From the NCBI RefSeq assembly GCF_001618685.1, contig NZ_CP014342.1, positions 1-64,000 of the forward strand: a DNA stretch of 64,000 bases, given 5' to 3'. The notes under the pieces are model-generated. The model had not been told where the DNA came from, made no database searches, and was given only the letters and a program-made list of their open reading frames with translations. This DNA comes from Geobacillus subterraneus (GTDB lineage Bacteria > Bacillota > Bacilli > Bacillales > Anoxybacillaceae). The translations under genes and the position numbers were made by a program. Position 1 is the first letter of the stretch. Each line of letters begins with the position of its first letter. Shown in pieces: positions 1 through 64,000 of the stretch.

Positions 1-1256
1 GGCGCGGGGAACTTGATTTTCCCTCCGTATTTAGGGATGGAAGCAGGAACGGCCGTATGGCCGGCGGTTCTTGGATTTATCGTCACCGGTGTTGGGGCTG
101 CCGCTGTTGTCAGTCGCGGCGGTGGCGTTCGCAAAGACGGCATCCGTTCGCTCGGCAACGCCGTTCATCCGCTGTTCAGCCTTTGCTTTTCACTCGCGGT
201 GTATTTGGCGATCGGCCCGTTTTTCGGCATCCCGCGCGCGGCTAGCGTCGCCTATGAAATCGGAGCGAAGCCGTTTTTCCCTGAGAGCGGATCTTTGGTG
301 ATGTGGCTGTTTACCGGCCTCTTTTTTCGCCCTTGTGTACTGGCTCAGCTTAAACCCGTCGAAGCTTGTGGATCGAATCGGTCAGCTGTTGACGCCGGTG
401 TTGCTTTCGATTGCCGTGCTTTGCCTTGCCGGTTTAATCCGGCTTGACGACCCGCAGGCGATGCCGGCTGAGAAGTACGCCTCGGCGCCGTTTGTGAAAG
501 GGATGCTCGAAGGGTATTTAACGATGGATACGATCGCGGCCCTTGCCTTTGGCATCGTCGTCATTCATGCGCTTCGTGACCGCGGGGTGGACCGGCCGGC
601 GTTGCAGGCAAAAGCGACGATGCAAGCCGGGTTGATCGCGGATTGGGTCTCGCGCTCGTTTATGGCGGCATTGCCATCATTGGCTCTAGAATGGCGGGTG
701 CCGGTTCCTTTGCCAACGGAGCCGAGCTATTGTCATACGTGTCATCGCTGCTGTTTGGCAGCGGAGGGAAGTTGCTGTTGGGCGTGATCGTGGCGCTTGC
801 CTGCTTTAACAACGGCGGTTGGTCTAGTCGCTGCTTGTGCGCAATACTTTCAAGAGCTCACCCCGACTGTTTCGTACCGAACGTATGTCATTGTATTAAC
901 CTTATTTAGCTTTTTGATGTCAAACCTCGGCTTAAATGCGTTGATCGCTGTTTCCGTTCCAGTGTTGACGATGCTGTATCCATTGGCGATCGTGCTCGTC
1001 GCCCTGTCGTTTTTTCCGCCGCTTTTACCGTGGTTCGGCGAAAGTGTACGGGATGGCGTTGCTCTTTACCGGCATGTTCAGCCTGTATGACGGTTTGAAA
1101 ACGATCGGGCTGGAGACGGCATGGTTAGAACCGCTCCTCTCATGGGCGCCGCTGTTTTCAGTCGGGCTCGGCTGGGTTGTCCCTGCGCTGATTGGCGCTG
1201 CGCTTGGCTTGATGATCGATCGGCCGTCCGCAACGAAACGGAAACATGCGGCGTAA
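1..1256 (+). pseudogene. brnQ: Branched-chain amino acid carrier, LIVCS family, multiply frameshifted and cut by the window edge
   Basis: BrnQ-type carriers import leucine, isoleucine and valine with Na+ or H+ across the membrane. The window opens inside the gene with GAGNLIFPPYLG, a motif near the N terminus of the family. The rest of the family sequence (hydrophobic helices, GAKPFFP, NPSKLVDRIGQLLTP, LMSNLGLNALIAVSVPVL, then a C-terminal helix to a stop at 1256) is present but scattered over all three forward frames. Shifts fall near 98, 135, 330, 640, 795 and 1045. Nothing large is missing, so the gene is either a decayed pseudogene or has been damaged by indel errors in the sequence. Nearby genes are clean, which favours real decay. 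The family call is sound; the cause of the shifts is open. Confidence 0.8.
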
Positions 1257-1343
1257 AGGGCTGACTCAAAAGGTCATGTACGCCCGGTCGGGGGAATAAT
1301 ATGAATATAAAATCCGTCTGATGTATATATATGGAAGAAGGGA

Positions 1344-1378
1344 GGATGCCTCGTTGCTTTTGGGGCATTCTCTTTTTT
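1344..1378 (+). terminator. Rho-independent terminator downstream of brnQ
   Basis: A 9-bp stem (GGATGCCTC against GGGGCATTC, two G-U pairs) with a 9-nt loop is followed by TCTTTTTTG. It ends the brnQ transcript before ugd. Confidence 0.7.
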
Positions 1379-1420
1379 GTGTGGAAAATAGTTTTTTGTT
1401 CGAGCAACGGGGCGGAACCC

Positions 1421-1449
1421 GTGAAAACCGGCAGGCGATTCGATATAAT
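1421..1449 (+). promoter_or_regulatory. Possible sigma-A promoter of ugd
   Basis: A perfect TATAAT at 1444-1449 lies 48 nt before the GTG start. The matching -35 position (GTGAAA, 17-nt spacer) is weak, so this is a modest call. Confidence 0.4.
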
Positions 1450-1496
1450 GAGGACAAGCGACGATCGCCGCAATGGATGAAAAGGTGTGAGGAATC

Positions 1497-2870
1497 GTGA
1501 AGATAGCGATTGCGGGAACGGGATATGTTGGACTTGTGACCGCGGCTTGTCTGGCCGATAAAGGGCATGATGTGACATGCGTCGATGTGAACGAAGAGAA
1601 AATTCGCCTATTAAATGAAGGGATCGTCCCGATTTATGAGCCGGGGCTTGACTCGCTTATTCAGCGAAACGGCGTTCGCCTTCGCTTTACGACCAACGAT
1701 GTGGAAGCGTATCAACGGGCGGAAGTGATCATGATCGCCGTCGGCACGCCGCCGCAGCCGGACGGGTCTGTGCGGCTTGATGATGTATGGGGCGCATTGC
1801 GACGCATCGCCGGGGCGGCCGAACGCGATTGCCTTGTCGTTATCAAGTCGACCGTGCCCGTCGGCACTGGCGATGAAGCCGCCCGTTTTTTGGCGGAAAA
1901 CGGACGGCCGGAGGTGAAATTCGACGTCGTATCCAACCCGGAGTTTTTGTCGCAAGGAACGGCAGTGCGCGATACACTGCAGGCGCCGCGCATTGTATTG
2001 GGAGTGGATTCGGACCGGGCTGAACGGGTGATGAAGGAGCTGTACGCCCCGTTTGCCCTCCCGTACGTCGTGACGGACCGGAGAAGCGCTGAGATGATCA
2101 AGTATGCGGCCAATGTGTTTTTGGCGTTGAAAATTTCGTACATCAACGAGATCGCCAATGTATGCGAGTTGGTAGGCGCTGATATTCAGGCGGTGGCGGA
2201 AGGAATCGGCATGGATCCGCGCATCGGCCGCCGCTTTTTGCGCGCCGGCGTCGGGTATGGAGGCTCATGCCTGCCGAAAGATGCAAATGCCCTCTATTCC
2301 TTGGCGGCTTCCCACGGCTATTCGCTCAAAACGGTATGGGCGGCGATCGACGTCAATGAGAAACAAAAATGGAAACTTCTTGACAAAGCGCGTCTGCACA
2401 TTGGGGATTTCCGCAACCGGACGGTCGCCGTGCTTGGCGCCGCATTCAAGCCGGGCACCGATGATGTGCGCGAGTCTCCTGCCTTGGCGAACATCGAGCG
2501 GCTCATTTCCGAAGGAGCAGTCGTGCGCGTCTGGGACCCGGCCGCCCTCGGTCATGTCTCGCGCCGTTTTGGCGATGCGGTTGTTTGTTGCGAGACGATC
2601 GAGGAAGCCATTCGCGGCGCGGATGTTTGTTTCATTTTCACCGAATGGCCGGCTGTGTTGCAATTTGACCTTCACTGCTACAAGACGCTGATGAAAACAC
2701 CGCTTGTGGTGGATGGACGGAATTGCTACGACCCGAAGGCGGCCGAAGCCGCCGGCTTAATCTACGAGTCGATTGGGCGGCCGGTGGGGCATAGGCAGCT
2801 GAAAGTGGATCGGGCTGTTGACGTTCTCCAGTGCGCCTCAGCTGCCTTTTTCCGCAAACAATGCGAATAG
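1497..2870 (+). CDS. ugd: UDP-glucose 6-dehydrogenase
   Basis: Oxidises UDP-glucose to UDP-glucuronate with two NAD+, feeding synthesis of acidic wall polymers or exopolysaccharide in the cytosol. The 457-residue protein has the full three-domain layout. The Rossmann motif GTGYVGLV is at residues 7-14, NPEFLSQG is in the middle, and the active-site segment GVGYGGSCLPKD places the catalytic cysteine at residue 258. The C-terminal UDP-binding domain contains KPGTDDVRESPA. The start is a GTG with AAAGGTGTGAGG just upstream. B. subtilis TuaD and Ugd (YwqF) are the obvious relatives; sequence alone does not say which. It stands alone between terminators, with no glycosyltransferase neighbours, so the polymer it serves is unknown. 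Confidence 0.93.
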   Translation: MKIAIAGTGYVGLVTAACLADKGHDVTCVDVNEEKIRLLNEGIVPIYEPGLDSLIQRNGVRLRFTTNDVEAYQRAEVIMIAVGTPPQPDGSVRLDDVWGALRRIAGAAERDCLVVIKSTVPVGTGDEAARFLAENGRPEVKFDVVSNPEFLSQGTAVRDTLQAPRIVLGVDSDRAERVMKELYAPFALPYVVTDRRSAEMIKYAANVFLALKISYINEIANVCELVGADIQAVAEGIGMDPRIGRRFLRAGVGYGGSCLPKDANALYSLAASHGYSLKTVWAAIDVNEKQKWKLLDKARLHIGDFRNRTVAVLGAAFKPGTDDVRESPALANIERLISEGAVVRVWDPAALGHVSRRFGDAVVCCETIEEAIRGADVCFIFTEWPAVLQFDLHCYKTLMKTPLVVDGRNCYDPKAAEAAGLIYESIGRPVGHRQLKVDRAVDVLQCASAAFFRKQCE

Positions 2871-3086
2871 GGATGCCGCTTAATTGTCCCGTTCGCATCG
2901 CCACGACGGCTTTTTTGTAAAAAAGGGAATAAGGCGGCCTGTCCGTTCGATGGAAGTGGGATAGTAGACATGCCGGCGGGCGCGGGGGCATCAATCGTCG
3001 TTTCAAAGAAAGAGAAGGTTAGGTTTCCAGTGGTGGCTTTATGGAAAAACGTGGGGTCGCAGTCCGCCACTTTGAAAGCGGAGACA

Positions 3087-3127
3087 GGCGGGGAAGAGAG
3101 CGGCTGAAGAAGCCGTCTTTTCCCGCC
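3087..3127 (+). promoter_or_regulatory. Leader hairpin just upstream of the regulator gene
   Basis: GGCGGG at 3087-3092 pairs with CCCGCC at 3122-3127, with further pairing inside (GAAGA with TCTTTT, CGGCT with AGCCG). It ends 18 nt before the strong Shine-Dalgarno AAAGGAGGG at 3145-3153. The T-run lies inside the stem, so this is not a simple terminator; it could be a leader control element. Confidence 0.4.
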
Positions 3128-3130
3128 GCT

Positions 3131-4459
3131 ATGAGCAGGCGGCAAAAGGAGGGATGTATCATCCGCATTCGCTTAGGTCTGTTTGGTGCGGACGATTCGC
3201 TGTCCATGATTCAGGCGGTGGCGCAAGAGTACAAAGAGCTTGTTTGCGTTCCCGTTGTGTATTGGGATGAAAGTGAAGTGATCGATTTGATCCGCCCGCT
3301 CGCGTCAGAAGTTGATATGTGGCTGTTCTCCGGACAAGTGCCGTATTCGATCGTGAAGCAGTCCGGTGAGGTCGATGCGCCGCTGTTTTATGTGCCACAT
3401 ATTGGTGCCAGCTTGTACCGCACACTGCTGCAGGCGCACTATACTGCGCAGATTCCGGTCAGCCGACTTAGTTTTGACACGTACGAGCGTCGCGAAATCG
3501 AACGGCTGCTGGAAGAGGCGGGTATCGAAGAGCCGATTCCATACGTCAAGCATTACGAGGGAGGCATTTCGGCCCAGGAACTGTCCGACTATCATTACAC
3601 CCTTTGGAAACAAGGGAAAACGGAAGCAGCGGTCACCTGTTTGCGGACAGCCCATCTTGAACTGGAGAAACTCGGGATGCCGGTGTATCGGGTATTGCCT
3701 GCCCGCTCGGCGGTGGAAGCGGTCATCCAAACAATCATTCGCACCGGACAGATGCTGCAGGCGCAAGATGCGCAAATCGCCGTGCAAATGATTGAAGTCG
3801 ATGCGATGCAGGCGGCCTCCCCAGAGACATTTTCGACCGATGACATATATCGTCTGGAGATGAAGACAACAGAAAAATTGCTACGGTATGCAAAAAAAGT
3901 CCAAGGGTCGCTCAAAAGCGCCGGACCGGGCCGCTATGTCATTTTTACGACAAGAGGTGCATTAAAAGAGATCACCGAAGGCTATAAAACGGTCCCCTCG
4001 GCGGAGGAGACGGGGCTCCTTGACGGCGAGGTCATCGCGTGCGGAATCGGCATCGGCCGAACGGCGTATGAGGCCGAAATTCAGGCTGGGAAGGCGTTTT
4101 TGCATGCGAAACAAAGCGGGCGGGGTGCGTGGATGGTGGTGTTTGATGACGGAACGATCTCGGGTCCGTTAGGAAAAAGTGTGCACCTCCGCTATTCGCT
4201 CGGCGGCGGAGAACTGCGGCAGCTGGCGGAGCGGACGGGATTAAGCGCCGCGACGCTCTGCAAATTGAAAGCCATATTGCAAAAACGCGGAACCAACGAG
4301 ATCGAAGCGCATGAGTTGGCTTCTTACATGCGGATTGTGCCGCGCAGCGCCCGCCGGATTTTAAACCAATTGGAGACTGTGGGCCTTGCCGAAGTGGCCG
4401 GGGAGACCAACCCGTATCCGCGCGGGCGTCCGCGCAAAGTATACCGCATTTTCTTATAA
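3131..4459 (+). CDS. Putative DNA-binding regulator of the ama/abgT cluster
   Basis: Not recognised as a named family. The C-terminal 75 residues look like a winged-helix DNA-binding domain with a basic wing (RGRPRKVYRIF). The large N-terminal part begins IRIRLGLFGADDS and has an alternating beta/alpha pattern suggestive of a ligand-sensing domain, with no membrane helix. It is the first gene before amaB, amaA and abgT on the same strand and is separated from them by its own terminator, so it probably controls them. The start is uncertain. The ATG at 3131 has no ribosome binding site. The excellent AAAGGAGGG at 3145-3153 is best placed for a non-standard ATC at 3161 (7-nt spacing), giving MIRIRLGLFG. 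The upstream DNA forms a long hairpin rather than looking coding. Confidence 0.7.
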   Translation: MSRRQKEGCIIRIRLGLFGADDSLSMIQAVAQEYKELVCVPVVYWDESEVIDLIRPLASEVDMWLFSGQVPYSIVKQSGEVDAPLFYVPHIGASLYRTLLQAHYTAQIPVSRLSFDTYERREIERLLEEAGIEEPIPYVKHYEGGISAQELSDYHYTLWKQGKTEAAVTCLRTAHLELEKLGMPVYRVLPARSAVEAVIQTIIRTGQMLQAQDAQIAVQMIEVDAMQAASPETFSTDDIYRLEMKTTEKLLRYAKKVQGSLKSAGPGRYVIFTTRGALKEITEGYKTVPSAEETGLLDGEVIACGIGIGRTAYEAEIQAGKAFLHAKQSGRGAWMVVFDDGTISGPLGKSVHLRYSLGGGELRQLAERTGLSAATLCKLKAILQKRGTNEIEAHELASYMRIVPRSARRILNQLETVGLAEVAGETNPYPRGRPRKVYRIFL

Positions 4460-4471
4460 TTGCTCGATCAG

Positions 4472-4503
4472 CTTCTGCCTTTAGCGTCAGGCAGAAGTTT
4501 TTT
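4472..4503 (+). terminator. Rho-independent terminator after the regulator gene
   Basis: A perfect 9-bp stem (CTTCTGCCT with AGGCAGAAG), an 8-nt loop and a run of six T, starting 12 nt after the stop codon. Confidence 0.9.
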
Positions 4504-4537
4504 GTTGTCTTGAAGGTGTTTTTATTATTTGTATTAT

Positions 4538-4566
4538 TTGAAAATTAACTCTGTTTCCGTTATAAT
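4538..4566 (+). promoter_or_regulatory. Strong sigma-A promoter of the amaBA operon
   Basis: TTGAAA at 4538-4543, a 17-nt spacer and a perfect TATAAT at 4561-4566. The downstream DNA repeats a related element (CCGTTATAATTAAGG near 4558 and CCGTAATTAAGG near 4590), which could be an operator for the upstream regulator. Confidence 0.8.
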
Positions 4567-4615
4567 TAAGGACATATCCGAAAATTATCCGTAATTAAGG
4601 TGAGGGGAGGATAGC

Positions 4616-5845
4616 TTGATTCAAGGGGAACGTCTTTGGCAGCGGCTCATGGAACTAGGGGAGGTCGGCAAGAAACCAAGCGGCGGCGTCACGCGCCTCT
4701 CGTTCACTGCTGAAGAGCGGAGGGCCAAAGATTTCGTCGCTTCCTACATGCGCGAAGCGGGGCTCTCTGTATATGAAGATGCGGCTGGCAACTTGATCGG
4801 ACGGAAAGAAGGAGCGAATCCGGATGCCCCGGTCGTCCTTGTTGGATCTCATCTCGATTCGGTTTACAACGGCGGTTGCTTTGATGGACCGCTCGGGGTG
4901 TTGGCCGGCGTGGAAGTCGTTCAGGCGATGAACGAGCACGGGGTTGTGACGCACCATCCAATTGAAGTCGTGGCATTTACGGACGAAGAAGGAGCGCGCT
5001 TTCGTTTCGGCACGATCGGCAGCCGCGCGATGGCCGGGATGCTGCCGCAGGAAGCGCTCGAGCGCCGCGACGCGGAAGGGATTTCCCTCGCTGAAGCGAT
5101 GAAACAGGCGGGGCTTGACCCGGACCGCTTGCCGCAGGCAGCGCGAAAGCCAGGAACGGTGAAAGCTTATGTCGAACTGCACATCGAACAAGGACGGGTG
5201 CTGGAGGAGGCTGGTCTTCCAGTTGGCCTCGTCACTGGCATCGCCGGTCTGATTTGGGTGAAATTTACCATCGAAGGAAAGGCAGAACATGCCGGCGCCA
5301 CGCCGATGTCATTGCGGCGCGACCCGATGGCCGCCGCCGCGCAAATTATTGCGATCATTGAAGAGGAAGCAAGACGAACAGGAACAACGGTCGGTACTGT
5401 AGGACAGTTGCATGTCTATCCGGGCGGTATTAATGTCATTCCGGAACGGGTCGAATTTGTGCTCGATTTGCGTGACTTGAAGGCTGATGTGCGCGATCAA
5501 GTATGGAATGCCATAGCCGCGCGGGCAGAGACGATCGCCAAGGAGCGGAACGTTCGCCTCACAACCGAGCGTCTGCAAGAGATGCCGCCGGTGCTATGTT
5601 CCGATGAGGTGAAGCGCGCGGCGGAGGCGGCGTGCCGAAAGCTTGGCTATTTGCCGTTTTGGCTGCCGAGCGGTGCAGGCCATGACGGCGTACAGTTGGC
5701 TTCGATTTGCCCGATCGGCATGATCTTTGTCCGCTCCCAAGATGGGGTGAGCCATAGTCCGGCGGAATGGAGCACTAAAGAAGACTGCGCTGCTGGTGCA
5801 GAGGTGCTTTATCATACGGTGTGGCAACTGGCCCAACGGGAATAA
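4616..5845 (+). CDS. amaB: N-carbamoyl-L-amino acid hydrolase, M20 family
   Basis: Hydrolyses N-carbamoyl-L-amino acids to the free amino acid, CO2 and ammonia; a cytosolic two-metal enzyme of the M20/allantoate amidohydrolase group. The 409 residues match the length of the G. stearothermophilus enzyme, which this sequence closely resembles from memory. Metal and substrate motifs are intact: [18 protein letters not shown] near residue 80, TDEEGARF near 122, ELHIEQG near 190, the dimerisation-domain segment [10 protein letters not shown] near 225, and GAGHDGVQL near 355. The start is a TTG with AGGGGAGG 6 nt upstream, and a consensus promoter lies 50 nt before it. It is followed after 33 nt by amaA, with which it forms an operon. 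Confidence 0.92.
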
Positions 5846-5878
5846 CGAAAAAGACAAACGAACAGGGGGAGACTATGG

Positions 5879-7057
5879 ATGACAAAGGAAGAAATCAAAC
5901 GGCTCGTCGATGAAGTGAAACAGGAGGTCATCGCCTGGCGCCGCCACTTGCACGCCCATCCCGAATTGTCGTTCCAGGAAGAGAAAACGGCGCAGTTTGT
6001 GTACGAGACGCTGCAATCGTTCGGCCACCTTGAGCTTTCGCGGCCGACGAAAACGAGCGTGATGGCGCGCCTTGTCGGCCCAAAGCCAGGCCGGGTCGTC
6101 GCCATTCGCGCCGATATGGACGCGTTGCCGATTCAAGAAGAAAACACATTTAAGTTTGCTTCCAAAAACCCAGGCGTCATGCATGCGTGCGGGCATGACG
6201 GCCATACGGCGATGCTGTTGGGGACGGCGAAAATTTTTGCCCAGCTTCGTGATCACATTCATGGTGAGATTCGCTTTTTGTTCCAACACGCGGAAGAACT
6301 GTTCCCCGGCGGAGCGGAAGAGATGGTGCAAGCTGGCGTCATGGACGGGGTGGACGTCGTCATCGGCACCCACCTTTGGTCGCCGCTTGAGCGCGGAAAA
6401 ATCGGCATTGTGTATGGGCCGATGATGGCCGCACCGGACCGCTTTTTCATCCGCATCATCGGCAAAGGCGGCCATGGGGCGATGCCGCATCAAACGATCG
6501 ATGCCATCGCCATCGGGGCGCAAGTGGTGACGAACTTGCAGCACATCGTCTCGCGCTATGTCGACCCGCTCGAGCCGCTTGTTCTGTCCGTGACACAATT
6601 TGTGGCGGGTACGGCCCATAATGTCCTGCCAGGGGAAGTCGAAATTCAAGGGACAGTGCGCACGTTCGACGCCGAGCTGCGCCAGACGGTCCCGCAATGG
6701 ATGGAGCGCATTGTCAAAGGGATCACCGAAGCGCACGGCGCCTCGTATGAGTTTCAATTTGACTACGGATACCGCCCGGTCATTAACTACGATGAAGTGA
6801 CCCACGTCATCGAAGAAACGGCGCGCGAGCTGTTCGGCGAAGAGGCAGTGGCCCGCTTGAAACCGAACATGGGCGGCGAAGATTTCTCCGCCTTTTTGCA
6901 AAAAGCGCCCGGCAGCTTTTTCTACGTGGGCGCGGGCAATGTAGAAAAAGGCATCGTGTACCCGCACCACCACCCGCGCTTTACGATTGACGAAGACGCG
7001 CTTGAGATCGGCGTGCAAATGTTTGTCGCCGCGACGTTGAAACTGTTGGCAAGCTGA
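5879..7057 (+). CDS. amaA: N-acyl-L-amino acid amidohydrolase (aminoacylase), M20D family
   Basis: Removes acyl groups from N-acyl-L-amino acids. The 392-residue protein resembles, from memory, the G. stearothermophilus aminoacylase encoded beside amaB. M20D metal-site motifs are visible: RRHLHAHPELS at 21-31, ADMDALPIQEE near 81, MHACGHDGHTAMLLG near 101, FQHAEELFPGGA near 138, and GGEDFSAFL near 340. The dimerisation-domain segment GGHGAMPHQTIDAI is also present. The ATG at 5879 follows GGGGGAG at a good distance; an ATG four bases earlier is out of frame. It is the second gene of the operon with amaB, and the AbgT transporter downstream suggests import of an amide such as an acyl-amino acid or aminobenzoyl-glutamate. 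Confidence 0.93.
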   Translation: MTKEEIKRLVDEVKQEVIAWRRHLHAHPELSFQEEKTAQFVYETLQSFGHLELSRPTKTSVMARLVGPKPGRVVAIRADMDALPIQEENTFKFASKNPGVMHACGHDGHTAMLLGTAKIFAQLRDHIHGEIRFLFQHAEELFPGGAEEMVQAGVMDGVDVVIGTHLWSPLERGKIGIVYGPMMAAPDRFFIRIIGKGGHGAMPHQTIDAIAIGAQVVTNLQHIVSRYVDPLEPLVLSVTQFVAGTAHNVLPGEVEIQGTVRTFDAELRQTVPQWMERIVKGITEAHGASYEFQFDYGYRPVINYDEVTHVIEETARELFGEEAVARLKPNMGGEDFSAFLQKAPGSFFYVGAGNVEKGIVYPHHHPRFTIDEDALEIGVQMFVAATLKLLAS

Positions 7058-7809
7058 ACATGGAGAAGAGCAATGCTGGTATGGGCGCGCTTTCGTCTTC
7101 ATGCTTGTTGTATAAGGAGATGAGGCACAGTAGATCGAATGAGTGTGGAGCTTGAATGGAGCGTGCATATTTACTAGCGGCACCGCGTCGGAGTGCATTT
7201 GTTTGAATGGGGCGTGCGTTTTGTTTGCCAATATATCTATAGAAGGCCGGTGAAAAACAGCTGGTTTCGCCGAGCCCGTTGCTTTCGGCTGAAAGAGAAA
7301 AGTTGATTTTACAGGATTTCTCAATTTGAGAAGAGGCTCTGTTTTCCGCAATTTTTCACTAAATCACCAGTCCTATAGAACGCCCGGTATGAACTAACTG
7401 GTGGGATAAAAAACTATGTGCACCGAGCACTCGACCGACAAGTTCGAGATGATGCGAAAGCGACTCGACGCCATCGGGTGCTCGGTCTATCAAGCATACG
7501 GTATGATTATGACCGGAAAGGAAGGTTCTGTACGAGAGAAAGGAGCGTAACGAACGCTATCGGTTTCTCTCTTTTGGAGAACGGCTGACAATAAAATAGA
7601 TTGATAATTCAGTGAATATAACCAGAACAAATGGGCGACCAACCAATAGACGTTCGTACTCGCCTTTTATTGCCTTTCTTCTATGCTGTTATGGCGAGAA
7701 AAGCACAGAGAGGGGAATGACGGACGATCGATTTTGCGGTTCATTTTTTCGTTTATCGTCCGTTGCCGATTTCAATCATTGCTGATATGAATGGAAAGGA
7801 GAATGTGAA
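7058..7809 (+). other. 752-bp gap between amaA and abgT with hairpins and a small ORF
   Basis: No recognised gene. The gap holds a long inverted repeat (ACCGAGCACTCGA at 7422-7434 with TCGGGTGCTCGGT at 7474-7486), a terminator-like hairpin at 7534-7575, and a 9-bp inverted repeat (ACGGACGAT at 7720-7728 with ATCGTCCGT at 7755-7763) 47 nt before the abgT start. A 44-codon ORF (7416-7550, starting MCTEHSTDKFEMM) overlaps the first repeat; it lacks a good ribosome binding site and is probably not a gene. Confidence 0.45.
7534..7575 (+). terminator. Terminator-like hairpin before abgT
   Basis: GAGAGAAA at 7534-7541 pairs with TTTCTCTC at 7564-7571; AGCGT and ACGCT pair inside. Four T follow. It lies 240 nt before abgT, so it could end the amaBA transcript or act as an attenuator. 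Confidence 0.55.
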
Positions 7810-9360
7810 ATGGCTGCGCCGAATGTGAATATTCCTACTCCTGAAACGCCGCCGCGCGGGTTTTTTAGCCGGATGCTTAATATAATTGAAAAATACGGAA
7901 ACCGACTTCCGGATCCTGTGACTTTGTTTGTTGTTTTGTCGATCGCGATTCTTATTGCTTCTGCTATTGCGGCGGCAGCCGGTCTTTCTGCTGTCAACCC
8001 ATCAACGAATGAAACGATTCAGGCGGTCAACTTGTTGTCGAGTGAGGGATTGGTCAAAATTTTAACAGGCATGGTGACGAACTTTGCTCAATTTCCTCCT
8101 TTAGGACTTGTATTGGTCGTCATGATTGGTGTGGGGCTGGCTGAAGCGACCGGGCTTATTCAAGCTCTGATGAGGCGGGCGTTGGCCAGTACTCCTCCGA
8201 GATACGTGATTCCGACGGTCATTTTCATTGGCATGTTAGGGAATATGGCAGGGGATGCCGCTTTTGTCGTTTTGCCTCCTATTGCGGCCTTATTACTGAT
8301 GGGGATAGGGTTCAACCCATTGGCGGGTTTGATTATGGCTTATGCCTCAATAGCCGGCGGGTTTGCGGCTAACTTGATTGTCAACATGCTGGATGTTTTA
8401 GTCGCTGGTTTTACAGAAGTAGGCGCTCAAGTGATGGATCCTAGTTATAAAGCGAATCCAGCAATGAACTGGTACTTTCTTGCGGCTTCATTTGTTGTAC
8501 TTGTCATTGTAGCCACTGTTGTCACGAACAAAATCACAATTCCTCGTTTAGGAAAATACGAAGGCGATGTTCAAAAGATGGATCCGTTAACGGATGATGA
8601 AAAGAAAGGATTGCGTTGGGCAGGTTGGTCTGCTCTTGTTTACATTGCGATTTTGCTGGTGCTCGCCCTCCCCAGTGATGCGATTTTACGAAATCCAGAA
8701 ACAGGATCTTTGGTAAGCGGCTCTCCCTTGATGAATGGACTCGTTCCGATTATTATGTTTTTGTTCCTAATTCCAGCCTTGTTTTATGGAATGGGGGCCA
8801 AAACAGTTCGTTCGGATAAAGATGTGGCAAAAATGATCGGGGATGCTCTAGCGACAATGGGTCCTTATATTCTTCTGGCGTTTGTCGCCGCTCAGATGAT
8901 TGCATATTTCAACTGGAGCAATTTAGGTCCTATTATTGCTATTAAAGGGGCGGAGTTTCTCCAGTCGATCGGGTTGACAGGCATCGGTCTAGTGGTGGGA
9001 TTTGTGATCATCGCTGCCTTGATTAACTTGTTAGTGGCCAGTTCTTCAGCTAAGTGGGCGATTTTAGCACCGGTCTTTGTACCTATGTTTATGGTGTTAG
9101 GATATGACCCAGCTTTTACGCAGATAGCCTACCGAATCGGTGATTCCATCACAAATCCGATCACTCCAATGCTTCCTTACTTTGCAATTTTATTGTCGTT
9201 TGCCAAAATGTATAATCCGAGAGTAGGGATGGGGACGTTAATGGCTTCGTTGTTGCCATATACGATTTTCTTTGCCCTGGCTTGGATTGCGATTTTGGTG
9301 GTTTGGTTTTTCCTGGGTTGGCCGTTAGGGCCGAATGGGCCGATTTTCCTTCCGTCTTAA
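7810..9360 (+). CDS. abgT: AbgT-family transporter
   Basis: A membrane carrier of the AbgT family, whose E. coli member imports p-aminobenzoyl-glutamate and some of whose other members export sulfonamides. The 516 residues contain about a dozen hydrophobic helices and the family hallmarks RLPDPVTLFV near residue 35, LGNMAGDAAFVVLPP near 142-156, SIAGGFAANL near 176, and GDSITNPITPMLPYFA in the second hairpin-helix region. The start has GGAAAGGAGAATG upstream. Its position next to two M20 hydrolases suggests it brings in their amide substrate, as AbgT does beside AbgA and AbgB; the exact substrate is an inference. A clean terminator follows. Confidence 0.9.
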   Translation: MAAPNVNIPTPETPPRGFFSRMLNIIEKYGNRLPDPVTLFVVLSIAILIASAIAAAAGLSAVNPSTNETIQAVNLLSSEGLVKILTGMVTNFAQFPPLGLVLVVMIGVGLAEATGLIQALMRRALASTPPRYVIPTVIFIGMLGNMAGDAAFVVLPPIAALLLMGIGFNPLAGLIMAYASIAGGFAANLIVNMLDVLVAGFTEVGAQVMDPSYKANPAMNWYFLAASFVVLVIVATVVTNKITIPRLGKYEGDVQKMDPLTDDEKKGLRWAGWSALVYIAILLVLALPSDAILRNPETGSLVSGSPLMNGLVPIIMFLFLIPALFYGMGAKTVRSDKDVAKMIGDALATMGPYILLAFVAAQMIAYFNWSNLGPIIAIKGAEFLQSIGLTGIGLVVGFVIIAALINLLVASSSAKWAILAPVFVPMFMVLGYDPAFTQIAYRIGDSITNPITPMLPYFAILLSFAKMYNPRVGMGTLMASLLPYTIFFALAWIAILVVWFFLGWPLGPNGPIFLPS

Positions 9361-9524
9361 GCGCTGTGAAAAAGAGTTCGTCTTCGTAAACAGGGAGCAT
9401 GTAGAGGAATGGAATGAAAGAAACCTGCAGCAAGAAAATAGGTGTTTCCTTCACAGCTTGTCAAAGTTTTGTGTCAAAACTGTTGTGTCCGTACACGATG
9501 AAAAAGAAAGAAGATTTAGTTAGC

Positions 9525-9563
9525 TGCCAAATAGCCCTCTTTAGGAGGGGTTTGGCATTTTTT
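9525..9563 (+). terminator. Rho-independent terminator downstream of abgT
   Basis: TGCCAAA (9525-9531) pairs with TTTGGCA (9551-9557), with CCCTC/GAGGG inside, followed by six T. Confidence 0.88.
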
Positions 9564-9726
9564 ATGCACCGTGACGAAATGGGGGTTTTTGGACTCGATA
9601 TAGTGTGCAAACTGTTTTTGTTTGGAAGGGATTTGAACTTTGGATCGCACGTGGATAGCCTGGTGGACAGCTTGCCGTAGGGCGGGTGTTCCCAGAAATA
9701 TCACCATCTCAAAGCGCAGGCGCAGA

Positions 9727-9803
9727 TGGGGGAGTGTTCCACATGTGGTGTGGTAACTGGTCCGAGGGGATAACGAAAAAGATAAACAAAGGGGAACGGA
9801 GAA
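9727..9803 (+). pseudogene. Relic of an amaB-like 3' end and its downstream spacer
   Basis: The stretch from GTGTGGTAACTGG at 9748 through ATAACGAAAAAGATAAAC matches the last codons of amaB and the amaB-amaA spacer (5818-5870) with a few substitutions and single-base gaps. Read in frame it gives VW-stop-L where amaB has VWQL. It is therefore a short decayed duplicate of the end of an amaB-type gene, left just upstream of the VanZ gene. Nothing else of that gene can be recognised further upstream. Confidence 0.6.
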
Positions 9804-9993
9804 AAGAAGTCTTCTTTCCAGCCTGTGAGCGAACGATTTTCAAGCAATGATGAAGCAACTTTCAAAAAAGAAAATGGAAAAATATCACCATCCCTGTTAT
9901 GATGATAAAGAGTTCAGCGAACAAGGTGTCTACTTTCGTTTGTTGTGTAGGTACCTTGTTTTGTTGGGAAAAAGGTTGTTGGCAGGTGGAACG

Positions 9994-10446
9994 ATGAGAG
10001 ATTTCCTTTCCCGCTGGGTCCCCGTCATTCTCTGGTGCCTCGTCATTTACAGCTTCAGCGAGTCTTCCTGGTTTACTGGGGCGAATACGGCGCATGTGCT
10101 GCAGGTGATTTTATCGTACTTGCCGTTTGGCAGTGGGGATGAAGAGGGGTCGTCATTTTTGAATTTTTTGATCCGCAAAGCGGCGCATTTGACCGAATTT
10201 GGCATTTTGGCCGCGCTTGTATGGCGGGCGCTGTCGCCCAAGCGGTTTGCGTATGCGGGCGCTTGGCTGTTTGCGACCGTGTATGCGGCAACCGATGAGT
10301 GGCACCAGTCGTTTGAGCCGGGGCGGACGGCGACGCCAAAAGATGTGGCGATTGATTCATGTGGGGCGCTCCTCGCGCTTTTGATCGTCTTTGTTTGCCG
10401 CCATTGGTTAAGGACAAAGCATCGGGCGGTCAAACGCGGCGTATAA
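9994..10446 (+). CDS. VanZ-family membrane protein
   Basis: A small integral membrane protein of the VanZ family (150 residues). VanZ of enterococci raises teicoplanin resistance; the role of most homologues is unknown. The family signatures are present: KAAHLTEFGILAALVWRAL around residues 57-75, and DEWHQSFEPGRTATPKDVAIDSCGA around 97-121, between hydrophobic helices. The reading frame is open back to 9847, but the ATG at 9994 with AGGTGGA upstream gives the normal family length, and the preceding stretch is AT-rich and lysine-rich like non-coding DNA. The small membrane protein at 10534 follows 87 nt later and may be co-transcribed. Confidence 0.88.
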   Translation: MRDFLSRWVPVILWCLVIYSFSESSWFTGANTAHVLQVILSYLPFGSGDEEGSSFLNFLIRKAAHLTEFGILAALVWRALSPKRFAYAGAWLFATVYAATDEWHQSFEPGRTATPKDVAIDSCGALLALLIVFVCRHWLRTKHRAVKRGV

Positions 10447-10533
10447 TAGAACAGAGCTCTCTCAACGTATAGGCCTAAATGCAAACGGAAAGAATGGCCA
10501 ATAACGAGTTTGCGAGAGAAGGGAGAGAGGGCC

Positions 10534-10650
10534 ATGGTCGCGTTTATCGCGGGAATGTTTGTCGGTTCATTCGTGATGCTTGTTATCATGAGCATGATGG
10601 CGGTGGCGAAACGGGCGGATGAAGCAAGCGAACGGTGGAGGGAAAAGTGA
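10534..10650 (+). CDS. Small single-helix membrane protein (DUF3789-like)
   Basis: A 38-residue ORF starting MVAFIAGMFVGSF, with one strong membrane helix and a charged tail (KRADEASERWREK). GAAGGGAGAGAGG precedes the ATG, and a perfect terminator starts 4 nt after the stop, so it looks like a real gene. The pattern fits short DUF3789-type proteins often encoded in Bacillaceae; function is unknown. Confidence 0.65.
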   Translation: MVAFIAGMFVGSFVMLVIMSMMAVAKRADEASERWREK

Positions 10651-10654
10651 GAAG

Positions 10655-10681
10655 TCCCTTGCGGCAGGCAAGGGATTTTTT
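10655..10681 (+). terminator. Rho-independent terminator
   Basis: TCCCTTGC pairs with GCAAGGGA across a 5-nt loop, followed by six T. Confidence 0.92.
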
Positions 10682-10807
10682 GTGAAAATGCTGTGCGATC
10701 ATGTTTACGTCAGCTTGCAAAAAAGGCCGCACATTGTTTGAGGACCGCCGTGAAAGACCGACGAAGTACAACGGATTCGAAAAGTTGAAGGGGATAAAAT
10801 TACAGGC

Positions 10808-12061
10808 GTGTTGATTATCCAATAAAATCCAAAGGGTATAGAAAAAAGAGCACCTTTCCTGTAGAATGTGAGTAGCGACACAAACAAACCCAGGAGGTGC
10901 TCTCTATGAACAAGCATACCACACTCCCGAATTTGATGCAAAAACTTGTTTCGGATGAAGAGATTCAACTGATTGCCGAAGCGGTTGGGTATCGTGATTC
11001 GTCTCGAACCTTTACGTTGCGCGAGTGGATTCACTTCTTCCTGCTGGCCGCCATGCATCAATGGAAAAGCTTTCGCCACGGAGCCGATGTGGGGCCTCTG
11101 TATGGATTGCCGCGATTCCATTATTCCACAGTATCCAAGAAAGCGAAAGAAGTTCCCTATGACATCATGAAACGCTTGTTGGCGTTGATCATTTCCAAGT
11201 GCAACCGCCAAACCCGCCGTTCGCTTCGGTTTCCCAAACCGCTTCGGGTGGTGGATTCGACGACCGTCACGGTCGGGAAAAACCGCCTGCCATGGGCGCC
11301 GTATCACGGCGAACGCGCCGGAGTGAAGCTGCACGTCGCGTATTCGCCGGAATCCTCGTTGCCGGCAGACGTGGTGGAAACCATCGGACTGCGTCATGAT
11401 GGCCCGGTGGGAGAACAGTTGACGAACGCTCAACAAGTGCTGGTGGAAGACCGGGCGTATTTCAAAATCGAACGCCTCGATCGATTTGTGGAGCAGCATC
11501 AGCTCTTTGTCATTCGGATGAAGGACAACATCGAACTTCATCAGAAAAAAAGCTTGAAACGCCTTTCCAGCACATCCTCATCGGTTCAAGCCGACTTCAC
11601 GTGCCAGTTGGGGACGAAACAATGCCGCTCCACCAAGCGTCACCGGGTGGTGATCTTTCGAGATGCGAATGGCCGCGACATTCGGGTCGTGACGAACCTC
11701 TTCCATGCGTCTGCGGAAACCATTGCCGACATGTACCAACAACGTTGAACTGTTGAGGTCTTTTTCCGTTGGGTGAAGCAATATTGGGTGAAGCAATATC
11801 TGAATGTCCCGACCTTGTTTGGCACGACGGAAAATGCGGTATACAACCAACTGTTTGCGGCGTTCATCGCGTATGTGTTGCTGCGATGGCTGTATGATCA
11901 AACCAAAAAACAGACGAACGTCTCTCTTTCCTTCATTTCGTTCGTTCGCCGTTTTTTCTCTGGGCAGCTTCCTCTCGATTGGAAATCCGGGATGGCCGCT
12001 GCTTTGTTTGAGTATGCCCAAATTTATGGAAGACGTATGTCTAATTTTGGATAATCAACAC
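10808..12061 (+). mobile_element. IS4-family insertion sequence (inactive copy)
   Basis: A 1254-bp element with perfect 15-bp terminal inverted repeats: GTGTTGATTATCCAA at 10808-10822 and its complement at 12047-12061. It carries one transposase gene, broken by a stop codon. No target duplication is visible in the flanks (ATTACAGGC on the left, TCGTGATC on the right), so one flank has probably been rearranged since insertion. It truncates the permease fragment on its right. Confidence 0.88.
10906..12054 (+). pseudogene. IS4-family transposase with in-frame stop and 15-bp duplication
   Basis: DDE transposase that would cut and join the element ends. Acidic residues are visible in VVDSTTVTVGKNRLPW and VEDRAYFKIERLDRF, and the catalytic glutamate lies in TVEVFFRWVKQY. 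That last segment follows a TGA at 11746-11748, in a position where the family has tryptophan (YQQRWTVE). The frame then continues to 12054. Just after the stop the 15-mer TGGGTGAAGCAATAT is duplicated in tandem (11776-11805), adding WVKQY. The truncated 280-residue product lacks the glutamate, so the copy should be dead. The start is ATG 10906 with AGGAGGTG upstream. Confidence 0.88.
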
Positions 12062-12514
12062 TCGTGATCAAGGAATGATCTTATTAGCTGTATACGCCAT
12101 TTCAGTTTTCTCTTCTTCGTATGTCGGAAGAAGTTTGGAAAGAAAAATATTCGAAGAGGAGAAACGCTTATTTGGCGGTATGGTGAAAATTAGTATAGCT
12201 GGGAATTTAGCGAAACTTATAGGATTTGGAGTAGGGGCTATCATTTTCAGTATTCCTTTAAGTATATACATTTTCTTATCATTCATTTTGTTTTTAGTCA
12301 TGGCAAGTGTAAATGTTGAACACGGTTTTTCATATAGCAAGGCTTCTATTGCCGGTAAAAAGAAAGTAAATAGTTTATTTTTGTTACTATTTGTTGGGCT
12401 TATATCATCCATTCCCATTCTATGGATACCATCTTTAGTAGAAAGATTTAATGAGGCAGGCATGATCAAGTTATCTTTTATTCCATTTGTATTACCGGGA
12501 ACAATGAACATTTT
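12062..12514 (+). pseudogene. Membrane protein fragment trapped between two IS elements
   Basis: An open frame runs in from the IS4 right end and is cut by the IS982 left end; the last 11 codons of the visible ORF (to 12548) belong to IS982. The fragment has four or five hydrophobic helices (ISIAGNLAKLIGFGVGAIIF, IYIFLSFILFLVMASV, SLFLLLFVGLISSIPILWI) and resembles a transporter permease. Base composition is AT-rich, like the radical-SAM fragment on the other side of IS982. It may have been the exporter of the peptide locus; that is inference. Confidence 0.6.
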
Positions 12515-13518
12515 ACCCGTGGTGCTAGATAAACTTGATCAAGCATAAAAATAGCCCTTGCTGGCGGATCTCCAGTAGAATGAAAGTGTCACCCAACATT
12601 CGAAAGGAGAGATCCCCCATGCAAGAGCACTTTCATTTTACTACAGATCCAGCCAAACTTCAAAAACAATATGCCGCTATTTTCTGTTTTGTTTCTGCCC
12701 AACTGTCGTTGATTCAAATGGATCTTCATCGCCGCAACCGTCACTTGGTCAAGCAAGAAGACGAAGTGGTCATGGCGGTTCACCTTTTGGGGAAGCTGCT
12801 GGGCTTTTCTTCCGAACGAGCCTGGCATCGTTTTGTCACGGGAAATTTGTTCACAAACGGCTCGTTTCTTGAACGCTCCCGATACAACCGCCGCTGCCGG
12901 GCGCTTGGTTTCGCCATCAAATGGATCCGTCATGAGCTGGCGAAACGTGGCCAACACCATGCTTATGCGGTCGTCGACAGCTTGCCTCTTCCGTTGTGCC
13001 ATCCCGTGAGAATGCAGCGCGTCAAGCGATTTCGAGGGATCGCAGATATGGGGTATTGTGCTTCCAAAAAGCAATGGTACTACGGTTTCAAGCTGCATCT
13101 TCAAGTGACCAATCAAGGGCTGGCCATGGGCTATGTCGTGACGGAAGCGTCCTGCCACGACGTCAAAGCCGCTGAAACGGTGATGACTCAAATCCCTCAT
13201 CCCTACAACTTTGGGGACAAAGGGTACATCAGCCACGCTCTTCGAGAAAAGCTGTACGAAGAACACCAAGCCGCGTTCTGGACACCGTCTCGACACCATC
13301 AAAAGCACGGCCCATCCAAGGCATGGGAAGAATGGATCAGGAAAAAACGCAAAGTCATCGAGACGGTGTTTTCGATTCTCGTAGACCAATACCGGATCAC
13401 CGACATTCGAGCGAATTCCATGGCCGGGTTTGAAGTGGCACTCGATGGCATCTTGTTGGCTTATTCCTTGGTCACACTAGGGCTGGTTGAGCGCTGACAC
13501 TCAACTAGCACCACGGGT
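12515..13518 (+). mobile_element. IS982-family insertion sequence
   Basis: A 1004-bp element with perfect 14-bp inverted repeats, ACCCGTGGTGCTAG at 12515-12528 and its complement at 13505-13518. The ACCC terminus is typical of IS982. It interrupts an AT-rich locus: membrane-protein sequence on the left, radical-SAM sequence on the right. No clear target duplication is visible, and the 5' part of the radical-SAM gene is missing, so a deletion probably accompanied or followed insertion. Confidence 0.88.
12619..13497 (+). CDS. IS982-family transposase
   Basis: A 292-residue DDE transposase for cut-and-paste movement of the element. Family motifs are present: the first aspartate in YAVVDSLPLPLCHPVRMQR, then DMGYCASKKQWYYGFKLHL, the second acidic region EASCHDVKAAE and GDKGYIS, and the glutamate in RKVIETVFSILVDQ. 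The start is ATG 12619 after AAAGGAGAG; the longer upstream frame is not supported by a ribosome binding site. The frame is intact, so this copy may be active. Confidence 0.9.
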   Translation: MQEHFHFTTDPAKLQKQYAAIFCFVSAQLSLIQMDLHRRNRHLVKQEDEVVMAVHLLGKLLGFSSERAWHRFVTGNLFTNGSFLERSRYNRRCRALGFAIKWIRHELAKRGQHHAYAVVDSLPLPLCHPVRMQRVKRFRGIADMGYCASKKQWYYGFKLHLQVTNQGLAMGYVVTEASCHDVKAAETVMTQIPHPYNFGDKGYISHALREKLYEEHQAAFWTPSRHHQKHGPSKAWEEWIRKKRKVIETVFSILVDQYRITDIRANSMAGFEVALDGILLAYSLVTLGLVER

Positions 13519-14106
13519 ATTCGCATTAATTTTGATGAAGACAATCTTTCACACATTCCGCGTTTTTTAGAAGAGTTAGCTGGTTATTTTGCGGGAGATT
13601 CGCGCTTTCAAATTTTTTGTCGCCCTGTTGGAAAATGGGGTGGAGCGAACGATGAAGATTTGCTGATATGCGACCATCGTACAGCAGAAACAAAAATATG
13701 GGAGTTTACGGAAATTGGCATTAATCGTGGGTTAAATATGAGTTCGATCATTGAGTCGATGTTAATGCCTACTGGGGCAGTTTGTTATGCAGCTAAGCCA
13801 CATTCGTTTGTCATTGGCGCCAATGGTCAAGTGTATAAATGTACTTGTTTCCTTCATGAGGAATATAACCATGTTGGATGGCTTCATGCTGATGGAACAA
13901 TGGAAGTTGATTTCGATAAATTAGCTTTATGGGTCACGTCAGGAGAAGAACAAGATGAACATTGCCAAGCTTGTTTTTTTCGTCCAGCATGCCAAGGGAA
14001 TCATTGTCCAATGTATCGCATACGTAAAGGAAAACGTCCTTGCCCTTATGAAAAACGGAAAATTAAACAAGTGTTGCGCTTAATTTATGCCAACAATCTA
14101 AGATAA
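13519..14106 (+). pseudogene. C-terminal fragment of a radical SAM/SPASM peptide maturase
   Basis: The frame is open from the IS982 right end to 14106. It begins IRINFDEDNLSHIPRFLEEL, the end of a radical-SAM barrel, and continues into a SPASM domain. The SPASM cysteines are clear: VCYAA, VYKCTCF, then CQACFFRPACQGNHCP and RPCPYEK, which would bind two auxiliary iron-sulfur clusters. The N-terminal CX3CX2C segment that binds SAM is missing, so the fragment cannot be catalytically active. Such enzymes typically modify ribosomally made peptides. A 28-codon ORF with a strong ribosome binding site follows 107 nt downstream and could be the substrate. Confidence 0.8.
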
Positions 14107-14213
14107 AGTAACAGTGGTGTGATGATTTAGGGCGATATAAAACATTTTAATGCTTGACGAGAGTAGCGTAACGTGTAAAAAACATTTCACAACAATGGGA
14201 GGAGGTGAATGAT

Positions 14214-14300
14214 ATGCGGATTTTACGTCCAGCTGTATCTCCAGTCATAGCGTCTAACTCAGGAAGACTTTCTAAATCTGTTCCGGGCAATTTAAAATAA
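14214..14300 (+). CDS. 28-residue peptide, possible RiPP precursor
   Basis: A tiny ORF starting MRILRPAVSPVIAS and ending VPGNLK, preceded by GGGAGGAGGTG 5 nt before the ATG, a near-perfect ribosome binding site. It sits directly after the SPASM maturase fragment on the same strand. It has no cysteine; serines, asparagines and prolines dominate, and three basic residues lie in the second half. I do not recognise the family. Placement and translation signal suggest a ribosomal peptide precursor whose modifying enzyme has been lost; a short regulatory peptide is the alternative. Confidence 0.5.
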   Translation: MRILRPAVSPVIASNSGRLSKSVPGNLK

Positions 14301-14431
14301 TATCATTTAAACTTAGTATAATTTCTATCACTTGATAATTTATACATTCATAGAGAATGGAAAAATGGATTTGTCAAACTATCTCTTTTCCTGAAAGATG
14401 AGTAATTGGTGTTTTGCTAATAAAATGAAAG

Positions 14432-14467
14432 AGGGGCTCAATCCCAAAAGTTTGGGTGGCAGCCCCT
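14432..14467 (+). terminator. Hairpin downstream of the peptide ORF
   Basis: AGGGGCT (14432-14438) pairs with AGCCCCT (14461-14467), with CCCAAA/TTTGGG inside. There is no good T-run, so it may be a weak terminator, an RNA-stabilising hairpin or a small palindromic repeat. Confidence 0.45.
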
Positions 14468-14548
14468 TAAATGTCATTATTTGAGGTCGAAATATGTTAA
14501 AAATGATGGTCACGCAGATTGAAAAAATAAAAAAATAAAAAAAAATAG

Positions 14549-14577
14549 TTGCAATTGAAAATGTAATCGATTACAAT
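14549..14577 (+). promoter_or_regulatory. Promoter with overlapping LacI-type operator
   Basis: TTGCAA (14549-14554), a 17-nt spacer and TACAAT (14572-14577) form a sigma-A promoter. The perfect palindrome TGTAATCGATTACA (14562-14575) overlaps the spacer and -10 box, so the LacI-family product encoded 36 nt downstream probably represses itself here. Confidence 0.82.
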
Positions 14578-14612
14578 AATTTCAGGACAAACATAAAGAA
14601 TGGAGATAGGTA

Positions 14613-15611
14613 ATGGTAAGGATTAGCGATGTAGCAAAATTAGCCAACGTTTCTACCGCCACTGTTTCCAGAGTTCTAAGCAATTCTGGAAACGTGAAAA
14701 AAGAAACGACAGAAAAAGTACTGGAAGCAATACGAAAACTTAATTATCAGCCGAACATGTTAGCAAGACAACTAAGAAAATTAGAAACAAAAACAATACT
14801 TGTTGTAGTGCCAGATATTACGAACACGTTTTTCTCAAAGGTATTGAGAGGAATAGAACATGTGGCAATTGAAAACGATTACGAAGTCCTTCTTGGGGAC
14901 ACTGGTAATAATATAGAGCGCGAAAGTGGGTATTTAAATATATTGCGCCAGAGAAAAGCAGATGGAATGATTCTGCTGACGGCAAGGCTTGAATCACACG
15001 TATTAGAAGAGATTGCTAGTGAATTTCCTGTTGTTCTTGCGTGTGAGTACTTGGAAGGATCTACAATTCCAACTGTTTCCATAGATAATATTAGCAGCGC
15101 AAGAAAAGCTACAGAATACTTAATCCATTTAGGGCATCGAAGAATTGGTTTTATATCCGGACCTCTAAATGTTATATTGAGCCGCGATCGATTAAAAGGA
15201 TTTCGGCAAGCTATGGCGCAACATGGTATTCCAGTAGAATCATTTTTAGTGCAAGAGGGCGATTTTTCTTTTGAAAGCGGTTATAACATGATGATGAAAT
15301 TTTTAGCACTTGACCAGCCTCCGACAGCCGTTTTCGCTTCTAACGACGAAATGGCTATCGGGGCGATAAAAGCAATCAAATCCAAGGGGTTGCGTGTGCC
15401 TGATGATATTTCGGTTGTTGGATTTGATGATATACAGTTTGCATCGATCTACGAACCAGCGCTAACCACAATTTCACAGCCGATGTTTGAAATAGGCAAA
15501 AAAGCGATGGAGTTATTAATAAAGCTCATTAATAAAGATGAATTAGAAAAGAGTCAATATATATTAGAGGATCAACTCGTTATTCGTGAGACTTGTAAAA
15601 AATACACGTGA
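14613..15611 (+). CDS. LacI-family transcriptional regulator
   Basis: A 332-residue repressor with an N-terminal LacI helix-turn-helix ([20 protein letters not shown], residues 4-23), the hinge helix [12 protein letters not shown], and a periplasmic-binding-type sugar sensor domain ([47 protein letters not shown]). It heads the AT-rich sugar island. The palindrome TGTAATCGATTACA in its own promoter and near-copies at 15635 and 15746 before the next operon point to control of itself and the ABC transporter/dehydrogenase operon, with the transported sugar or a metabolite as inducer. Confidence 0.92.
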
Positions 15612-15634
15612 AAATGATACTTCTTTCAAAAAAA

Positions 15635-15648
15635 TGTAATGGATTACA
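15635..15648 (+). promoter_or_regulatory. Auxiliary LacI-type operator
   Basis: TGTAATGGATTACA differs from the 14562 palindrome at one centre base. It lies 24 nt after the regulator stop and about 110 nt upstream of the operator on the downstream promoter, a spacing that would permit looping. Confidence 0.6.
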
Positions 15649-15720
15649 TTTAAAATGTTTTATAAATAAAAAATTTTATTTCCGGTTTATGCATGAAAAA
15701 GGTTTATTTAGATTTCTACT

Positions 15721-15759
15721 TTGACTATAATAATAAAACATTAAATATAATCGATTACA
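15721..15759 (+). promoter_or_regulatory. Sugar operon promoter with operator over the -10 box
   Basis: TTGACT at 15721-15726 and TATAAT at 15746-15751 are separated by 19 nt, longer than ideal. TATAATCGATTACA (15746-15759) matches the 14562 operator with one mismatch and covers the -10 box. Confidence 0.65.
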
Positions 15760-15837
15760 TTAATTGGAGGTGATGAAATTCTGCAAATGAAGATGTTATG
15801 TTGCTAAATAATAAAAAAATTGAATGGAGGGAGAAAA

Positions 15838-16647
15838 ATGAAGTTAGGCTATCAAACTAATACTTGGGGAGGCGTAGTTGGTCATCCTGCAGGAGTTACG
15901 TCCGTTAAGGATCTTTACTACCTCGCAAATGGCTCAACAGAGGAAGCATTAAAAGATATTGCTGCATCCGGATATAAAGGGTTTGAAATCTTTGATGGAA
16001 ATCTCATGCAGTATATAGATAATAAGGAAGAGTTTAAAGCATTAATGGATCAATATTCTTTAGACTTTATAGCAGTTTATTCAGGTGGAAATTTTATTTT
16101 TCCAGATGTTTTAGAGGAAGAATTATTAAAAATTGAAAAAGTAGCTGCTTTTGCTTCTGAATTAGGTGCAAAACATCTAGTTGTTGGGGGTGGGGCAATT
16201 CGAACGAATGGCATTTTGGAAAACGATTACGTAGATTTAGGTCGTGCCCTTGATAAAGTTGTAGCGATTGCAGAAAAATATGATTTAATTCCAAGCTATC
16301 ATCCTCATTTAGGAACAATAGTCGAGTCCCCTGAACAATTAGATAAGTTAATGGCATTAACGTCTATTAATCTATGTCCTGATACTGCACATATAGAGGC
16401 GGGAGGTGGTAATCCGGTCGATGTTATAAAAAAATACGCTTCTCGGATTAAATACGTTCATTTTAAAGATTACGACAATGGAGAATTTTTACCATTAGGG
16501 AAAGGTCATCAAAATTTTGCTGAAATGATGAAAGCATTAGAAGAATTTCATTATGACGGATGGATTACTGTAGAATTAGACAGCTATCCAGATCCAAAAA
16601 AAGGTGCGGAAATTAGCCGGGACTTTTTAAAGAGTTTGGGTCTCTAA
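15838..16647 (+). CDS. Sugar phosphate isomerase/epimerase-type TIM-barrel protein (IolE-like)
   Basis: A 269-residue protein of the AP-endonuclease-2/xylose-isomerase-like TIM-barrel superfamily, which includes inosose dehydratase IolE and enzymes acting on 3-keto sugars. Metal-binding barrel motifs are visible: GYKGFEIFDG near residue 47, PSYHPHLGTIVES near 158, LCPDTAHIEAGGGNP near 182, and YVHFKDYDNGEF near 208. The frame opens earlier at 15820, but ATG 15838 follows GGAGGGAGAAAA. It is the first gene of the operon and is paired with Gfo/Idh dehydrogenases, as in pathways where a sugar is first oxidised to a keto sugar and then isomerised or eliminated. The substrate is not determined by sequence alone. 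Confidence 0.8.
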   Translation: MKLGYQTNTWGGVVGHPAGVTSVKDLYYLANGSTEEALKDIAASGYKGFEIFDGNLMQYIDNKEEFKALMDQYSLDFIAVYSGGNFIFPDVLEEELLKIEKVAAFASELGAKHLVVGGGAIRTNGILENDYVDLGRALDKVVAIAEKYDLIPSYHPHLGTIVESPEQLDKLMALTSINLCPDTAHIEAGGGNPVDVIKKYASRIKYVHFKDYDNGEFLPLGKGHQNFAEMMKALEEFHYDGWITVELDSYPDPKKGAEISRDFLKSLGL

Positions 16648-16682
16648 AATAGGCTAGTATTTCAAGAAAAGGGGATGGGTAT

Positions 16683-17876
16683 ATGAGAAAAATTTTCATG
16701 ATGTTAGTAACGGTTCTTTTTATTAGTATCCTTGTGCTTACTGGGTGTAATCAAAAAGAAAGTGATTCAAATTCTTCTGATGGGTCATCAGAAACAGGGA
16801 ATACAGAAACTACAGAGGTAGCAGAAAATACTGCTTCAGGGCCAATTACAATTAATCCAGATATCTCCGGTGATCAAGAAATCTTAAGTAAAGGTCCGCA
16901 TGGAGAAACAGCTGTTTCAGCAAAAACGTTACAACTAACTGAAGAGGAAGTTAACAAAATTAAAGAAGGGAACTATAAAGCGGCAATTGTTATGCATTAT
17001 GCAGGTAATGACTGGTCAACGGCTCAAATTGATGGTCTAAAAGCAGCGTTTAAAAGAATGGGTATTGAGGTAGTAGCGGTGACCGATGCCAATTTTAAGG
17101 CGGAAAAACAAGTTTCAGATATTGAAACCGTACTGGCAAAGGATCCTGATATTATAGTAAGTATTCCGGTTGACCCTGTTTCTACCGCTAGCGCATACAA
17201 AAAAGCGGCGGACGCAGGTGTGAAGTTAGTATTTATGGATAATGCTCCACAAGGATTAGAAGCAGGTAAAGATTATGTGAGTGTTGTCTCGGCAGATAAC
17301 TATGGAAATGGTGTTGTGGCCGCAGAAATTATGGCAGAAAAGCTTGGTGGAAAAGGGAAAGTTGGTGTTATTTTCCATGATGCAGACTTCTTCGTAACCA
17401 AACAGAGAACAGAGGCGTTTGAAAAGACGATAAAAGAAAAGTATCCAGATATTAAAATTGTAGCGCGAGGTGGTATTACAGCCCCTAATGATGGTGAGAA
17501 AGTAGCTTCTGGTATGTTAACGAAACATCCGGATTTAGATGGTATTTTTGTAGTTTGGGACGTACCTGCCGAAGGTGCATTAGCAGCTGCACGTACAGCA
17601 GGACGTGATGATTTAGTTATTACAACAATTGATTTAGGGACAAATGTTGCATTAGAAATCGCTTCTGGTGGTATTGTGAAAGGACTAGGGGCACAGTTAC
17701 CGTATGACCAAGGGATCGCAGAGGCGATTTTAGCTGGTTATGCTTTGCTTGGGAAACAGGCTCCAGCTTATGTGGCGGTTCCAGCATTAAAAGTGACAGA
17801 AGAAAATGTGCTGGATGCATGGAAGCTTGTCTATCATAAAGATGCTCCTGAATCTATTCAAAATGCAGCAAAATAA
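16683..17876 (+). CDS. Sugar ABC transporter substrate-binding lipoprotein
   Basis: The extracellular receptor of the operon's CUT2-type sugar importer. A signal peptide of about 21 residues ends in the lipobox LTGC, then comes a linker rich in S, E and T, then a periplasmic-binding-protein-4 domain starting near residue 95 (KAAIVMHYAGNDWSTAQIDGLKAAFKRMGIEVVAVTDANF). Family landmarks include DPDIIVSIPVDPVSTASAYKKAADAGVKLVFMDNAP and the late DGIFVVWDVPAEGALAAARTAG. It is followed after 30 nt by the broken dehydrogenase and then by the ATPase and permease. The binding domain resembles ribose, inositol or rare-sugar receptors; the ligand is not known. Confidence 0.88.
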   Translation: MRKIFMMLVTVLFISILVLTGCNQKESDSNSSDGSSETGNTETTEVAENTASGPITINPDISGDQEILSKGPHGETAVSAKTLQLTEEEVNKIKEGNYKAAIVMHYAGNDWSTAQIDGLKAAFKRMGIEVVAVTDANFKAEKQVSDIETVLAKDPDIIVSIPVDPVSTASAYKKAADAGVKLVFMDNAPQGLEAGKDYVSVVSADNYGNGVVAAEIMAEKLGGKGKVGVIFHDADFFVTKQRTEAFEKTIKEKYPDIKIVARGGITAPNDGEKVASGMLTKHPDLDGIFVVWDVPAEGALAAARTAGRDDLVITTIDLGTNVALEIASGGIVKGLGAQLPYDQGIAEAILAGYALLGKQAPAYVAVPALKVTEENVLDAWKLVYHKDAPESIQNAAK

Positions 17877-17906
17877 TTTTTTGAGATTAATAGGGAGGTT
17901 ACAAAT

Positions 17907-19070
17907 ATGAAAAAGTTTAACATAGCAATGATCGGTGCTGGATTTATGGGGAAAGCGCATTCGCTTTCATATGCGGGGATGCCTATGTTCTTCTAGCCTG
18001 CTCCTGGAATTCCGTATCGTAAAACAATAGTAGATGTAACAGAAGAATTAGCAAAAGAAGCTGCCCAACGTTTCGGTTATGAGAACTATACTTCTGATTG
18101 GAGAAAAGTCGTAGAGGATCCAAGTATTGATATTATTGATATCGTAACACCGAATGATTCGCATGCGGAAATCGCTATTGCAGCTGCGAAAGCTGGAAAG
18201 CATATTATTTGTGAAAAACCGTTAGCAAGAAATGCCGAAGAAGCAAAGAAGATGTGGGATGCAGTGAGAGAAGCTGGGGTCAAACATATGGTTGCTTTCA
18301 ACTACAGAAGAACACCGGCTGTTGCTCTTGCTAAAAAATATATTGAAGAGGGAAGAATTGGTAAAATCCTTAATTTCCGTGGAACTTATTTGCAAGATTG
18401 GTCAGCAGATCCTAATTCACCATTATCATGGCGTTTCCAGAAAAAAGTAGCCGGTTCTGGTGCATTAGGTGATATTGGAACACATGTTATTGATTTCGCC
18501 CGCTATCTTGTAGGTGAAATTTCAGAAGTTATGGCTATTACGAAAACATGGGTACCGGAAAGACCGATTCAAACTAGTGGTGTTGATAAATTAGGAACAG
18601 TAAAAGGTGAATCAGATGCTCCTAAAGGTGTAGTTGATGTTGATGATGAATTTTCTACTTTATTGAAATTTGAAAACGGTGCCATTGGTAGTATCGAAGC
18701 AACCCGCAATGCTTGGGGTCGTAATAACTTCTTAACATTTGAAATTCATGGTGAAAAAGGTTCATTATATTTTAACTATGAGCGTCGTGATGAACTGCAA
18801 GTATGTTTTGCTGATGACCCAAGTGACAGTAAAGGATTCAGAACAGTTTATACAGGACCTGCACACCCATATGGTGAGGGATTATGGCCAATTCCGGCAT
18901 TAGGAATCGGATATGGAGAAACAAAAATCATTGAAATTTATGATTTCTTAAAATCCATTGTCGAAGATACTGAGGTCTCACCAAACTTCTATGATGGTTA
19001 TCGTATTGCCGTCATTTGTGACGCAATTTTAGAGTCCGCTGAAAAAGGGGTTTGGGTAAATTTAGATTGA
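17907..19070 (+). pseudogene. Gfo/Idh/MocA dehydrogenase (levoglucosan dehydrogenase-like) with an in-frame amber codon
   Basis: An NAD(P)-dependent sugar oxidoreductase. The whole 387-codon frame from ATG 17907 (with GGGAGG upstream) to 19070 is intact except for a TAG at 17994-17996 in MPMFF-stop-PAPGIP. The family I recall has tryptophan here (MPMFFWPAP), so one G-to-A change explains it. The N-terminal NAD site IAMIGAGFMGKAHS, EKPLARNAEEAK, the ALGDIGTHVIDFARYL segment and the C-terminal substrate domain are all well preserved. The sequence recalls levoglucosan dehydrogenase (LgdA), which oxidises C3 of 1,6-anhydroglucose; that assignment is from memory. Translation could restart inside (for example ATG 18252), but such a product would lack the NAD-binding fold. 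Recent inactivation or a sequencing error are both possible. Confidence 0.82.
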
Positions 19071-19100
19071 GAAATTGGTGAATGTAAATTAGAAGTTTTT

Positions 19101-19213
19101 GAGGCTGTCTCAAAATCCCTAGGATCAGACCTCATAACACAAGACATAACATTGGATAAATGAACGATATATTGTGAAACTTGTGTGAGGTCAGACCCTC
19201 ATGAGACAGCCTC
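19101..19213 (+). repeat. 113-bp palindromic element inside the operon
   Basis: GAGGCTGTCTCA at 19101-19112 is repeated inverted at 19202-19213, and an inner pair GACCTCATAACACAAG / CTTGTGTGAGGTC extends the pairing with a 3-nt bulge. Ends of this kind are common on Bacillaceae insertion sequences, so it looks like a small non-autonomous element inserted between the dehydrogenase and ATPase genes. It could also act as a transcription attenuator inside the operon. Confidence 0.7.
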
Positions 19214-19235
19214 CTATTAAAGGAAGGTGATCATA

Positions 19236-20738
19236 ATGGAGCAACCTCTACTATCTATGGAAGGAATTTCAAAATCTTTTAATGGTATTAAGGTTCTTGA
19301 TTCCGTAAGCTTCTCACTAAGAAAAGGAGAAGTTCACGCCCTTATGGGAGGAAACGGTGCTGGAAAATCAACATTGATGAAAATATTAACAGGGGTTTAT
19401 CAAGCTGATGAAGGAGAAATTTTTATAGAAGGAAAAAAAGTGTCTATTAATAATACGGAAGATGCGGAAAGAAATTATATATCAATGATTTTCCAAGAGT
19501 TTAGCTTAGTTCCGACGTTAACTGTTGCTCAGAATATATTTTTAACGAGGGAACCAAAAAACGCAATTGGAATTCTTAATGATAAAGAATGTATTGCAAA
19601 AACAAAAGAATTATTGAAGGAATTGGAAGTTGATATCAATCCAACAGATATTATCGGAAACCTTGGTGTAGGTTATTGGCAAATGACTGAAATTGCGAAA
19701 GCTTTATCACAGAATGCAAAAATTTTAATCATGGATGAACCAACTTCATCCTTAACTAAAAAAGAAACAGAAATTCTTTTTAATTTTATAAACAAGCTAA
19801 AAAAGAAAGGGATTTCCATTATTTATATATCACACCGTATGGATGAAATCTTTCAAATTTGCGATCGAATTACGATTTTACGTGACGGCAAAAAAATTGC
19901 TACTGAAAGTTGTGACGAGATCACTATGGAAACAGTAATTCAGCATATGGTAGGTGCTGATTTAGATAAAGCATTTGAATGGAAAGAAAGATTTTATTCG
20001 ATTGAAGGAACTCCTATTTTAGAAGTAAAAAATCTCTCGTCTGGAACAAAAGTAAAAGATATTAGTTTTCGTTTATATCCTGGGGAGATTCTTGGTGTTG
20101 CCGGATTAATGGGGAGCGGGAGATCGGAGATGGTCCGCGCCATCTTTGGAATCGATCCAATAGATGGCGGAGAAATTTTTGTAAAAGGGAAAAAACATAC
20201 AATTAAAAGTCCTACTGATGCAATTGCTGCAGGTCTCGCACTTATTCCGGAAGACCGAAGAATGCAAGGACTCATACTTCAACATAGTGTAAAAGAAAAT
20301 ATTATTTTGCCTATTATTTCCAAAATAAAAAAAGGAGTCTTTTTAGATGAGCGAAAGGCAAATAAGATAGCTGAAAAGTTTGTTGAAAGGCTAAATATTA
20401 AGACGGATGATATTTTTAAAACAGCTGGATTGTTATCTGGAGGGAACCAGCAAAAAATTGTTTTAGCAAAATGGTTAGCGAATAACCCTGATATCTTGAT
20501 TTTAGATGAACCAACTATTGGGGTGGATATTGCGGCGAAAACGGAGATTATTGATATTATTCGTGAATTGGCGGATAGTGGAAAATCAATATTAGTCATT
20601 TCTTCAGAACTTCCTGAGCTTCTCGCAGTAAGTGATCGAATCATTGTAGTTCATGAAGGTAGAGTTGTTAAGGAGTTGAAAAGAAAAGAGATTGATTCAG
20701 AGGAGGTGCTCCAACATGCCATCCAAGGTACAAAATAA
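19236..20738 (+). CDS. Sugar ABC transporter ATP-binding protein (double ATPase, RbsA/MglA type)
   Basis: Energises the CUT2-type importer. The 500-residue protein carries two fused ATPase domains. The first has Walker A GGNGAGKST and Walker B ILIMDEPTSSL, but its signature region is the divergent NLGVGYWQM. The second has GLMGSGRSE in place of a standard Walker A, with LSGGNQQK and LILDEPTIGVD, as is usual in this family. The start is taken at ATG 19236, which follows AAAGGAAGGTG; an in-frame GTG lies 9 nt earlier. It overlaps the permease gene by 23 nt, indicating translational coupling. Confidence 0.93.
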   Translation: MEQPLLSMEGISKSFNGIKVLDSVSFSLRKGEVHALMGGNGAGKSTLMKILTGVYQADEGEIFIEGKKVSINNTEDAERNYISMIFQEFSLVPTLTVAQNIFLTREPKNAIGILNDKECIAKTKELLKELEVDINPTDIIGNLGVGYWQMTEIAKALSQNAKILIMDEPTSSLTKKETEILFNFINKLKKKGISIIYISHRMDEIFQICDRITILRDGKKIATESCDEITMETVIQHMVGADLDKAFEWKERFYSIEGTPILEVKNLSSGTKVKDISFRLYPGEILGVAGLMGSGRSEMVRAIFGIDPIDGGEIFVKGKKHTIKSPTDAIAAGLALIPEDRRMQGLILQHSVKENIILPIISKIKKGVFLDERKANKIAEKFVERLNIKTDDIFKTAGLLSGGNQQKIVLAKWLANNPDILILDEPTIGVDIAAKTEIIDIIRELADSGKSILVISSELPELLAVSDRIIVVHEGRVVKELKRKEIDSEEVLQHAIQGTK

Positions 20739-21693
20739 TTTAAGTCCTGCCAAACGATTAAAAGCATTTGATTGGCGAAATTATATTGTATATATTGCGT
20801 TCGTTGGTGTTATCATCTATTTTTCTATTACTTTACATGATGAAGGATTTTTAACAACGTCCAATTTATTAAATATCGCACGACAAACCGCGATGATCTC
20901 GATTATGGGAGTAGCGATGACTTTTGTTATCAGCACGGGTGAAATTGACCTTTCTGTCGGCTCAATTACTGCATTAGCTTCGTTAACAGCTGCATTAGCA
21001 CTCCAAGCGGGTCTTGGATTATTTGGAGGAATCGCTGCTGGATTAGGAACGGGGCTGGCGATTGGAATCATCAATGGGCTTCTTATTACCAAAGTGGCAA
21101 TCCCCTCTTTTCTTGTAACGCTAGGGATGATGGGAATTGTAAAGGGATTAGCGATGTGGATTACAGGTACGGCACCAGTTCCAATTGTTCATTCAACGTT
21201 TAATTTTTTATTTGGCTCGGGTGACATTGGCTCAATTCCTATTTTATTAATTTGGACTCTCATTATTACTATTATTGGTCATATTATTTTGAAAAAGACA
21301 GCTTTTGGAAGACAAACATTAGCAACCGGCGGAAATGAGATGGCTGCAAAATTTTCAGGTGTGAAAACCTCAAAAATTAAATTTTTAGTCTTTGTAGGAT
21401 CCGGTTTGATGGCTGGATTTGCTGGAATGTTATATGCAGGGCGGATGCACGCAGGGAGATATACATTTGGTGAAGGCGATGAACTATCTGTGATTGCAGC
21501 TGTTATTCTTGGTGGAACAAGTTTATTTGGCGGAGTTGGTACAGTTATTGGAACAGTCATTGGTTCATTAATGATTGGTACGATTAACAATGGTTTAATC
21601 ATAATGGGGCTTGATGTTAGTCAACAAATGATTGTGAAAGGATTAATCATTATTTTAGCTGTAGCATTCGGAAGAAAAACATTAAAGAAATAG
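20716..21693 (+). CDS. Sugar ABC transporter permease (RbsC-like)
   Basis: The 325-residue membrane subunit of the importer, forming a homodimer in the CUT2 family. It has eight to ten hydrophobic helices and the typical permease motifs TGEIDLSVGSITALASL near residue 75, GTGLAIGIINGLLITK near 111, and LSVIAAVILGGTSLFGGVGTVIGTVIG near 257. The start at ATG 20716 is set by GAGGAGGTG upstream and overlaps the 3' end of the ATPase gene. The frame is open a little further upstream but only inside the ATPase gene. It ends 10 nt before the next dehydrogenase gene. Confidence 0.93.
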   Translation: MPSKVQNNLSPAKRLKAFDWRNYIVYIAFVGVIIYFSITLHDEGFLTTSNLLNIARQTAMISIMGVAMTFVISTGEIDLSVGSITALASLTAALALQAGLGLFGGIAAGLGTGLAIGIINGLLITKVAIPSFLVTLGMMGIVKGLAMWITGTAPVPIVHSTFNFLFGSGDIGSIPILLIWTLIITIIGHIILKKTAFGRQTLATGGNEMAAKFSGVKTSKIKFLVFVGSGLMAGFAGMLYAGRMHAGRYTFGEGDELSVIAAVILGGTSLFGGVGTVIGTVIGSLMIGTINNGLIIMGLDVSQQMIVKGLIIILAVAFGRKTLKK

Positions 21694-21703
21694 GAGGAAG
21701 CAT

Positions 21704-22870
21704 ATGTCGATCATCAAAGTAGGAATTATTGGAACGGGATTTTCTGCGAAATCGCATATAGAAGCTTTAAGACGATTGAATGGTATTGAAGTGGCAGCGA
21801 TCAGTGCCAGTACGTTAGAGAAGGCAAAAAAAACAGCAGAGCAGTTTGCGATTCCAAAATTTTATGGAAGTGTAGATGATTTAATTCGTGATCCGGAAAT
21901 TGATGTGATTCACAACTGCACTCCGAACTATCTACACTATCATATCAATAAAAAAGTGTTAGAATCCGGTAAGCATTTACTATCGGAAAAACCGCTGGCA
22001 ATGACGAGTGAAGAGTCACGCGAATTAGTGGAGTTGGCTAAATCAAAAAATGTAGTAGCCGGAGTATGTTTTAACTATCGGCATTATCCGCTGGTCGCTC
22101 AAGCAAAGGAGCTCATTCAAAAAGGGGAATATGGACCTGTTCATTTTGTTCATGGAACTTACCTTCAAGACTGGCTTCTGTATGATACAGATTACAACTG
22201 GCGTTTAGATACGAAAAGAAACGGTAAGTCCCGTGCCATTGCTGACATCGGCTCACATTGGTGTGATACCGTTCAATATGTTCTTAATAAGAAAATTGTA
22301 GAAGTATTTGCTGATTTAAAGACTGTACATCCAATACGAAAACGACCGATTGGAGAAGTCGAAACATTTAAAAGCAAAGGCCAGGAAGCGTTTGAGGAAA
22401 TACAGGTTGACAGTGAAGACTGCGGAAGTGTGATGGTTCATTTTGAAGACGGTACTCATGGTGTATTTGTCGTATCACAGGTGAACGCCGGCAGGAAAAA
22501 TTGTCTCACGTTTGAAATTGCTGCAAAATCAGGTACTCTTTATTGGAATCAAGAGGAACCGAATAAATTGTGGATTGGCAGACGTGATGAGGCGAATATA
22601 GAGCTTGTACGTGATCCTTCATTATTATCAGCTTTCCCTGCTTCGCTCGCACACTACCCTGGCGGACATCAAGAAGGATGGCCAGACGGCTTAAAAAATC
22701 TATTCATTGATTTTTACCAAGCAGTAAAAACATCTCCGAACCCATCCTCAACATCGTTTGCCACGATTGAGGATGGTCACCACATTATGCAGTTGATTGA
22801 AGCAATTTTAAAAAGCAATGAGGAGAAAAGATGGGTGAAAGTACAAACAGGGCAGGAGGTATTTCAATGA
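21704..22870 (+). CDS. Gfo/Idh/MocA-family oxidoreductase
   Basis: A 388-residue NAD(P)-dependent sugar dehydrogenase in the same operon as the broken dehydrogenase at 17907. The N-terminal nucleotide site VGIIGTGFSAKSHIEALRRL and the catalytic lysine motif SEKPLAMTSEES near residue 95 are intact, as is ADIGSHWCDTVQYVL around 183 in the substrate domain. It shares the segment GTYLQDW with the broken paralogue, so the two probably act on related sugars, perhaps oxidation and later re-reduction of a keto intermediate. GGAGG precedes the ATG, and its TGA overlaps the ATG of the next gene (ATGA at 22867). Confidence 0.9.
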   Translation: MSIIKVGIIGTGFSAKSHIEALRRLNGIEVAAISASTLEKAKKTAEQFAIPKFYGSVDDLIRDPEIDVIHNCTPNYLHYHINKKVLESGKHLLSEKPLAMTSEESRELVELAKSKNVVAGVCFNYRHYPLVAQAKELIQKGEYGPVHFVHGTYLQDWLLYDTDYNWRLDTKRNGKSRAIADIGSHWCDTVQYVLNKKIVEVFADLKTVHPIRKRPIGEVETFKSKGQEAFEEIQVDSEDCGSVMVHFEDGTHGVFVVSQVNAGRKNCLTFEIAAKSGTLYWNQEEPNKLWIGRRDEANIELVRDPSLLSAFPASLAHYPGGHQEGWPDGLKNLFIDFYQAVKTSPNPSSTSFATIEDGHHIMQLIEAILKSNEEKRWVKVQTGQEVFQ

Positions 22871-23838
22871 AATTAGGTGTTTTTACAGTACTTTATCAAA
22901 ATTTAGCTTTTGAAGAGATGCTTGATAAGATATGTGAAATGGGCATTGAAGCCATCGAGTTAGGTACTGGCAATTATCCGGGGAACAGTCATTGTAACCC
23001 GGATGAGCTGCTTGAAAATCCGGAAAAAATCAAGGAGTTCCAGCGTGCAATAGAAAGCAGAGGATTAACAATTAGTGCACTAAGCTGTCATGGAAATCCG
23101 CTTCATCCTAACAAAAAGTTTGCCGCTGAATCTCATGAAGTATGGAGAAAAACAGTGCTGTTGGCTGAACGTTTAGGCGTATCTGTTGTTAACGGTTTCT
23201 CCGGATGTCCTGGAGATCATCCAAATGCAAAATATCCGAATTGGGTGACATGTTCTTGGCCTCCTGAATATTTAGAAGTATTAGACTGGCAATGGAATGA
23301 AGTGGTGATCCCGTATTGGAAAGAAGAGGCGAAGTTTGCGGAATTACATGGAGTTAATCAAATTGCATTTGAAATGCATCCGGGGTTTGTCGTATATAAT
23401 CCGGAGACTTTATTAAAATTAAGGGAACATGTAGGACCTAGTATTGGTGCCAACTTTGATCCGAGTCATTTAGTATGGCAGGGCATTGATCCGGTAGAAG
23501 CCATTAAAAAACTGGGGCGTGAAAATGCCATCTTCCATTTCCATGCGAAAGATACGTATTTGGATAAAGCGAATATTCGTGTGAATGGTGTATTAGATAC
23601 AAAACATTACAGTAACATTTTAGATCGTGCCTGGACATTCAGATCAGTAGGCTATGGTCATGATGAAAAAGTTTGGAAAGATATTGTTAGTGCTCTACGT
23701 GCAGTAGGATATGATTATGTTCTTTCCATCGAACACGAAGACATGCTTGCGTCCATTGATGAAGGATTAAGTAAAGCAGTAAGCTTATTAAAAGAAATTC
23801 TTTTCAAAGAAACATTAACGGAAATGTGGTGGGCTTAA
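22867..23838 (+). CDS. Sugar phosphate isomerase/epimerase-type TIM-barrel protein
   Basis: A 323-residue member of the same TIM-barrel superfamily as the first gene of the operon. Metal-site motifs are present: GIEAIELGTGNYPG near residue 28, FEMHPGFVVYNPE near 173, ANFDPSHLVWQGIDPVE near 195, FHFHAKDTYLDKANI near 221, and LSIEHEDML near 288. The start at ATG 22867 overlaps the upstream stop and has GGCAGGAGG at good spacing. Together with the dehydrogenases it probably converts a 3-keto sugar by isomerisation or beta-elimination. It is the last gene of the operon. Confidence 0.86.
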   Translation: MKLGVFTVLYQNLAFEEMLDKICEMGIEAIELGTGNYPGNSHCNPDELLENPEKIKEFQRAIESRGLTISALSCHGNPLHPNKKFAAESHEVWRKTVLLAERLGVSVVNGFSGCPGDHPNAKYPNWVTCSWPPEYLEVLDWQWNEVVIPYWKEEAKFAELHGVNQIAFEMHPGFVVYNPETLLKLREHVGPSIGANFDPSHLVWQGIDPVEAIKKLGRENAIFHFHAKDTYLDKANIRVNGVLDTKHYSNILDRAWTFRSVGYGHDEKVWKDIVSALRAVGYDYVLSIEHEDMLASIDEGLSKAVSLLKEILFKETLTEMWWA

Positions 23839-24168
23839 GAATCGTCTTGTTAGAAACTCTGCTCTTTGCCATAAAGAACGTTTTTACGAGAATGCTATGC
23901 TAGTAGCTTATGCATTGATGGGAGAATGCCAAAGAGCTCGTTCTGTTTGTTAAAACATTGAATTAATAGGGAAGAACTTACACCAAGTTGGCAAACAATC
24001 AACGCCCTTAGCTTGATTGTAAATTATCATTTTATTTCAGCACAAAACACCCATTTTTTTGCACATTCTTTCAGAAAGCCCTCTCCCCTTTTCTGAAGGA
24101 ATGTGCTAAATTTTTTGTGAATTGTTTCGGACAAAGATTTCCATTCGTTTCAATGAGGGGGAGGAAGT
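23839..24168 (+). other. 330-bp gap after the sugar operon
   Basis: No supported gene. A short frame after the stop reads KERFYENAMLVAYALMGECQRARSVC and may be remnant coding sequence, but I cannot assign it. The second half holds the hairpin at 24061-24106 and the leader of the DUF6431 ORF. Confidence 0.4.
24061..24106 (+). terminator. Long hairpin, likely terminator or IS end
   Basis: GCACATTCTTTCAGAAA (24061-24077) pairs with the complementary arm at 24089-24106 with one mismatch; TTTTTT follows a few bases later. It may end the sugar operon, or be part of the left end of the DUF6431 element. Confidence 0.6.
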
Positions 24169-24732
24169 GTGATCCAGTTTCACGACTTTGGCATTGACAT
24201 TCAAACGTATACGGATCGTGGGAAAGGGAACGATTTTCCCGACGTGAACCAATGCCCCCACTGTCCATCCCGCCGCCCCTTGCATCGTCACGGATACTAC
24301 CAACGCTATGCGTTGACGGCAGAGGGGGAGTATCACCTTTGGATCGCACGATATCGCTGTCAAGAGTGTCGCAAAACCGTGAGTGTGCTGCCTTCTTTCC
24401 TCCTCCCGTATGTTCAATATACACGATCGGTTATTTGGCAAGCGGTCAAAGCATGGTTCGAAACGCCAAGGCAAGGAGCGAAGACCAAACAGGTTGTTTT
24501 TCCCACCAAGGAGGTCATCTTGTTTTATGTCCGACGATTTTTACGGAATCTCTCTCGCTTGCATCACGCGGCGGCGAGAAGGTGGGGGATCATCGGCCCT
24601 GTAGGGAACGCAAGAACAGAACGGGCGGTTTGGTGGATGCAGACCTTGGAGGGACGGGGGGTGGGCTCGATCATCCAAGACCTGTGGACAAACGAGAGGC
24701 GGCATCCGTTTTCGGATCAAATTTCTTCCTGA
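24169..24732 (+). pseudogene. DUF6431-type zinc-ribbon protein, remnant of an IS-like element
   Basis: A 187-codon ORF with GTG start after GGGGGAGGAAG. Two CXXC pairs (CPHCPSRRPLHRHGYYQR, then RYRCQECRKT) form a zinc ribbon, followed by a helical region (YTRSVIWQAVKAWFE). This resembles DUF6431 proteins, which I associate with transposon-like contexts. The frame stops at 24732 and 88 bp later the IS1634 left end begins, so any further transposase sequence has been lost. It is best read as the truncated first part of a mobile element; an independent function cannot be excluded. Confidence 0.5.
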
Positions 24733-24820
24733 TTTTCTACTTAACACCAAAAGTGGAGATGGTTGATGTTCCCACAAACCCTTCCTCTCGACGAATCTCG
24801 AGCCGTTTCGTAAGATAGGG

Positions 24821-26710
24821 CTCACATTTCGCACCCTAACAGGGTAGAAAGAAAGGATTTTTTATTTCGTTTTTTAGAATACCATTTCGACCAACACAAC
24901 GAGCGATGGCAATCCTTTTTTTACCATCGCTAGTCGTTCCGTATGACGTTACACGTAAATGCTCTCATCCATGCCCAATCCCTGCAGGATCCTTCGCTGA
25001 TCAGGGGTGAGCGGTTTCCCTAACGCGCGTTGGATGTGCCCATCCGGCAGCTTGAGGAGGACGACTTTCACATACTCAAACAACTGAAAAATCGCCTGCC
25101 CGGTGGGTCGGGTCAGTTTCCGGCCTCCGGCGCCCTTTAATGGGCGTTCCGGGGTGATGAACTGACGCACCCGGCGCTGGAAGACGCGGTAAATGGCCAA
25201 GGCCAACAGAAACAAATAACCCAATACCGCCACCCGTTCTGGTTTTTTGACGTAAATCTCATCCGTAAAGAACGGGTCTTTCAAGAAAGAGAAGTTCATC
25301 TCCACGGAGATTTGGCCTTTATACAACTTCAAGATTTCTTTTGCCTCCATCGGTTGACCCTTCCATTCCTTCGGAACGGTCGTAATGAGGACAAACCGGG
25401 ACGCTTTCCGTCTCGCCTGTTCCCAAGCATTTGGGTCGAATTCGACGCCAAGACGCACGAAATACAGCGTCTCCATCTCGGGTTCCGCCCCTTTTTTCGG
25501 TCGTCCGCGCCGTTTTTTCGGGCGCACGATCTCTTCGACTGCGGCTTCCACCCGATGAAACTGGGGGCGAAGGGACGCCTTGAGGGAGGCCAAGGCTTGT
25601 TCGGCGTCTTCCCGACAAGAGAAGGGGTGGCGTTCCCAACGGGCTTGTTCCTCGCGAAGAAGCTCCGCTTCTTTGGTCCGCTCTTTGTCGAGCGTCTTTC
25701 CTTTTCGCTGGTCGAGCGCGCTCGATTCGACGACGATCAGCCGAACCGGATGGCCTTCATACGTCGAGGCCGTTTCCCATACCCGATACGTGGCACCGTT
25801 TTTCTCCGCCAGCGTAAAGGGGTCGCTCCACGCTGGATCGGGTTGGACATCCGCTTCCGCCAGAGCAGCTTTGACGATTCGGAGCGACGATGGGCCTCTC
25901 GTGATCAAAAAGGCGTTGGCGGCTTTCGTCTGCGCCAGAGTGTCTTTCGTCATGGCGGCGGAATCGGCCACGTAAATCCATTCGTCTTCAATCTTGGCTT
26001 GTTTGAGCTGTTCGTGGACACGGGACAGCACCTCCGGATTCCACGTTTTGTCCGGCAGGTTGCCGTCGTGCACATCGCCGTAAAACGGGATGCCATCCTC
26101 GTTGCCGATCAGCCCGAAACCGATCTGTTTTTGCCAGCGATGATGCCGGTTGTAGCCATGCGTGATCCGCAGGGCCTCTGACGAGACCGATTCATACGCG
26201 CCGTAAACGGTCTTGTCCGTCGTATCGGCGTGGAAGGCCTGGAGAGGAAGGCCTTCTTTCCGATAAATGTGAATCAAGCAAGTGCTGATCACCTTGTGAA
26301 TATCCGCCTCATACAGGCGGTCGAGATGACGAGCCAACGCATCATCATTGAACCAAGAAGGCTTCAGCCCCGGCCGGATCAGCTTCGACAAATCGATCTC
26401 ATGCGCCCATCGCTCCAAATGGACGAGTGCTTGTCGTCCGCTCAAGATATCCAGAAGGATCAGCTTGACCGCATCGCTGGTTCGGGTTTGGCATTGGGGA
26501 TCCACCGGAACCAGCCGATCGATGAGCTGGGGAAGGTCAAGATCTTGGAAAAGGGCACTTATTATATTCAAATAGGAACTGTCATAAATCTCACAAATTT
26601 GAACATCCATGGTGGACAAACTCCTTTGCATTCCTTGTGTGTCAAGGATTCATTCCACATCGATGCAAAAAAATCCTCCCGATTTTCGTCGGAAGGGTGC
26701 GAAATGTGAG
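24821..26710 (-). mobile_element. IS1634-family insertion sequence
   Basis: A 1890-bp element with perfect 17-bp inverted repeats: CTCACATTTCGCACCCT at 24821-24837 and its complement at 26694-26710. One long transposase gene on the minus strand fills it. No target duplication is visible between the flanks (GATAGGG on the left, TTTTATT on the right), which suggests recombination between copies or loss of one flank. A lone matching left end lies at 29231. Confidence 0.88.
24949..26610 (-). CDS. IS1634-family transposase
   Basis: A 553-residue DDE transposase. It carries the family features DDALARHLDRLYE, FHADTTDKTVYGAYE (first aspartate), YVADSAAMTKDTL (second aspartate), and the C-terminal YKGQISVEMNFSFLKDPFF with the catalytic glutamate in a YXGQXXXE-type motif. 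The start is placed at the ATG at 26610, which follows AAAGGAG on the minus strand; seven more codons are open upstream. The frame is complete, so the element may be active. Confidence 0.9.
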   Translation of the reverse strand: MDVQICEIYDSSYLNIISALFQDLDLPQLIDRLVPVDPQCQTRTSDAVKLILLDILSGRQALVHLERWAHEIDLSKLIRPGLKPSWFNDDALARHLDRLYEADIHKVISTCLIHIYRKEGLPLQAFHADTTDKTVYGAYESVSSEALRITHGYNRHHRWQKQIGFGLIGNEDGIPFYGDVHDGNLPDKTWNPEVLSRVHEQLKQAKIEDEWIYVADSAAMTKDTLAQTKAANAFLITRGPSSLRIVKAALAEADVQPDPAWSDPFTLAEKNGATYRVWETASTYEGHPVRLIVVESSALDQRKGKTLDKERTKEAELLREEQARWERHPFSCREDAEQALASLKASLRPQFHRVEAAVEEIVRPKKRRGRPKKGAEPEMETLYFVRLGVEFDPNAWEQARRKASRFVLITTVPKEWKGQPMEAKEILKLYKGQISVEMNFSFLKDPFFTDEIYVKKPERVAVLGYLFLLALAIYRVFQRRVRQFITPERPLKGAGGRKLTRPTGQAIFQLFEYVKVVLLKLPDGHIQRALGKPLTPDQRRILQGLGMDESIYV

Positions 26711-26767
26711 TTTTATTGAATGGTTAGCGAATCAAGAAAGCAAATAACGCTATAATAACAAATTTAA

Positions 26768-26797
26768 AGGGGTGCCCTACAATTTGAGGACACCCTA
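26768..26797 (-). terminator. Terminator of the lipoprotein gene
   Basis: Read on the minus strand, GGGTGTCC pairs with GGGCACCC across an AT-rich loop and is followed by CTTTAAATTTG, a weak T-rich tail about 55 nt after the lipoprotein stop. Confidence 0.55.
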
Positions 26798-26851
26798 TGT
26801 TTTATCTGATTCACTACGGCATCTATTCACTAACAAAAAAGACATAACGGC

Positions 26852-27928
26852 CTATTGTAAGGAAGGTTTAGAAAGTCTAACTAATTCCAAAGCCGGTTCA
26901 AGTTCATATGTATGCACATCCCAAATGTGTATCTCATCATCAGTTACAGTCACAGCAACATCCTCTGGGTCCGTAACTGGTACCTCAAAAGGTCCCATAA
27001 CTAAATCTAAATCGCTATTGTAAACTGATATATTTACAGAATCACCATATCCAACTACATAAAGGTTTCCAGAACCATCTCCGATAATCTTGACTTGATA
27101 CCCATCAGTAGTTATATTTTTTGGCTTTCCGTCTTCAAATAACGGTTTACCAGTACTCAAATCCATAACATATATAGAACTACCATAAACGAAAAATAAC
27201 CTTTTCTTTTCCATATCTACATAAATCGATTGTTCATATTCGAAACCATCATCAGCCTCATAAAAATCTTTTACATCCGTGAATTTTAAGACGGATTCTT
27301 CTGAATCATTCCCACCGAACCCACGTAAGTATTGTTCTGTATATATTGAATATTCCTGCTCACCTGTGTTGACAATAATTGCTTCTCCTTCCGAAGTGGT
27401 TGCAAAGTCATAAATACGCGAATCAGCAGGAACTACCTTATCATACATTTCATAGAATTTAAGATCAGTTTTATTCCATTCACCGTATTCAAACGCATCA
27501 TCTTCGTTTAGATTAAAAATTGATGCTCCTCTAAGCTTCCTACGATGAGTATCCTCTATTTCCACTGATATGCTTTTCCAACCATCTTTAGTTCCATTTA
27601 CTACGTGAGAATGGTTTACATCCTCGAAAGAAAGAAAAACCGTATCTTCCTTTTCACTTATATAATAGTCACGTACATCTTCAATTTGATTATCGATATT
27701 AAATGTTCCCCCTCCAAACAACTGTACAGTTTCAAGAATTTTAAAGCCTTCTTCCTTTTCTTCTGGTTTTTCTTGACTACTATCCTCATTTTCTTCGTTT
27801 TTACCACTTTCACTCTTTTCTTCTGTTGCTTGTGTTACATTTGTCTTTGTTGTTTCTTCCTTGTTCCCGCATCCAGTCAAAACTAACATTAGAATCAAAA
27901 ATAACGAATAATAAATTGCTGCCCTCAA
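26852..27928 (-). CDS. Hypothetical lipoprotein with predicted beta-rich domain
   Basis: A 358-residue secreted lipoprotein. The signal peptide ends in the lipobox LTGC at about residue 19, followed by a 40-residue acidic, low-complexity linker (many E, K and S). The rest has repeated short beta-strand patterns (LFFVYGSSIYVMDLSTGKPLF, GSGNLYVVGYGDS, DDEIHIWDVHTYEL), suggestive of a WD/PQQ-like beta-propeller. I do not recognise a named family. The start is a TTG preceded by AGGAAAGGAGAAGG. The gene is AT-rich and lies alone between IS1634 and IS630, so it was probably acquired horizontally. A role in surface binding or phage defence is only a guess. Confidence 0.75.
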   Translation of the reverse strand: MRAAIYYSLFLILMLVLTGCGNKEETTKTNVTQATEEKSESGKNEENEDSSQEKPEEKEEGFKILETVQLFGGGTFNIDNQIEDVRDYYISEKEDTVFLSFEDVNHSHVVNGTKDGWKSISVEIEDTHRRKLRGASIFNLNEDDAFEYGEWNKTDLKFYEMYDKVVPADSRIYDFATTSEGEAIIVNTGEQEYSIYTEQYLRGFGGNDSEESVLKFTDVKDFYEADDGFEYEQSIYVDMEKKRLFFVYGSSIYVMDLSTGKPLFEDGKPKNITTDGYQVKIIGDGSGNLYVVGYGDSVNISVYNSDLDLVMGPFEVPVTDPEDVAVTVTDDEIHIWDVHTYELEPALELVRLSKPSLQ

Positions 27929-28035
27929 AAAAATCCTTCTCCTTTCCTGTATATAGATTAATTATAAGTTAATGGTACAATATCCATAATACACCACAAA
28001 CTATATACATGCAACATGAAGAGTTAACTTCTCAG

Positions 28036-28563
28036 TCATCCTGCACACCCTAAGCGCTGCAGCACTTCCTCCGGACGTTCGTGGATGTAGTTGACAAACC
28101 GAGTAATGGCTTGAATGATATCGTTGCGATCCTTGTGAAATACATTGGCAATCACCGTATCTTTCAGCCATTTCCATAAGCGTTCGATCGGGTTCAGCTG
28201 TGGCGAATAGGGAGGAAGGTAAATAAAGTGAAAACACTGCCCTTCTTCCCGCAAAAACTCCTTGACCATTTTGGCATGGTGAATGCGGGCGTTATCCAAC
28301 ACCAAGACCATGAGACGGTCTAAATAGCGCTCTTTGAGCATTCTCAAGAAATCCAAGAACGTCGCGGCATTGGCAGCGGTCGTTTGATGAAGCACCGTTT
28401 CGCCATCGTGGATGTTGACCGCGCCAAACAGCGATACGTGGGCATGATGGCCGAACGTCGGCACTTGTTTTTGGCGGCCGACTTCCGACCATGTGGACCG
28501 CAAGACATGGTAAGAGCGGATATGTGTTTCATCAAGGTACAACAAGACCGAATCAGGATCCAT
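28036..28563 (-). CDS. IS630 transposase, C-terminal catalytic part (ORF B)
   Basis: The DDE domain: LYLDETHIRSYHVLRSTWSE with the first aspartate, LVLDNARIHHAKMVKEFL with the second, and LPPYSPQLNPIERLWKWLK with the catalytic glutamate. All three are present. The frame lies -1 relative to the upstream helix-turn-helix ORF and overlaps its stop codon. A run of eight A just before the join, read on this strand, is a typical slippery site, so the active transposase is probably a frameshift fusion of both ORFs. Confidence 0.88.
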   Translation of the reverse strand: MDPDSVLLYLDETHIRSYHVLRSTWSEVGRQKQVPTFGHHAHVSLFGAVNIHDGETVLHQTTAANAATFLDFLRMLKERYLDRLMVLVLDNARIHHAKMVKEFLREEGQCFHFIYLPPYSPQLNPIERLWKWLKDTVIANVFHKDRNDIIQAITRFVNYIHERPEEVLQRLGCAG

Positions 28564-29093
28564 TAAGTTTTTTTTATGAAGTCGAGCTGTTTCTCAAAAT
28601 TCTTTTGTCGATCCGGATCACCTTTCGCCAATGTGTAGGTCGGCCGTGTCCACGACAGCCCTTTGCGGTGCAGGAGTTTTCGCAACGCTTCGCGGGAAAT
28701 GCAAACACCGAAGTGCTTTTCGACATAGGATTGCAGGAGTTTGGTGTTCCACGCCGAAGCGACGTCCCAGCCCAGTTCCACGGGAGTGGTGGTCAACACA
28801 AGCTGTTTGATCTCTTCCTGCTGTTCTTCGGTGAGAAACGGCTCCCGCCCGGGGGCGAAATCCCGATGAAGCAAGAGCTCCAGACCGCCTTCGTTGAACA
28901 GCGACACATAATGGGAAACGGTTTGTCGGCACACGTTGACCATGGAGGCCACCTCTTTGCCCAAATAGCCTTCCATGACCAGGCGAACCGCCATCACCCG
29001 TTGGCGAAGAAGGGTGTTTTTGATTTTCCGTTCCTGTTTGCGAAGTGTCCGAGGTGTCCATCCGTGATCGTTGGTGATTTTGAGACGTTTCAT
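28563..29093 (-). CDS. IS630 transposase, N-terminal helix-turn-helix part (ORF A)
   Basis: A 176-residue DNA-binding half of the transposase. Two helix-turn-helix units are visible (QRVMAVRLVMEGYLGKEVASMVNVCRQTVSHYVSLF, then ISREALRKLLHRKGLSW). It ends DFIKKT-stop on the slippery A8 run, which would allow a -1 shift into ORF B. It starts at ATG 29093 on the minus strand. Confidence 0.88.
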   Translation of the reverse strand: MKRLKITNDHGWTPRTLRKQERKIKNTLLRQRVMAVRLVMEGYLGKEVASMVNVCRQTVSHYVSLFNEGGLELLLHRDFAPGREPFLTEEQQEEIKQLVLTTTPVELGWDVASAWNTKLLQSYVEKHFGVCISREALRKLLHRKGLSWTRPTYTLAKGDPDRQKNFEKQLDFIKKT

Positions 29094-29230
29094 GCAGAAT
29101 TCTGCTCCTTTTCCATACTTTTCCTTAGGAGCAGTATAACCGGAGTGGGCACCACTTATACGAAGGTTAACTTTTCAATGAGTATATATATAGATGCATC
29201 GTTCGATGAGCATCCTGTCAATATTATACT

Positions 29231-29282
29231 TCACATTTCGCACCTTAACAGGGTCAAAAAAAAGATTTTTTATTTTTAGAAC
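29231..29282 (+). repeat. Lone IS1634 left end
   Basis: TCACATTTCGCACC followed by TTAACAGGGTC and a T-rich stretch repeats the first 45-50 bp of the IS1634 element at 24822 with minor changes. No transposase sequence accompanies it, so it is a remnant of a second copy. Confidence 0.75.
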
Positions 29283-29293
29283 CCATGGTGCTA

Positions 29294-29531
29294 TATAGAT
29301 GCAATTTGAAGCTTTACCATTTGCAGCTTTTACCGAGTATTTGATCGACTGTTGGGCGACCGAACAACGCCGCTTCCAGACCCATATATAGGTCTGTGAA
29401 ACAGGCGGTTGTTCGGTCTTCCGTCACGCCTTGGTGTGACGGAGGCAAGCCTGTGGCTTGCCTTCGACAGTCGAAAATGGACAAACCGCTTTTCCGTCAA
29501 GGATGTGTTAGACTTCTTCGTTGCATCTATA
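29294..29531 (+). repeat. Structured MITE, copy A
   Basis: A 238-bp element ending in TATAGATGCAA / TTGCATCTATA and flanked by TA. A second copy lies at 48562-48786. The core folds into a closed multi-helix RNA-like form: a closing stem TCGACTGTTG / CGACAGTCGA, a long hairpin with GACCGAACAAC / TTGTTCGGTC, a hairpin CCGTCAC / GTGACGG, and a hairpin GGCAAGCC / GGCTTGCC. Relative to copy B it has an extra 12 nt before the core. It has no plausible coding content. TIR similarity to the IS630 left end suggests mobilisation by that family. It lies 69 bp upstream of the DUF1360 gene. Confidence 0.82.
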
Positions 29532-29600
29532 TATAGGTTCATAACGAAGCGCTTCTTGGTTCATACTAAAGGAAAAGCTCGCAAAAGAAAGGGACTCGCC

Positions 29601-29984
29601 ATGCTTCGTGAACTCGACTGGATGACGTACATCATGATCATTTTGGCCAGCTATCGGTTCACCCACTTGATCGTCTTTGATAAGATCACGGAGTTTATTC
29701 GCAATCCGTTTATGAAAAAAGAGACAATCCAACACGAAGACGGGAGTACGGAAATCAAGAAAGTGCCGAAATCGAAATTCGGCTATTTGTTGAACTGTTA
29801 CTGGTGTGCGGGAGTGTGGAGCGCGGTTTTTCTCGCGCTTGGGTATTTATTCATCCCAAAGATCGCCATGCCGTTGATTTTTATCTTTTCGATCGCCGGG
29901 GCGCAGGCGATTCTCGAGACGTTTGTCGGGGTCGGGACGAAGGCGATCGACCTTTTGTCAGCGGCGAAAAAGCGGATGGAGTGA
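29601..29984 (+). CDS. DUF1360 membrane protein (YjcA-like)
   Basis: A 127-residue protein of the DUF1360 family; the B. subtilis relative I recall, YjcA, is linked to sporulation. It has an N-terminal helix (WMTYIMIILASYRFTHLIVFD), a charged middle (MKKETIQHEDGSTEIKKVPKS), the conserved segment LLNCYWCAGVWSAVF, and a C-terminal helix pair. The ATG at 29601 is preceded by GAAAGGGA. The structured MITE ends 69 bp upstream and may have displaced or supplied the promoter. A strong terminator follows immediately. Confidence 0.85.
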   Translation: MLRELDWMTYIMIILASYRFTHLIVFDKITEFIRNPFMKKETIQHEDGSTEIKKVPKSKFGYLLNCYWCAGVWSAVFLALGYLFIPKIAMPLIFIFSIAGAQAILETFVGVGTKAIDLLSAAKKRME

Positions 29985-29989
29985 CATTG

Positions 29990-30032
29990 GCGGGCGTGCG
30001 GCGGAAACATGCGGCACGCCCGCTTTTCTTGC
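29990..30032 (+). terminator. Rho-independent terminator after the DUF1360 gene
   Basis: GCGGGCGTGC pairs with GCACGCCCGC, followed by TTTTCTTGC. Confidence 0.88.
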
Positions 30033-30051
30033 TTTTGTCGATACATCATGG

Positions 30052-30081
30052 TTGACTTATATAAGTACTTAATTATATAAT
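30052..30081 (+). promoter_or_regulatory. Promoter of the ars operon
   Basis: TTGACT (30052-30057), an 18-nt spacer and TATAAT (30076-30081). The spacer and the DNA near 30138-30165 contain related AT-rich dyads (ATATAAG with nearby inverted parts) that could be ArsR sites. Confidence 0.65.
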
Positions 30082-30181
30082 GATTGACGGAAACCATTTC
30101 ATTGGTTGGCGTGGCCGTTTCATGATGGATGTTCGTTTTTATATAAGCAAATCATGATATGATGATGAACGGAGGGGTGAT

Positions 30182-30529
30182 ATGCCGCAACTCGCAATGG
30201 AGATAGGAGCAGCCGCTCGGGTGTTGAAGCTGCTCGGCGATCCGACGCGGCTGACGATTTTGGCGATTTTGAATCAGCGGGAGTGCTGTGTGTGCGAGCT
30301 GCTTGAGGTGTTTTCGTCAAGCCAGCCGGCGATCAGCCAGCATTTGCGTAAGTTAAAAGATGCCGGGCTGATCCAAGAGGAGCGGAGAGGGCAATGGGTG
30401 TATTATTCGCTCCGGCCGCAAAGCGAATACTACTCCCTGCTGCAAGCGGTGTTGTCGTACGTTCCGGATCAAGAGGAAAACATTCGCAAAATCGAGACAG
30501 CGAATCCTGCAGCCCGCTGCGGGTGCTGA
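30182..30529 (+). CDS. arsR: ArsR-family arsenic-responsive repressor
   Basis: A 115-residue winged-helix repressor that leaves DNA when As(III) binds. The metal-site motif ECCVCELLEVF at residues 38-48 sits in the DNA-recognition region, as in ArsR, with the recognition helix SQPAISQHLRKLKDAG following and a C-terminal RCGC tail. It is the first gene of arsR-acr3-arsC, with GGAGGGGTG upstream of the ATG. The operon probably represses itself through sites in the 30052-30165 region. Confidence 0.92.
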   Translation: MPQLAMEIGAAARVLKLLGDPTRLTILAILNQRECCVCELLEVFSSSQPAISQHLRKLKDAGLIQEERRGQWVYYSLRPQSEYYSLLQAVLSYVPDQEENIRKIETANPAARCGC

Positions 30530-30547
30530 TGTTAAATGACGAGGTGA

Positions 30548-31618
30548 ATGATGGTGGATTGTTGTGAACCGAAGCGGTTGTCGTTTTTAGACCGCTTTTT
30601 AACGGTATGGATTTTTCTCGCGATGGCGGTCGGGATCGGAGTCGGGATTTGGGCTCCTGGGCTGGTGGATGGCTTGAACCGTCTGCAAGTCGGTACGACC
30701 TCGATTCCGATTGCGATTGGCTTGATTTTGATGATGTATCCGCCGCTGGCGAAAGTGCGCTACGAGGAAATGGGGCGCGTGTTCAAAGATGTGAAGGTGC
30801 TCGTCTTGTCCCTCGTGCAAAACTGGGTGATCGGCCCGCTGCTGATGTTCATCTTGGCGATTGTCTTTTTGCCTGACAAGCCGGAGTATATGATCGGCTT
30901 GATTTTAATCGGGCTTGCCCGTTGCATCGCCATGGTCATCGTCTGGAATGACTTGGCGCGCGGTGACACCGAGTACGCAGCAGGACTTGTCGCCTTCAAT
31001 TCACTGTTTCAAGTGCTGTTTTTCTCGTTGTATGCGTACGTGTTTGTGACGGTCATTCCTGGATGGATTGGGCTTGAGGGAGCCGTTGTCGAGATCACGA
31101 TGGCGGAAGTGGCGAAATCGGTGTTTATTTACTTAGGCATCCCGTTTCTCGCTGGCATGGCGACAAGGTTTGTGCTTGTGAAAGCGAAAGGGCGGCAATG
31201 GTATGAAACAGTGTTTGTGCCGAAAATCAGCCCGCTGACGCTTGTTGCGCTTTTGTTTACGATCGTGGTGATGTTTTCGCTCAAAGGCGATATGATCGTC
31301 AGCTTGCCGCTCGATGTTGTGCGCATTGCGATTCCATTGCTGCTTTATTTTGTCATCATGTTTTTTGTCTCCTTCTTTTTGGCGAAAAAATTGGGAGCCG
31401 GCTACCCGGTATCGACGACGCTCGCGTTTACGGCAGGAAGCAACAACTTTGAGCTGGCCATTGCCGTCGCCGTGGGGGTGTTTGGCATTCATTCGGGCGC
31501 GGCGTTTGCGGCAGTTATCGGTCCGCTCATTGAAGTGCCGGTGATGCTGGCGCTTGTCAACGTAGCATTGGCGTTTCAGCGAAAGTATTTTTCTTCGGGC
31601 AATCCAACATCAACGTAA
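30548..31618 (+). CDS. acr3: Arsenite efflux carrier, ACR3 family
   Basis: Exports arsenite from the cytosol using the proton motive force. The 356-residue protein has ten predicted helices and the ACR3 hallmarks: [32 protein letters not shown] in the N-terminal third, the conserved cysteine in [18 protein letters not shown] (residue 129), and [17 protein letters not shown] with the conserved glutamate near residue 300. Two adjacent ATGs (30548 and 30551) follow GAGGTG; either may be used. It is sometimes labelled arsB, but it is not of the ArsB family. Confidence 0.94.
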
Positions 31619-31633
31619 AGGTGAGAACCAGCG

Positions 31634-32053
31634 ATGAAGAAAAAAGTCATTTATTTCTTGTGCACCGGAAACTCGTGCCGCAGTCAAATGGCAGAAGGCT
31701 GGGCGAAACAACTTCTTGGTGAGGAATGGGAGGTGTACAGCGCCGGGATTGAAGCGCATGGCCTCAATCCGAATGCGGTGAAAGTGATGAAGGAAGTCGG
31801 CATCGACATTTCGAACCAAACGTCTGACGTCATCGACCCGGATCTCCTCAACCGCGCTGATTTGGTCGTGACGCTGTGCGGCCATGCAGCTGACCATTGC
31901 CCGGTCACCCCGCCGCACGTGAAGCGTGTCCATTGGGGCTTTGACGATCCAGCGAAAGCGGAAGGGACGGAAGAGGAGAAGCTCGCGGTGTTCCGCCGCG
32001 TCCGCGATGAAATTGGCGAGCGCATTTGCCGGTTTGCCGAGACGGGGGAATAG
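31634..32053 (+). CDS. arsC: Arsenate reductase, thioredoxin-coupled (low-molecular-weight phosphatase fold)
   Basis: Reduces arsenate to arsenite, which Acr3 then exports. The 139-residue protein has the P-loop CTGNSCRS with nucleophile Cys10, the redox pair Cys82 and Cys89 ([10 protein letters not shown]), and the DPD and VHWGFDDPA motifs, as in the S. aureus and B. subtilis enzymes. AAAGGTGAGAACC precedes the ATG and it follows acr3 after 15 nt, so the three genes form one operon. Confidence 0.95.
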
Positions 32054-32285
32054 GGGCGGTGCAGCAAGGCAGGCGCAAAGAGCGGGGAAACGGTCTTGCA
32101 TAGGGTGCGCAGCAGCTGCTCGTCGAAGTGCGGCCGGAAACGGGGAAGTGGCTGGGCGGACGAAAACCGCTCGGCGCGAAAAAGATGGTGAGAAGCCATC
32201 TTGTCAATCCACTGAACGTTTTGACAGACGAAATGAGCACATCGATGAAGGCGGTGCCACATTAGGTCACTGGAGGAGAAACCGA

Positions 32286-32723
32286 ATGGAGTTATTTCAT
32301 CAGTTAGCTCGCCGAAACATCAAAATCCGCAAACAGTCCGGTTTCGGAGCGCAATGGCGACAACAGTGGGAAAAGGTGTTTGCCGGCCATTTGACTGCGG
32401 AAGAAAAACAACACATCCACCTTCATAATCGGAATGGAGTCAACGGCTACTTATGGCATGTGTTCAGCTATGGGATGAGAGGCTGTTTCACAGGAGAAGA
32501 AGCGGAAATGGCGTTTGATGAGGAAGAGAAAACGTGCTGCTATCTTTTCTTTCAACATGGCGACGATGCGTTCACCGTGGAGGATGCGTCCGGCTTGAAA
32601 GCCGCCGATCTGGCAGCGGAAAACGACAAAATCGATCTATATGTGGTGGACAGCGAGTTCAACTGGACGTTTGTCATGACGCATGAAAGCGGATGGCTTG
32701 GCCCGTATTTTAGCAGAAGGTAA
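32286..32723 (+). CDS. DUF4275-like protein
   Basis: A 145-residue soluble protein starting at ATG 32286 after CTGGAGGAG. It resembles the DUF4275 family (conserved segments HLHNRNGVNGYLWHVFSYG and FNWTFVMTHESGWLGPYF). No catalytic motif is evident and function is unknown. About 230 bp with no supported gene separate it from arsC, so it is probably not part of the arsenic operon. A bidirectional terminator follows. Confidence 0.75.
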   Translation: MELFHQLARRNIKIRKQSGFGAQWRQQWEKVFAGHLTAEEKQHIHLHNRNGVNGYLWHVFSYGMRGCFTGEEAEMAFDEEEKTCCYLFFQHGDDAFTVEDASGLKAADLAAENDKIDLYVVDSEFNWTFVMTHESGWLGPYFSRR

Positions 32724-32774
32724 CAGCCATGGCTTATCGGCGGCCAAGGAAATCCAATGAGACAGAAAGAAAAA

Positions 32775-32817
32775 GAGTTCCAACCGAGCCCCAGGAAGAC
32801 TAGGTTGGAACCTTTTT
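32775..32817. terminator. Bidirectional terminator
   Basis: GTTCCAACC pairs with GGTTGGAAC; T-runs lie on both sides (CTTTTT on plus, CTCTTTTTC on minus). It serves the convergent DUF4275 and Gfo/Idh genes. Confidence 0.9.
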
Positions 32818-32818
32818 A

Positions 32819-33805
32819 TTATCGCTCGTCGGCCGGGAACACGATGCCGGTTTGTTTTCGCGCTTCGTCCATGATTTCCATCGTCCAAAGCGAATGGCGG
32901 TGCGAGTTGACGGCCGATTCGCGTTCTCCGTTTTCGATCAAACGGATAAACTCTTGTGCTTCATAATACATCGGCGGCTTGTCCTGCGGCGCGGTGATGT
33001 CCTCGACGCGCCCGTCGCGGTAGCGGATTTCCGCTTTGGTTGGTGTGTGGATGGCGTCGATGATCATGTTTCCGTCTTCCCCTTGAATCTCCGAAGGCAA
33101 GTGCGAGTTCGTGATTTTCGAATAAAAGACGACCGCGTCCATGTCGCCGTAATCGAGCACGATCGAACCCTCGCCATCAACGCCGGATTCGAGCTTCACG
33201 CTTTGCGCCTTCACGCCACGGGGCTGGCCGAACAAAACGACCATCGGGTACAGGCAATAGACGCCAAGGTCCATCAACGCCCCGTTGGAGAAAGCTGGGT
33301 TGAAGGCGTTGAGCACCGTTCCTTGCTTATAGGCGTCATAGCGCGATGAGTATTGGCAATAGTTCGCCACGTAGCGGCGGATGCGGCCGAGTTTCGGCAA
33401 GTGCTCGCGGATGGACCGGAATGTGGGAAGCAGCGTCGCTTTCATCGCTTCCATCAATACGACGCCGTTTCGCTCCGCCGCTTCGATCATCGCTTTGACT
33501 TCTCTCGCATTGGAGGCGAGCGGTTTTTCGCATAAGACGTGCTTGCCGTGATTCATGAGCAAAATCGCCTGCTCGGCATGAAGTGCGTTCGGGCTGGCGA
33601 TATAGACGGCATCAATGCCGTCGCTTTCGGCCAGCTTTTGCAAGTCCGTGAACGTCCGCGGCGCCCCGACTTTGTCGGCAAACTGCTTTGCGGTCTCCTC
33701 GGTTCGCGAGTAGACGGCGGCGAGTTCGAAGGAATCGACGAGGCGCGCGGCGTCAAGAAATGCTTCGGTGATCCAGTTTGTGCCGATGGTTGCGAATCGA
33801 ATCAT
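32819..33805 (-). CDS. Gfo/Idh/MocA-family oxidoreductase
   Basis: A 328-residue NAD(P)-dependent oxidoreductase of unknown substrate. The nucleotide-binding motif is slightly unusual (IRFATIGTNWITEAF at the N terminus); the catalytic lysine motif CEKPLASNAREV is near residue 93, and GALMDLGVYCLYPMV near 177 belongs to the substrate domain. TTTGAAGGAGGCC precedes the ATG. It is a monocistronic gene unrelated to the dehydrogenases of the AT-rich island. Similar to trans-dihydrodiol dehydrogenase-like members of the family. Confidence 0.88.
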   Translation of the reverse strand: MIRFATIGTNWITEAFLDAARLVDSFELAAVYSRTEETAKQFADKVGAPRTFTDLQKLAESDGIDAVYIASPNALHAEQAILLMNHGKHVLCEKPLASNAREVKAMIEAAERNGVVLMEAMKATLLPTFRSIREHLPKLGRIRRYVANYCQYSSRYDAYKQGTVLNAFNPAFSNGALMDLGVYCLYPMVVLFGQPRGVKAQSVKLESGVDGEGSIVLDYGDMDAVVFYSKITNSHLPSEIQGEDGNMIIDAIHTPTKAEIRYRDGRVEDITAPQDKPPMYYEAQEFIRLIENGERESAVNSHRHSLWTMEIMDEARKQTGIVFPADER

Positions 33806-33903
33806 GTTGTTTGGCCTCCTTCATTTGTATCGACCCCATTGTACCACAAATCAACGGAGAGGCTTCGTTTTGTCATCGTCATGGAGCAAGCGTGCTTTTC
33901 TCT

Positions 33904-34290
33904 TTAGTTTTCATACAGCTCGATCGGCAGTTCATCTGGGTCTTGGAAGAAGGTGAATCGTTTGCCGGTCGCTTCATCAACGCGGACGGGTTCGGGATCG
34001 ATGCCGTGTTGGCGCAAGTAGGCAATGGCTTCATCGAGGTTGTCCACCGCCAAAGCAAGATGGCGCAGTCCGCACGCTTCCGGGTAGCTTGGGCGCTTCG
34101 GCGGGTTTTCAAAGGAAAATAGCTCAAGCTGAATGCCGCCATCAGCCTCCAAATCGAGTTTGTACGAACGGCGCTCAGCGCGGTATTGCTCCCGGATGGG
34201 GCGAAATCCGAGAATTTCTGTATAAAATCGTTTTGATCGTTCATAGTCCGAGCAAATCAAAGCGATATGGTGAATCGTGGCAAGACGCAT
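33904..34290 (-). CDS. VOC-family protein (glyoxalase I-like)
   Basis: A 128-residue metal enzyme of the vicinal oxygen chelate superfamily with paired beta-alpha-beta-beta-beta modules. Probable metal ligands are visible: IHHIAL near residue 6, LELF near 54, LRHLALAVDNLDEA near 73, and PIELYEN at the end (glutamate). It matches the short glyoxalase-like YwbC/GloA2 type. The start is the ATG at 34290, just after AAGAGGAGGAAGC; an open extension upstream is not supported. Methylglyoxal removal is plausible but unproven. Confidence 0.85.
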   Translation of the reverse strand: MRLATIHHIALICSDYERSKRFYTEILGFRPIREQYRAERRSYKLDLEADGGIQLELFSFENPPKRPSYPEACGLRHLALAVDNLDEAIAYLRQHGIDPEPVRVDEATGKRFTFFQDPDELPIELYEN

Positions 34291-34594
34291 ATTGCTTCCT
34301 CCTCTTATAAGACGAGTGATGTATTGCAAAATACCATTGAACTTATTCATTCTTCTTAGAGAAACCTCGTACAATTAACTTTTTTTGAACCATTTCCGCT
34401 CATTGGTACGAGACAGCCATGTTTCACGTCCTTCCATGTTTTTCGGAAAACTGCCTACCCATCACTGAAATCAGCAGCGGTTGAGCCCGTTCTCGGTGTT
34501 TCGGTCAAATCGAACCAAGAATTGTTATTTTGCGATAATAGAAGGGGTTGTCGATGCTTGTCGAAGCGGGCGAAAAATGTCTGCTCTCCTTATA

Positions 34595-34624
34595 TTGACA
34601 GTTTGACAATCTATAGACTATCAT
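34595..34624 (+). promoter_or_regulatory. Promoter of the 2-oxo acid dehydrogenase cluster
   Basis: TTGACA at 34595-34600, an 18-nt spacer and TATCAT at 34619-34624. A second TTTGACA lies inside the spacer. An AAAAAACG/CGTTTTTT dyad (34674-34700) lies in the leader. Confidence 0.65.
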
Positions 34625-34699
34625 AAATCTTGTAGGTTGGAAAATTTAAAATATTCATTTGATATTTTGGTAGAAAAAACGAATGGTCACCACGTTTTT

Positions 34700-34713
34700 T
34701 GTAAGCGCTTAAC
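34700..34713 (+). promoter_or_regulatory. CcpA-type cre site in the leader of the E2 gene
   Basis: TGTAAGCGCTTAAC matches the cre consensus at 13 of 14 positions. It lies about 75 bp downstream of the -10 box, where CcpA would block elongation, so the cluster is probably repressed by preferred sugars. Confidence 0.75.
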
Positions 34714-34807
34714 TTCTATGTTTCCTCATGATCGCCGCACCATGGATGCTGCACCATTGTGTTTGTTTCCAATCGCAACACGAGAAGAAGGGGAAGGGGA
34801 TATCGCC

Positions 34808-36109
34808 ATGATCTATGAATTTAAGCTGCCTGATATTGGCGAAGGGCTGCATGAAGCGGAAATCATCCGCTGGCTCATTCGCGAAGGGGATGTGGTCAAG
34901 GCCGATCAGCCGATCGCTGAAATTCAAACGGATAAGGCGATGGTGGAAATGACGACGCCGGTCGCTGGCAAAGTGGTGGCGCTTGCCGGGCCGGAAGGGG
35001 CGACGGTGAAGGTTGGAGAGCCGTTGATTGTCGTGGAAACCGAGGCGGCGGTGGCGGCCGAAGCGGCGCCGACTGACCATTTGGCTCAGGAGCCTGCGTC
35101 TGCTGTTCATATAGAAGCCCCGCGCCCAACGGTGGTGCGCAAGCGGGCGATTGCCGCGCCCTCGGTGCGCAAGCGGGCGCGGGAGTTGGGCGTTCCGATC
35201 GACGAAGTGGAAGGAACGGGCGAAGGCGGCCGGGTGACGCTCGCCGACTTGGAGCGATATGTCCGCGAGCGGGAAGCAGTCGTGGCGGTGGCAGAGCTAC
35301 GTGAAAGGAGCGGGGCCGCGGTTTTGCCAGTTGGGGGCACGGCGATAGAGCAAAAGGCGGACAAAGCCGCATGGACGTCCATCGCCAGCACGGAGCTTGT
35401 GGTTCCAGAAGAAGAGCGCATCCCGCTTCGCGGCTTGCGCAAAAAAATCGCCGAAAAAATGGTGAAATCGGCGTACACGGCGCCGCATGTGACCGGGATG
35501 GACGAGGTGGACGTGACGAAGCTCGTCGAGATCCGCAAAAACCTGGCCAGCGAGCTGGCCAAGGAGCAGATCAAGCTGACGTATTTGCCGTTTATTATTA
35601 AAGCGGTGACAAGGGCGCTGAAGCAATATCCGATGTTTAACGCTTCGCTCGATGAAGAGACGAATGAAATCGTCTTGAAAAAGCGCTATCACATCGGCAT
35701 CGCGACGGCGACGAAAGCGGGGCTTGTCGTCCCTGTCATCCGCGACGCCGATCAAAAATCGATCCGCGAGCTCGCCGTTGAGATCGCCGAGCTGTCGGAA
35801 AAAGCGCACCGCCAGGCGCTTCGCCTTGACGAGCTGCAAGGAAGCACGTTTACGATCACGAGCACCGGCGCGGGCGGAGGGTGGTTTGCGACGCCGATCA
35901 TCAACTATCCGGAAGTGGCGATTTTCGGAGCGCATGCGATCAAACGGCGCCCGGTTGTCGTCGGCGACGAAATTGTCATCCGCGATATGATGGGAATGTC
36001 GCTCACCTTTGACCACCGCGTCATTGACGGCGAGCCGGCCGGGCGGTTTATGCGGACGGTGGCCTACTATTTGGAACATCCGGAAGTGCTGCTTTTGGAT
36101 GCGCGGTGA
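34808..36109 (+). CDS. 2-oxo acid dehydrogenase E2 (dihydrolipoyl acyltransferase)
   Basis: Core subunit that moves the acyl group from E1 to CoA. Of 433 residues, 1-77 form the lipoyl domain with the modified lysine at 43 (IQTDKAMVEM), about 116-157 form the E1/E3-binding domain (APSVRKRARELGVPIDEVEGTGEGGRVTLADLERY), and the C-terminal catalytic domain ends with FDHRVIDGEPAGRF, giving His403 and Asp407. The ATG at 34808 follows AAGGGGAAGGGG. It resembles E2 of pyruvate or acetoin/branched-chain complexes. Its position before E1 is unusual, and an IS605-type element now separates it from E1alpha. No E3 gene is present, so a shared lipoamide dehydrogenase is assumed. Confidence 0.92.
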   Translation: MIYEFKLPDIGEGLHEAEIIRWLIREGDVVKADQPIAEIQTDKAMVEMTTPVAGKVVALAGPEGATVKVGEPLIVVETEAAVAAEAAPTDHLAQEPASAVHIEAPRPTVVRKRAIAAPSVRKRARELGVPIDEVEGTGEGGRVTLADLERYVREREAVVAVAELRERSGAAVLPVGGTAIEQKADKAAWTSIASTELVVPEEERIPLRGLRKKIAEKMVKSAYTAPHVTGMDEVDVTKLVEIRKNLASELAKEQIKLTYLPFIIKAVTRALKQYPMFNASLDEETNEIVLKKRYHIGIATATKAGLVVPVIRDADQKSIRELAVEIAELSEKAHRQALRLDELQGSTFTITSTGAGGGWFATPIINYPEVAIFGAHAIKRRPVVVGDEIVIRDMMGMSLTFDHRVIDGEPAGRFMRTVAYYLEHPEVLLLDAR

Positions 36110-36168
36110 AGGGCGGGCCTTTGCCCCATGTTGGAAAAGGGCGAGATGGGAAAAGGAACGAGCCGCCT

Positions 36169-36569
36169 GTCAACTACCCCCACTTAGCTAACGCTTGAAG
36201 TGGGGGCTTGCAACTCCCCAGAAGTACAAGCGGACTTCGTCCTCCTTCCTTGACTTGGGGTTGCATCAGGGCAGGTTGACAACTACCCAACGACGCAGGT
36301 CATGCCTGCATCGTTACCGATTCTCTCGGTGTGTCTGTTGGCAGTACTTGGCTTCCACACACAACAGACGGATCTACGCTCGATGTTTTACGGTTACAAC
36401 GTTTCCTGTAACCAACTCCATACATCGAGTAGCAGTTATTGGAGTGCCTTTATTAAACGGTTTTCTCCACGCCTTTATTATATCATACACAAAAGAAAAG
36501 GGGAACGCGCATTCCTCTCCCACTTACTCCCTTTGGTCGTTGAAGTGGGAGTCTCCTGCGCGAAATAGG
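36169..36569 (-). mobile_element. tnpB-less IS605-type element between E2 and E1alpha
   Basis: A 401-bp element in minus orientation. Its 3' end (plus-strand GTCAACTACCCCCACTT, with AAGTGGGGG nearby) and 5' end (CTCCCACTT with AAGTGGGAG) are the subterminal hairpins seen on the TnpB elements at 40275 and 60663. Read on the minus strand, TTCAT lies just before the 5' end, fitting a TnpB-type TAM. The 3' part is homologous to the element end at 63842 (shared reading LLQALAK in both). No transposase or tnpB frame remains. Boundaries are inferred from the other copies. Confidence 0.75.
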
Positions 36570-36596
36570 ATGAAAATACAAATGGGAGGGAAGCCC

Positions 36597-37676
36597 ATGT
36601 TTGATCCGGACCAATTGTCGGTCGAGGTCGTGCAAATTTTGGACGAAAACGGAAACGGCGACGAGAGGCAGCTGGCGGCGTTTTCCGATGAATGGCTGCT
36701 TCGCGCCTATCGGGAAATGCGGCGGGCGCGCGTCATTGATGAGCGGCTGTTGCGCATGCAGCGGCAGGGGCGGATCGGGACCTACGCCCCGTTCAGCGGC
36801 CAAGAGGCGGCGCAAATCGGCAGCGCCCTTGCGCTTCATAAAGACGATTGGATTTTCCCGAGCTACCGCGAAGTGGCGGTATGCTTGATGCATGGCATGC
36901 CGCTTGAACAGTTTTTCCATTACGTGCAGGGCCGCCTGTCGGGAAAACGGATGCCGGATGGGGTGAATATTTTTCCGACGCAAATCATCATCGCTGCTCA
37001 GACGCTTCATGCGGTCGGCTGCGCGTGGGCGTCGAAATTGAAGGGCGAACCGCACGTATCGGTGGCGTATTTCGGCGACGGGGCGACGTCAGAGGGCGAT
37101 TTTCATGAAGCGATGAATTTTGCCGCGGTGTACAACGTGCCGGTCATCTTTTTCTGCCAAAACAACCAATACGCCATCAGCGTCCCGTACCGGAAGCAGA
37201 CGGCCAGCCGGACGATCGCGCAAAAGGCGCTTGCATACGGGATGAAAGGGGTGCTCGTTGACGGCAATGACGTGCTGGCGGTGTACGAAACGATGAAGCA
37301 GGCCGTCGAAGCCGCTCGCCGCGGCGAGGGGCCGATGTTGATCGAGGCGCTCACCTATCGGCTCGGGCCGCACACGACGGCGGATGACCCGACGAAATAC
37401 CGCCGGCCGGAAGAAGTCGAGACATGGCGGGCGAAAGATCCGCTCCGCCGTCTGCGCCTGCTTTTGGAACGGCGCGGATTATGGACGGAAGCGCAGGAAG
37501 ACGCGCTTGTCGCCCAAGTGAATGATGAAGTGACCGCGGCGTACGAGGCGGCCATCGCCAGCAAGTCCGGTTTGATTGTCGATGCATTCGATTGTGTGTA
37601 CAGCGAGGCGCCCAAATTGCTGGCCGAGCAAAAAGACGAAGTGATGCGGCGCAAACAACGGAGCGGGGTGAGATAA
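36597..37676 (+). CDS. 2-oxo acid dehydrogenase E1 alpha subunit
   Basis: Thiamine diphosphate-dependent subunit that decarboxylates the 2-oxo acid. The 359-residue protein has the TPP motif GDGATSEGDFHEAMNFAAVYNVPVIFFCQNN at about 158-188 and the phosphorylation-loop region YRLGPHTTADDPTKYR near 268. The start is ATG 36597, after GGGAGGG, giving a normal length; the frame is open through the upstream mobile element but that is not coding. The stop overlaps the E1beta ribosome binding region by spacing of zero (TAAATG). Confidence 0.93.
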   Translation: MFDPDQLSVEVVQILDENGNGDERQLAAFSDEWLLRAYREMRRARVIDERLLRMQRQGRIGTYAPFSGQEAAQIGSALALHKDDWIFPSYREVAVCLMHGMPLEQFFHYVQGRLSGKRMPDGVNIFPTQIIIAAQTLHAVGCAWASKLKGEPHVSVAYFGDGATSEGDFHEAMNFAAVYNVPVIFFCQNNQYAISVPYRKQTASRTIAQKALAYGMKGVLVDGNDVLAVYETMKQAVEAARRGEGPMLIEALTYRLGPHTTADDPTKYRRPEEVETWRAKDPLRRLRLLLERRGLWTEAQEDALVAQVNDEVTAAYEAAIASKSGLIVDAFDCVYSEAPKLLAEQKDEVMRRKQRSGVR

Positions 37677-38654
37677 ATGGCGGAATTGACGATGATTGAA
37701 GCGATCAATGAAGCGATGCGCCAAGAGATGGAGCGCGATCCGCGCATCATCGTGCTGGGCGAAGATGTCGGCGAAAACGGCGGCGTCTTCCGGGCGACGG
37801 ACGGGCTGCTTGCGCAGTTTGGCGAGGGGCGCGTGTTTGATACGCCGCTTGCGGAATCGGGCATTATCGGCACGTCTATTGGATTGGCGATCAACGGCAT
37901 GCGCCCGATTGCCGAAATTCAGTTTCTCGGGTTTGTGTACCAGGCGATGGACCAGCTGGCGGCCCAGGCGGCGCGCATCCGCTTCCGCTCGGCCGGACGG
38001 TTTTCGTGCCCGATCGTCGTGCGCAGCCCGTACGGCGGCGGGGTGCGGACGCCGGAATTGCACTCCGATGCGTTGGAGGCGCTGTTTACCCATTCGCCGG
38101 GCTTAAAAGTCGTCATGCCGTCCAATCCGTACGATGCGAAAGGGCTGCTCATTTCCGCCATTCGCGATGAAGACCCGGTTCTGTTTCTGGAGCCGATGAA
38201 GCTGTATCGGGCGTTTCGCATGGAAGTGCCCGAAGAGCCGTACACGATTCCGCTCGGCCAAGCACGGGTTGTGAAAGAAGGAGACGATGTGACGATCATT
38301 GCTTGGGGGGCGACCGTGCCGCTTGCCGCCAAAGTCGCCGCCGAGATGGAAGCGAAAGGGGTCAGCGCGGAAGTCATCGACCTTCGCTGCCTTCAGCCGC
38401 TCGATATCGATGCCATCCTCGCCTCGGTCGAAAAAACGGGACGGGTGATGATCGTCCATGAAGCAGTGAAAACGGGCGGGTTTGGCGCCGAAGTGGCGGC
38501 CTTGATCAGCGAGCGGGCGCTGTTTTCTCTATCAGCTCCAATCGTGCGTATCGCCGGCTACGACACGCCGTATCCGGTGCCGTCGGTGGAGGATGATTGG
38601 CTGCCGAACGCCGAGCGGATTGCGGAAGGAATTGAAACGTTGCTCCGTTACTAA
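37677..38654 (+). CDS. 2-oxo acid dehydrogenase E1 beta subunit
   Basis: Partner of E1alpha in the heterotetramer that forms the TPP active site. The 325-residue protein has the family motifs LGEDVGENGGVFRATDGL near residue 25, FDTPLAESGIIGTSIGLAINGMRPIAEIQF near 53, and VRSPYGGGVRTPELHSDALEALFTH near 115, with the transketolase C-terminal domain after residue 200 (VIDLRCLQPLD). It begins directly at the E1alpha stop. The neighbouring GlcD-type oxidase could supply pyruvate from D-lactate, making pyruvate a reasonable substrate; branched-chain 2-oxo acids are the alternative. Confidence 0.93.
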   Translation: MAELTMIEAINEAMRQEMERDPRIIVLGEDVGENGGVFRATDGLLAQFGEGRVFDTPLAESGIIGTSIGLAINGMRPIAEIQFLGFVYQAMDQLAAQAARIRFRSAGRFSCPIVVRSPYGGGVRTPELHSDALEALFTHSPGLKVVMPSNPYDAKGLLISAIRDEDPVLFLEPMKLYRAFRMEVPEEPYTIPLGQARVVKEGDDVTIIAWGATVPLAAKVAAEMEAKGVSAEVIDLRCLQPLDIDAILASVEKTGRVMIVHEAVKTGGFGAEVAALISERALFSLSAPIVRIAGYDTPYPVPSVEDDWLPNAERIAEGIETLLRY

Positions 38655-38763
38655 ACGAACCATGCCATCCGGGTCGATCGATCCACCATCAGAGTGCGTC
38701 AAGAGAAAAGGCGGCGCATCGATGGGTGGCGCCGCTTGATCCGATCGGGTGAGGAGGAGAACG

Positions 38764-40131
38764 ATGAACGTATACGAATCACTGCTTGAATTGATCGGCG
38801 ACCGCGAGCGGGTGAGCATCAATGAAACGGTGCTCGAACACCACAGCAAAGGCATCGCCTACCATGCGCCGCATGCGCCAGATGTCGTCGTGTTTCCGAA
38901 AACAGCGGAGGAAGTGAGCCGGGTGATGGCGTTTGCCAACGAGCATCGCATTCCGGTCACGCCGTTTGGCGCCGGCACGAGCTTGGAAGGGCATGTCATT
39001 CCAGTTGCGGGCGGCATCAGTTTGGATTTGACGTTGATGAACAACATCATCGACATTCGCCCGGACGATTTTCTCGCCATCGTCGAGCCGGGAGTGACGC
39101 GGTTGCAACTGAATGAGGCGCTGAAGCGATATGGGTTGTTTTTCCCGGTCGATCCGGGTGCGGACGCGACGATCGGCGGCATGGCGGCGACGAACGCGAG
39201 CGGCACGAACTGCGTGAAATACGGCGTCATGCGCGATCAAGTGCTCGGATTAGAGGTGGTGCTCGCGGACGGTTCAGTCATTCAGACGGGAAGTTTGGCG
39301 GTGAAATCGTCGGCCGGCTATGACTTGACCGGCTTGTTCGTCGGATCGGAAGGGACGCTTGGCGTGTTCACCCGTCTTATTGTCCGCCTGCATGGCATTC
39401 CGGAGGCGACAACGGCCATCAAAGTGTGCTTTCCGTCGCTTGAGGCGGCAGCGCAAGCGGCGTTTGCCGTGCTGAAAGCGGGCGTCGGTCCGGGGAAAAT
39501 CGAGCTCGTTGACGAGGCGACGATCGCGGCGGTCAATGCGTACAAAAAAACCGATTACCCGGTGAAACCGACGCTGTTTATTGAACTGAGCGGCAGCCCG
39601 TCAAGCGTCGAGGACGGAACAAAGCTTGTCAACGAATTGTGCGAAGGGGAGGGGGCGGTTTCATTTACGGTTGAAACCGACTCGCTCGCCCGCGCGAAGC
39701 TGTGGGAAGCGCGCCACCATGCGGCGTTTGCCATTCAAGCCGCCTATCCAGGCAAGGCGATGCTCTCCACCGACGTGTGCGTGCCGCTGTCCGAACTGCC
39801 CGGCGCCATCGCCGATACGCGTCGGCTTGTTGATGAGCAGAACATGACCGCCGCCATTTTCGGTCATGTCGGCGATGGCAACTACCATACCGTGCTTGCC
39901 TTTGATCCGAATGACGCCGAGGAGATGGCGCGGATCGAACGCGTGCACGCCCATATCGTCCGCTATGCCTTATCGCGCGGCGGCACATGCACGGGAGAGC
40001 ACGGCATCGGCATTGGCAAACGGACGTTTTTGCGCGAGGAAAAAGGCGACGCCGTCGTTTGGATGAAACGGTTGAAACAGCTGTTTGACCCGAACGGCAT
40101 TCTCAATCCGGGGAAAATCTTTTTGCCGTAA
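38764..40131 (+). CDS. glcD: FAD-linked oxidase, GlcD / D-lactate dehydrogenase type
   Basis: Oxidises a 2-hydroxy acid (glycolate or D-lactate) to the 2-oxo acid with FAD. Of 455 residues, the N-terminal FAD-binding domain carries PVTPFGAGTSLEGHVIPV near 70 and DPGADATIGGMAATNASGTNCVKYGVMRD near 130, and the C-terminal oxidase domain carries FGHVGDGNYHTVL near 365 and CTGEHGIGIGKRTFL near 415. GGTGAGGAGGAG precedes ATG 38764. It lies 109 nt after E1beta with no terminator between, so it is probably part of the operon and supplies its 2-oxo acid. Partner subunits GlcE and GlcF are not encoded here. Confidence 0.9.
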   Translation: MNVYESLLELIGDRERVSINETVLEHHSKGIAYHAPHAPDVVVFPKTAEEVSRVMAFANEHRIPVTPFGAGTSLEGHVIPVAGGISLDLTLMNNIIDIRPDDFLAIVEPGVTRLQLNEALKRYGLFFPVDPGADATIGGMAATNASGTNCVKYGVMRDQVLGLEVVLADGSVIQTGSLAVKSSAGYDLTGLFVGSEGTLGVFTRLIVRLHGIPEATTAIKVCFPSLEAAAQAAFAVLKAGVGPGKIELVDEATIAAVNAYKKTDYPVKPTLFIELSGSPSSVEDGTKLVNELCEGEGAVSFTVETDSLARAKLWEARHHAAFAIQAAYPGKAMLSTDVCVPLSELPGAIADTRRLVDEQNMTAAIFGHVGDGNYHTVLAFDPNDAEEMARIERVHAHIVRYALSRGGTCTGEHGIGIGKRTFLREEKGDAVVWMKRLKQLFDPNGILNPGKIFLP

Positions 40132-40222
40132 CGCTTCGTCCGTATGGCGGTTCAACGGATGAAGGTAATAGCGATTTTCTCCCAACGATCACTAGGGAAA
40201 GACCGTCCTGCATGTGGAAAAG

Positions 40223-40251
40223 GGTGCTCCGAACGAATGGAGCACCTTTTT
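40223..40251 (+). terminator. Rho-independent terminator of the E2-E1-glcD cluster
   Basis: GGTGCTCC pairs with GGAGCACC across an 8-nt loop, followed by five T. Confidence 0.92.
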
Positions 40252-40274
40252 CTTCTTGTGTTTCCTGACCAGGA

Positions 40275-40420
40275 GTGAACTACCCCCACTTAATTTTCTA
40301 GCGAAAATTTGAAGTGGGGGCTTCCAAAGAAGTTTGACTGCTTCAAGCAATCCTTATTCTTTGAGGCGTGTCCACTTCGCCGCTAGAGCATAAGACACTC
40401 AGGTCTACAGCTTTACTTTT
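40275..40420 (-). ncRNA. Probable omega RNA (reRNA) at the tnpB 3' end
   Basis: In TnpB elements a guide RNA overlaps the tnpB 3' end and the right end, and its guide is the flanking DNA. Here the minus-strand right end ends in the hairpin CCCCCACTT / AAGTGGGGG and GTAGTTCAC at 40275. The guide would then begin TCCTGGTCAGGAAACA (40274 down to 40259). The 5' limit is a guess; the placement is by analogy and the 3' end by comparison with the second copy. Confidence 0.5.
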
Positions 40421-41590
40421 CTTTAAGATGTTTAATGCGCCATTGACATCAGCATTAATTAGTTTGCCAGACTTTGTTCGATACAAGCCGCGCTTAATAC
40501 GTTTGCCGCTGAACTTATATTCTTTTGGATTGTCGGCATTATATTCAGGAATCTCATCGCCGTCAAAAAAGCTGGCTTGAGACGTATAGGATTCTTCCTG
40601 TTTCAAGAATTCAATGCCGTAAAATTCACAAAGATATTCTAGTTTTTCTTTTATGTTACCGAGAGGAATATTGACAAAGTTTTGATTTGTCTTTTTTCCT
40701 AGATTCATATTGCGTTGCCATGTTTCCGCATAGCCAATGACAAGTTTGCCAATTTGATTTTCAATACAGTAGTTAATGATGTAACGGCAAGTCTTGTTGA
40801 TATAATCATTCACTTTATTATTGCGATTCATAGCAAGCAACGCCTGTTTACGAGTCGTGCCTTTGATTTTTTGCTTATCTTTCATGCTTTGAAGTCTGGC
40901 ATTTTCTTTGTTAAACCATTGATTTATACTTTTTAATCTCCGCCCATCAATGATGAATGATCTGCCGTCTGATGTGACACAAGTGGCAAGATTGTTTAAT
41001 CCTAAATCAATGGCCAGTGCTTTTTGGTCATTTAATTCTCTTTGATCTTCAGGCATTTCATATTTGTACTGAATCTCAAAGAACCTGGCATGATGCTTAG
41101 GAATGATTTCAATCTGCTTAATCTTTTTGTCCAGTAACACAGGCGGAATCGTTATCGTGATAGGCTTGTGAGTCTTTTTAAATAGGCGAGAATACGGTAT
41201 CGTGAATTTGTTGCCGTCTATACGAATCTGGCCAATGATCAGTGAATGAAAGCCATCTTTTTTAAGATATTTTGGAATACTGATAGCCTTGTGGTCATAT
41301 TTTCCTTGTTTGGCAAGACTGATCAAACCAAAGAAAGATTTAAAGGCTTCATTGACCTTTTTTAAAATTTGCTGTGCCATGTTGCTGTTTAACAGCTTAT
41401 AGTTTTCGTTAGTTTTTGCAAGATGATCGTTTTTCTCATAATTAAGAAATTCCTTGTGTTCAAAATAGTATTGTCTGACATTGTACAATCCGACGTTGTA
41501 CATGTTCTTGGCAATATGGCACAGTTCTCGAAGAGTCAAGTATTCTTCTTTGGTCAAACCATTTAGCTGTTGTTTGATACAAAAATACAT
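40343..41590 (-). CDS. tnpB: TnpB RNA-guided endonuclease, zinc-ribbon-less variant
   Basis: A 415-residue RuvC-like nuclease that, with omega RNA, cuts the empty donor site and keeps the element in the genome. The RuvC residues are present: Asp in [14 protein letters not shown], Glu in [13 protein letters not shown], and Asp in [12 protein letters not shown]. Unlike typical TnpB it lacks the CXXC pairs of the zinc ribbon between the second and third RuvC motifs; the segment instead reads [19 protein letters not shown]. The start is ATG at 41590 with GGGAGGTG upstream; five more codons are open. The frame is intact, but the 5' end of the element is split by the nested insertion 70 bp upstream. 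Confidence 0.9.
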
Positions 41591-41660
41591 TTTTTCACCT
41601 CCCATCTAACTATATTATACTATATTTTACTGAATCTATCCTATTTTCAGCAAAATATAG

Positions 41661-43368
41661 AGTCAGTCAAGACTTTGTGGAGAACATTTTTTCGGTTCAC
41701 TACGGGCGTTGTCAATCACTAGTTAGCGAACCATTTTCAGGAGTTGATATCGTAAGCGCTTTCGGACTCTCATCCCTCATCTTGAGGTGATGATATTTTG
41801 TTCCATTTTTTTACACCCAACCAAAATCCCGAAGCGCCGACAACGCTTGATGGATCGGCGTCCCGGATGACCGCTGCAGACACGGTAGATTCTGACGCAC
41901 CACATCTGCCCACAACCGTCCGGCCTTCCGTTTGGCCTGTTCGATCCGCTTGGACTTTGTTGAGGCCGAGACGGCCGACTGGGGCTCTTGCTCCTCCCAC
42001 CGTCCCTTTCTCCACCCGATCCCGTCGATTCGGGCTGCCATCGCCCTCAGAAACGCCCGAAGCCCTTGGTCTTTCCAGCTGCGGCGGGATTTCACCCGAT
42101 GCGCAAACCGGCTCATCACGCTCTCGGCGTGGCCCATCGGACGCATGCCGGTCGTCTCCACCCCTTGCTCCGACAGCCACTCCCGATAGTCCCGGATGCA
42201 TCCCGGCATTGACTCGATCCGGCGGATTATGGCAGCCATCTGCTTCTCTTTCGCTTCGTCCTCCAACGTGCCGACCGCGCTGTTCAGCTCCACCAGAAGC
42301 CCCTCTTCGTCTTGTTTCGCCAGCTTCTTCCGCACCTCCCGCCAACGCGGATGGCCGGACAGACACTGACGCAGCTCCCGCGCCACATGAAATCGATCCA
42401 GCTGAAAGCAGGCTCGCTTTCCAAAATACTCCCGGCAGGCTGTGATCCACGACGCCGCGTCGCCGTTGATGATCAAAAGGTCCCGGCACGGGTCATAGGC
42501 ATATTCGTTCATCAGCCACTCTTCAAACCGTTCCCACACGTCTCCCACCCCTTCATGGAGGTAGTGGCGCCGGTTCACGAGCTTGAGCTGCGAACCGTTT
42601 CGTTTCCATCCCTCGTGAACCGCCAGGATTTTCTCTTCTTTCGCCCGTTTCCCTTTCCCCTGGCGGGAAATGAACAGCCCATCCGCCTCCACAAACAGCA
42701 CTCGGCCGTGCCGTTGGGAAACAGGGTGGTGCAGCGAGACAGGGGCCTCCAGCACCAGTTGGCGAATCGCCTCGTGGCTTAGGACCGCATACCCCACGAT
42801 CGACTCCAACGTACGGGCCGCTTTGCGGTAGGAAGAGCACTCTACGGCCAACTCGACCGCCGTTTCCTCGAGGCAAGGGCTGATCGACTGCGCTCCATCA
42901 AAGCCCAGTTCGGCATCCAGCAAGAAGGTATACGCCCCCGCCTGCCGATCATAGTAGTAGTTCCGTCGAAACGTCACTTCTCCAAACAGCGTTTGGATCG
43001 TGGTCGGCCGTTTGTCTTTCAGCTGATACCGGCGCTTGTCCCGCGCTTCCGCCAGTTGTTGATCAATCTCCTCCAAAAGGGCCGCCAACAAGACAGCGAA
43101 CACCTTTTGAAGAGTTCTGACGAATTGTTCCTCCAGCTCTTTTAATAAAGGCCATTCTGTGGTAAGATGTTTCATGGACTCTCTCCCTCCTGTTTTCGGT
43201 TGATGTTGACAATCACCATCATAGCAGGGAGAGAGTCCTTTTTGCATGACATTTGCTTTTTTCTACCGCGCTTCGCTTGGTGGCCCCGACGAGCGTCGCG
43301 AACAAAAGTTCGCAACCCTCGTCGGGGAATCATTCCTGAATGTCACCCACAAATATTTTACTCACACC
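41661..43368 (-). mobile_element. ISLre2-type insertion sequence nested in the TnpB element
   Basis: A 1708-bp element flanked by the 9-bp direct repeat AAAATATAG (41652-41660 and 43369-43377). The uninterrupted site, with one AAAATATAG, is visible in the second TnpB copy near 60738. Ends share partial inverted similarity (TTTGTGG with CCCACAAA region). The 9-bp duplication agrees with the ISLre2 family. Confidence 0.92.
41811..43175 (-). CDS. ISLre2-family transposase (UPF0236)
   Basis: A 454-residue transposase. Conserved features: FGEVTFRRNYYYDRQAGAY near residue 65, LFVEADGLFISRQGKGKR with an acidic residue near 165, IINGDAASWI near 235, FQLDRFHVARELRQ near 258, and the C-terminal GAQS-like basic region. 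The start is ATG at 43175 on the minus strand, following AGGAGGGAGAG; 24 more codons are open upstream but unsupported. The frame is intact. Confidence 0.9.
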   Translation of the reverse strand: MKHLTTEWPLLKELEEQFVRTLQKVFAVLLAALLEEIDQQLAEARDKRRYQLKDKRPTTIQTLFGEVTFRRNYYYDRQAGAYTFLLDAELGFDGAQSISPCLEETAVELAVECSSYRKAARTLESIVGYAVLSHEAIRQLVLEAPVSLHHPVSQRHGRVLFVEADGLFISRQGKGKRAKEEKILAVHEGWKRNGSQLKLVNRRHYLHEGVGDVWERFEEWLMNEYAYDPCRDLLIINGDAASWITACREYFGKRACFQLDRFHVARELRQCLSGHPRWREVRKKLAKQDEEGLLVELNSAVGTLEDEAKEKQMAAIIRRIESMPGCIRDYREWLSEQGVETTGMRPMGHAESVMSRFAHRVKSRRSWKDQGLRAFLRAMAARIDGIGWRKGRWEEQEPQSAVSASTKSKRIEQAKRKAGRLWADVVRQNLPCLQRSSGTPIHQALSALRDFGWV

Positions 43369-43684
43369 AAAATATAGTTAAGGCGATTCATCTCCCACTT
43401 ACTCCGCTTCGCTTTGTTGAAGTGGGAGTCTTCTCGCCTAATTAAGATAAAGAGGGCCGTTTCTCGCATTTCATGAACCGCTCTCCCGGTTGTTTTTTGT
43501 ATCCTGCGCGCCGGCTTGTCCTATTTTGTAACCGTTTGTTACTCCGAAGAAACAATTGTTTTTCGCGTTCGTGGCGTTACAAAAAGCCGCCGCGCCCTTT
43601 ACTTTTTGCATGAAACGCGGTTTATTGGTGATAGATAAAACGATTCAATCGACGGGGTTTGCTTTGGGAAAGGAGACGATTTGA

Positions 43685-45121
<1,437 letters not shown>

Positions 45122-45126
45122 CCTTG

Positions 45127-45882
45127 TCACCGCCCGCTCGGCCCGCGGTCAGTCTGCGCCGGCAGCAGCCGATACATTTCCTTCGCCAGCCGCTCAAGCA
45201 AATAAACGACCGGCAGCTGCGTTGTCACGTCCGTCTGTCCGATCCGCTCGGCGGTGGCATAATACGTCAAATTGTAGTCCGAGATGTTCGCGAGCGAACA
45301 ATGTTTTCGGTTGGTGATGCTGATGATCGTGCCGCCCTTTTCCTTAAAACGGTGCACCTGGGCGAGCGTGTGCGGCGTTTCGCCGGACACCGACAAAGCG
45401 ATCACGGCGCAGTTGTGGAAATAATGGCCGTAAATCGGAAAAAACGGGTCCTTGATGTAGACGGAAAACTTTTGCAAGGCAGAAAAATAGCGCGATCCGT
45501 ATTCAGCCAAAATGCCGGAGCTGCCGGAGCCGACAAAAATCACGTGATCCGCTTGGGCGATCGCGGCGGCGGCATCAACAATGGCCCGCTCGTAATCGGC
45601 CGTCAGCGTCCGTTCGAAAAATTCCTTAAGCACCTCTTGACTGCTGATGATCGCGGTTCGCTTTGTCTCGCGTAAATACAGCTTCCATTTCGTTTTAAAT
45701 TCACTGAACCCTTCGCAGCCGACCTTTTTGCAAAAGCGGAGCACAGTCGGCGGCGAGACATGGACGGCTTCGGCGAGCTCGCGGATGCGCATGTACGCGA
45801 CTTCATGCGGATGTTTCATCACATAGTCGTAAATGGCGTAGTCGAGTTCGGAGAACTGAGCGATTTGTTCGGGAGTGAACAT
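45127..45882 (-). CDS. RpiR-family regulator
   Basis: A 251-residue regulator with an N-terminal HTH_6 domain (ELAEAVHVSPPTVLRFCKKVGCEGFSEFK, residues 36-64) and a C-terminal SIS sugar-phosphate domain (VIFVGSGSSGILAEYGSRYFSAL, VIALSVSGETPHTLAQVHRFKEKGGTIISITN). It lies between the GH1 gene, facing it end to end with a 5-bp gap, and the divergent GH4 gene 124 bp away. It probably senses a phosphorylated sugar and controls the GH4 gene and perhaps the GH1 gene. Confidence 0.92.
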   Translation of the reverse strand: MFTPEQIAQFSELDYAIYDYVMKHPHEVAYMRIRELAEAVHVSPPTVLRFCKKVGCEGFSEFKTKWKLYLRETKRTAIISSQEVLKEFFERTLTADYERAIVDAAAAIAQADHVIFVGSGSSGILAEYGSRYFSALQKFSVYIKDPFFPIYGHYFHNCAVIALSVSGETPHTLAQVHRFKEKGGTIISITNRKHCSLANISDYNLTYYATAERIGQTDVTTQLPVVYLLERLAKEMYRLLPAQTDRGPSGR

Positions 45883-46006
45883 CGGGATACCTCGCTTTCA
45901 TGGGACAGAACATGCGATAGCCGGGAAAGGATGGCGCTTTCAAGCCCACTGGTTGATTCCTACATTGATTATACCATGCCCAACTGGGCGAAAGGGGAAG
46001 AGGAGT

Positions 46007-47350
46007 ATGGGGAAACGATTGAAAATGGCGACGATCGGCGGCGGGTCAAGCTACACGCCGGAATTGGTCGAAGGGTTGATCAAGCGTTATCATGAATTGC
46101 CGGTCGGGGAACTGTGGCTTGTCGATATTCCGGAAGGCAAAGAAAAACTCGAAATCGTCGGCGCCCTTGCCAAACGGATGGTCGAAAAAGCCGGTGTGCC
46201 GATCGAGATTCATTTGACTTTGGATCGCCGTCGGGCGCTAGAAGGAGCTGATTTTGTCACGACGCAGTTTCGCGTCGGCGGTCTTGAGGCGCGGGCGAAA
46301 GACGAGCGCATCCCGCTCCAATACGGGGTGATCGGCCAAGAGACAAATGGTCCGGGTGGATTGTTTAAAGGGCTGCGCACCATTCCGGTCATTTTGGACA
46401 TCATTCGCGATATGGAAGAGCTTTGCCCCGATGCATGGCTGATCAACTTCACAAACCCGGCTGGAATGGTGACGGAAGCCGTCTTGCGCTACACGAAGCA
46501 GGAAAAAGTCGTCGGTTTGTGCAACGTGCCGATCGGCATGCGCATGGGCGTCGCCAAGCTGCTTGGCGTTGATGCCGACCGCGTGCACATTGATTTTGCC
46601 GGCTTGAACCATATGGTGTTTGGCTTGCACGTCTATCTGGACGGCGTCCGGGTGACGGAAAAGGTGATCGACCTCCTTGCCCATCCGGATCGTTCCGGTG
46701 TGACGATGAAAAATATCGTCGACCTTGGCTGGGAGCCGGATTTCCTAAAAGGGCTGAAAGTGCTGCCATGCCCGTACCACCGGTATTACTACCAAACAGA
46801 CAAAATGCTCGCCGAGGAACTGGAAGCGGCGAAAACGAAAGGAACCCGCGCCGAAGTCGTCCAACAGCTCGAAAAAGAGCTGTTTGAGCTGTACAAAGAC
46901 CCGAACTTGGCCATCAAGCCGCCGCAGCTCGAACAGCGCGGCGGGGCGTACTACAGCGACGCCGCCTGCAGCTTGATCAGCTCCATCTACAACGACAAGC
47001 GCGACATTCAGCCGGTCAACACGAGAAACAACGGCGCTATTGCCAGCATTCCGTCAGAATCGGCTGTTGAGGTCAACTGCGTCATTACAAAAGATGGGCC
47101 GAAACCGATCGCTGTCGGCGACTTGCCGGTTGCGGTGCGCGGCCTCGTCCAGCAAATCAAGTCGTTCGAGCGCGTCGCAGCCGAAGCGGCCGTGACCGGC
47201 GACTACCAAACCGCGCTCGTCGCCATGACGATCAATCCGCTTGTGCCGTCTGACACCATCGCCAAACAAATTTTGGACGAAATGCTTGAAGCGCATAAAG
47301 AACATTTGCCGCAGTTTTTTAAACAGGCCAAAACAGTAGCTGGAAACTAA
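46007..47350 (+). CDS. 6-phospho-beta-glucosidase, GH4 family (CelF/LicH-like)
   Basis: NAD+- and Mn2+-dependent hydrolase of 6-phospho-beta-glucosides acting by an oxidation-elimination mechanism. The 447-residue protein has the Rossmann start MATIGGGSSYTPELVEGLI, the segment NFTNPAGMVTEAVLRY near 150, the metal-site cysteine in VVGLCNVPIGMR near 171, and DFAGLNHMVFG with the metal-binding histidine near 200. The start is ATG 46007 after GAAGAGGAG; the upstream frame overlaps the regulator promoter region. It is divergent from the RpiR gene. Confidence 0.92.
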   Translation: MGKRLKMATIGGGSSYTPELVEGLIKRYHELPVGELWLVDIPEGKEKLEIVGALAKRMVEKAGVPIEIHLTLDRRRALEGADFVTTQFRVGGLEARAKDERIPLQYGVIGQETNGPGGLFKGLRTIPVILDIIRDMEELCPDAWLINFTNPAGMVTEAVLRYTKQEKVVGLCNVPIGMRMGVAKLLGVDADRVHIDFAGLNHMVFGLHVYLDGVRVTEKVIDLLAHPDRSGVTMKNIVDLGWEPDFLKGLKVLPCPYHRYYYQTDKMLAEELEAAKTKGTRAEVVQQLEKELFELYKDPNLAIKPPQLEQRGGAYYSDAACSLISSIYNDKRDIQPVNTRNNGAIASIPSESAVEVNCVITKDGPKPIAVGDLPVAVRGLVQQIKSFERVAAEAAVTGDYQTALVAMTINPLVPSDTIAKQILDEMLEAHKEHLPQFFKQAKTVAGN

Positions 47351-47368
47351 ATCGTTTGGAAAAGCGAT

Positions 47369-47403
47369 TGACAAAGCCGCCTGTCGCCGGGGCGGCTTTG
47401 TCA
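47369..47403 (+). terminator. Strong hairpin terminator after the GH4 gene
   Basis: TGACAAAGCCGCC pairs perfectly with GGCGGCTTTGTCA, followed by TTTCATC. Confidence 0.8.
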
Positions 47404-47563
47404 TTTCATCGTGAAAAGCCGCACAACACAAGGGCTTTCTTCCCGTTCACGTTCCCCTTATTTTAGACAAAATCAATGCTTTTCACCAGCCTTTTCGGCA
47501 GGATTTTGCCTAAGGCGCGGCGAAGAAAATAAAGGAAGTTCAAATATCACAAGGAGGGAGACC

Positions 47564-48418
47564 GTGTCCGAAACGCGAATCGACCATGATCGGCTGTTTA
47601 AGGAGTTGTTGTCGACGTTTTTTGAAGAGTTTTTGCTTCTGTTTTTCCCGCATGTGTATGAACAAGTCGACTTCCGCCACATCTCCTTTTTGTCCGAAGA
47701 GGTGTTTACGGATGTGGCAGCCGGCGAAAAGCACCGTGTCGATCTATTGGTGGAAACAAAGTTGAAGGGGGAAGACGGGCTGATCATCGTCCATATCGAG
47801 CACCAAAGCTACACGCAGCCGGCGTTTCCCGAGCGCATGTTCCTTTATGTCAGCCGTTTGTTTCAAAAATACCGCCGCCGCATTCTGCCCGTTGCCATCT
47901 TCAGCTATGACGCCATCCGCGATGAACCGTCCTCGTTCACCATCCAGTTTTCGTTCCTAACCGTTGTCGATTTCCGCTTTCTTACCGTTGAACTGCGCAA
48001 GTTGCCATGGCGCGAGTACATTCGCCGCGATAACCCGGTCGCCGCCGCTCTGTTAAGCAAAATGGGGTATAATGAAAGTGAAAGAGTGGCCGTGAAAAGA
48101 GAATTTTTGCGCATGCTCGTCCGTTTGGAGCTTGATGAAGCGAAACAGCGGCTGTTGTTTGGCTTTTTTGAGACGTATTTGCGGTTGTCCGAACAAGAGG
48201 AACTCGAATTGCGAAACGAGGTGAACGAAATGGAAACGAAGGAAGCGAAAAAAGTGATGGATCTCATCGTGTCGTACGAGCAACGGGGGGTGGAAAAGGG
48301 GATGGAAAAAGGCAAGATGGACGTTGCGAAACGGATGTTAGGGAAAGGATATGATGTGCCAACGATTTGTGAGTTGACCGGACTGCCAGTGGAGGCGGTG
48401 GAAAAGTTGAAAGAGTAA
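47564..48418 (+). CDS. Rpn-family nuclease / putative transposase
   Basis: A 284-residue protein of the Rpn (PD-(D/E)XK) family, which includes E. coli RpnA-type DNA endonucleases that promote RecA-independent recombination. The nuclease core is visible near residues 50-85: HRVDLLVETKLKG, then IIVHIEHQSYTQPAF (D, E and HQ residues). The C terminus has the frequent acidic and glycine-rich tail (YEQRGVEKGMEKGKMDVAKRML), often followed by the short LTGLPVEAVEKL segment. The start is GTG 47564 after AAGGAGGGAG. It is monocistronic and not carried by a visible element. Confidence 0.85.
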   Translation: MSETRIDHDRLFKELLSTFFEEFLLLFFPHVYEQVDFRHISFLSEEVFTDVAAGEKHRVDLLVETKLKGEDGLIIVHIEHQSYTQPAFPERMFLYVSRLFQKYRRRILPVAIFSYDAIRDEPSSFTIQFSFLTVVDFRFLTVELRKLPWREYIRRDNPVAAALLSKMGYNESERVAVKREFLRMLVRLELDEAKQRLLFGFFETYLRLSEQEELELRNEVNEMETKEAKKVMDLIVSYEQRGVEKGMEKGKMDVAKRMLGKGYDVPTICELTGLPVEAVEKLKE

Positions 48419-48429
48419 AAAATGGGGAG

Positions 48430-48479
48430 ACGCCGTTCCAATGCAGCCAATCTGTTTCGGAACGGCGTTTTTTTTTTTT
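48430..48479 (+). terminator. Rho-independent terminator after the rpn gene
   Basis: ACGCCGTTCC pairs with GGAACGGCGT and is followed by about 12 T. Confidence 0.95.
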
Positions 48480-48561
48480 GCTCGTTCTGCACTTGATGAT
48501 GGGCATGGCCACCGCCGCATGGCGAATGATGACGGCCAGACTGACCCCTATTTGTATTTCA

Positions 48562-48786
48562 TATAGATGCAATTTGAAGATTGACCATTTGCAGCTTTTA
48601 TCGACTGTCGGGCGACCGAACAACGCCGCTTCCAGACCCATAGATGGGTCTGTGAAGCAGGTGGTTGTTCGGTCTTCCGTCACGCCTTGGCGTGACGGGG
48701 CAAGCCTTTGGCTTGCCTTCGACAGTCGAAAATGGACAAACCGCTTTTCCGTCAAGGATCTGTTCACCTTCTTCGTTGCATCTATA
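48562..48786 (+). repeat. Structured MITE, copy B
   Basis: A 225-bp element with the same ends (TATAGATGCAA / TTGCATCTATA) and core as copy A at 29294. The closing stem is perfect here (TCGACTGTCG / CGACAGTCGA). The hairpin tip AGACCC / GGGTCT differs from copy A but still pairs. The element lies between the rpn terminator and the sugar-binding protein gene. Confidence 0.82.
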
Positions 48787-48935
48787 TCTATACAAGCTTT
48801 TGCTGTCATCGAGAAGCAGAGGAGAGCGATGTGCGGCCGCGGCAGGCGGGAAGAAAGGAGAGACACGGCATCCATTTTCTTTTTTCTAGGCTAGCGCCCC
48901 GACGTTCGTGTACAATGGCGGTAGGAGGAATCAAG

Positions 48936-49949
48936 ATGTGCGATTGGTGGAAACGGCTGTTTTACGGGGGCGGCATCGCGGCGCTGCTTGCAAGCGCTTC
49001 CTTCACCGCCTATTGCGCTTGGAACGTGTATGCGTATCCGAAATCAGAGAAGGAACGGGTTCCGGAAAAAACAAAAGAGGCATATCATTTCGTGCTTGTG
49101 CCCGAGGAGCTTGATAATGATTATTGGCGGCTCGTGGAAAAAGGAGCGAAAGCGGCAGCGAAGGAACTCGGCGTTGACCTTGAATACATTGGGCCGCGGC
49201 AGGCGAATATTGATGAGCATTTGCGCATTTTGAAAAAAGCCGCAGCAGCGAAAGTCGATGGGATTATCACACAAGGGTTGACGGAAGCGGAATTTGTCCC
49301 AGTGATTAACGAAATCACGGACAAGAATATTCCTGTGGTGACGATCGATACGGATGCCCCGACGAGCCGACGCGTCGCCTATGTGGGAACGGATAATTAT
49401 TATGCCGGTTTTCTCGCGGGACGGGCGTTGGCTGAGGATACGAAGGGCAAAGCGACGGTCGCGATTATTACCGGCAGTTTGACGGCGGCGCACCAACAGC
49501 TGCGAGTGCGCGGATTTGAGGATGCGGTGAGACAGGAAAAAGGCATCCGCATCGTTGCCATCGAGGAGTCGCACATTACACGTGTACAAGCAGCCGAAAA
49601 AGCGTACACCATTTTGAAAAAACACCCGGACGTGAACGCCTTTTACGGAACGAGTGCGCTTGATGCGATCGGTATTGCCAAAGTGGTCGAACAGTTTCAC
49701 CGCGAGCGGGAAACATATATTATCGGCTTTGACACGCTGCCGGAGACGATCGGGTATTTGCAAAAAGGGACGATTGAAGCGACGGTCGTCCAAGAACCGT
49801 ATGAAATGGGATACCGGGCGGTGAAACTGATGGCTGCTATTGTCGCTGGCCATGACGTGCCGGAAGTGACGAACACAGAGACGAAGGTCATTCGAAAAGA
49901 AGATTTGCCGCTGCGCCCGGCGCGCAATTATGAAGTCAAGACACCTTGA
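48936..49949 (+). CDS. Membrane-anchored sugar-binding protein of a three-component sensing system
   Basis: A 337-residue periplasmic-binding-protein-4 domain tethered by an N-terminal helix (GGGIAALLASASFTAYCAW). Core features: DNDYWRLVEKGAKAAAKELGVDLEY, AAAAKVDGIITQGLTE, PVVTIDTDAPTSRRVAYVGTDNYYAGFLAGRAL, and IIGFDTLPETIGYLQKGTIEATVVQ. Lacking a permease partner of its class and lying before a YesM/YesN-type pair, it most likely passes a sugar signal to the kinase, as AraP does for AraS in Geobacillus. The start is ATG 48936 after GTAGGAGG. A TACAAT at 48911 may be its -10 box. Confidence 0.85.
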   Translation: MCDWWKRLFYGGGIAALLASASFTAYCAWNVYAYPKSEKERVPEKTKEAYHFVLVPEELDNDYWRLVEKGAKAAAKELGVDLEYIGPRQANIDEHLRILKKAAAAKVDGIITQGLTEAEFVPVINEITDKNIPVVTIDTDAPTSRRVAYVGTDNYYAGFLAGRALAEDTKGKATVAIITGSLTAAHQQLRVRGFEDAVRQEKGIRIVAIEESHITRVQAAEKAYTILKKHPDVNAFYGTSALDAIGIAKVVEQFHRERETYIIGFDTLPETIGYLQKGTIEATVVQEPYEMGYRAVKLMAAIVAGHDVPEVTNTETKVIRKEDLPLRPARNYEVKTP

Positions 49950-50297
49950 TGCTGGCATTTGCAGCTCCTATAGAAAACGAGTAAAAAAGTGTTTTTCTTG
50001 ATCGTTCCTTGTGTGCAAAGAGGAGTCAACGCGATGCGGGTTTGGGAAACAGCACGTTCTATTCGAACAACAGCTTGGCAGGGTGAACGGAAAGCGGCGG
50101 AAGATGGGGGAGCGCCGTCAAAACGGTGGGGTGTGCGATGAAAATATGGATGGCTGTCGCATTCAAGTACGCCCATTTGAACGCGGCGGCGCCTTCATCG
50201 GTTCGATCAGCTTGACGTTGGAATCCGTTTTCGCTTGAAACGGCACGGGGATGGTGCAGACAACAAAGCGCTGGGGACAGCGGGGGGGAAAGCCAGG
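49950..50297 (+). other. 348-bp gap between the binding protein and kinase genes
   Basis: No gene could be assigned. Short frames are present (for example from ATG 50034, MRVWETARSIRTT, and from 50138, MKIWMAVAFKYAH) but none has a convincing start signal or known similarity. Confidence 0.4.
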
Positions 50298-51767
50298 ATG
50301 AACATCCGCACGAAGATGCTGCTTTGTTTTACCGTTTTTTTGCTTTTGTTAAATGGAGCGGTGTTTCTTTTGTACCAAACGAGCGAAGAGATGATGAGCG
50401 ATTACGATCGCCGGATGCGCCGCTTGTTGTTGCTGAATGAAGTGTCGCAACGGACGAACCGATTGATGGAGCAGCTTAATGCGTATGTATCGGAAAAAGA
50501 GGGGCGATACGCGCGCGCCTATGAGCGGGAATTCCGCTGGTTGCAGCAACATCGCCGCCAAGTCGGCGCCATTTCGCCTGCTTTGTCCGACCGGTTGGCG
50601 GCAGAAAACTATGAACATATGATTGAAAGTTTGTTAGAGGAAGCGGCGCTCACGGTCTATCATTTTCAGGCCGGAAATATTGGTTTGTACTCATCCCATC
50701 TGCATGAAATGATGAATATCGCCTTATTTTTGCAAGAAGAAACGTTAAATTTAATTGATGATGAGTTAACGGCTTATCAACAGCGGTATGATGAAGTCGA
50801 GCGGCGCAACCGCTATTTCCGGTATATGGGGATGGGTTTGTTTGTGACAACAATCTGCCTCGGCGTGCTGCTCGCTGTGTTTTTCTCTGGCAGTTTGACG
50901 AAGCCGATCATCCACCTCGCGCATGCAGCCCGGGCCATCGGTGCCGGACGGCTCGATGGACCGGATGTGAAGCCGACAACGAACGATGAACTGCGGCTGC
51001 TTACGATCACATTTAATGATATGCGCCGCAATTTAAGGCAGTTGATCGAAGAAATGAAACAAAAAGCGGAGCTTGACCGGCTCGTCAAAGAACTAGAACT
51101 GAAAAGCTTGCAAAGTCAAATCAATCCGCACTTTTTGTTCAATACGCTCAACACCGTTTCCAAGATGGCGTATTTAGAAGAGGCTGAGCAAACATCAAGG
51201 CTCATCGAGGCAGTGGCGGCGATTTTGCGTTACAACTTAGGGGAGTTGCAGCGGACGGTGGCACTTGCTGATGAGGTACGCATCGCTCGCGAATATTTTT
51301 TCATCCAACAAACGCGCTTTTTCGATCGGATTAAGTTTTCCATTGAGGCGGAATCGTCCTGTCTTGACCAACGGCTTCCGCCCCTTACATTGCAGCCGCT
51401 GATTGAAAATGCGTTCATTCATGGCATCGAATCGTACGAACGGGGAGCCGAATTGACCGTATCCATTTATGAAAAAAACCATCGGGTCATCATCGAAGTG
51501 AAGGATAATGGCGTCGGCATGGACGAACGGATGAAAGCGGAACTGGAAGCGTTTATTCGCGGCGAAGAGACGCCGGCGCGCCGCGAGCAAAGGCGCGGCC
51601 ATTCGACCGGCATCGGTCTGCGCAATGTCATCCGTCGGCTGCAATTGTTTTACGGAGTGACGGACGTGGCGGAAATTGAATCAGCGCCGGAAAAGGGGAC
51701 AACCATTCGGTTATTATTGCCGCGATGGCAAGGAGGGATGAGCAGTGAAAGTAGCGATCGTGGATGA
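50298..51767 (+). CDS. Sensor histidine kinase, YesM family
   Basis: Membrane kinase of 489 residues: an N-terminal helix ([22 protein letters not shown]), an extracellular sensor of about 160 residues, a second helix ([22 protein letters not shown]), a HAMP domain, then a His_kinase domain with His278 in [13 protein letters not shown] and an ATP-binding domain with [16 protein letters not shown] and DNGVGMD plus [13 protein letters not shown]. The start is ATG 50298. It overlaps the response regulator gene, so the pair is co-translated. It probably responds to the sugar-bound protein encoded at 48936. Confidence 0.9.
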
Positions 51768-53274
51768 TGAGGCGCTCGAACGGAAAGCGTTGCGCAAAAT
51801 GATCGGCAGCCATCTCCCGCATGCTGAAGTCATAGCGGAAGGCGCCAACGGGCGTGAGGCCGTTGAGATTGCCAAACAATATCGCCCCGATGTGATGCTC
51901 ATTGACATTAAAATGCCTGGCCTCGACGGGCTCGGGGCGATCGAGGCCATTCGGCAAACGGGGCTCGATCTTCAGTTTATTATTGTTTCGGCGTTTGATT
52001 TGTTCGACTATGCGAAGCAGGCGATGCGCTTTGGCGTCAAAGAATATTTGTTAAAGCCGAGCCGGAAAGAAGAGGTCATTTCCGCGTTAGAACGCGTCGG
52101 TGAAGAACTGGAAGCCAAACGGAAAACCGAGGAAAAGCACCGTAAGCTGCAAGAACGGATCGAGCAGCTGCAGATGCTCGTGGAGAAAGAATGGTTATCC
52201 GTTTTGATGATTGAAGACGTACCGGCCGACGAGTGGGAACAGTGGCAGGAACTGTTGCCGTTTTCAGTCGCTTCGGGCATGTTTATCGTCGTCCAATTTC
52301 CTAATGGCGGGCGGACGGAGGAATGGAAGCGGTGGGTAGAAGAACGACTTGGCGAGCGGGCCCCCGCACGCTATATCGTTGGCCGTCTGGCGAACCGGCG
52401 CCTGCCGGTGCTGTTGTTCCGCAGCCGTGATGATGGGGAAATCGCTTGGAAACCAACCGTTCAATCGTTTGCGCTTGATATAGCCAGCCAGTTTGCTCTT
52501 CGGCACGGCGCTCCGCTGTATATCGGACTCGGCTCGCCGGTTTCACGCCTTCATGAGCTCCGATCGTCGTATTACGAAGCGCTGTCCGCTGTCCATTATT
52601 ACGCCGAACGGGAAAAAGCACGAGTCGGTTTTTTGCCGGCCAAGCCGGCGCGTGCCGAACGGGAGAAACAGCTGCTTGAGGCAGTACGCCTCGGCGACAT
52701 CGGGCAGGCGCGGGCGATTGGTCTTGCGTACATCGACGAGCTCATTGCTTCCCACTCGTTATCCGCTGCCGGACGCAAAGTGGACGGGATGTTTGTTTCG
52801 CTTGCTCGCCTTCTTTCCGAGCTTGGCGTTCGTTATGAACGGACGGTGTCGTTTTCCTCTTGCCGTTCAGGAGCGGAACTGAAACAGACCGCCTTCGACG
52901 AGCTCGGCCGCATCGCCGCAGATCTCGAAGCATGGCGCCAGCAGCAAGCCCACGGTAAAATCGGCAAGGCGAAGGACTACATTGACCGCCATTACGCCGA
53001 GCCGCTGACGCTTGAAGAAGTGGCCGAACACGTTGGGATGAGCCCGTACTACTTCAGCAAACTGTTCAAGGAACATTTCGGCATCACGTTTATCGACTAC
53101 GTGACGAACGTGCGCATCGAGCGGGCCAAAGAAGCGCTCGTTCGCACCGATTGCAGTTTAAAAGAAATTTGTTTTTCCGTTGGTTACAATGACCCCAACT
53201 ATTTCAGCCGCGTGTTTAAAAAACAAACGGGCTGGTCGCCGAGCGAATATCGGAAACAGTTGCAGGTGCGATAA
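51745..53274 (+). CDS. Response regulator, YesN family (receiver plus AraC-type DNA binding)
   Basis: A 509-residue activator. The receiver domain has [10 protein letters not shown], the phosphoacceptor Asp54 ([12 protein letters not shown]) and the lysine in [13 protein letters not shown] long linker follows, and the last 100 residues are an AraC-type pair of helix-turn-helix units ([26 protein letters not shown], then [35 protein letters not shown]). The start is GTG 51745 with AAGGAGGG upstream, inside the end of the kinase gene. The direct repeats at 53486 upstream of the ABC transporter are its probable target. Confidence 0.93.
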
Positions 53275-53310
53275 CTGAAGCAGTCCCGCCATCAACTGAT
53301 AGGAAAACGA

Positions 53311-53338
53311 GCTCGCCCTCTGATCGGGCGGGCTTTTT
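53311..53338 (+). terminator. Rho-independent terminator after the response regulator gene
   Basis: GCTCGCCC pairs with GGGCGGGC (one G-U), followed by five T. Confidence 0.88.
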
Positions 53339-53485
53339 GGCGTTGCACGCTCATAGGTGGGGCGGATTCATTCAGCCACTGTTTTTTATGAACGAATAGA
53401 AATTGGTAAGCAGATGTCCCTATTTGCCACGGGTCGACTATGACAAGACTCGCCTTCTTGTTTGCGTACGTACGGGCGCCCCAGG

Positions 53486-53521
53486 GCAAAAAAGTGAAGA
53501 AAAACGCAAAAAAGTGAAGAA
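53486..53521 (+). promoter_or_regulatory. Direct repeats, probable YesN-type activator site of the ABC operon
   Basis: GCAAAAAAGTGAAGAA occurs twice, at 53486-53501 and 53506-53521, exactly 20 bp apart, about two helical turns. The second copy ends 8 bp before the expected -35 position. The -10 box is TACAAT at 53553-53558 and the -35 (GTAATC) is poor, as expected of an activator-dependent promoter. AraC-type regulators commonly bind tandem repeats of this kind. Confidence 0.75.
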
Positions 53522-53600
53522 GTCAAGCCGTAATCAGGCGAGTCGCGCATGATACAATCATCAATGAAAGGGTTTTCAAAAAGGGTGAAGGGGGAGAAAC

Positions 53601-54893
53601 ATGAGAAAGAAAGCAGCTGTGTGGCTTTCGCTCGCTCTTGGGTTCGGTATGGCACTATCAGGCTGCAGCTCGAATTCAGTGTCCGATGACGCCAAACAAG
53701 GCAACCAAAAAGCGGGAGAAAAGCTCGAGATTTTCAGCTGGTGGACAGGAGCTGGTGAGGAAGACGGTCTCAAAGCGCTGATCAAGCTGTTCCAAGAAAA
53801 ATATCCGGACATTGAAATCGAAAACGCGGCCGTCGCCGGCGGAGCCGGGACGAACGCCAAGGCGGTCTTAGCGAGCCGCATGCAAGGGGACGACCCCCCA
53901 TCAACGTTCCAAGTGCACGGTGGGGCGGAGCTGAATGAAGGCTGGGTCGCTGCCGGCAAAATGGAGCCGCTCAACGACTTGTATGAACAAGAAGGCTGGA
54001 TGGACAAATTCCCGAAAGCGCTCATTGACATGGTCAGCAAAGACGGCAACATTTACTCTGTTCCGGTGAATATCCACCGCGGCAATGTGCTTTGGTATAA
54101 CAAAAAAGTGTTTGCTGACAATGGACTTCAGCCGCCAAAAACATTTGACGAGTTTTTCCAAGTGGCGGATCAGCTGAAGGCAAAAGGCGTTACGCCGCTC
54201 GCGCTTGGCGATAAAGAACCATGGACTGCAACGCATTTGTTTGAAACCGTTTTATTAGGGACGCTCGGAGCGGACGGCTACAAAAAGCTTTGGACCGGGG
54301 AATTGTCGTTTGATGATCCGAAAGTGAAACAGGCGGCTGAAACGTTTAAGAAAATGCTCGGCTATATTAACGAAGACCATAGCTCGCGCAACTGGCAAGA
54401 CGCAGCTCAGCTCGTCGCTGAAGGAAAAGCAGCCATGTACGTGATGGGCGACTGGGCCAAAGGCTACTTTGTGAACGACTTACAATTAAACGTGAATGAA
54501 GATTTCGGCTACGTGCCGACACCGAATACCGATGGCAAGTTTATGGTCATTACCGACACGTTCGGGCTGCCAAAAGGGGTGAAAAACCCGGACGATGTGA
54601 AGAAGTTTTTGGCTTTGCTTGGTTCGGTTGAGGGGCAAGATGCGTTCAACCCATTGAAAGGATCAATCCCCGCCCGCATCGATGCTGATCCGTCGAAGTA
54701 CGACGAATACGGCAAACAAACGATGGAAGATTTCAAGAACGCAGAATTGGCGCCAAGCTTAGCGCACGGCTCAGCGGCACCGGAAGGTTTTGTCACGAAA
54801 GTGAACCAGGCCATCAACATTTTTGTTACGCAAAAAGATGTCAACTCGTTTATTGGCACCCTTGTTTCAGCAGCGGCGGAACTGAAGAAGTAA
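53601..54893 (+). CDS. CUT1 ABC transporter sugar-binding lipoprotein
   Basis: The extracellular receptor of a carbohydrate importer, 430 residues. The signal peptide ends in the lipobox LSGC at residue 22, followed by a mature domain of the SBP_bac_1 fold (KLEIFSWWTGAGEEDGLKALIKLFQEKYPDIEIE; DDPPSTFQVHGGAELNEGW; VPVNIHRGNVLWYNKKVFADNGL; DTFGLPKGVKNPDDVKKFL). It recalls glucose/mannose-type receptors of the family; the ligand is inferred only. GAAGGGGGAG precedes the ATG. It heads an operon with two permeases and lacks an ATPase gene, so a shared MsmX-type ATPase is presumed. Confidence 0.9.
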   Translation: MRKKAAVWLSLALGFGMALSGCSSNSVSDDAKQGNQKAGEKLEIFSWWTGAGEEDGLKALIKLFQEKYPDIEIENAAVAGGAGTNAKAVLASRMQGDDPPSTFQVHGGAELNEGWVAAGKMEPLNDLYEQEGWMDKFPKALIDMVSKDGNIYSVPVNIHRGNVLWYNKKVFADNGLQPPKTFDEFFQVADQLKAKGVTPLALGDKEPWTATHLFETVLLGTLGADGYKKLWTGELSFDDPKVKQAAETFKKMLGYINEDHSSRNWQDAAQLVAEGKAAMYVMGDWAKGYFVNDLQLNVNEDFGYVPTPNTDGKFMVITDTFGLPKGVKNPDDVKKFLALLGSVEGQDAFNPLKGSIPARIDADPSKYDEYGKQTMEDFKNAELAPSLAHGSAAPEGFVTKVNQAINIFVTQKDVNSFIGTLVSAAAELKK

Positions 54894-54958
54894 TGAATGA
54901 AAGGGGGACGGGAGCCATTCTCTTCCCCTTTTCGCATTCATCGTAAGGAGGGATGATG

Positions 54959-55930
54959 ATGGAAACGGTAAAAATCGCCCCAGCGAAGGAAACAGCAGCC
55001 GTTCCTGCGGTGCGGAAAAAGCGGAAATGGACGGCCGACCACTGGCTGGCCGCCGCGTTTTTGGCGCCGTCGGTTGCGCTCATTTTCCTATTTGTCTATG
55101 GATTTATCGGCTGGACAGGATATGTTTCGGTAAGCAATTGGAATTCGCTCGTCCCAGACTGGTCGTTTGCCGGGCTGAAAAACTATCAGTACTTGTTCCA
55201 AGATTTCCGTTTCCAAGCCGATTTGCGCAATACGCTCGTATTTACGGTGCTGTTTATCGCGGTCGTTATTGTGCTCGGCCAATTGCTTGCCATTTTGCTT
55301 GACCAAAAGCTGCGCGGGGAATCGCTGTTTCGCAACATTTTCTTTTTCCCGATGGCTTTGTCCTTTGTCGTGACCGGGGTCGTGTGGCAATGGTTGTTCA
55401 ACCCGTCGACGGGCGTAAATTTATTTTTAAAGCCGTTCGGCCTTGATTCGAAATGGTATACCGATACGACGATCGCGGCCGGTTTTCATTGGGGAAAAAT
55501 CGAATTTGGCATTCCAGTCGCCATGATTGCGGTCGTGGTGGCAGCAGTCTGGCAAATGACCGGCTTTGCCGTTGCTATGTATTTGGCTGGCTTGCGTGCG
55601 ATTCCGGATGAGGTGCGCGAAGCGGCGCGGATGGATGGAGCAACCGAGTTTCAATTGTATTGGAAAATCATTTTGCCGCTGTTGCGGCCGATTACGGTCA
55701 GTGTCATCATCATTATGGCGCATATTTCGCTGAAAATTTTCGATTTGATCTACGCCATGACCGGACCGGGGGCGAACTTTGTCACCGATGTGCCCGGGGT
55801 GTATATGTTTGAAACGACGTTCCGCGGCAATTATTATGCGAACGGGGCGGCGATCGCCATTGTGATGTTGCTGTCGGTCGCGATATTTATCGTTCCGTAT
55901 CTCATCTCAAGCCGCAAGGGGGGATCGTAA
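54959..55930 (+). CDS. CUT1 ABC transporter permease (MalF/UgpA type)
   Basis: One of the two membrane subunits of the importer, 323 residues, about six helices after a charged N terminus ([38 protein letters not shown]). The EAA loop is clear: [30 protein letters not shown] near residue 215. Three ATGs in a row (54953, 54956, 54959) follow TAAGGAGGG; the last has the best spacing. Its stop overlaps the start of the next gene (TAATG). Confidence 0.9.
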
Positions 55931-56751
55931 TGGCGAAACCGCTATGGGCGCGGCCGTTTTTGTATATGCTCGCACTGGCGATGAGCGCGTTTTTCCTATT
56001 GCCCGTGTATGTGATGATCGTGACGAGCTTAAAACCGCTCGATGAAGTGACGTTGGCGGACATGTGGAAGTTGCCGTCAACGGTCGATTGGAGCAGCTAT
56101 GCGACCGCATTTGAAAAGCTGGCCCCGAACTTTTGGAACTCGATTTTGCTCGTCGTGCCGGCGACGCTGCTATCCGCGCTGCTGGGGGCGCTCAACGGCT
56201 ATGTGCTGTCGAAGTGGAAGTTTAAAGGGGCGGATGCGTTATTTACGCTTATTTTGTTTGGCATGTTCATCCCATATCAAAGCATCTTAATCCCGTTGAT
56301 CCAATTTTTGCGCGAAATCGGGCTGTACAACACGATTCCGGGGCTCGTGTTCGTCCATGTCGTCTACGGCATTCCGATCACGACGCTGATGTTCCGCAAT
56401 TTTTACGCCGCCATTCCGGATGAGATGATCGAATCAGCGAAAATCGACGGCGCCGGGTTTGTCCGCATTTTCCGTTACATCATGCTTCCGTTGTCCGTCA
56501 CCGGGTTTGTCGTTGTCGCCATTTGGCAGTTTACGAACATTTGGAACGAGTTTTTGTTTGCTGTGACGATCACGACGTCGGACAAACAACCGATCATGGT
56601 TGCTCTACAAAACTTATCCGGGAGCCAAATTGTCCAGTGGAACGTGCAAATGGCAGGAGCTTTGCTCGCCGCCTTGCCGACGTTGCTCGTTTATATCTTC
56701 CTTGGTAAATATTTTGTCCGCGGACTGCTTGCCGGCTCGGTAAAAGGATGA
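55930..56751 (+). CDS. CUT1 ABC transporter permease (MalG type)
   Basis: The second membrane subunit, 273 residues with six helices. The EAA loop [28 protein letters not shown] is near residue 160, and the N terminus has [17 protein letters not shown], typical of MalG-like permeases. Its ATG overlaps the upstream stop. A terminator follows 34 bp after the stop, closing the operon. Confidence 0.92.
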
Positions 56752-56785
56752 ACAGACGGAAAGAACAACTTGGGCGTGATCGGAG

Positions 56786-56812
56786 GAGCTGCTTTGTTAG
56801 CGGCTCTTTTTT
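56786..56812 (+). terminator. Rho-independent terminator of the ABC operon
   Basis: GAGCTGCT pairs with AGCGGCTC (one G-U), followed by six T. Confidence 0.88.
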
Positions 56813-57022
56813 ATTTGGCACAACGTTTCTTGTTTGCCGATGATATGGCTCTCTTTGTCATCAGGGAATAGGAAGGGAGAAGGGGCGAAAGAATGGCCAG
56901 TCGTGTTGACCGATGATGGCGGAAAAAGTGCGACCGGTGCACGTTTTCCGCTTATCGTTGAGCCTTCTTCGTCTTTCGATTAAGATAAAAACAGAATAGG
57001 TAAAGAAAGTGAGGCGTACCGC

Positions 57023-57895
57023 ATGATTTTAGGAGCCATTGAAGCTGGAGGAACAAAATTTGTCTGTGCCATCGGCGATGAACAAGGAAACATCCATGAA
57101 CGGGCGGTGTTTCCGACGACCGTGCCGGAGGAGACGATGGCCCATGTGATCGATTTTTTCCGCCCCCACCGTATCGAGGCGATCGGCGTCGGATCGTTCG
57201 GCCCGGTCGATTTGCATCCTGACAGCCCGACGTACGGCTATATTACGAGCACGCCGAAACAGGCGTGGGCGAATTTCAACGTTGTCGGCACGCTAAAACA
57301 AGCGTTCCCGGTGCCGGTCGGGTTTGATACGGATGTCAACGCCGCGGCGCTTGGCGAGCTGCGCTGGGGGGCGGCGCGAGGATTGGATAGCTGCCTATAT
57401 ATGACGGTCGGCACCGGCATCGGCGTTGGCGCGGTCGTGGAAGGGCGGCTGCTTCATGGGCTGCTTCATCCAGAAATGGGACATATGTTCGTCCGCCGTC
57501 ATCCGGACGATGCGTTTGCCGGCATCTGCCCGTACCATGGCGACTGCCTGGAAGGGATGGCGTCCGGCCCCGCGATTGAGCGGCGCTGGGGGAAAAAGGG
57601 GGCGGAGCTGGCCGAACGGAAGGAGGTCTGGGAGCTCGAGGCGTTTTATCTCGCCCAAGCCATCGCCAACTATATCCTCATTTTATCACCGAAAAAGGTG
57701 ATCACGGGCGGGGGCGTCATGAAGCAGACGCACGTGTTGCCGCTTGTGCGCCGACATGTGCAGGAGCTACTCAATGGGTATGTTCAGCACGAAGCGATTC
57801 TTGAGAAGATCGATGCGTACATCGTTCTTCCAGGGCTTGGCGACAATGCCGGCATTTCGGGCGCCTTGGCGCTCGCAGCGGCGGCGCTGGAATAA
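57023..57895 (+). CDS. ROK-family sugar kinase, fructokinase type
   Basis: Phosphorylates a hexose with ATP, probably fructose at C6. The 290-residue protein has the ATP/sugar motif GAIEAGGTKFVCAIGD at the N terminus, the catalytic aspartate in GFDTDVNAAALGELRWGAARG, MTVGTGIGVGAVVEGRLLHG, and the structural zinc site in PEMGHMFVRRHPDDAFAGICPYHGDCLEGMASGPAI. This H/C pattern is typical of the GmuE/YdhR fructokinases. It follows the ABC operon terminator, so it is transcribed separately but may process the imported sugar or a mannose-derived one. A perfect terminator follows. Confidence 0.9.
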   Translation: MILGAIEAGGTKFVCAIGDEQGNIHERAVFPTTVPEETMAHVIDFFRPHRIEAIGVGSFGPVDLHPDSPTYGYITSTPKQAWANFNVVGTLKQAFPVPVGFDTDVNAAALGELRWGAARGLDSCLYMTVGTGIGVGAVVEGRLLHGLLHPEMGHMFVRRHPDDAFAGICPYHGDCLEGMASGPAIERRWGKKGAELAERKEVWELEAFYLAQAIANYILILSPKKVITGGGVMKQTHVLPLVRRHVQELLNGYVQHEAILEKIDAYIVLPGLGDNAGISGALALAAAALE

Positions 57896-57904
57896 ATGGA
57901 GTGG

Positions 57905-57949
57905 ACGGCGGTTCATAGCCTTTTGTCAGACTATGGACCGCCGTTTTTT
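57905..57949 (+). terminator. Rho-independent terminator of the ROK kinase gene
   Basis: ACGGCGGTTCATAG pairs with CTATGGACCGCCGT, followed by six T. Confidence 0.95.
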
Positions 57950-57968
57950 GTTGGTAATTTACCTTTTT

Positions 57969-57982
57969 TGACTGTTCGGTCA
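57969..57982. promoter_or_regulatory. TetR-type operator, distal copy
   Basis: TGACTGTTCGGTCA, a near-palindrome, repeated with one change exactly 100 bp downstream. Confidence 0.7.
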
Positions 57983-58033
57983 AAAAAAATGCTTATATCC
58001 ATGACTTTATAGTCGAAAAACATTATTTTTTAG

Positions 58034-58082
58034 TTGTATAAATTGATAATCGTTGTTTATAATGATATTGACTGTTTGGTCA
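58034..58082 (+). promoter_or_regulatory. Promoter and proximal TetR-type operator
   Basis: TTGTAT (58034-58039), 18-nt spacer and TATAAT (58058-58063) form a moderate promoter. TGACTGTTTGGTCA at 58069-58082 covers the start-site region, so repressor binding would block transcription of the small ORF, the TetR gene and the MFS gene. Confidence 0.65.
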
Positions 58083-58104
58083 TATGTATATGGAGGCGAG
58101 GGCA

Positions 58105-58233
58105 ATGGCCGATATCCGGCAATTGATTGAACGGTTGCGCCAGCGCGGGGTGCGGGCCGATTTAGTGAAGCCGCGCGCGTTGTTGCCATCGTACCCGCAA
58201 TGGGAAGCAGTGAATGGGAAGGGGATGGACTAG
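58105..58233 (+). CDS. 42-residue hypothetical protein upstream of the TetR gene
   Basis: A small ORF starting MADIRQLIERLRQRG and ending EAVNGKGMD, with TGGAGGCGAGGG before its ATG. It lies between the operator and the TetR gene; its stop is 4 nt before the TetR ATG, which itself has no good ribosome binding site, so translation of the regulator may be coupled to this ORF. The predicted amphipathic helix gives no function. Confidence 0.55.
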   Translation: MADIRQLIERLRQRGVRADLVKPRALLPSYPQWEAVNGKGMD

Positions 58234-58237
58234 TGCC

Positions 58238-59161
58238 ATGGATGAACGGCGTGTTCAATTTATCGAAATTGCGATGAAGCTGTTTGCCGAAAAAGGGTAT
58301 CATGCGACATCGATCCAAGATTTGGTGGAAGCATGGGGCATTTCGAAAGGAGCGTTTTATCATCATTTTTCTTCAAAAGAGGAACTGTTGCTGGCGGTGT
58401 TGCAGCATTACAGCGAGAACATGATGGCCGATTTGACAGCAGCGGCCGGCGGCGGGTCAGAAAAAGAACAGTTCATCCGCCAGCTGGCTGCTCATTTTTC
58501 TCATGTCCGCCAATACAAGGAGTTTTTGCATATAGTCATGTCGGAACAGCTGCCAAAAGTCAATCCGGAGATTGAGCGGTATATGTTCCGTCAGCACGGC
58601 CGTCTTTTTTTATGGTATTGCACCCGTCTTGAAGAAGTGTATGGGGAGGCGATTCGGCCGTATGTGTATGATGCGGCCATGATGGTGAACGGCATCGTGC
58701 GCCAATATTTGTTTTACTTTTTCTTTCACCAAGAGACGGTTAACGCGGAAGAAGCCGCTCGTTTCCTCATGCGCCGCTTCGACGCGATCATCGACAGCTT
58801 TGCGGCAGGCGAACGTCCGCTGTTGACGAAGGAGTCACTAGCCCCATGGATGGAGCTGGAAGAGCGCGAGCGGCAGAGACAACGGGAACGGCTGGCCTCG
58901 GCGTTTTCCGCTGTCCGGGAGGCGGCGAAGGAACTTGGCGCAAAGCAGGTGGATGATGTGCTTGAGGCGGTAGCTGCGCTCGAGGAGGAGCTGCTCGAAC
59001 GCCATGAACCGCCGCGCGTCTATCTAGTCGAGGCGCTGCTTCTGTATTTGCGCCATCAACAAGCGCCTTCGCTTGCGTCGGCCTTGGCCGCGCTCAGTCA
59101 AGAAATGGAGACCTATCGACAATGGAATGGATGGGAGAGAGGAACATGGAAAAAGCATTAG
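58238..59161 (+). CDS. TetR-family repressor with extended C-terminal domain
   Basis: A 307-residue repressor, longer than the usual 190-220. The N-terminal TetR helix-turn-helix is standard (FIEIAMKLFAEKGYHATSIQDLVEAWGISKGAFYHHFSSKEELLLAVL, residues 7-54). The ligand domain is followed by about 90 extra residues rich in E, R and A, predicted coiled coil (ELEERERQRQRERLASAFSAVREAAKELG). The MFS exporter gene starts inside its 3' end, so regulator and exporter form an operon, probably repressed through the two TGACTGTTYGGTCA sites and induced by the exported drug. Confidence 0.9.
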   Translation: MDERRVQFIEIAMKLFAEKGYHATSIQDLVEAWGISKGAFYHHFSSKEELLLAVLQHYSENMMADLTAAAGGGSEKEQFIRQLAAHFSHVRQYKEFLHIVMSEQLPKVNPEIERYMFRQHGRLFLWYCTRLEEVYGEAIRPYVYDAAMMVNGIVRQYLFYFFFHQETVNAEEAARFLMRRFDAIIDSFAAGERPLLTKESLAPWMELEERERQRQRERLASAFSAVREAAKELGAKQVDDVLEAVAALEEELLERHEPPRVYLVEALLLYLRHQQAPSLASALAALSQEMETYRQWNGWERGTWKKH

Positions 59162-60662
59162 CGGCGCCGGCCAGCACGATTCGGCATCGCCCGCTGCTCA
59201 TTACAGGACTTATTATCGCCATGTTGTTTGCGGCGCTCGACGGAACGATCGTTGGCACCGCGATGCCGCGCATCGTCGGGGAGCTCGGCGGGCTTGGGGT
59301 GATGACATGGCTGACGACGGCGTACATGTTAACGTCGACAACCGTCGTGCCGATCGCCGGGAAGCTTGCCGACTTGCTTGGGCGGCGTCTCGTGTATGTA
59401 AGCGGACTTGTCATTTTTATGGCCGGCTCCGCACTGTGCGGCATGGCAAACGATATGACCCAGCTCATTATTTACCGCGGCATTCAAGGAATCGGCGGCG
59501 GCATTATGATGCCGCTGGCAATGATTGTTATTGGCGACGTGTTTACGGGGAAAGAGCGCGCCAAATGGCAAGGGGTGTTCGGCGGTCTGTACGGCCTCGC
59601 TTCGGTGCTGGGCCCGCAAATCGGCGGCTTTATCGTCGACCATTTGAACTGGCGTTGGGTGTTTTATATTAACTTGCCGGTCGGCATTTTAGCGACAGTG
59701 CTGATCGCGATGGGGTTAAGCAAGTACAAAGCCGAAGGGGCGGTGAAATTTGACATCGCCGGGATGACGACGCTGACGGTAGGTGTCGTCAGCTTATTGC
59801 TTGGGCTGACGTTTGGCGGCGACCGATATGGGTGGGGTTCATGGCAAATCATCTCGCTGTTTGCGGCGGCGGTGATCTTTTTCGCCTTGTTCATTTGGGC
59901 AGAGAAACGAGCCGGCGAACCCATCATTCCGCTTTGGCTGTTTCGCAACCGGACGTTTACGCTGCTGAACGGCATCGGCTTTTTCATGAGCATCGGCATG
60001 TTCGGAGCCATTATGTTTGTCCCGTTTTTTATGCAAGGCGTAGTTGGAGTGAGCGCCACAGAGTCAGGGACGATTATGACACCGATGATGGTGACGATGA
60101 TGATCGGCAGCATCGTTGGCGGCCGACTCGTCTATCGAATTGGCGTGAAAACGCAGCTGATCATCGGTATGGCCATTATGTTGGCGGCGTTCGGTTTGCT
60201 TGACACGATGGATGTCGACACATCGAAAGGGACGGCAACGATGTATATGATCGTGCTCGGGCTCGGCACGGGGCTTGTGATGCCGATTTTAACGTTCGCT
60301 TTGCAAGAAAGCTTTCCAAAATCGGAGCTTGGCGTCGTGACGTCTTCAAGCCAATTTTTCCGCTCGATCGGCGGGACGTTCGGCATGACTGTGCTTGGCG
60401 CCATCATGAACCATCGCTCAAGCGCTTTGCTTGATGAACGGCTGATGCCAAAGCTTGAAGCGCTGCCGGCGCAGGCAAACGGGCTTGTTGATCGCTTTGC
60501 CGACATGATTCACTCTGATCCGCAAGGGCTGTACTCCGTCTTGCTCAGCCCGGAAGCGATGAAGAGCATTCCGGCTGCACTGCGCGACATGTTCGTGCCG
60601 GTGTTGAAGCAGTCGCTCGTTGATTCATTGCAATCTGTCTTTTTGTTTGCGCTTGTGTTTAT

Positions 60663-61388
60663 CTTAATTAGGCGAGAAGACTCCCACTTCAACGAAGCGA
60701 AGCGGAGTAAGTGGGAGATGAATCGCCTTAACTATATTTTGCTGAAAATAGGATAGATTCAGTAAAATATAGTATCATATAGTTAGATGGGAGGTGAAAA
60801 CATGTATTTTTGTATCAAACAACAGCTAAATGGTTTGACCAAAGAAGAATACTTGACTCTTCGAGAACTGTGCCATATTGCCAAGAACATGTACAACGTC
60901 GGATTGTAAATTGGCAAACTTGTCATTGGCTATGCGGAAACATTACAACGCAATATTAATCTAGGAAAAAAGACAAATCAAAACTTTGTCAATATTCCTC
61001 TCGGTAACATAAAAGAAAAATTAGAATATCTTTGTGAATTTTACGGCATTGAATTCTTGAAACAGGAAGAATCATATACGTCTCAAGCCAGCTTTTTTGA
61101 CGGCGATGAGATTCCTGAATATAATGCCGACAATCCAAAAGAATATAAGTTCAGCGGCAAACGTATTAAGCGCGGCTTGTATCGAACAAAGTCTGGCAAA
61201 CTAATTAATGCTGATGTCAATGGCGCATTAAACATCTTAAAGAAAAGTAAAGCTGTAGACCTGAGTGTCTTATGCTCTAGCGGCGAAGTGGACACGCCTC
61301 AAAGAATAAGGATTGCTTGAAGCAGTCAAACTTCTTTGGAAGCCCCCACTTCAAATTTTCGCTAGAAAATTAAGTGGGGGTAGTTCAC
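60663..61388 (+). mobile_element. Internally deleted TnpB element inserted in the MFS gene
   Basis: 726 bp, starting CTTAATTAGGCG directly after TTTAT (60658-60662) and ending GTAGTTCAC. Both subterminal hairpins are intact (CTCCCACTT/AAGTGGGAG on the left, CCCCCACTT/AAGTGGGGG on the right). Compared with the 40275 copy, the middle of tnpB is deleted. IS605-type insertion gives no target duplication, which fits the perfect restoration of the MFS frame. Confidence 0.93.
60802..61320 (+). pseudogene. tnpB remnant with large internal deletion
   Basis: The first 36 codons ([20 protein letters not shown]...) end at a TAA formed at the deletion joint near 60908. The sequence then resumes at [15 protein letters not shown] and runs to the normal end IRIA at 61320. 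Relative to the 415-residue copy, about 245 codons including the first RuvC aspartate are missing, so no active nuclease can be made. The 3' part, which would encode the omega RNA, is intact. Confidence 0.92.
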
Positions 61389-61496
61389 TGCGGTCGGCTT
61401 ATTGTTTGTGTTCGGTTTGAGACGGATTGAATTGTCCGATCGGACGGGGGCGAAACCAAAAGTAGACATGGCCGAGTGACGGTCCTCATCATAAAA

Positions 61497-61543
61497 ACCC
61501 GGTGGAACGCGCCTCACTCAAGGCGGATCCGCCGGGTTTTTTT
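61497..61543 (+). terminator. Rho-independent terminator of the MFS gene
   Basis: ACCCGGTGG pairs with CCGCCGGGT (one G-U), followed by seven T. Confidence 0.88.
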
Positions 61544-61588
61544 CGATGAGCAGCACAGCCCTCCACGAGGCGGGTGACTTGCGAGCCG

Positions 61589-61948
61589 CTATGCGTCTTC
61601 CGTCCCGGCGCTCTGTCCGAAGACGCGCGAGCGGGTGAGAAAGCGGACGCCTTCCGGACCTTCAAGCGAAAACATGCCGCCGCGCCCGGGAACGACGTCG
61701 ATGATCAGTTGCGTGTGCTTCCAATATTCGTATTGCGCCTTGGCGATGTAAAACGGGCAGCCGCCGATTTCGCCAAGCAGGACGTCGGAATCGCCGACAA
61801 TCAGCTCGCCGAGCGGATAGCACATCGGCGAGCTGCCGTCGCAGCACCCGCCCGATTGGTGGAACATGAGCGGGCCGTACTTTGCTTTCAGCTTTTCGAT
61901 TAATGCCAACGCCGCTTCGGTGGCGATTACTTTCGGTTCATCGCCCAT
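61589..61948 (-). CDS. DUF779 protein
   Basis: A 119-residue protein of the DUF779 family, commonly encoded beside aldehyde dehydrogenases; function unknown. Conserved features are FHQSGGCCDGSSPMCYPLGEL with three cysteines near residues 35-43, and GCPFYIAKAQYEYWKHTQLIIDVVPGRGGMFSLEGPEGVRFLTRSRVF. The cysteine cluster suggests metal binding. AAGGAGGGGACGTA precedes the ATG on the minus strand. A terminator-like hairpin separates it from the upstream aldehyde dehydrogenase gene. Confidence 0.9.
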   Translation of the reverse strand: MGDEPKVIATEAALALIEKLKAKYGPLMFHQSGGCCDGSSPMCYPLGELIVGDSDVLLGEIGGCPFYIAKAQYEYWKHTQLIIDVVPGRGGMFSLEGPEGVRFLTRSRVFGQSAGTEDA

Positions 61949-62044
61949 TACGTCCCCTCCTTATGCATTCGATTTCCGTTTTCGATATTGACGCTCGCCC
62001 GGCGGTCTGCCGAAGCGGGACAACAGCGGTGTCGCCAAAGGCAA

Positions 62045-62074
62045 AAGAGGGTGTCCCGGACAGGTCGGGACACC
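62045..62074 (-). terminator. Terminator after the aldehyde dehydrogenase gene
   Basis: On the minus strand GGTGTCCCG pairs with CGGGACACC, followed by CTCTTTTG. It lies between the aldehyde dehydrogenase and DUF779 genes and may only partly stop transcription. Confidence 0.75.
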
Positions 62075-62128
62075 TCGTCAAAACGGCGGGTGCTTCGCCT
62101 CGAAAGGAAGAGGCGGGGTGGGTGAATA

Positions 62129-63649
62129 TTAGAACAAGCCGAGTTTTTTCGGCGAATAGCTGACGAGCAAGTTTTTCGTTTGCTGGTAATGGTCAAGCAT
62201 CATTTTGTGCGTTTCGCGGCCGATGCCGGACATTTTGTAGCCGCCGAACGCCGCGTGAGCCGGGTAGACGTGGTAGCAGTTCGTCCAAACGCGGCCGGCT
62301 TGAATGCCGCGGCCGAACCGGTACGCCGTGTTGATGTCGCGCGTCCAGACGCCGGCGCCAAGGCCATACAGCGTCTCATTGGCGATGGCGAGCGCTTCAT
62401 CGTTGTCTTTGAACGTCGTGACGGCCAACACCGGCCCGAAAATTTCTTCTTGGAAAATGCGCATTTTGTTATGTCCTTTGAAAATCGTCGGTTTGACGTA
62501 ATACCCGCCGGCAAACTCGCCTTCAAGCATGTTCCGCTCACCGCCGATCAACAGCTCGGCGCCTTCCTGTTTGCCGATGTCGATGTACGATAAAATTTTC
62601 TCGAGCTGCTCCGACGACGCTTGGGCGCCGATCATCGTTTCCGTGTCAAGCGGGTTGCCTTGTTTAATTTGTTTGACGCGTTCAAGCGCCCGTTCCATAA
62701 ACGCATCGTAAATCGATTCGTGGATGATCGCGCGCGACGGGCATGTGCACACTTCGCCTTGGTTTAAGGCGAACATCGTCAACCCTTCGAGCGCTTTATC
62801 GAGAAACTCGTCATCTTTGTCCATCACATCAGGGAAGAAAATGTTCGGTGACTTGCCGCCAAGTTCAAGCGTAACCGGAACGATGTTTTGTGAGGCGTAT
62901 TGCATGATGAGCCGTCCGGTCGTCGTTTCGCCGGTGAACGCCACTTTCGCCACGCGCGGATTTGAAGCGAGCGGCTTGCCGGCTTCTAAGCCAAAGCCGT
63001 TCACAACGTTGACGACGCCAGGTGGAAGCAAATCTTCGATGAGTTCGATGAGAACGAGGATTGACGTCGGCGTTTGCTCCGCCGGTTTCAACACGACGCA
63101 GTTGCCGGCCGCAAGCGCTGGCGCGAGTTTCCAAGCCGCCATTAAAATCGGGAAGTTCCACGGGATGATTTGCCCGACGACGCCGAGCGGTTCTTTGAAG
63201 TGATAGGCGACCGTGTCGTGATCGATTTCCGAAATCGTCCCTTCTTGGGCGCGAATGCAGCTGGCAAAATAGCGGAAATGATCGATGGCAAGCGGAATGT
63301 CAGCTGCCAACGTTTCGCGGATCGGCTTGCCGTTTTCCCACGTCTCCGCGACCGCGAGCCGTTCCAAGTTTTCTTCCATCCGATCGGCGATTTTGTTCAA
63401 CAGGCGGGCGCGCTTGGCGGGTGAGGTGCGTCCCCATTCCTCTTTTGCCGCATGGGCAGCGTCAAGCGCCAGTTCGATATCAGCGGCTTTCGAGCGCGGC
63501 ACTTCGCAATACGGCTGCCCGGTGATCGGCGTGATGTTTTCAAAATACTCGCCGTCCACCGGCGGCACCCATTTGCCGCCAATAAAGTTTTCATAGCGCT
63601 TTTTGAACGTGACAAGCGACCCCGGCTGGCCTGGTTGTGCGTAAATCAT
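62129..63649 (-). CDS. NAD-dependent aldehyde dehydrogenase
   Basis: Oxidises an aldehyde, probably acetaldehyde or another short-chain one, to the acid. The 506-residue protein matches the acetaldehyde dehydrogenase/AldA group: [34 protein letters not shown] near residue 160, [12 protein letters not shown] near 237, [11 protein letters not shown] near 262 with the catalytic glutamate, and [20 protein letters not shown] near 296 with the catalytic cysteine region. The start is ATG at 63649, after AAAGGGGAAT; 14 more codons are open upstream. The promoter is at 63727-63755 and a cre site lies between it and the start, so it is probably catabolite-repressed. Confidence 0.93.
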
Positions 63650-63676
63650 CCCCGATTCCCCTTTCATTTGAATATC

Positions 63677-63690
63677 TGTATACGCTTTCA
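63677..63690 (-). promoter_or_regulatory. cre site of the aldehyde dehydrogenase gene
   Basis: On the minus strand TGAAAGCGTATACA matches the cre consensus at 13 of 14 positions and lies between promoter and start codon, a position for CcpA roadblock repression. Confidence 0.7.
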
Positions 63691-63726
63691 ATAGAAGGAA
63701 TATTAGAAAAATTCCTCCCGATGATT

Positions 63727-63755
63727 AGATTAGCATGGCTGGACAATATTGTCAA
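63727..63755 (-). promoter_or_regulatory. Sigma-A promoter of the aldehyde dehydrogenase gene
   Basis: On the minus strand TTGACA (63755-63750), a 17-nt spacer and TAATCT (63732-63727). Confidence 0.75.
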
Positions 63756-63841
63756 GCGAGAAGCGTGCTGGCGGCGGGAATCGTTTGGAGGGGAGCAGGC
63801 GTTTCGCTGTCCCGCTCCTAGAAGAATGGTGTTCGAAAGCT

Positions 63842-64000
63842 GTGAACTGCTCACCGCTTAGCTAGCGCTTGAAGTAAGAGGTTCTCAGTTCCGCGACGAA
63901 AGACGGCTTTCGTCTCCCTGAGCGTGACTTCGGGTTGTTCTAACCCGAGGCAGCCGATGATTCGGAGTCCTGTCGTGCCTTGGATAGTTTACGCATGGAA
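63842..64000 (-). mobile_element. 3' terminus of another IS605-type element, cut by the window edge
   Basis: The boundary GTGAAC at 63842 matches the right end of the TnpB element at 40275, and the next bases (CTTAGCTAGCGCTTGAAGT) match the tnpB-less element at 36183. The remainder is rich in hairpins (GACGAAAGACGGCTTTCGTC; CGGGTTGTTCTAACCCG), as expected for an omega RNA region. A minus-strand frame ends ENLLLQALAKR-stop. The body of the element lies beyond 64000, so the encoded protein (TnpB or IscB type) cannot be seen. Confidence 0.65.

Follow-up and report, generated by a model that had tools for sequence, protein, structure and literature searches.

The window analysed here, a stretch of 64,000 nucleotides from the start of the Geobacillus subterraneus contig NZ_CP014342.1, contains two copies of a short repeat, referred to below as A and B (Table 1). 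Both are non-autonomous MITEs of IS630 type, as seen from their ends and from the TA duplication present in most copies of the class. They share the ends TATAGATGCAA / TTGCATCTATA, as originally predicted. If a single mismatch is allowed, the window has 6 occurrences of this end motif, where 0.65 would be expected. Each copy is shorter than about 300 bp, is bounded by terminal inverted repeats and is non-coding; the ORFs of at least 90 amino acids that overlap the copies extend far past them. The TA flanks that had been ascribed to both copies are found at copy A, while copy B has CA and TC just beyond its 11-bp ends.

Table 1. Coordinates of the two MITE copies, their structural parts and the neighbouring IS630-family element in the window.
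Feature	Position	Strand	Description
IS630-family element	28001–29193	−	28-nt imperfect inverted ends CTATATACATGCAACATGAAGAGTTAAC / GTTAACTTTTCAATGAGTATATATATAG
IS630 transposase, DDE half (P0002)	28036–28563	−	DDE_3, 9.8e-39; NF033545, 6e-44
IS630 transposase, N-terminal HTH half (P0001)	28563–29093	−	NF033545, 4.4e-29
MITE copy A	29294–29531	+	238 bp, IS630-type ends, four-way-junction core
Copy A left terminal repeat	29294–29304	+	TATAGATGCAA
Copy A four-way-junction core	29345–29474	+	
Copy A closing-stem arms	about 29345–29356 / 29462–29474	+	
Copy A long hairpin, base arms	29358–29368 / 29408–29418	+	
Copy A two short hairpins	29420–29443; 29444–29462	+	
Copy A right terminal repeat	29521–29531	−	
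MITE copy B	48562–48786	+	225 bp, same family as copy A
Copy B left terminal repeat	48562–48572	+	
Copy B four-way-junction core	48601–48729	+	
Copy B closing-stem arms	about 48601–48611 / 48718–48729	+	
Copy B long hairpin, base arms	48614–48624 / 48664–48674	+	
Copy B two short hairpins	48677–48698; 48699–48717	+	
Copy B right terminal repeat	48776–48786	−	

IS630-type ends and the mobility of the repeat

An IS630-family element lies 100 bp upstream of copy A. Its left end closely resembles the right end of the MITE, with the stretch TATATANATGCAAC in common, and its right end is less alike. With these ends and its transposase profile matches, it is a related autonomous element and a plausible source of transposase for MITEs of the copy-A type. 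The transposase is split into two overlapping ORFs, each matching NF033545, with an A-rich run near the overlap, an arrangement that suggests programmed frameshifting. This partner was first met beside a MITE copy on an Anoxybacillus plasmid and then in the window; a search of one further genome (G040) through the end motif led to MITEs or unrelated genes in the regions read.

Elements of the IS630 family duplicate TA according to the accessible text of PMC2170065, the reference list of which includes a 1991 title naming 5'-CTAG-3' as the preferred site. Both ends could be recognised at 58 of the 84 class-1 places. In these 58 copies TA stands on both sides in 37 and on at least one side in 48; CTA is seen on one side or both in 42, of which 13 have it on both.

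By BLAST the repeat is found at five places in the window's own genome, once antisense self-matches are set aside, and in 14/14 genomes of the genus, this one included; many of them have tens of matches, counts that take in antisense halves, and one has a single, weak match. Copy A occupies the same site in G012 and G001 and is unaligned in the other 11 of the 13 genomes compared. Among nine genomes compared for copy B, it is present in G005, G003, G002 and G012 and unaligned in G011, G001 and G004. These comparisons of 13 and nine genomes yielded no clean empty site for either copy. In G009 and G010 (L296 and L297), a deletion has removed copy B and ca. 80 bp of flank, sparing ca. 13 bp at the left end of the copy. 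Class-1 elements of two genera (L081 in G010 and L170 in G023) lie in identical flanks, GGATGGTACTA / TAGTATAGACAA, reflecting either a hot spot or a very old insertion.

A four-way-junction core carried by three end systems

The interior of the repeat, approximately 135 nt in length, forms a closed four-way junction composed of a closing stem, a long hairpin and two short hairpins. Against 200 dinucleotide shuffles the RNA fold of the full copies scores z −9.2 (A) and −11.4 (B), and the DNA fold of the two cores, on either strand, z −10.0 to −12.7 against shuffles. The differences between A and B on which the original prediction had drawn are all present: the closing stem is TCGACTGTTG in A and TCGACTGTCG in B, one short hairpin reads CACGCC..GGTGTG in A and has GGCGTG in B, and the AGACCC tip is shorter in A. 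Those in the closing stem and the short hairpin are one-sided C-to-T changes leading to G-U, none of them compensatory, so that the two copies alone are incapable of showing selection for the fold.

A covariance model built from 13 class-1 cores (R1) matched 20/20 chosen genomes of the family at E ≤ 0.01, covering 9/9 genera sampled, a run from which eight genomes of one genus without a BLAST match had been left out. Under stricter filters, a scan of 398 genomes of the class gave matches in 5, and each of these belongs to the family. Several of its weaker matches constitute a second core class, a four-way junction as in class 1 with differing letters. The model of this class (R2) matched 30 of 40 family genomes, its seed source G040 being left out of the scan. 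Across the order it matched 17 of 397 genomes, including 7 that belong to six other families. A third class came from a scan of a genome collection, among the matches listed (80 of 90 stretches), with hosts that are mainly Alkalihalobacillus sp. BA299, Alkalihalobacterium elongatum and Oceanobacillus arenosus; a lone Paraburkholderia match in that scan is probably due to chance.

The models recognise one another's cores. Given 20 loci of classes 1 and 2, the class-3 model matches every one at E < 0.001, with the best match on the strand expected from a common orientation. Of 20 sources that are class-3 or unclassed, the class-1 model matches 17 at E < 1e-4, finds L331 more weakly and misses L276 and L335; these E-values are rough, as the models were only briefly calibrated. 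All 17 exemplars folded, 15 from the three end classes and two unclassed, form junctions with four branches, at z −10.0 to −15.9, as does the reverse strand in 16 of them. Their cores measure 129–145 nt, and the order of closing stem, long hairpin, hairpin and hairpin is constant (17/17). The closing stem, the arms of which are ca. 100 nt apart, is paired in every class and in the unclassed G676 core in spite of differing letters (TTTTTCGACTGTCGG, GCTTTTCTGCC, GCTTTTGGGCAG, GATTTTTGGCTCA). The long hairpin often carries the tip GACAAATNNATTTGTC, which recurs across classes along with the arms GGCAAGC and GTCACGC while other stems change; in Geobacillus-type class-1 copies the tip is altered (CAGACCCAT..ATGGGTCTG). 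Loops and linkers vary freely. The mobile element with a conserved multi-helix core that had been proposed from two copies is thus borne out, and extended by the models across genera, families and end systems.

MITEs with three kinds of ends carry the core module: IS630, IS4 and a third type. Class-1 ends are of the IS630 type (TA), and the class-2 copies of G040, with similar ends (TATATAGATTCAA), are set apart from the IS4-type MITEs on account of this resemblance. The remaining class-2 copies have ends like those of a full IS4 element, which encodes a 380-amino-acid ORF in L191 (NF033592). In the 24 IS4-type copies with both ends recognised, of 61 rows given, a perfect 9-bp duplication flanks 12, and a duplication with at least 8 matches flanks 14, against a shuffled mean of 0.64. 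Class-3 elements end in GGCTGTTTTCGTAAA / GGCTCTTTTCTCAAA; in the 57 copies considered, out of 85 distinct elements, perfect 8-bp duplications number 49 and those with at least 7 matches 53, against a shuffled mean of 2.71. The class-3 ends (GGCTSTTTTC) presumably resemble those of IS1595. An autonomous class-3 element was sought in loci L323–L402, where no core-free ends were seen, and its transposase at plasmid ends without the core, where none was found; one class-3 end had no exact match among viral contigs. Five loci on Bacillales plasmids (L414–L418) carry the class-3 ends GGCTGTTTTCGTAAA without the core.

Full-length elements were scanned for the core as well. Fourteen IS4 loci contained no full core, with one short 24-bit match, and the window's IS630 element, the one IS630 element scanned, gave no match to the class-1 core (8 candidates scored).

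The complete junction is not required, because variants lacking hairpins exist and have moved. Nine BA299 loci (L351, L359, L367, L370, L382, L395, L396, L331 and L384) lack the long hairpin and have a core of 67–77 nt, and an exact 8-bp target duplication surrounds 8 of the 9, implying that such variants transposed. In Geobacillus-type genomes, L005, L077 and L078 lack the two short hairpins.

Covariation in the stems and the question of strand

The original prediction was to fall if a larger alignment held no covariation above background. In aggregate, covariation exceeds the tree-based null in all three classes. Compensatory double changes on the same branch number 32 in class 1 against a null of 6.9 (maximum 13, 60 runs), 14 in class 2 against 1.95 (maximum 7) and 17 in class 3 against 2.16 (maximum 6, 100 runs, Watson-Crick pairs only), the trees and parsimony counts being rough and the alignments having been fitted to the models. 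The mean covariation score of the structural pairs is 5.85 in class 1 and 8.32 in class 2, compared with ca. 0 over all pairs; slid structures reach no more than 2.08 and 1.47, respectively. Individually, 1 of 49 structural pairs in class 1 and 2 of 52 in class 2 reach E < 0.05, and no pair is significant when all column pairs are tested. Pair-breaking changes show no clear depletion relative to the null (173 against 191.7 in class 1, 76 against 62.4 in class 2). Substitutions in stem and unpaired positions amount to 102/150 on internal and 286/186 on terminal branches in class 1 (Fisher 3e-7), and to 74/133 and 117/100 in class 2 (Fisher 2e-4). Stems of these classes are therefore more constrained on internal branches, as would be expected if selection acts on transposing copies. 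The contrast is slight in class 3 (52/50 internal, 72/51 terminal).

Palindromes self-correct by template switching during replication (quasipalindrome correction), and this provides the main and serious rival to a functional reading: self-templating could yield double changes without function, in which case the hairpins would be passive hitchhikers, with mutation restoring their pairing and recombination carrying the module from one MITE to another. The form of the compensatory changes agrees with it, since they are same-branch doubles and some strike several pairs together (branches 13 and 126, for example), as do the undepleted pair-breaking singles, the spread of hairpin-less variants and the free variation of loops and linkers. 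We nonetheless regard a passive core as rather unlikely. A closing stem with arms so far apart stays paired in every class and in G676 though its letters differ, hairpin order and overall length remain similar across families and three end systems, and the internal-branch constraint in classes 1 and 2 also speaks against it.

A second rival holds that the core acts as RNA under read-through transcription, as a stability element, sRNA or trap, and the original prediction had likewise allowed that it may act as RNA. The strong RNA fold and the covariation suit this, as does the position of 111 of 113 copies outside ORFs of at least 150 amino acids. Transcripts of MITEs commonly form stable stem-loops, as stated in the accessible part of a review (PMC10969869), and the MITE-like bcr repeats of the Bacillus cereus group are partly transcribed, according to the accessible text of PMC3446304. 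A structure acting on one strand should, however, favour G-U over A-C, and changes from Watson-Crick pairs across all classes comprise 140 G-U and 125 A-C events (p = 0.39), with 32 and 31 on internal branches. The modelled strand consequently lacks the G-U excess expected of an RNA. Class 3 internal branches taken alone favour the RNA side, with G-U 9 against A-C 1, contrary to a DNA reading. A raw-cell excess of G-U in class 1 (165 against 94) was considered as strand evidence and rejected, because 74 of the 165 G-U cells come from four clade-shared columns and the number of pair columns with G-U equals that with A-C (40 each); in class 2 the raw cells reverse (43 against 63).

Orientation relative to genes, counted for 113 copies with distinct flanks using mechanical ORFs, is mixed: 24 copies are flanked by tandem genes on the same strand and 43 by tandem genes on the opposite strand, a weak lean towards opposite (p = 0.03), with 18 convergent, 6 divergent, 20 at a sequence edge and 2 inside an ORF of at least 150 amino acids. 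A known RNA was sought with Rfam in the window and 9 loci at gathering and relaxed thresholds, and just generic miRNA hairpin models appeared below cut-off; a promoter or terminator role was also set aside, as no matching site lies within the two window copies. The greater decay of class 1 and 2 stems on terminal branches, moreover, makes fixed copies look unmaintained in place. On these grounds the RNA role goes unsupported, and we consider it improbable.

A host protein that recognises DNA structures or palindromes, for example one that binds junctions or hairpins, might bind the core and either aid or tame the element. This would account for the recurrent tip and arms amid changing stems, but is very doubtful given the altered tip of Geobacillus-type class-1 copies and the loss of the long hairpin from the nine BA299 loci.

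A proposed role of the core as a DNA foldback

The reading we favour, with a probability of roughly 0.45, is that the module is a strand-symmetric DNA foldback aiding the transposition of very short elements, a modified form of the structured transposition substrate raised as an alternative in the original prediction. Its function is inferred. The module would extrude as a cruciform, or as a cluster of hairpins on the lagging strand, and the folded-out closing stem would pull together the two ends of an element of 130–240 bp. The fold might thereby remove a stiff double-stranded spacer that opposes end pairing by the transposase. Short double-stranded DNA is generally stiff, and the loop-out idea leans on this property.

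A DNA foldback would explain why the core occurs in short MITEs and is absent from the full-length insertion sequences scanned, why the transposase family makes no difference to it, and why pairing persists as letters change and no strand is preferred. The uniform fold across end classes, the cross-class model matches, the target duplications, the compensatory doubles and the parity of G-U and A-C all argue for it. Against it stand the hairpin-less variants that moved, the absence of a clear depletion of pair-breaking changes, the few significant single pairs, the weak contrast between internal and terminal branches in class 3 and the class-3 internal G-U count of 9 against 1. More tentatively, the core may descend from one ancestral DNA cloverleaf cassette which was passed among at least three transposase families across Bacillales as a transferable, transposase-independent aid to transposition. 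If so, it would be a plug-in part for minimal transposons.

Bacteria harbour small, palindromic mobile DNAs such as Correia/NEMIS, RUP, ERIC and REP/REPIN, which are similar in kind to the cloverleaf MITEs. To our knowledge, each of these has one end system and forms a hairpin or a pair of hairpins, not a closed four-way junction. The bcr repeats we take to differ from the cloverleaf MITEs in ends and host range. They are comparable as high-copy, MITE-like intergenic repeats of Bacillales (bcr1–bcr3, Bacillus cereus group) with conserved secondary structure, bcr1 being about 150 bp long, according to the accessible text of PMC3446304 and PMC2267715. Stowaway-like MITEs of the IS630 family, the mechanism of which is like that of Tc1/mariner in the accessible text of PMC2170065, are likewise short and non-coding, with terminal inverted repeats, a TA duplication and a related IS630 element; here, in contrast, the interior is a conserved four-way junction, one also present in MITEs that belong to other transposase families. 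Among bacterial MITEs with foldable interiors, such as QMITE2 of Coxiella, it is described as common for the whole element to fold into stable stem-loops, whereas the accessible part of the review concerned (PMC10969869) describes no fold common to different end systems. A precedent for an active interior comes from the rice Stowaway element Ost35, the internal sequence of which enhances transposition by a mariner-like transposase (PMC3660474), a eukaryotic case for which the accessible text describes no cloverleaf core. Among the titles and abstract openings listed in a literature search that covered few subscription journals, none describes a cloverleaf-core element.

MITEs are usually seen as empty shells defined by their ends. 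A fold common to three end systems implies that selection can act on the interior in its own right, and it offers a direct test of whether internal DNA structure controls the transposition of very short elements. The shared core would also unify many genome repeats of Bacillales.

Three loci illustrate where such elements come to lie. In L039 (NZ_CP015440, 2995–3687), an annotated HNH/ENDO VII nuclease gene crosses the core of a MITE, so its annotated end may derive from the insertion. On L246 (G023:C1, 1380–1860), an IS4-type MITE with a type-2 core sits inside the left end of a class-1 MITE, and its 9-bp duplication TAAATGCAC derives from that end. Copy B and the L276 region had no match in a phage collection; a contig of a viral collection (L413, 7896–8077) carries a class-1 MITE, and the element may thus also enter phage-like DNA.
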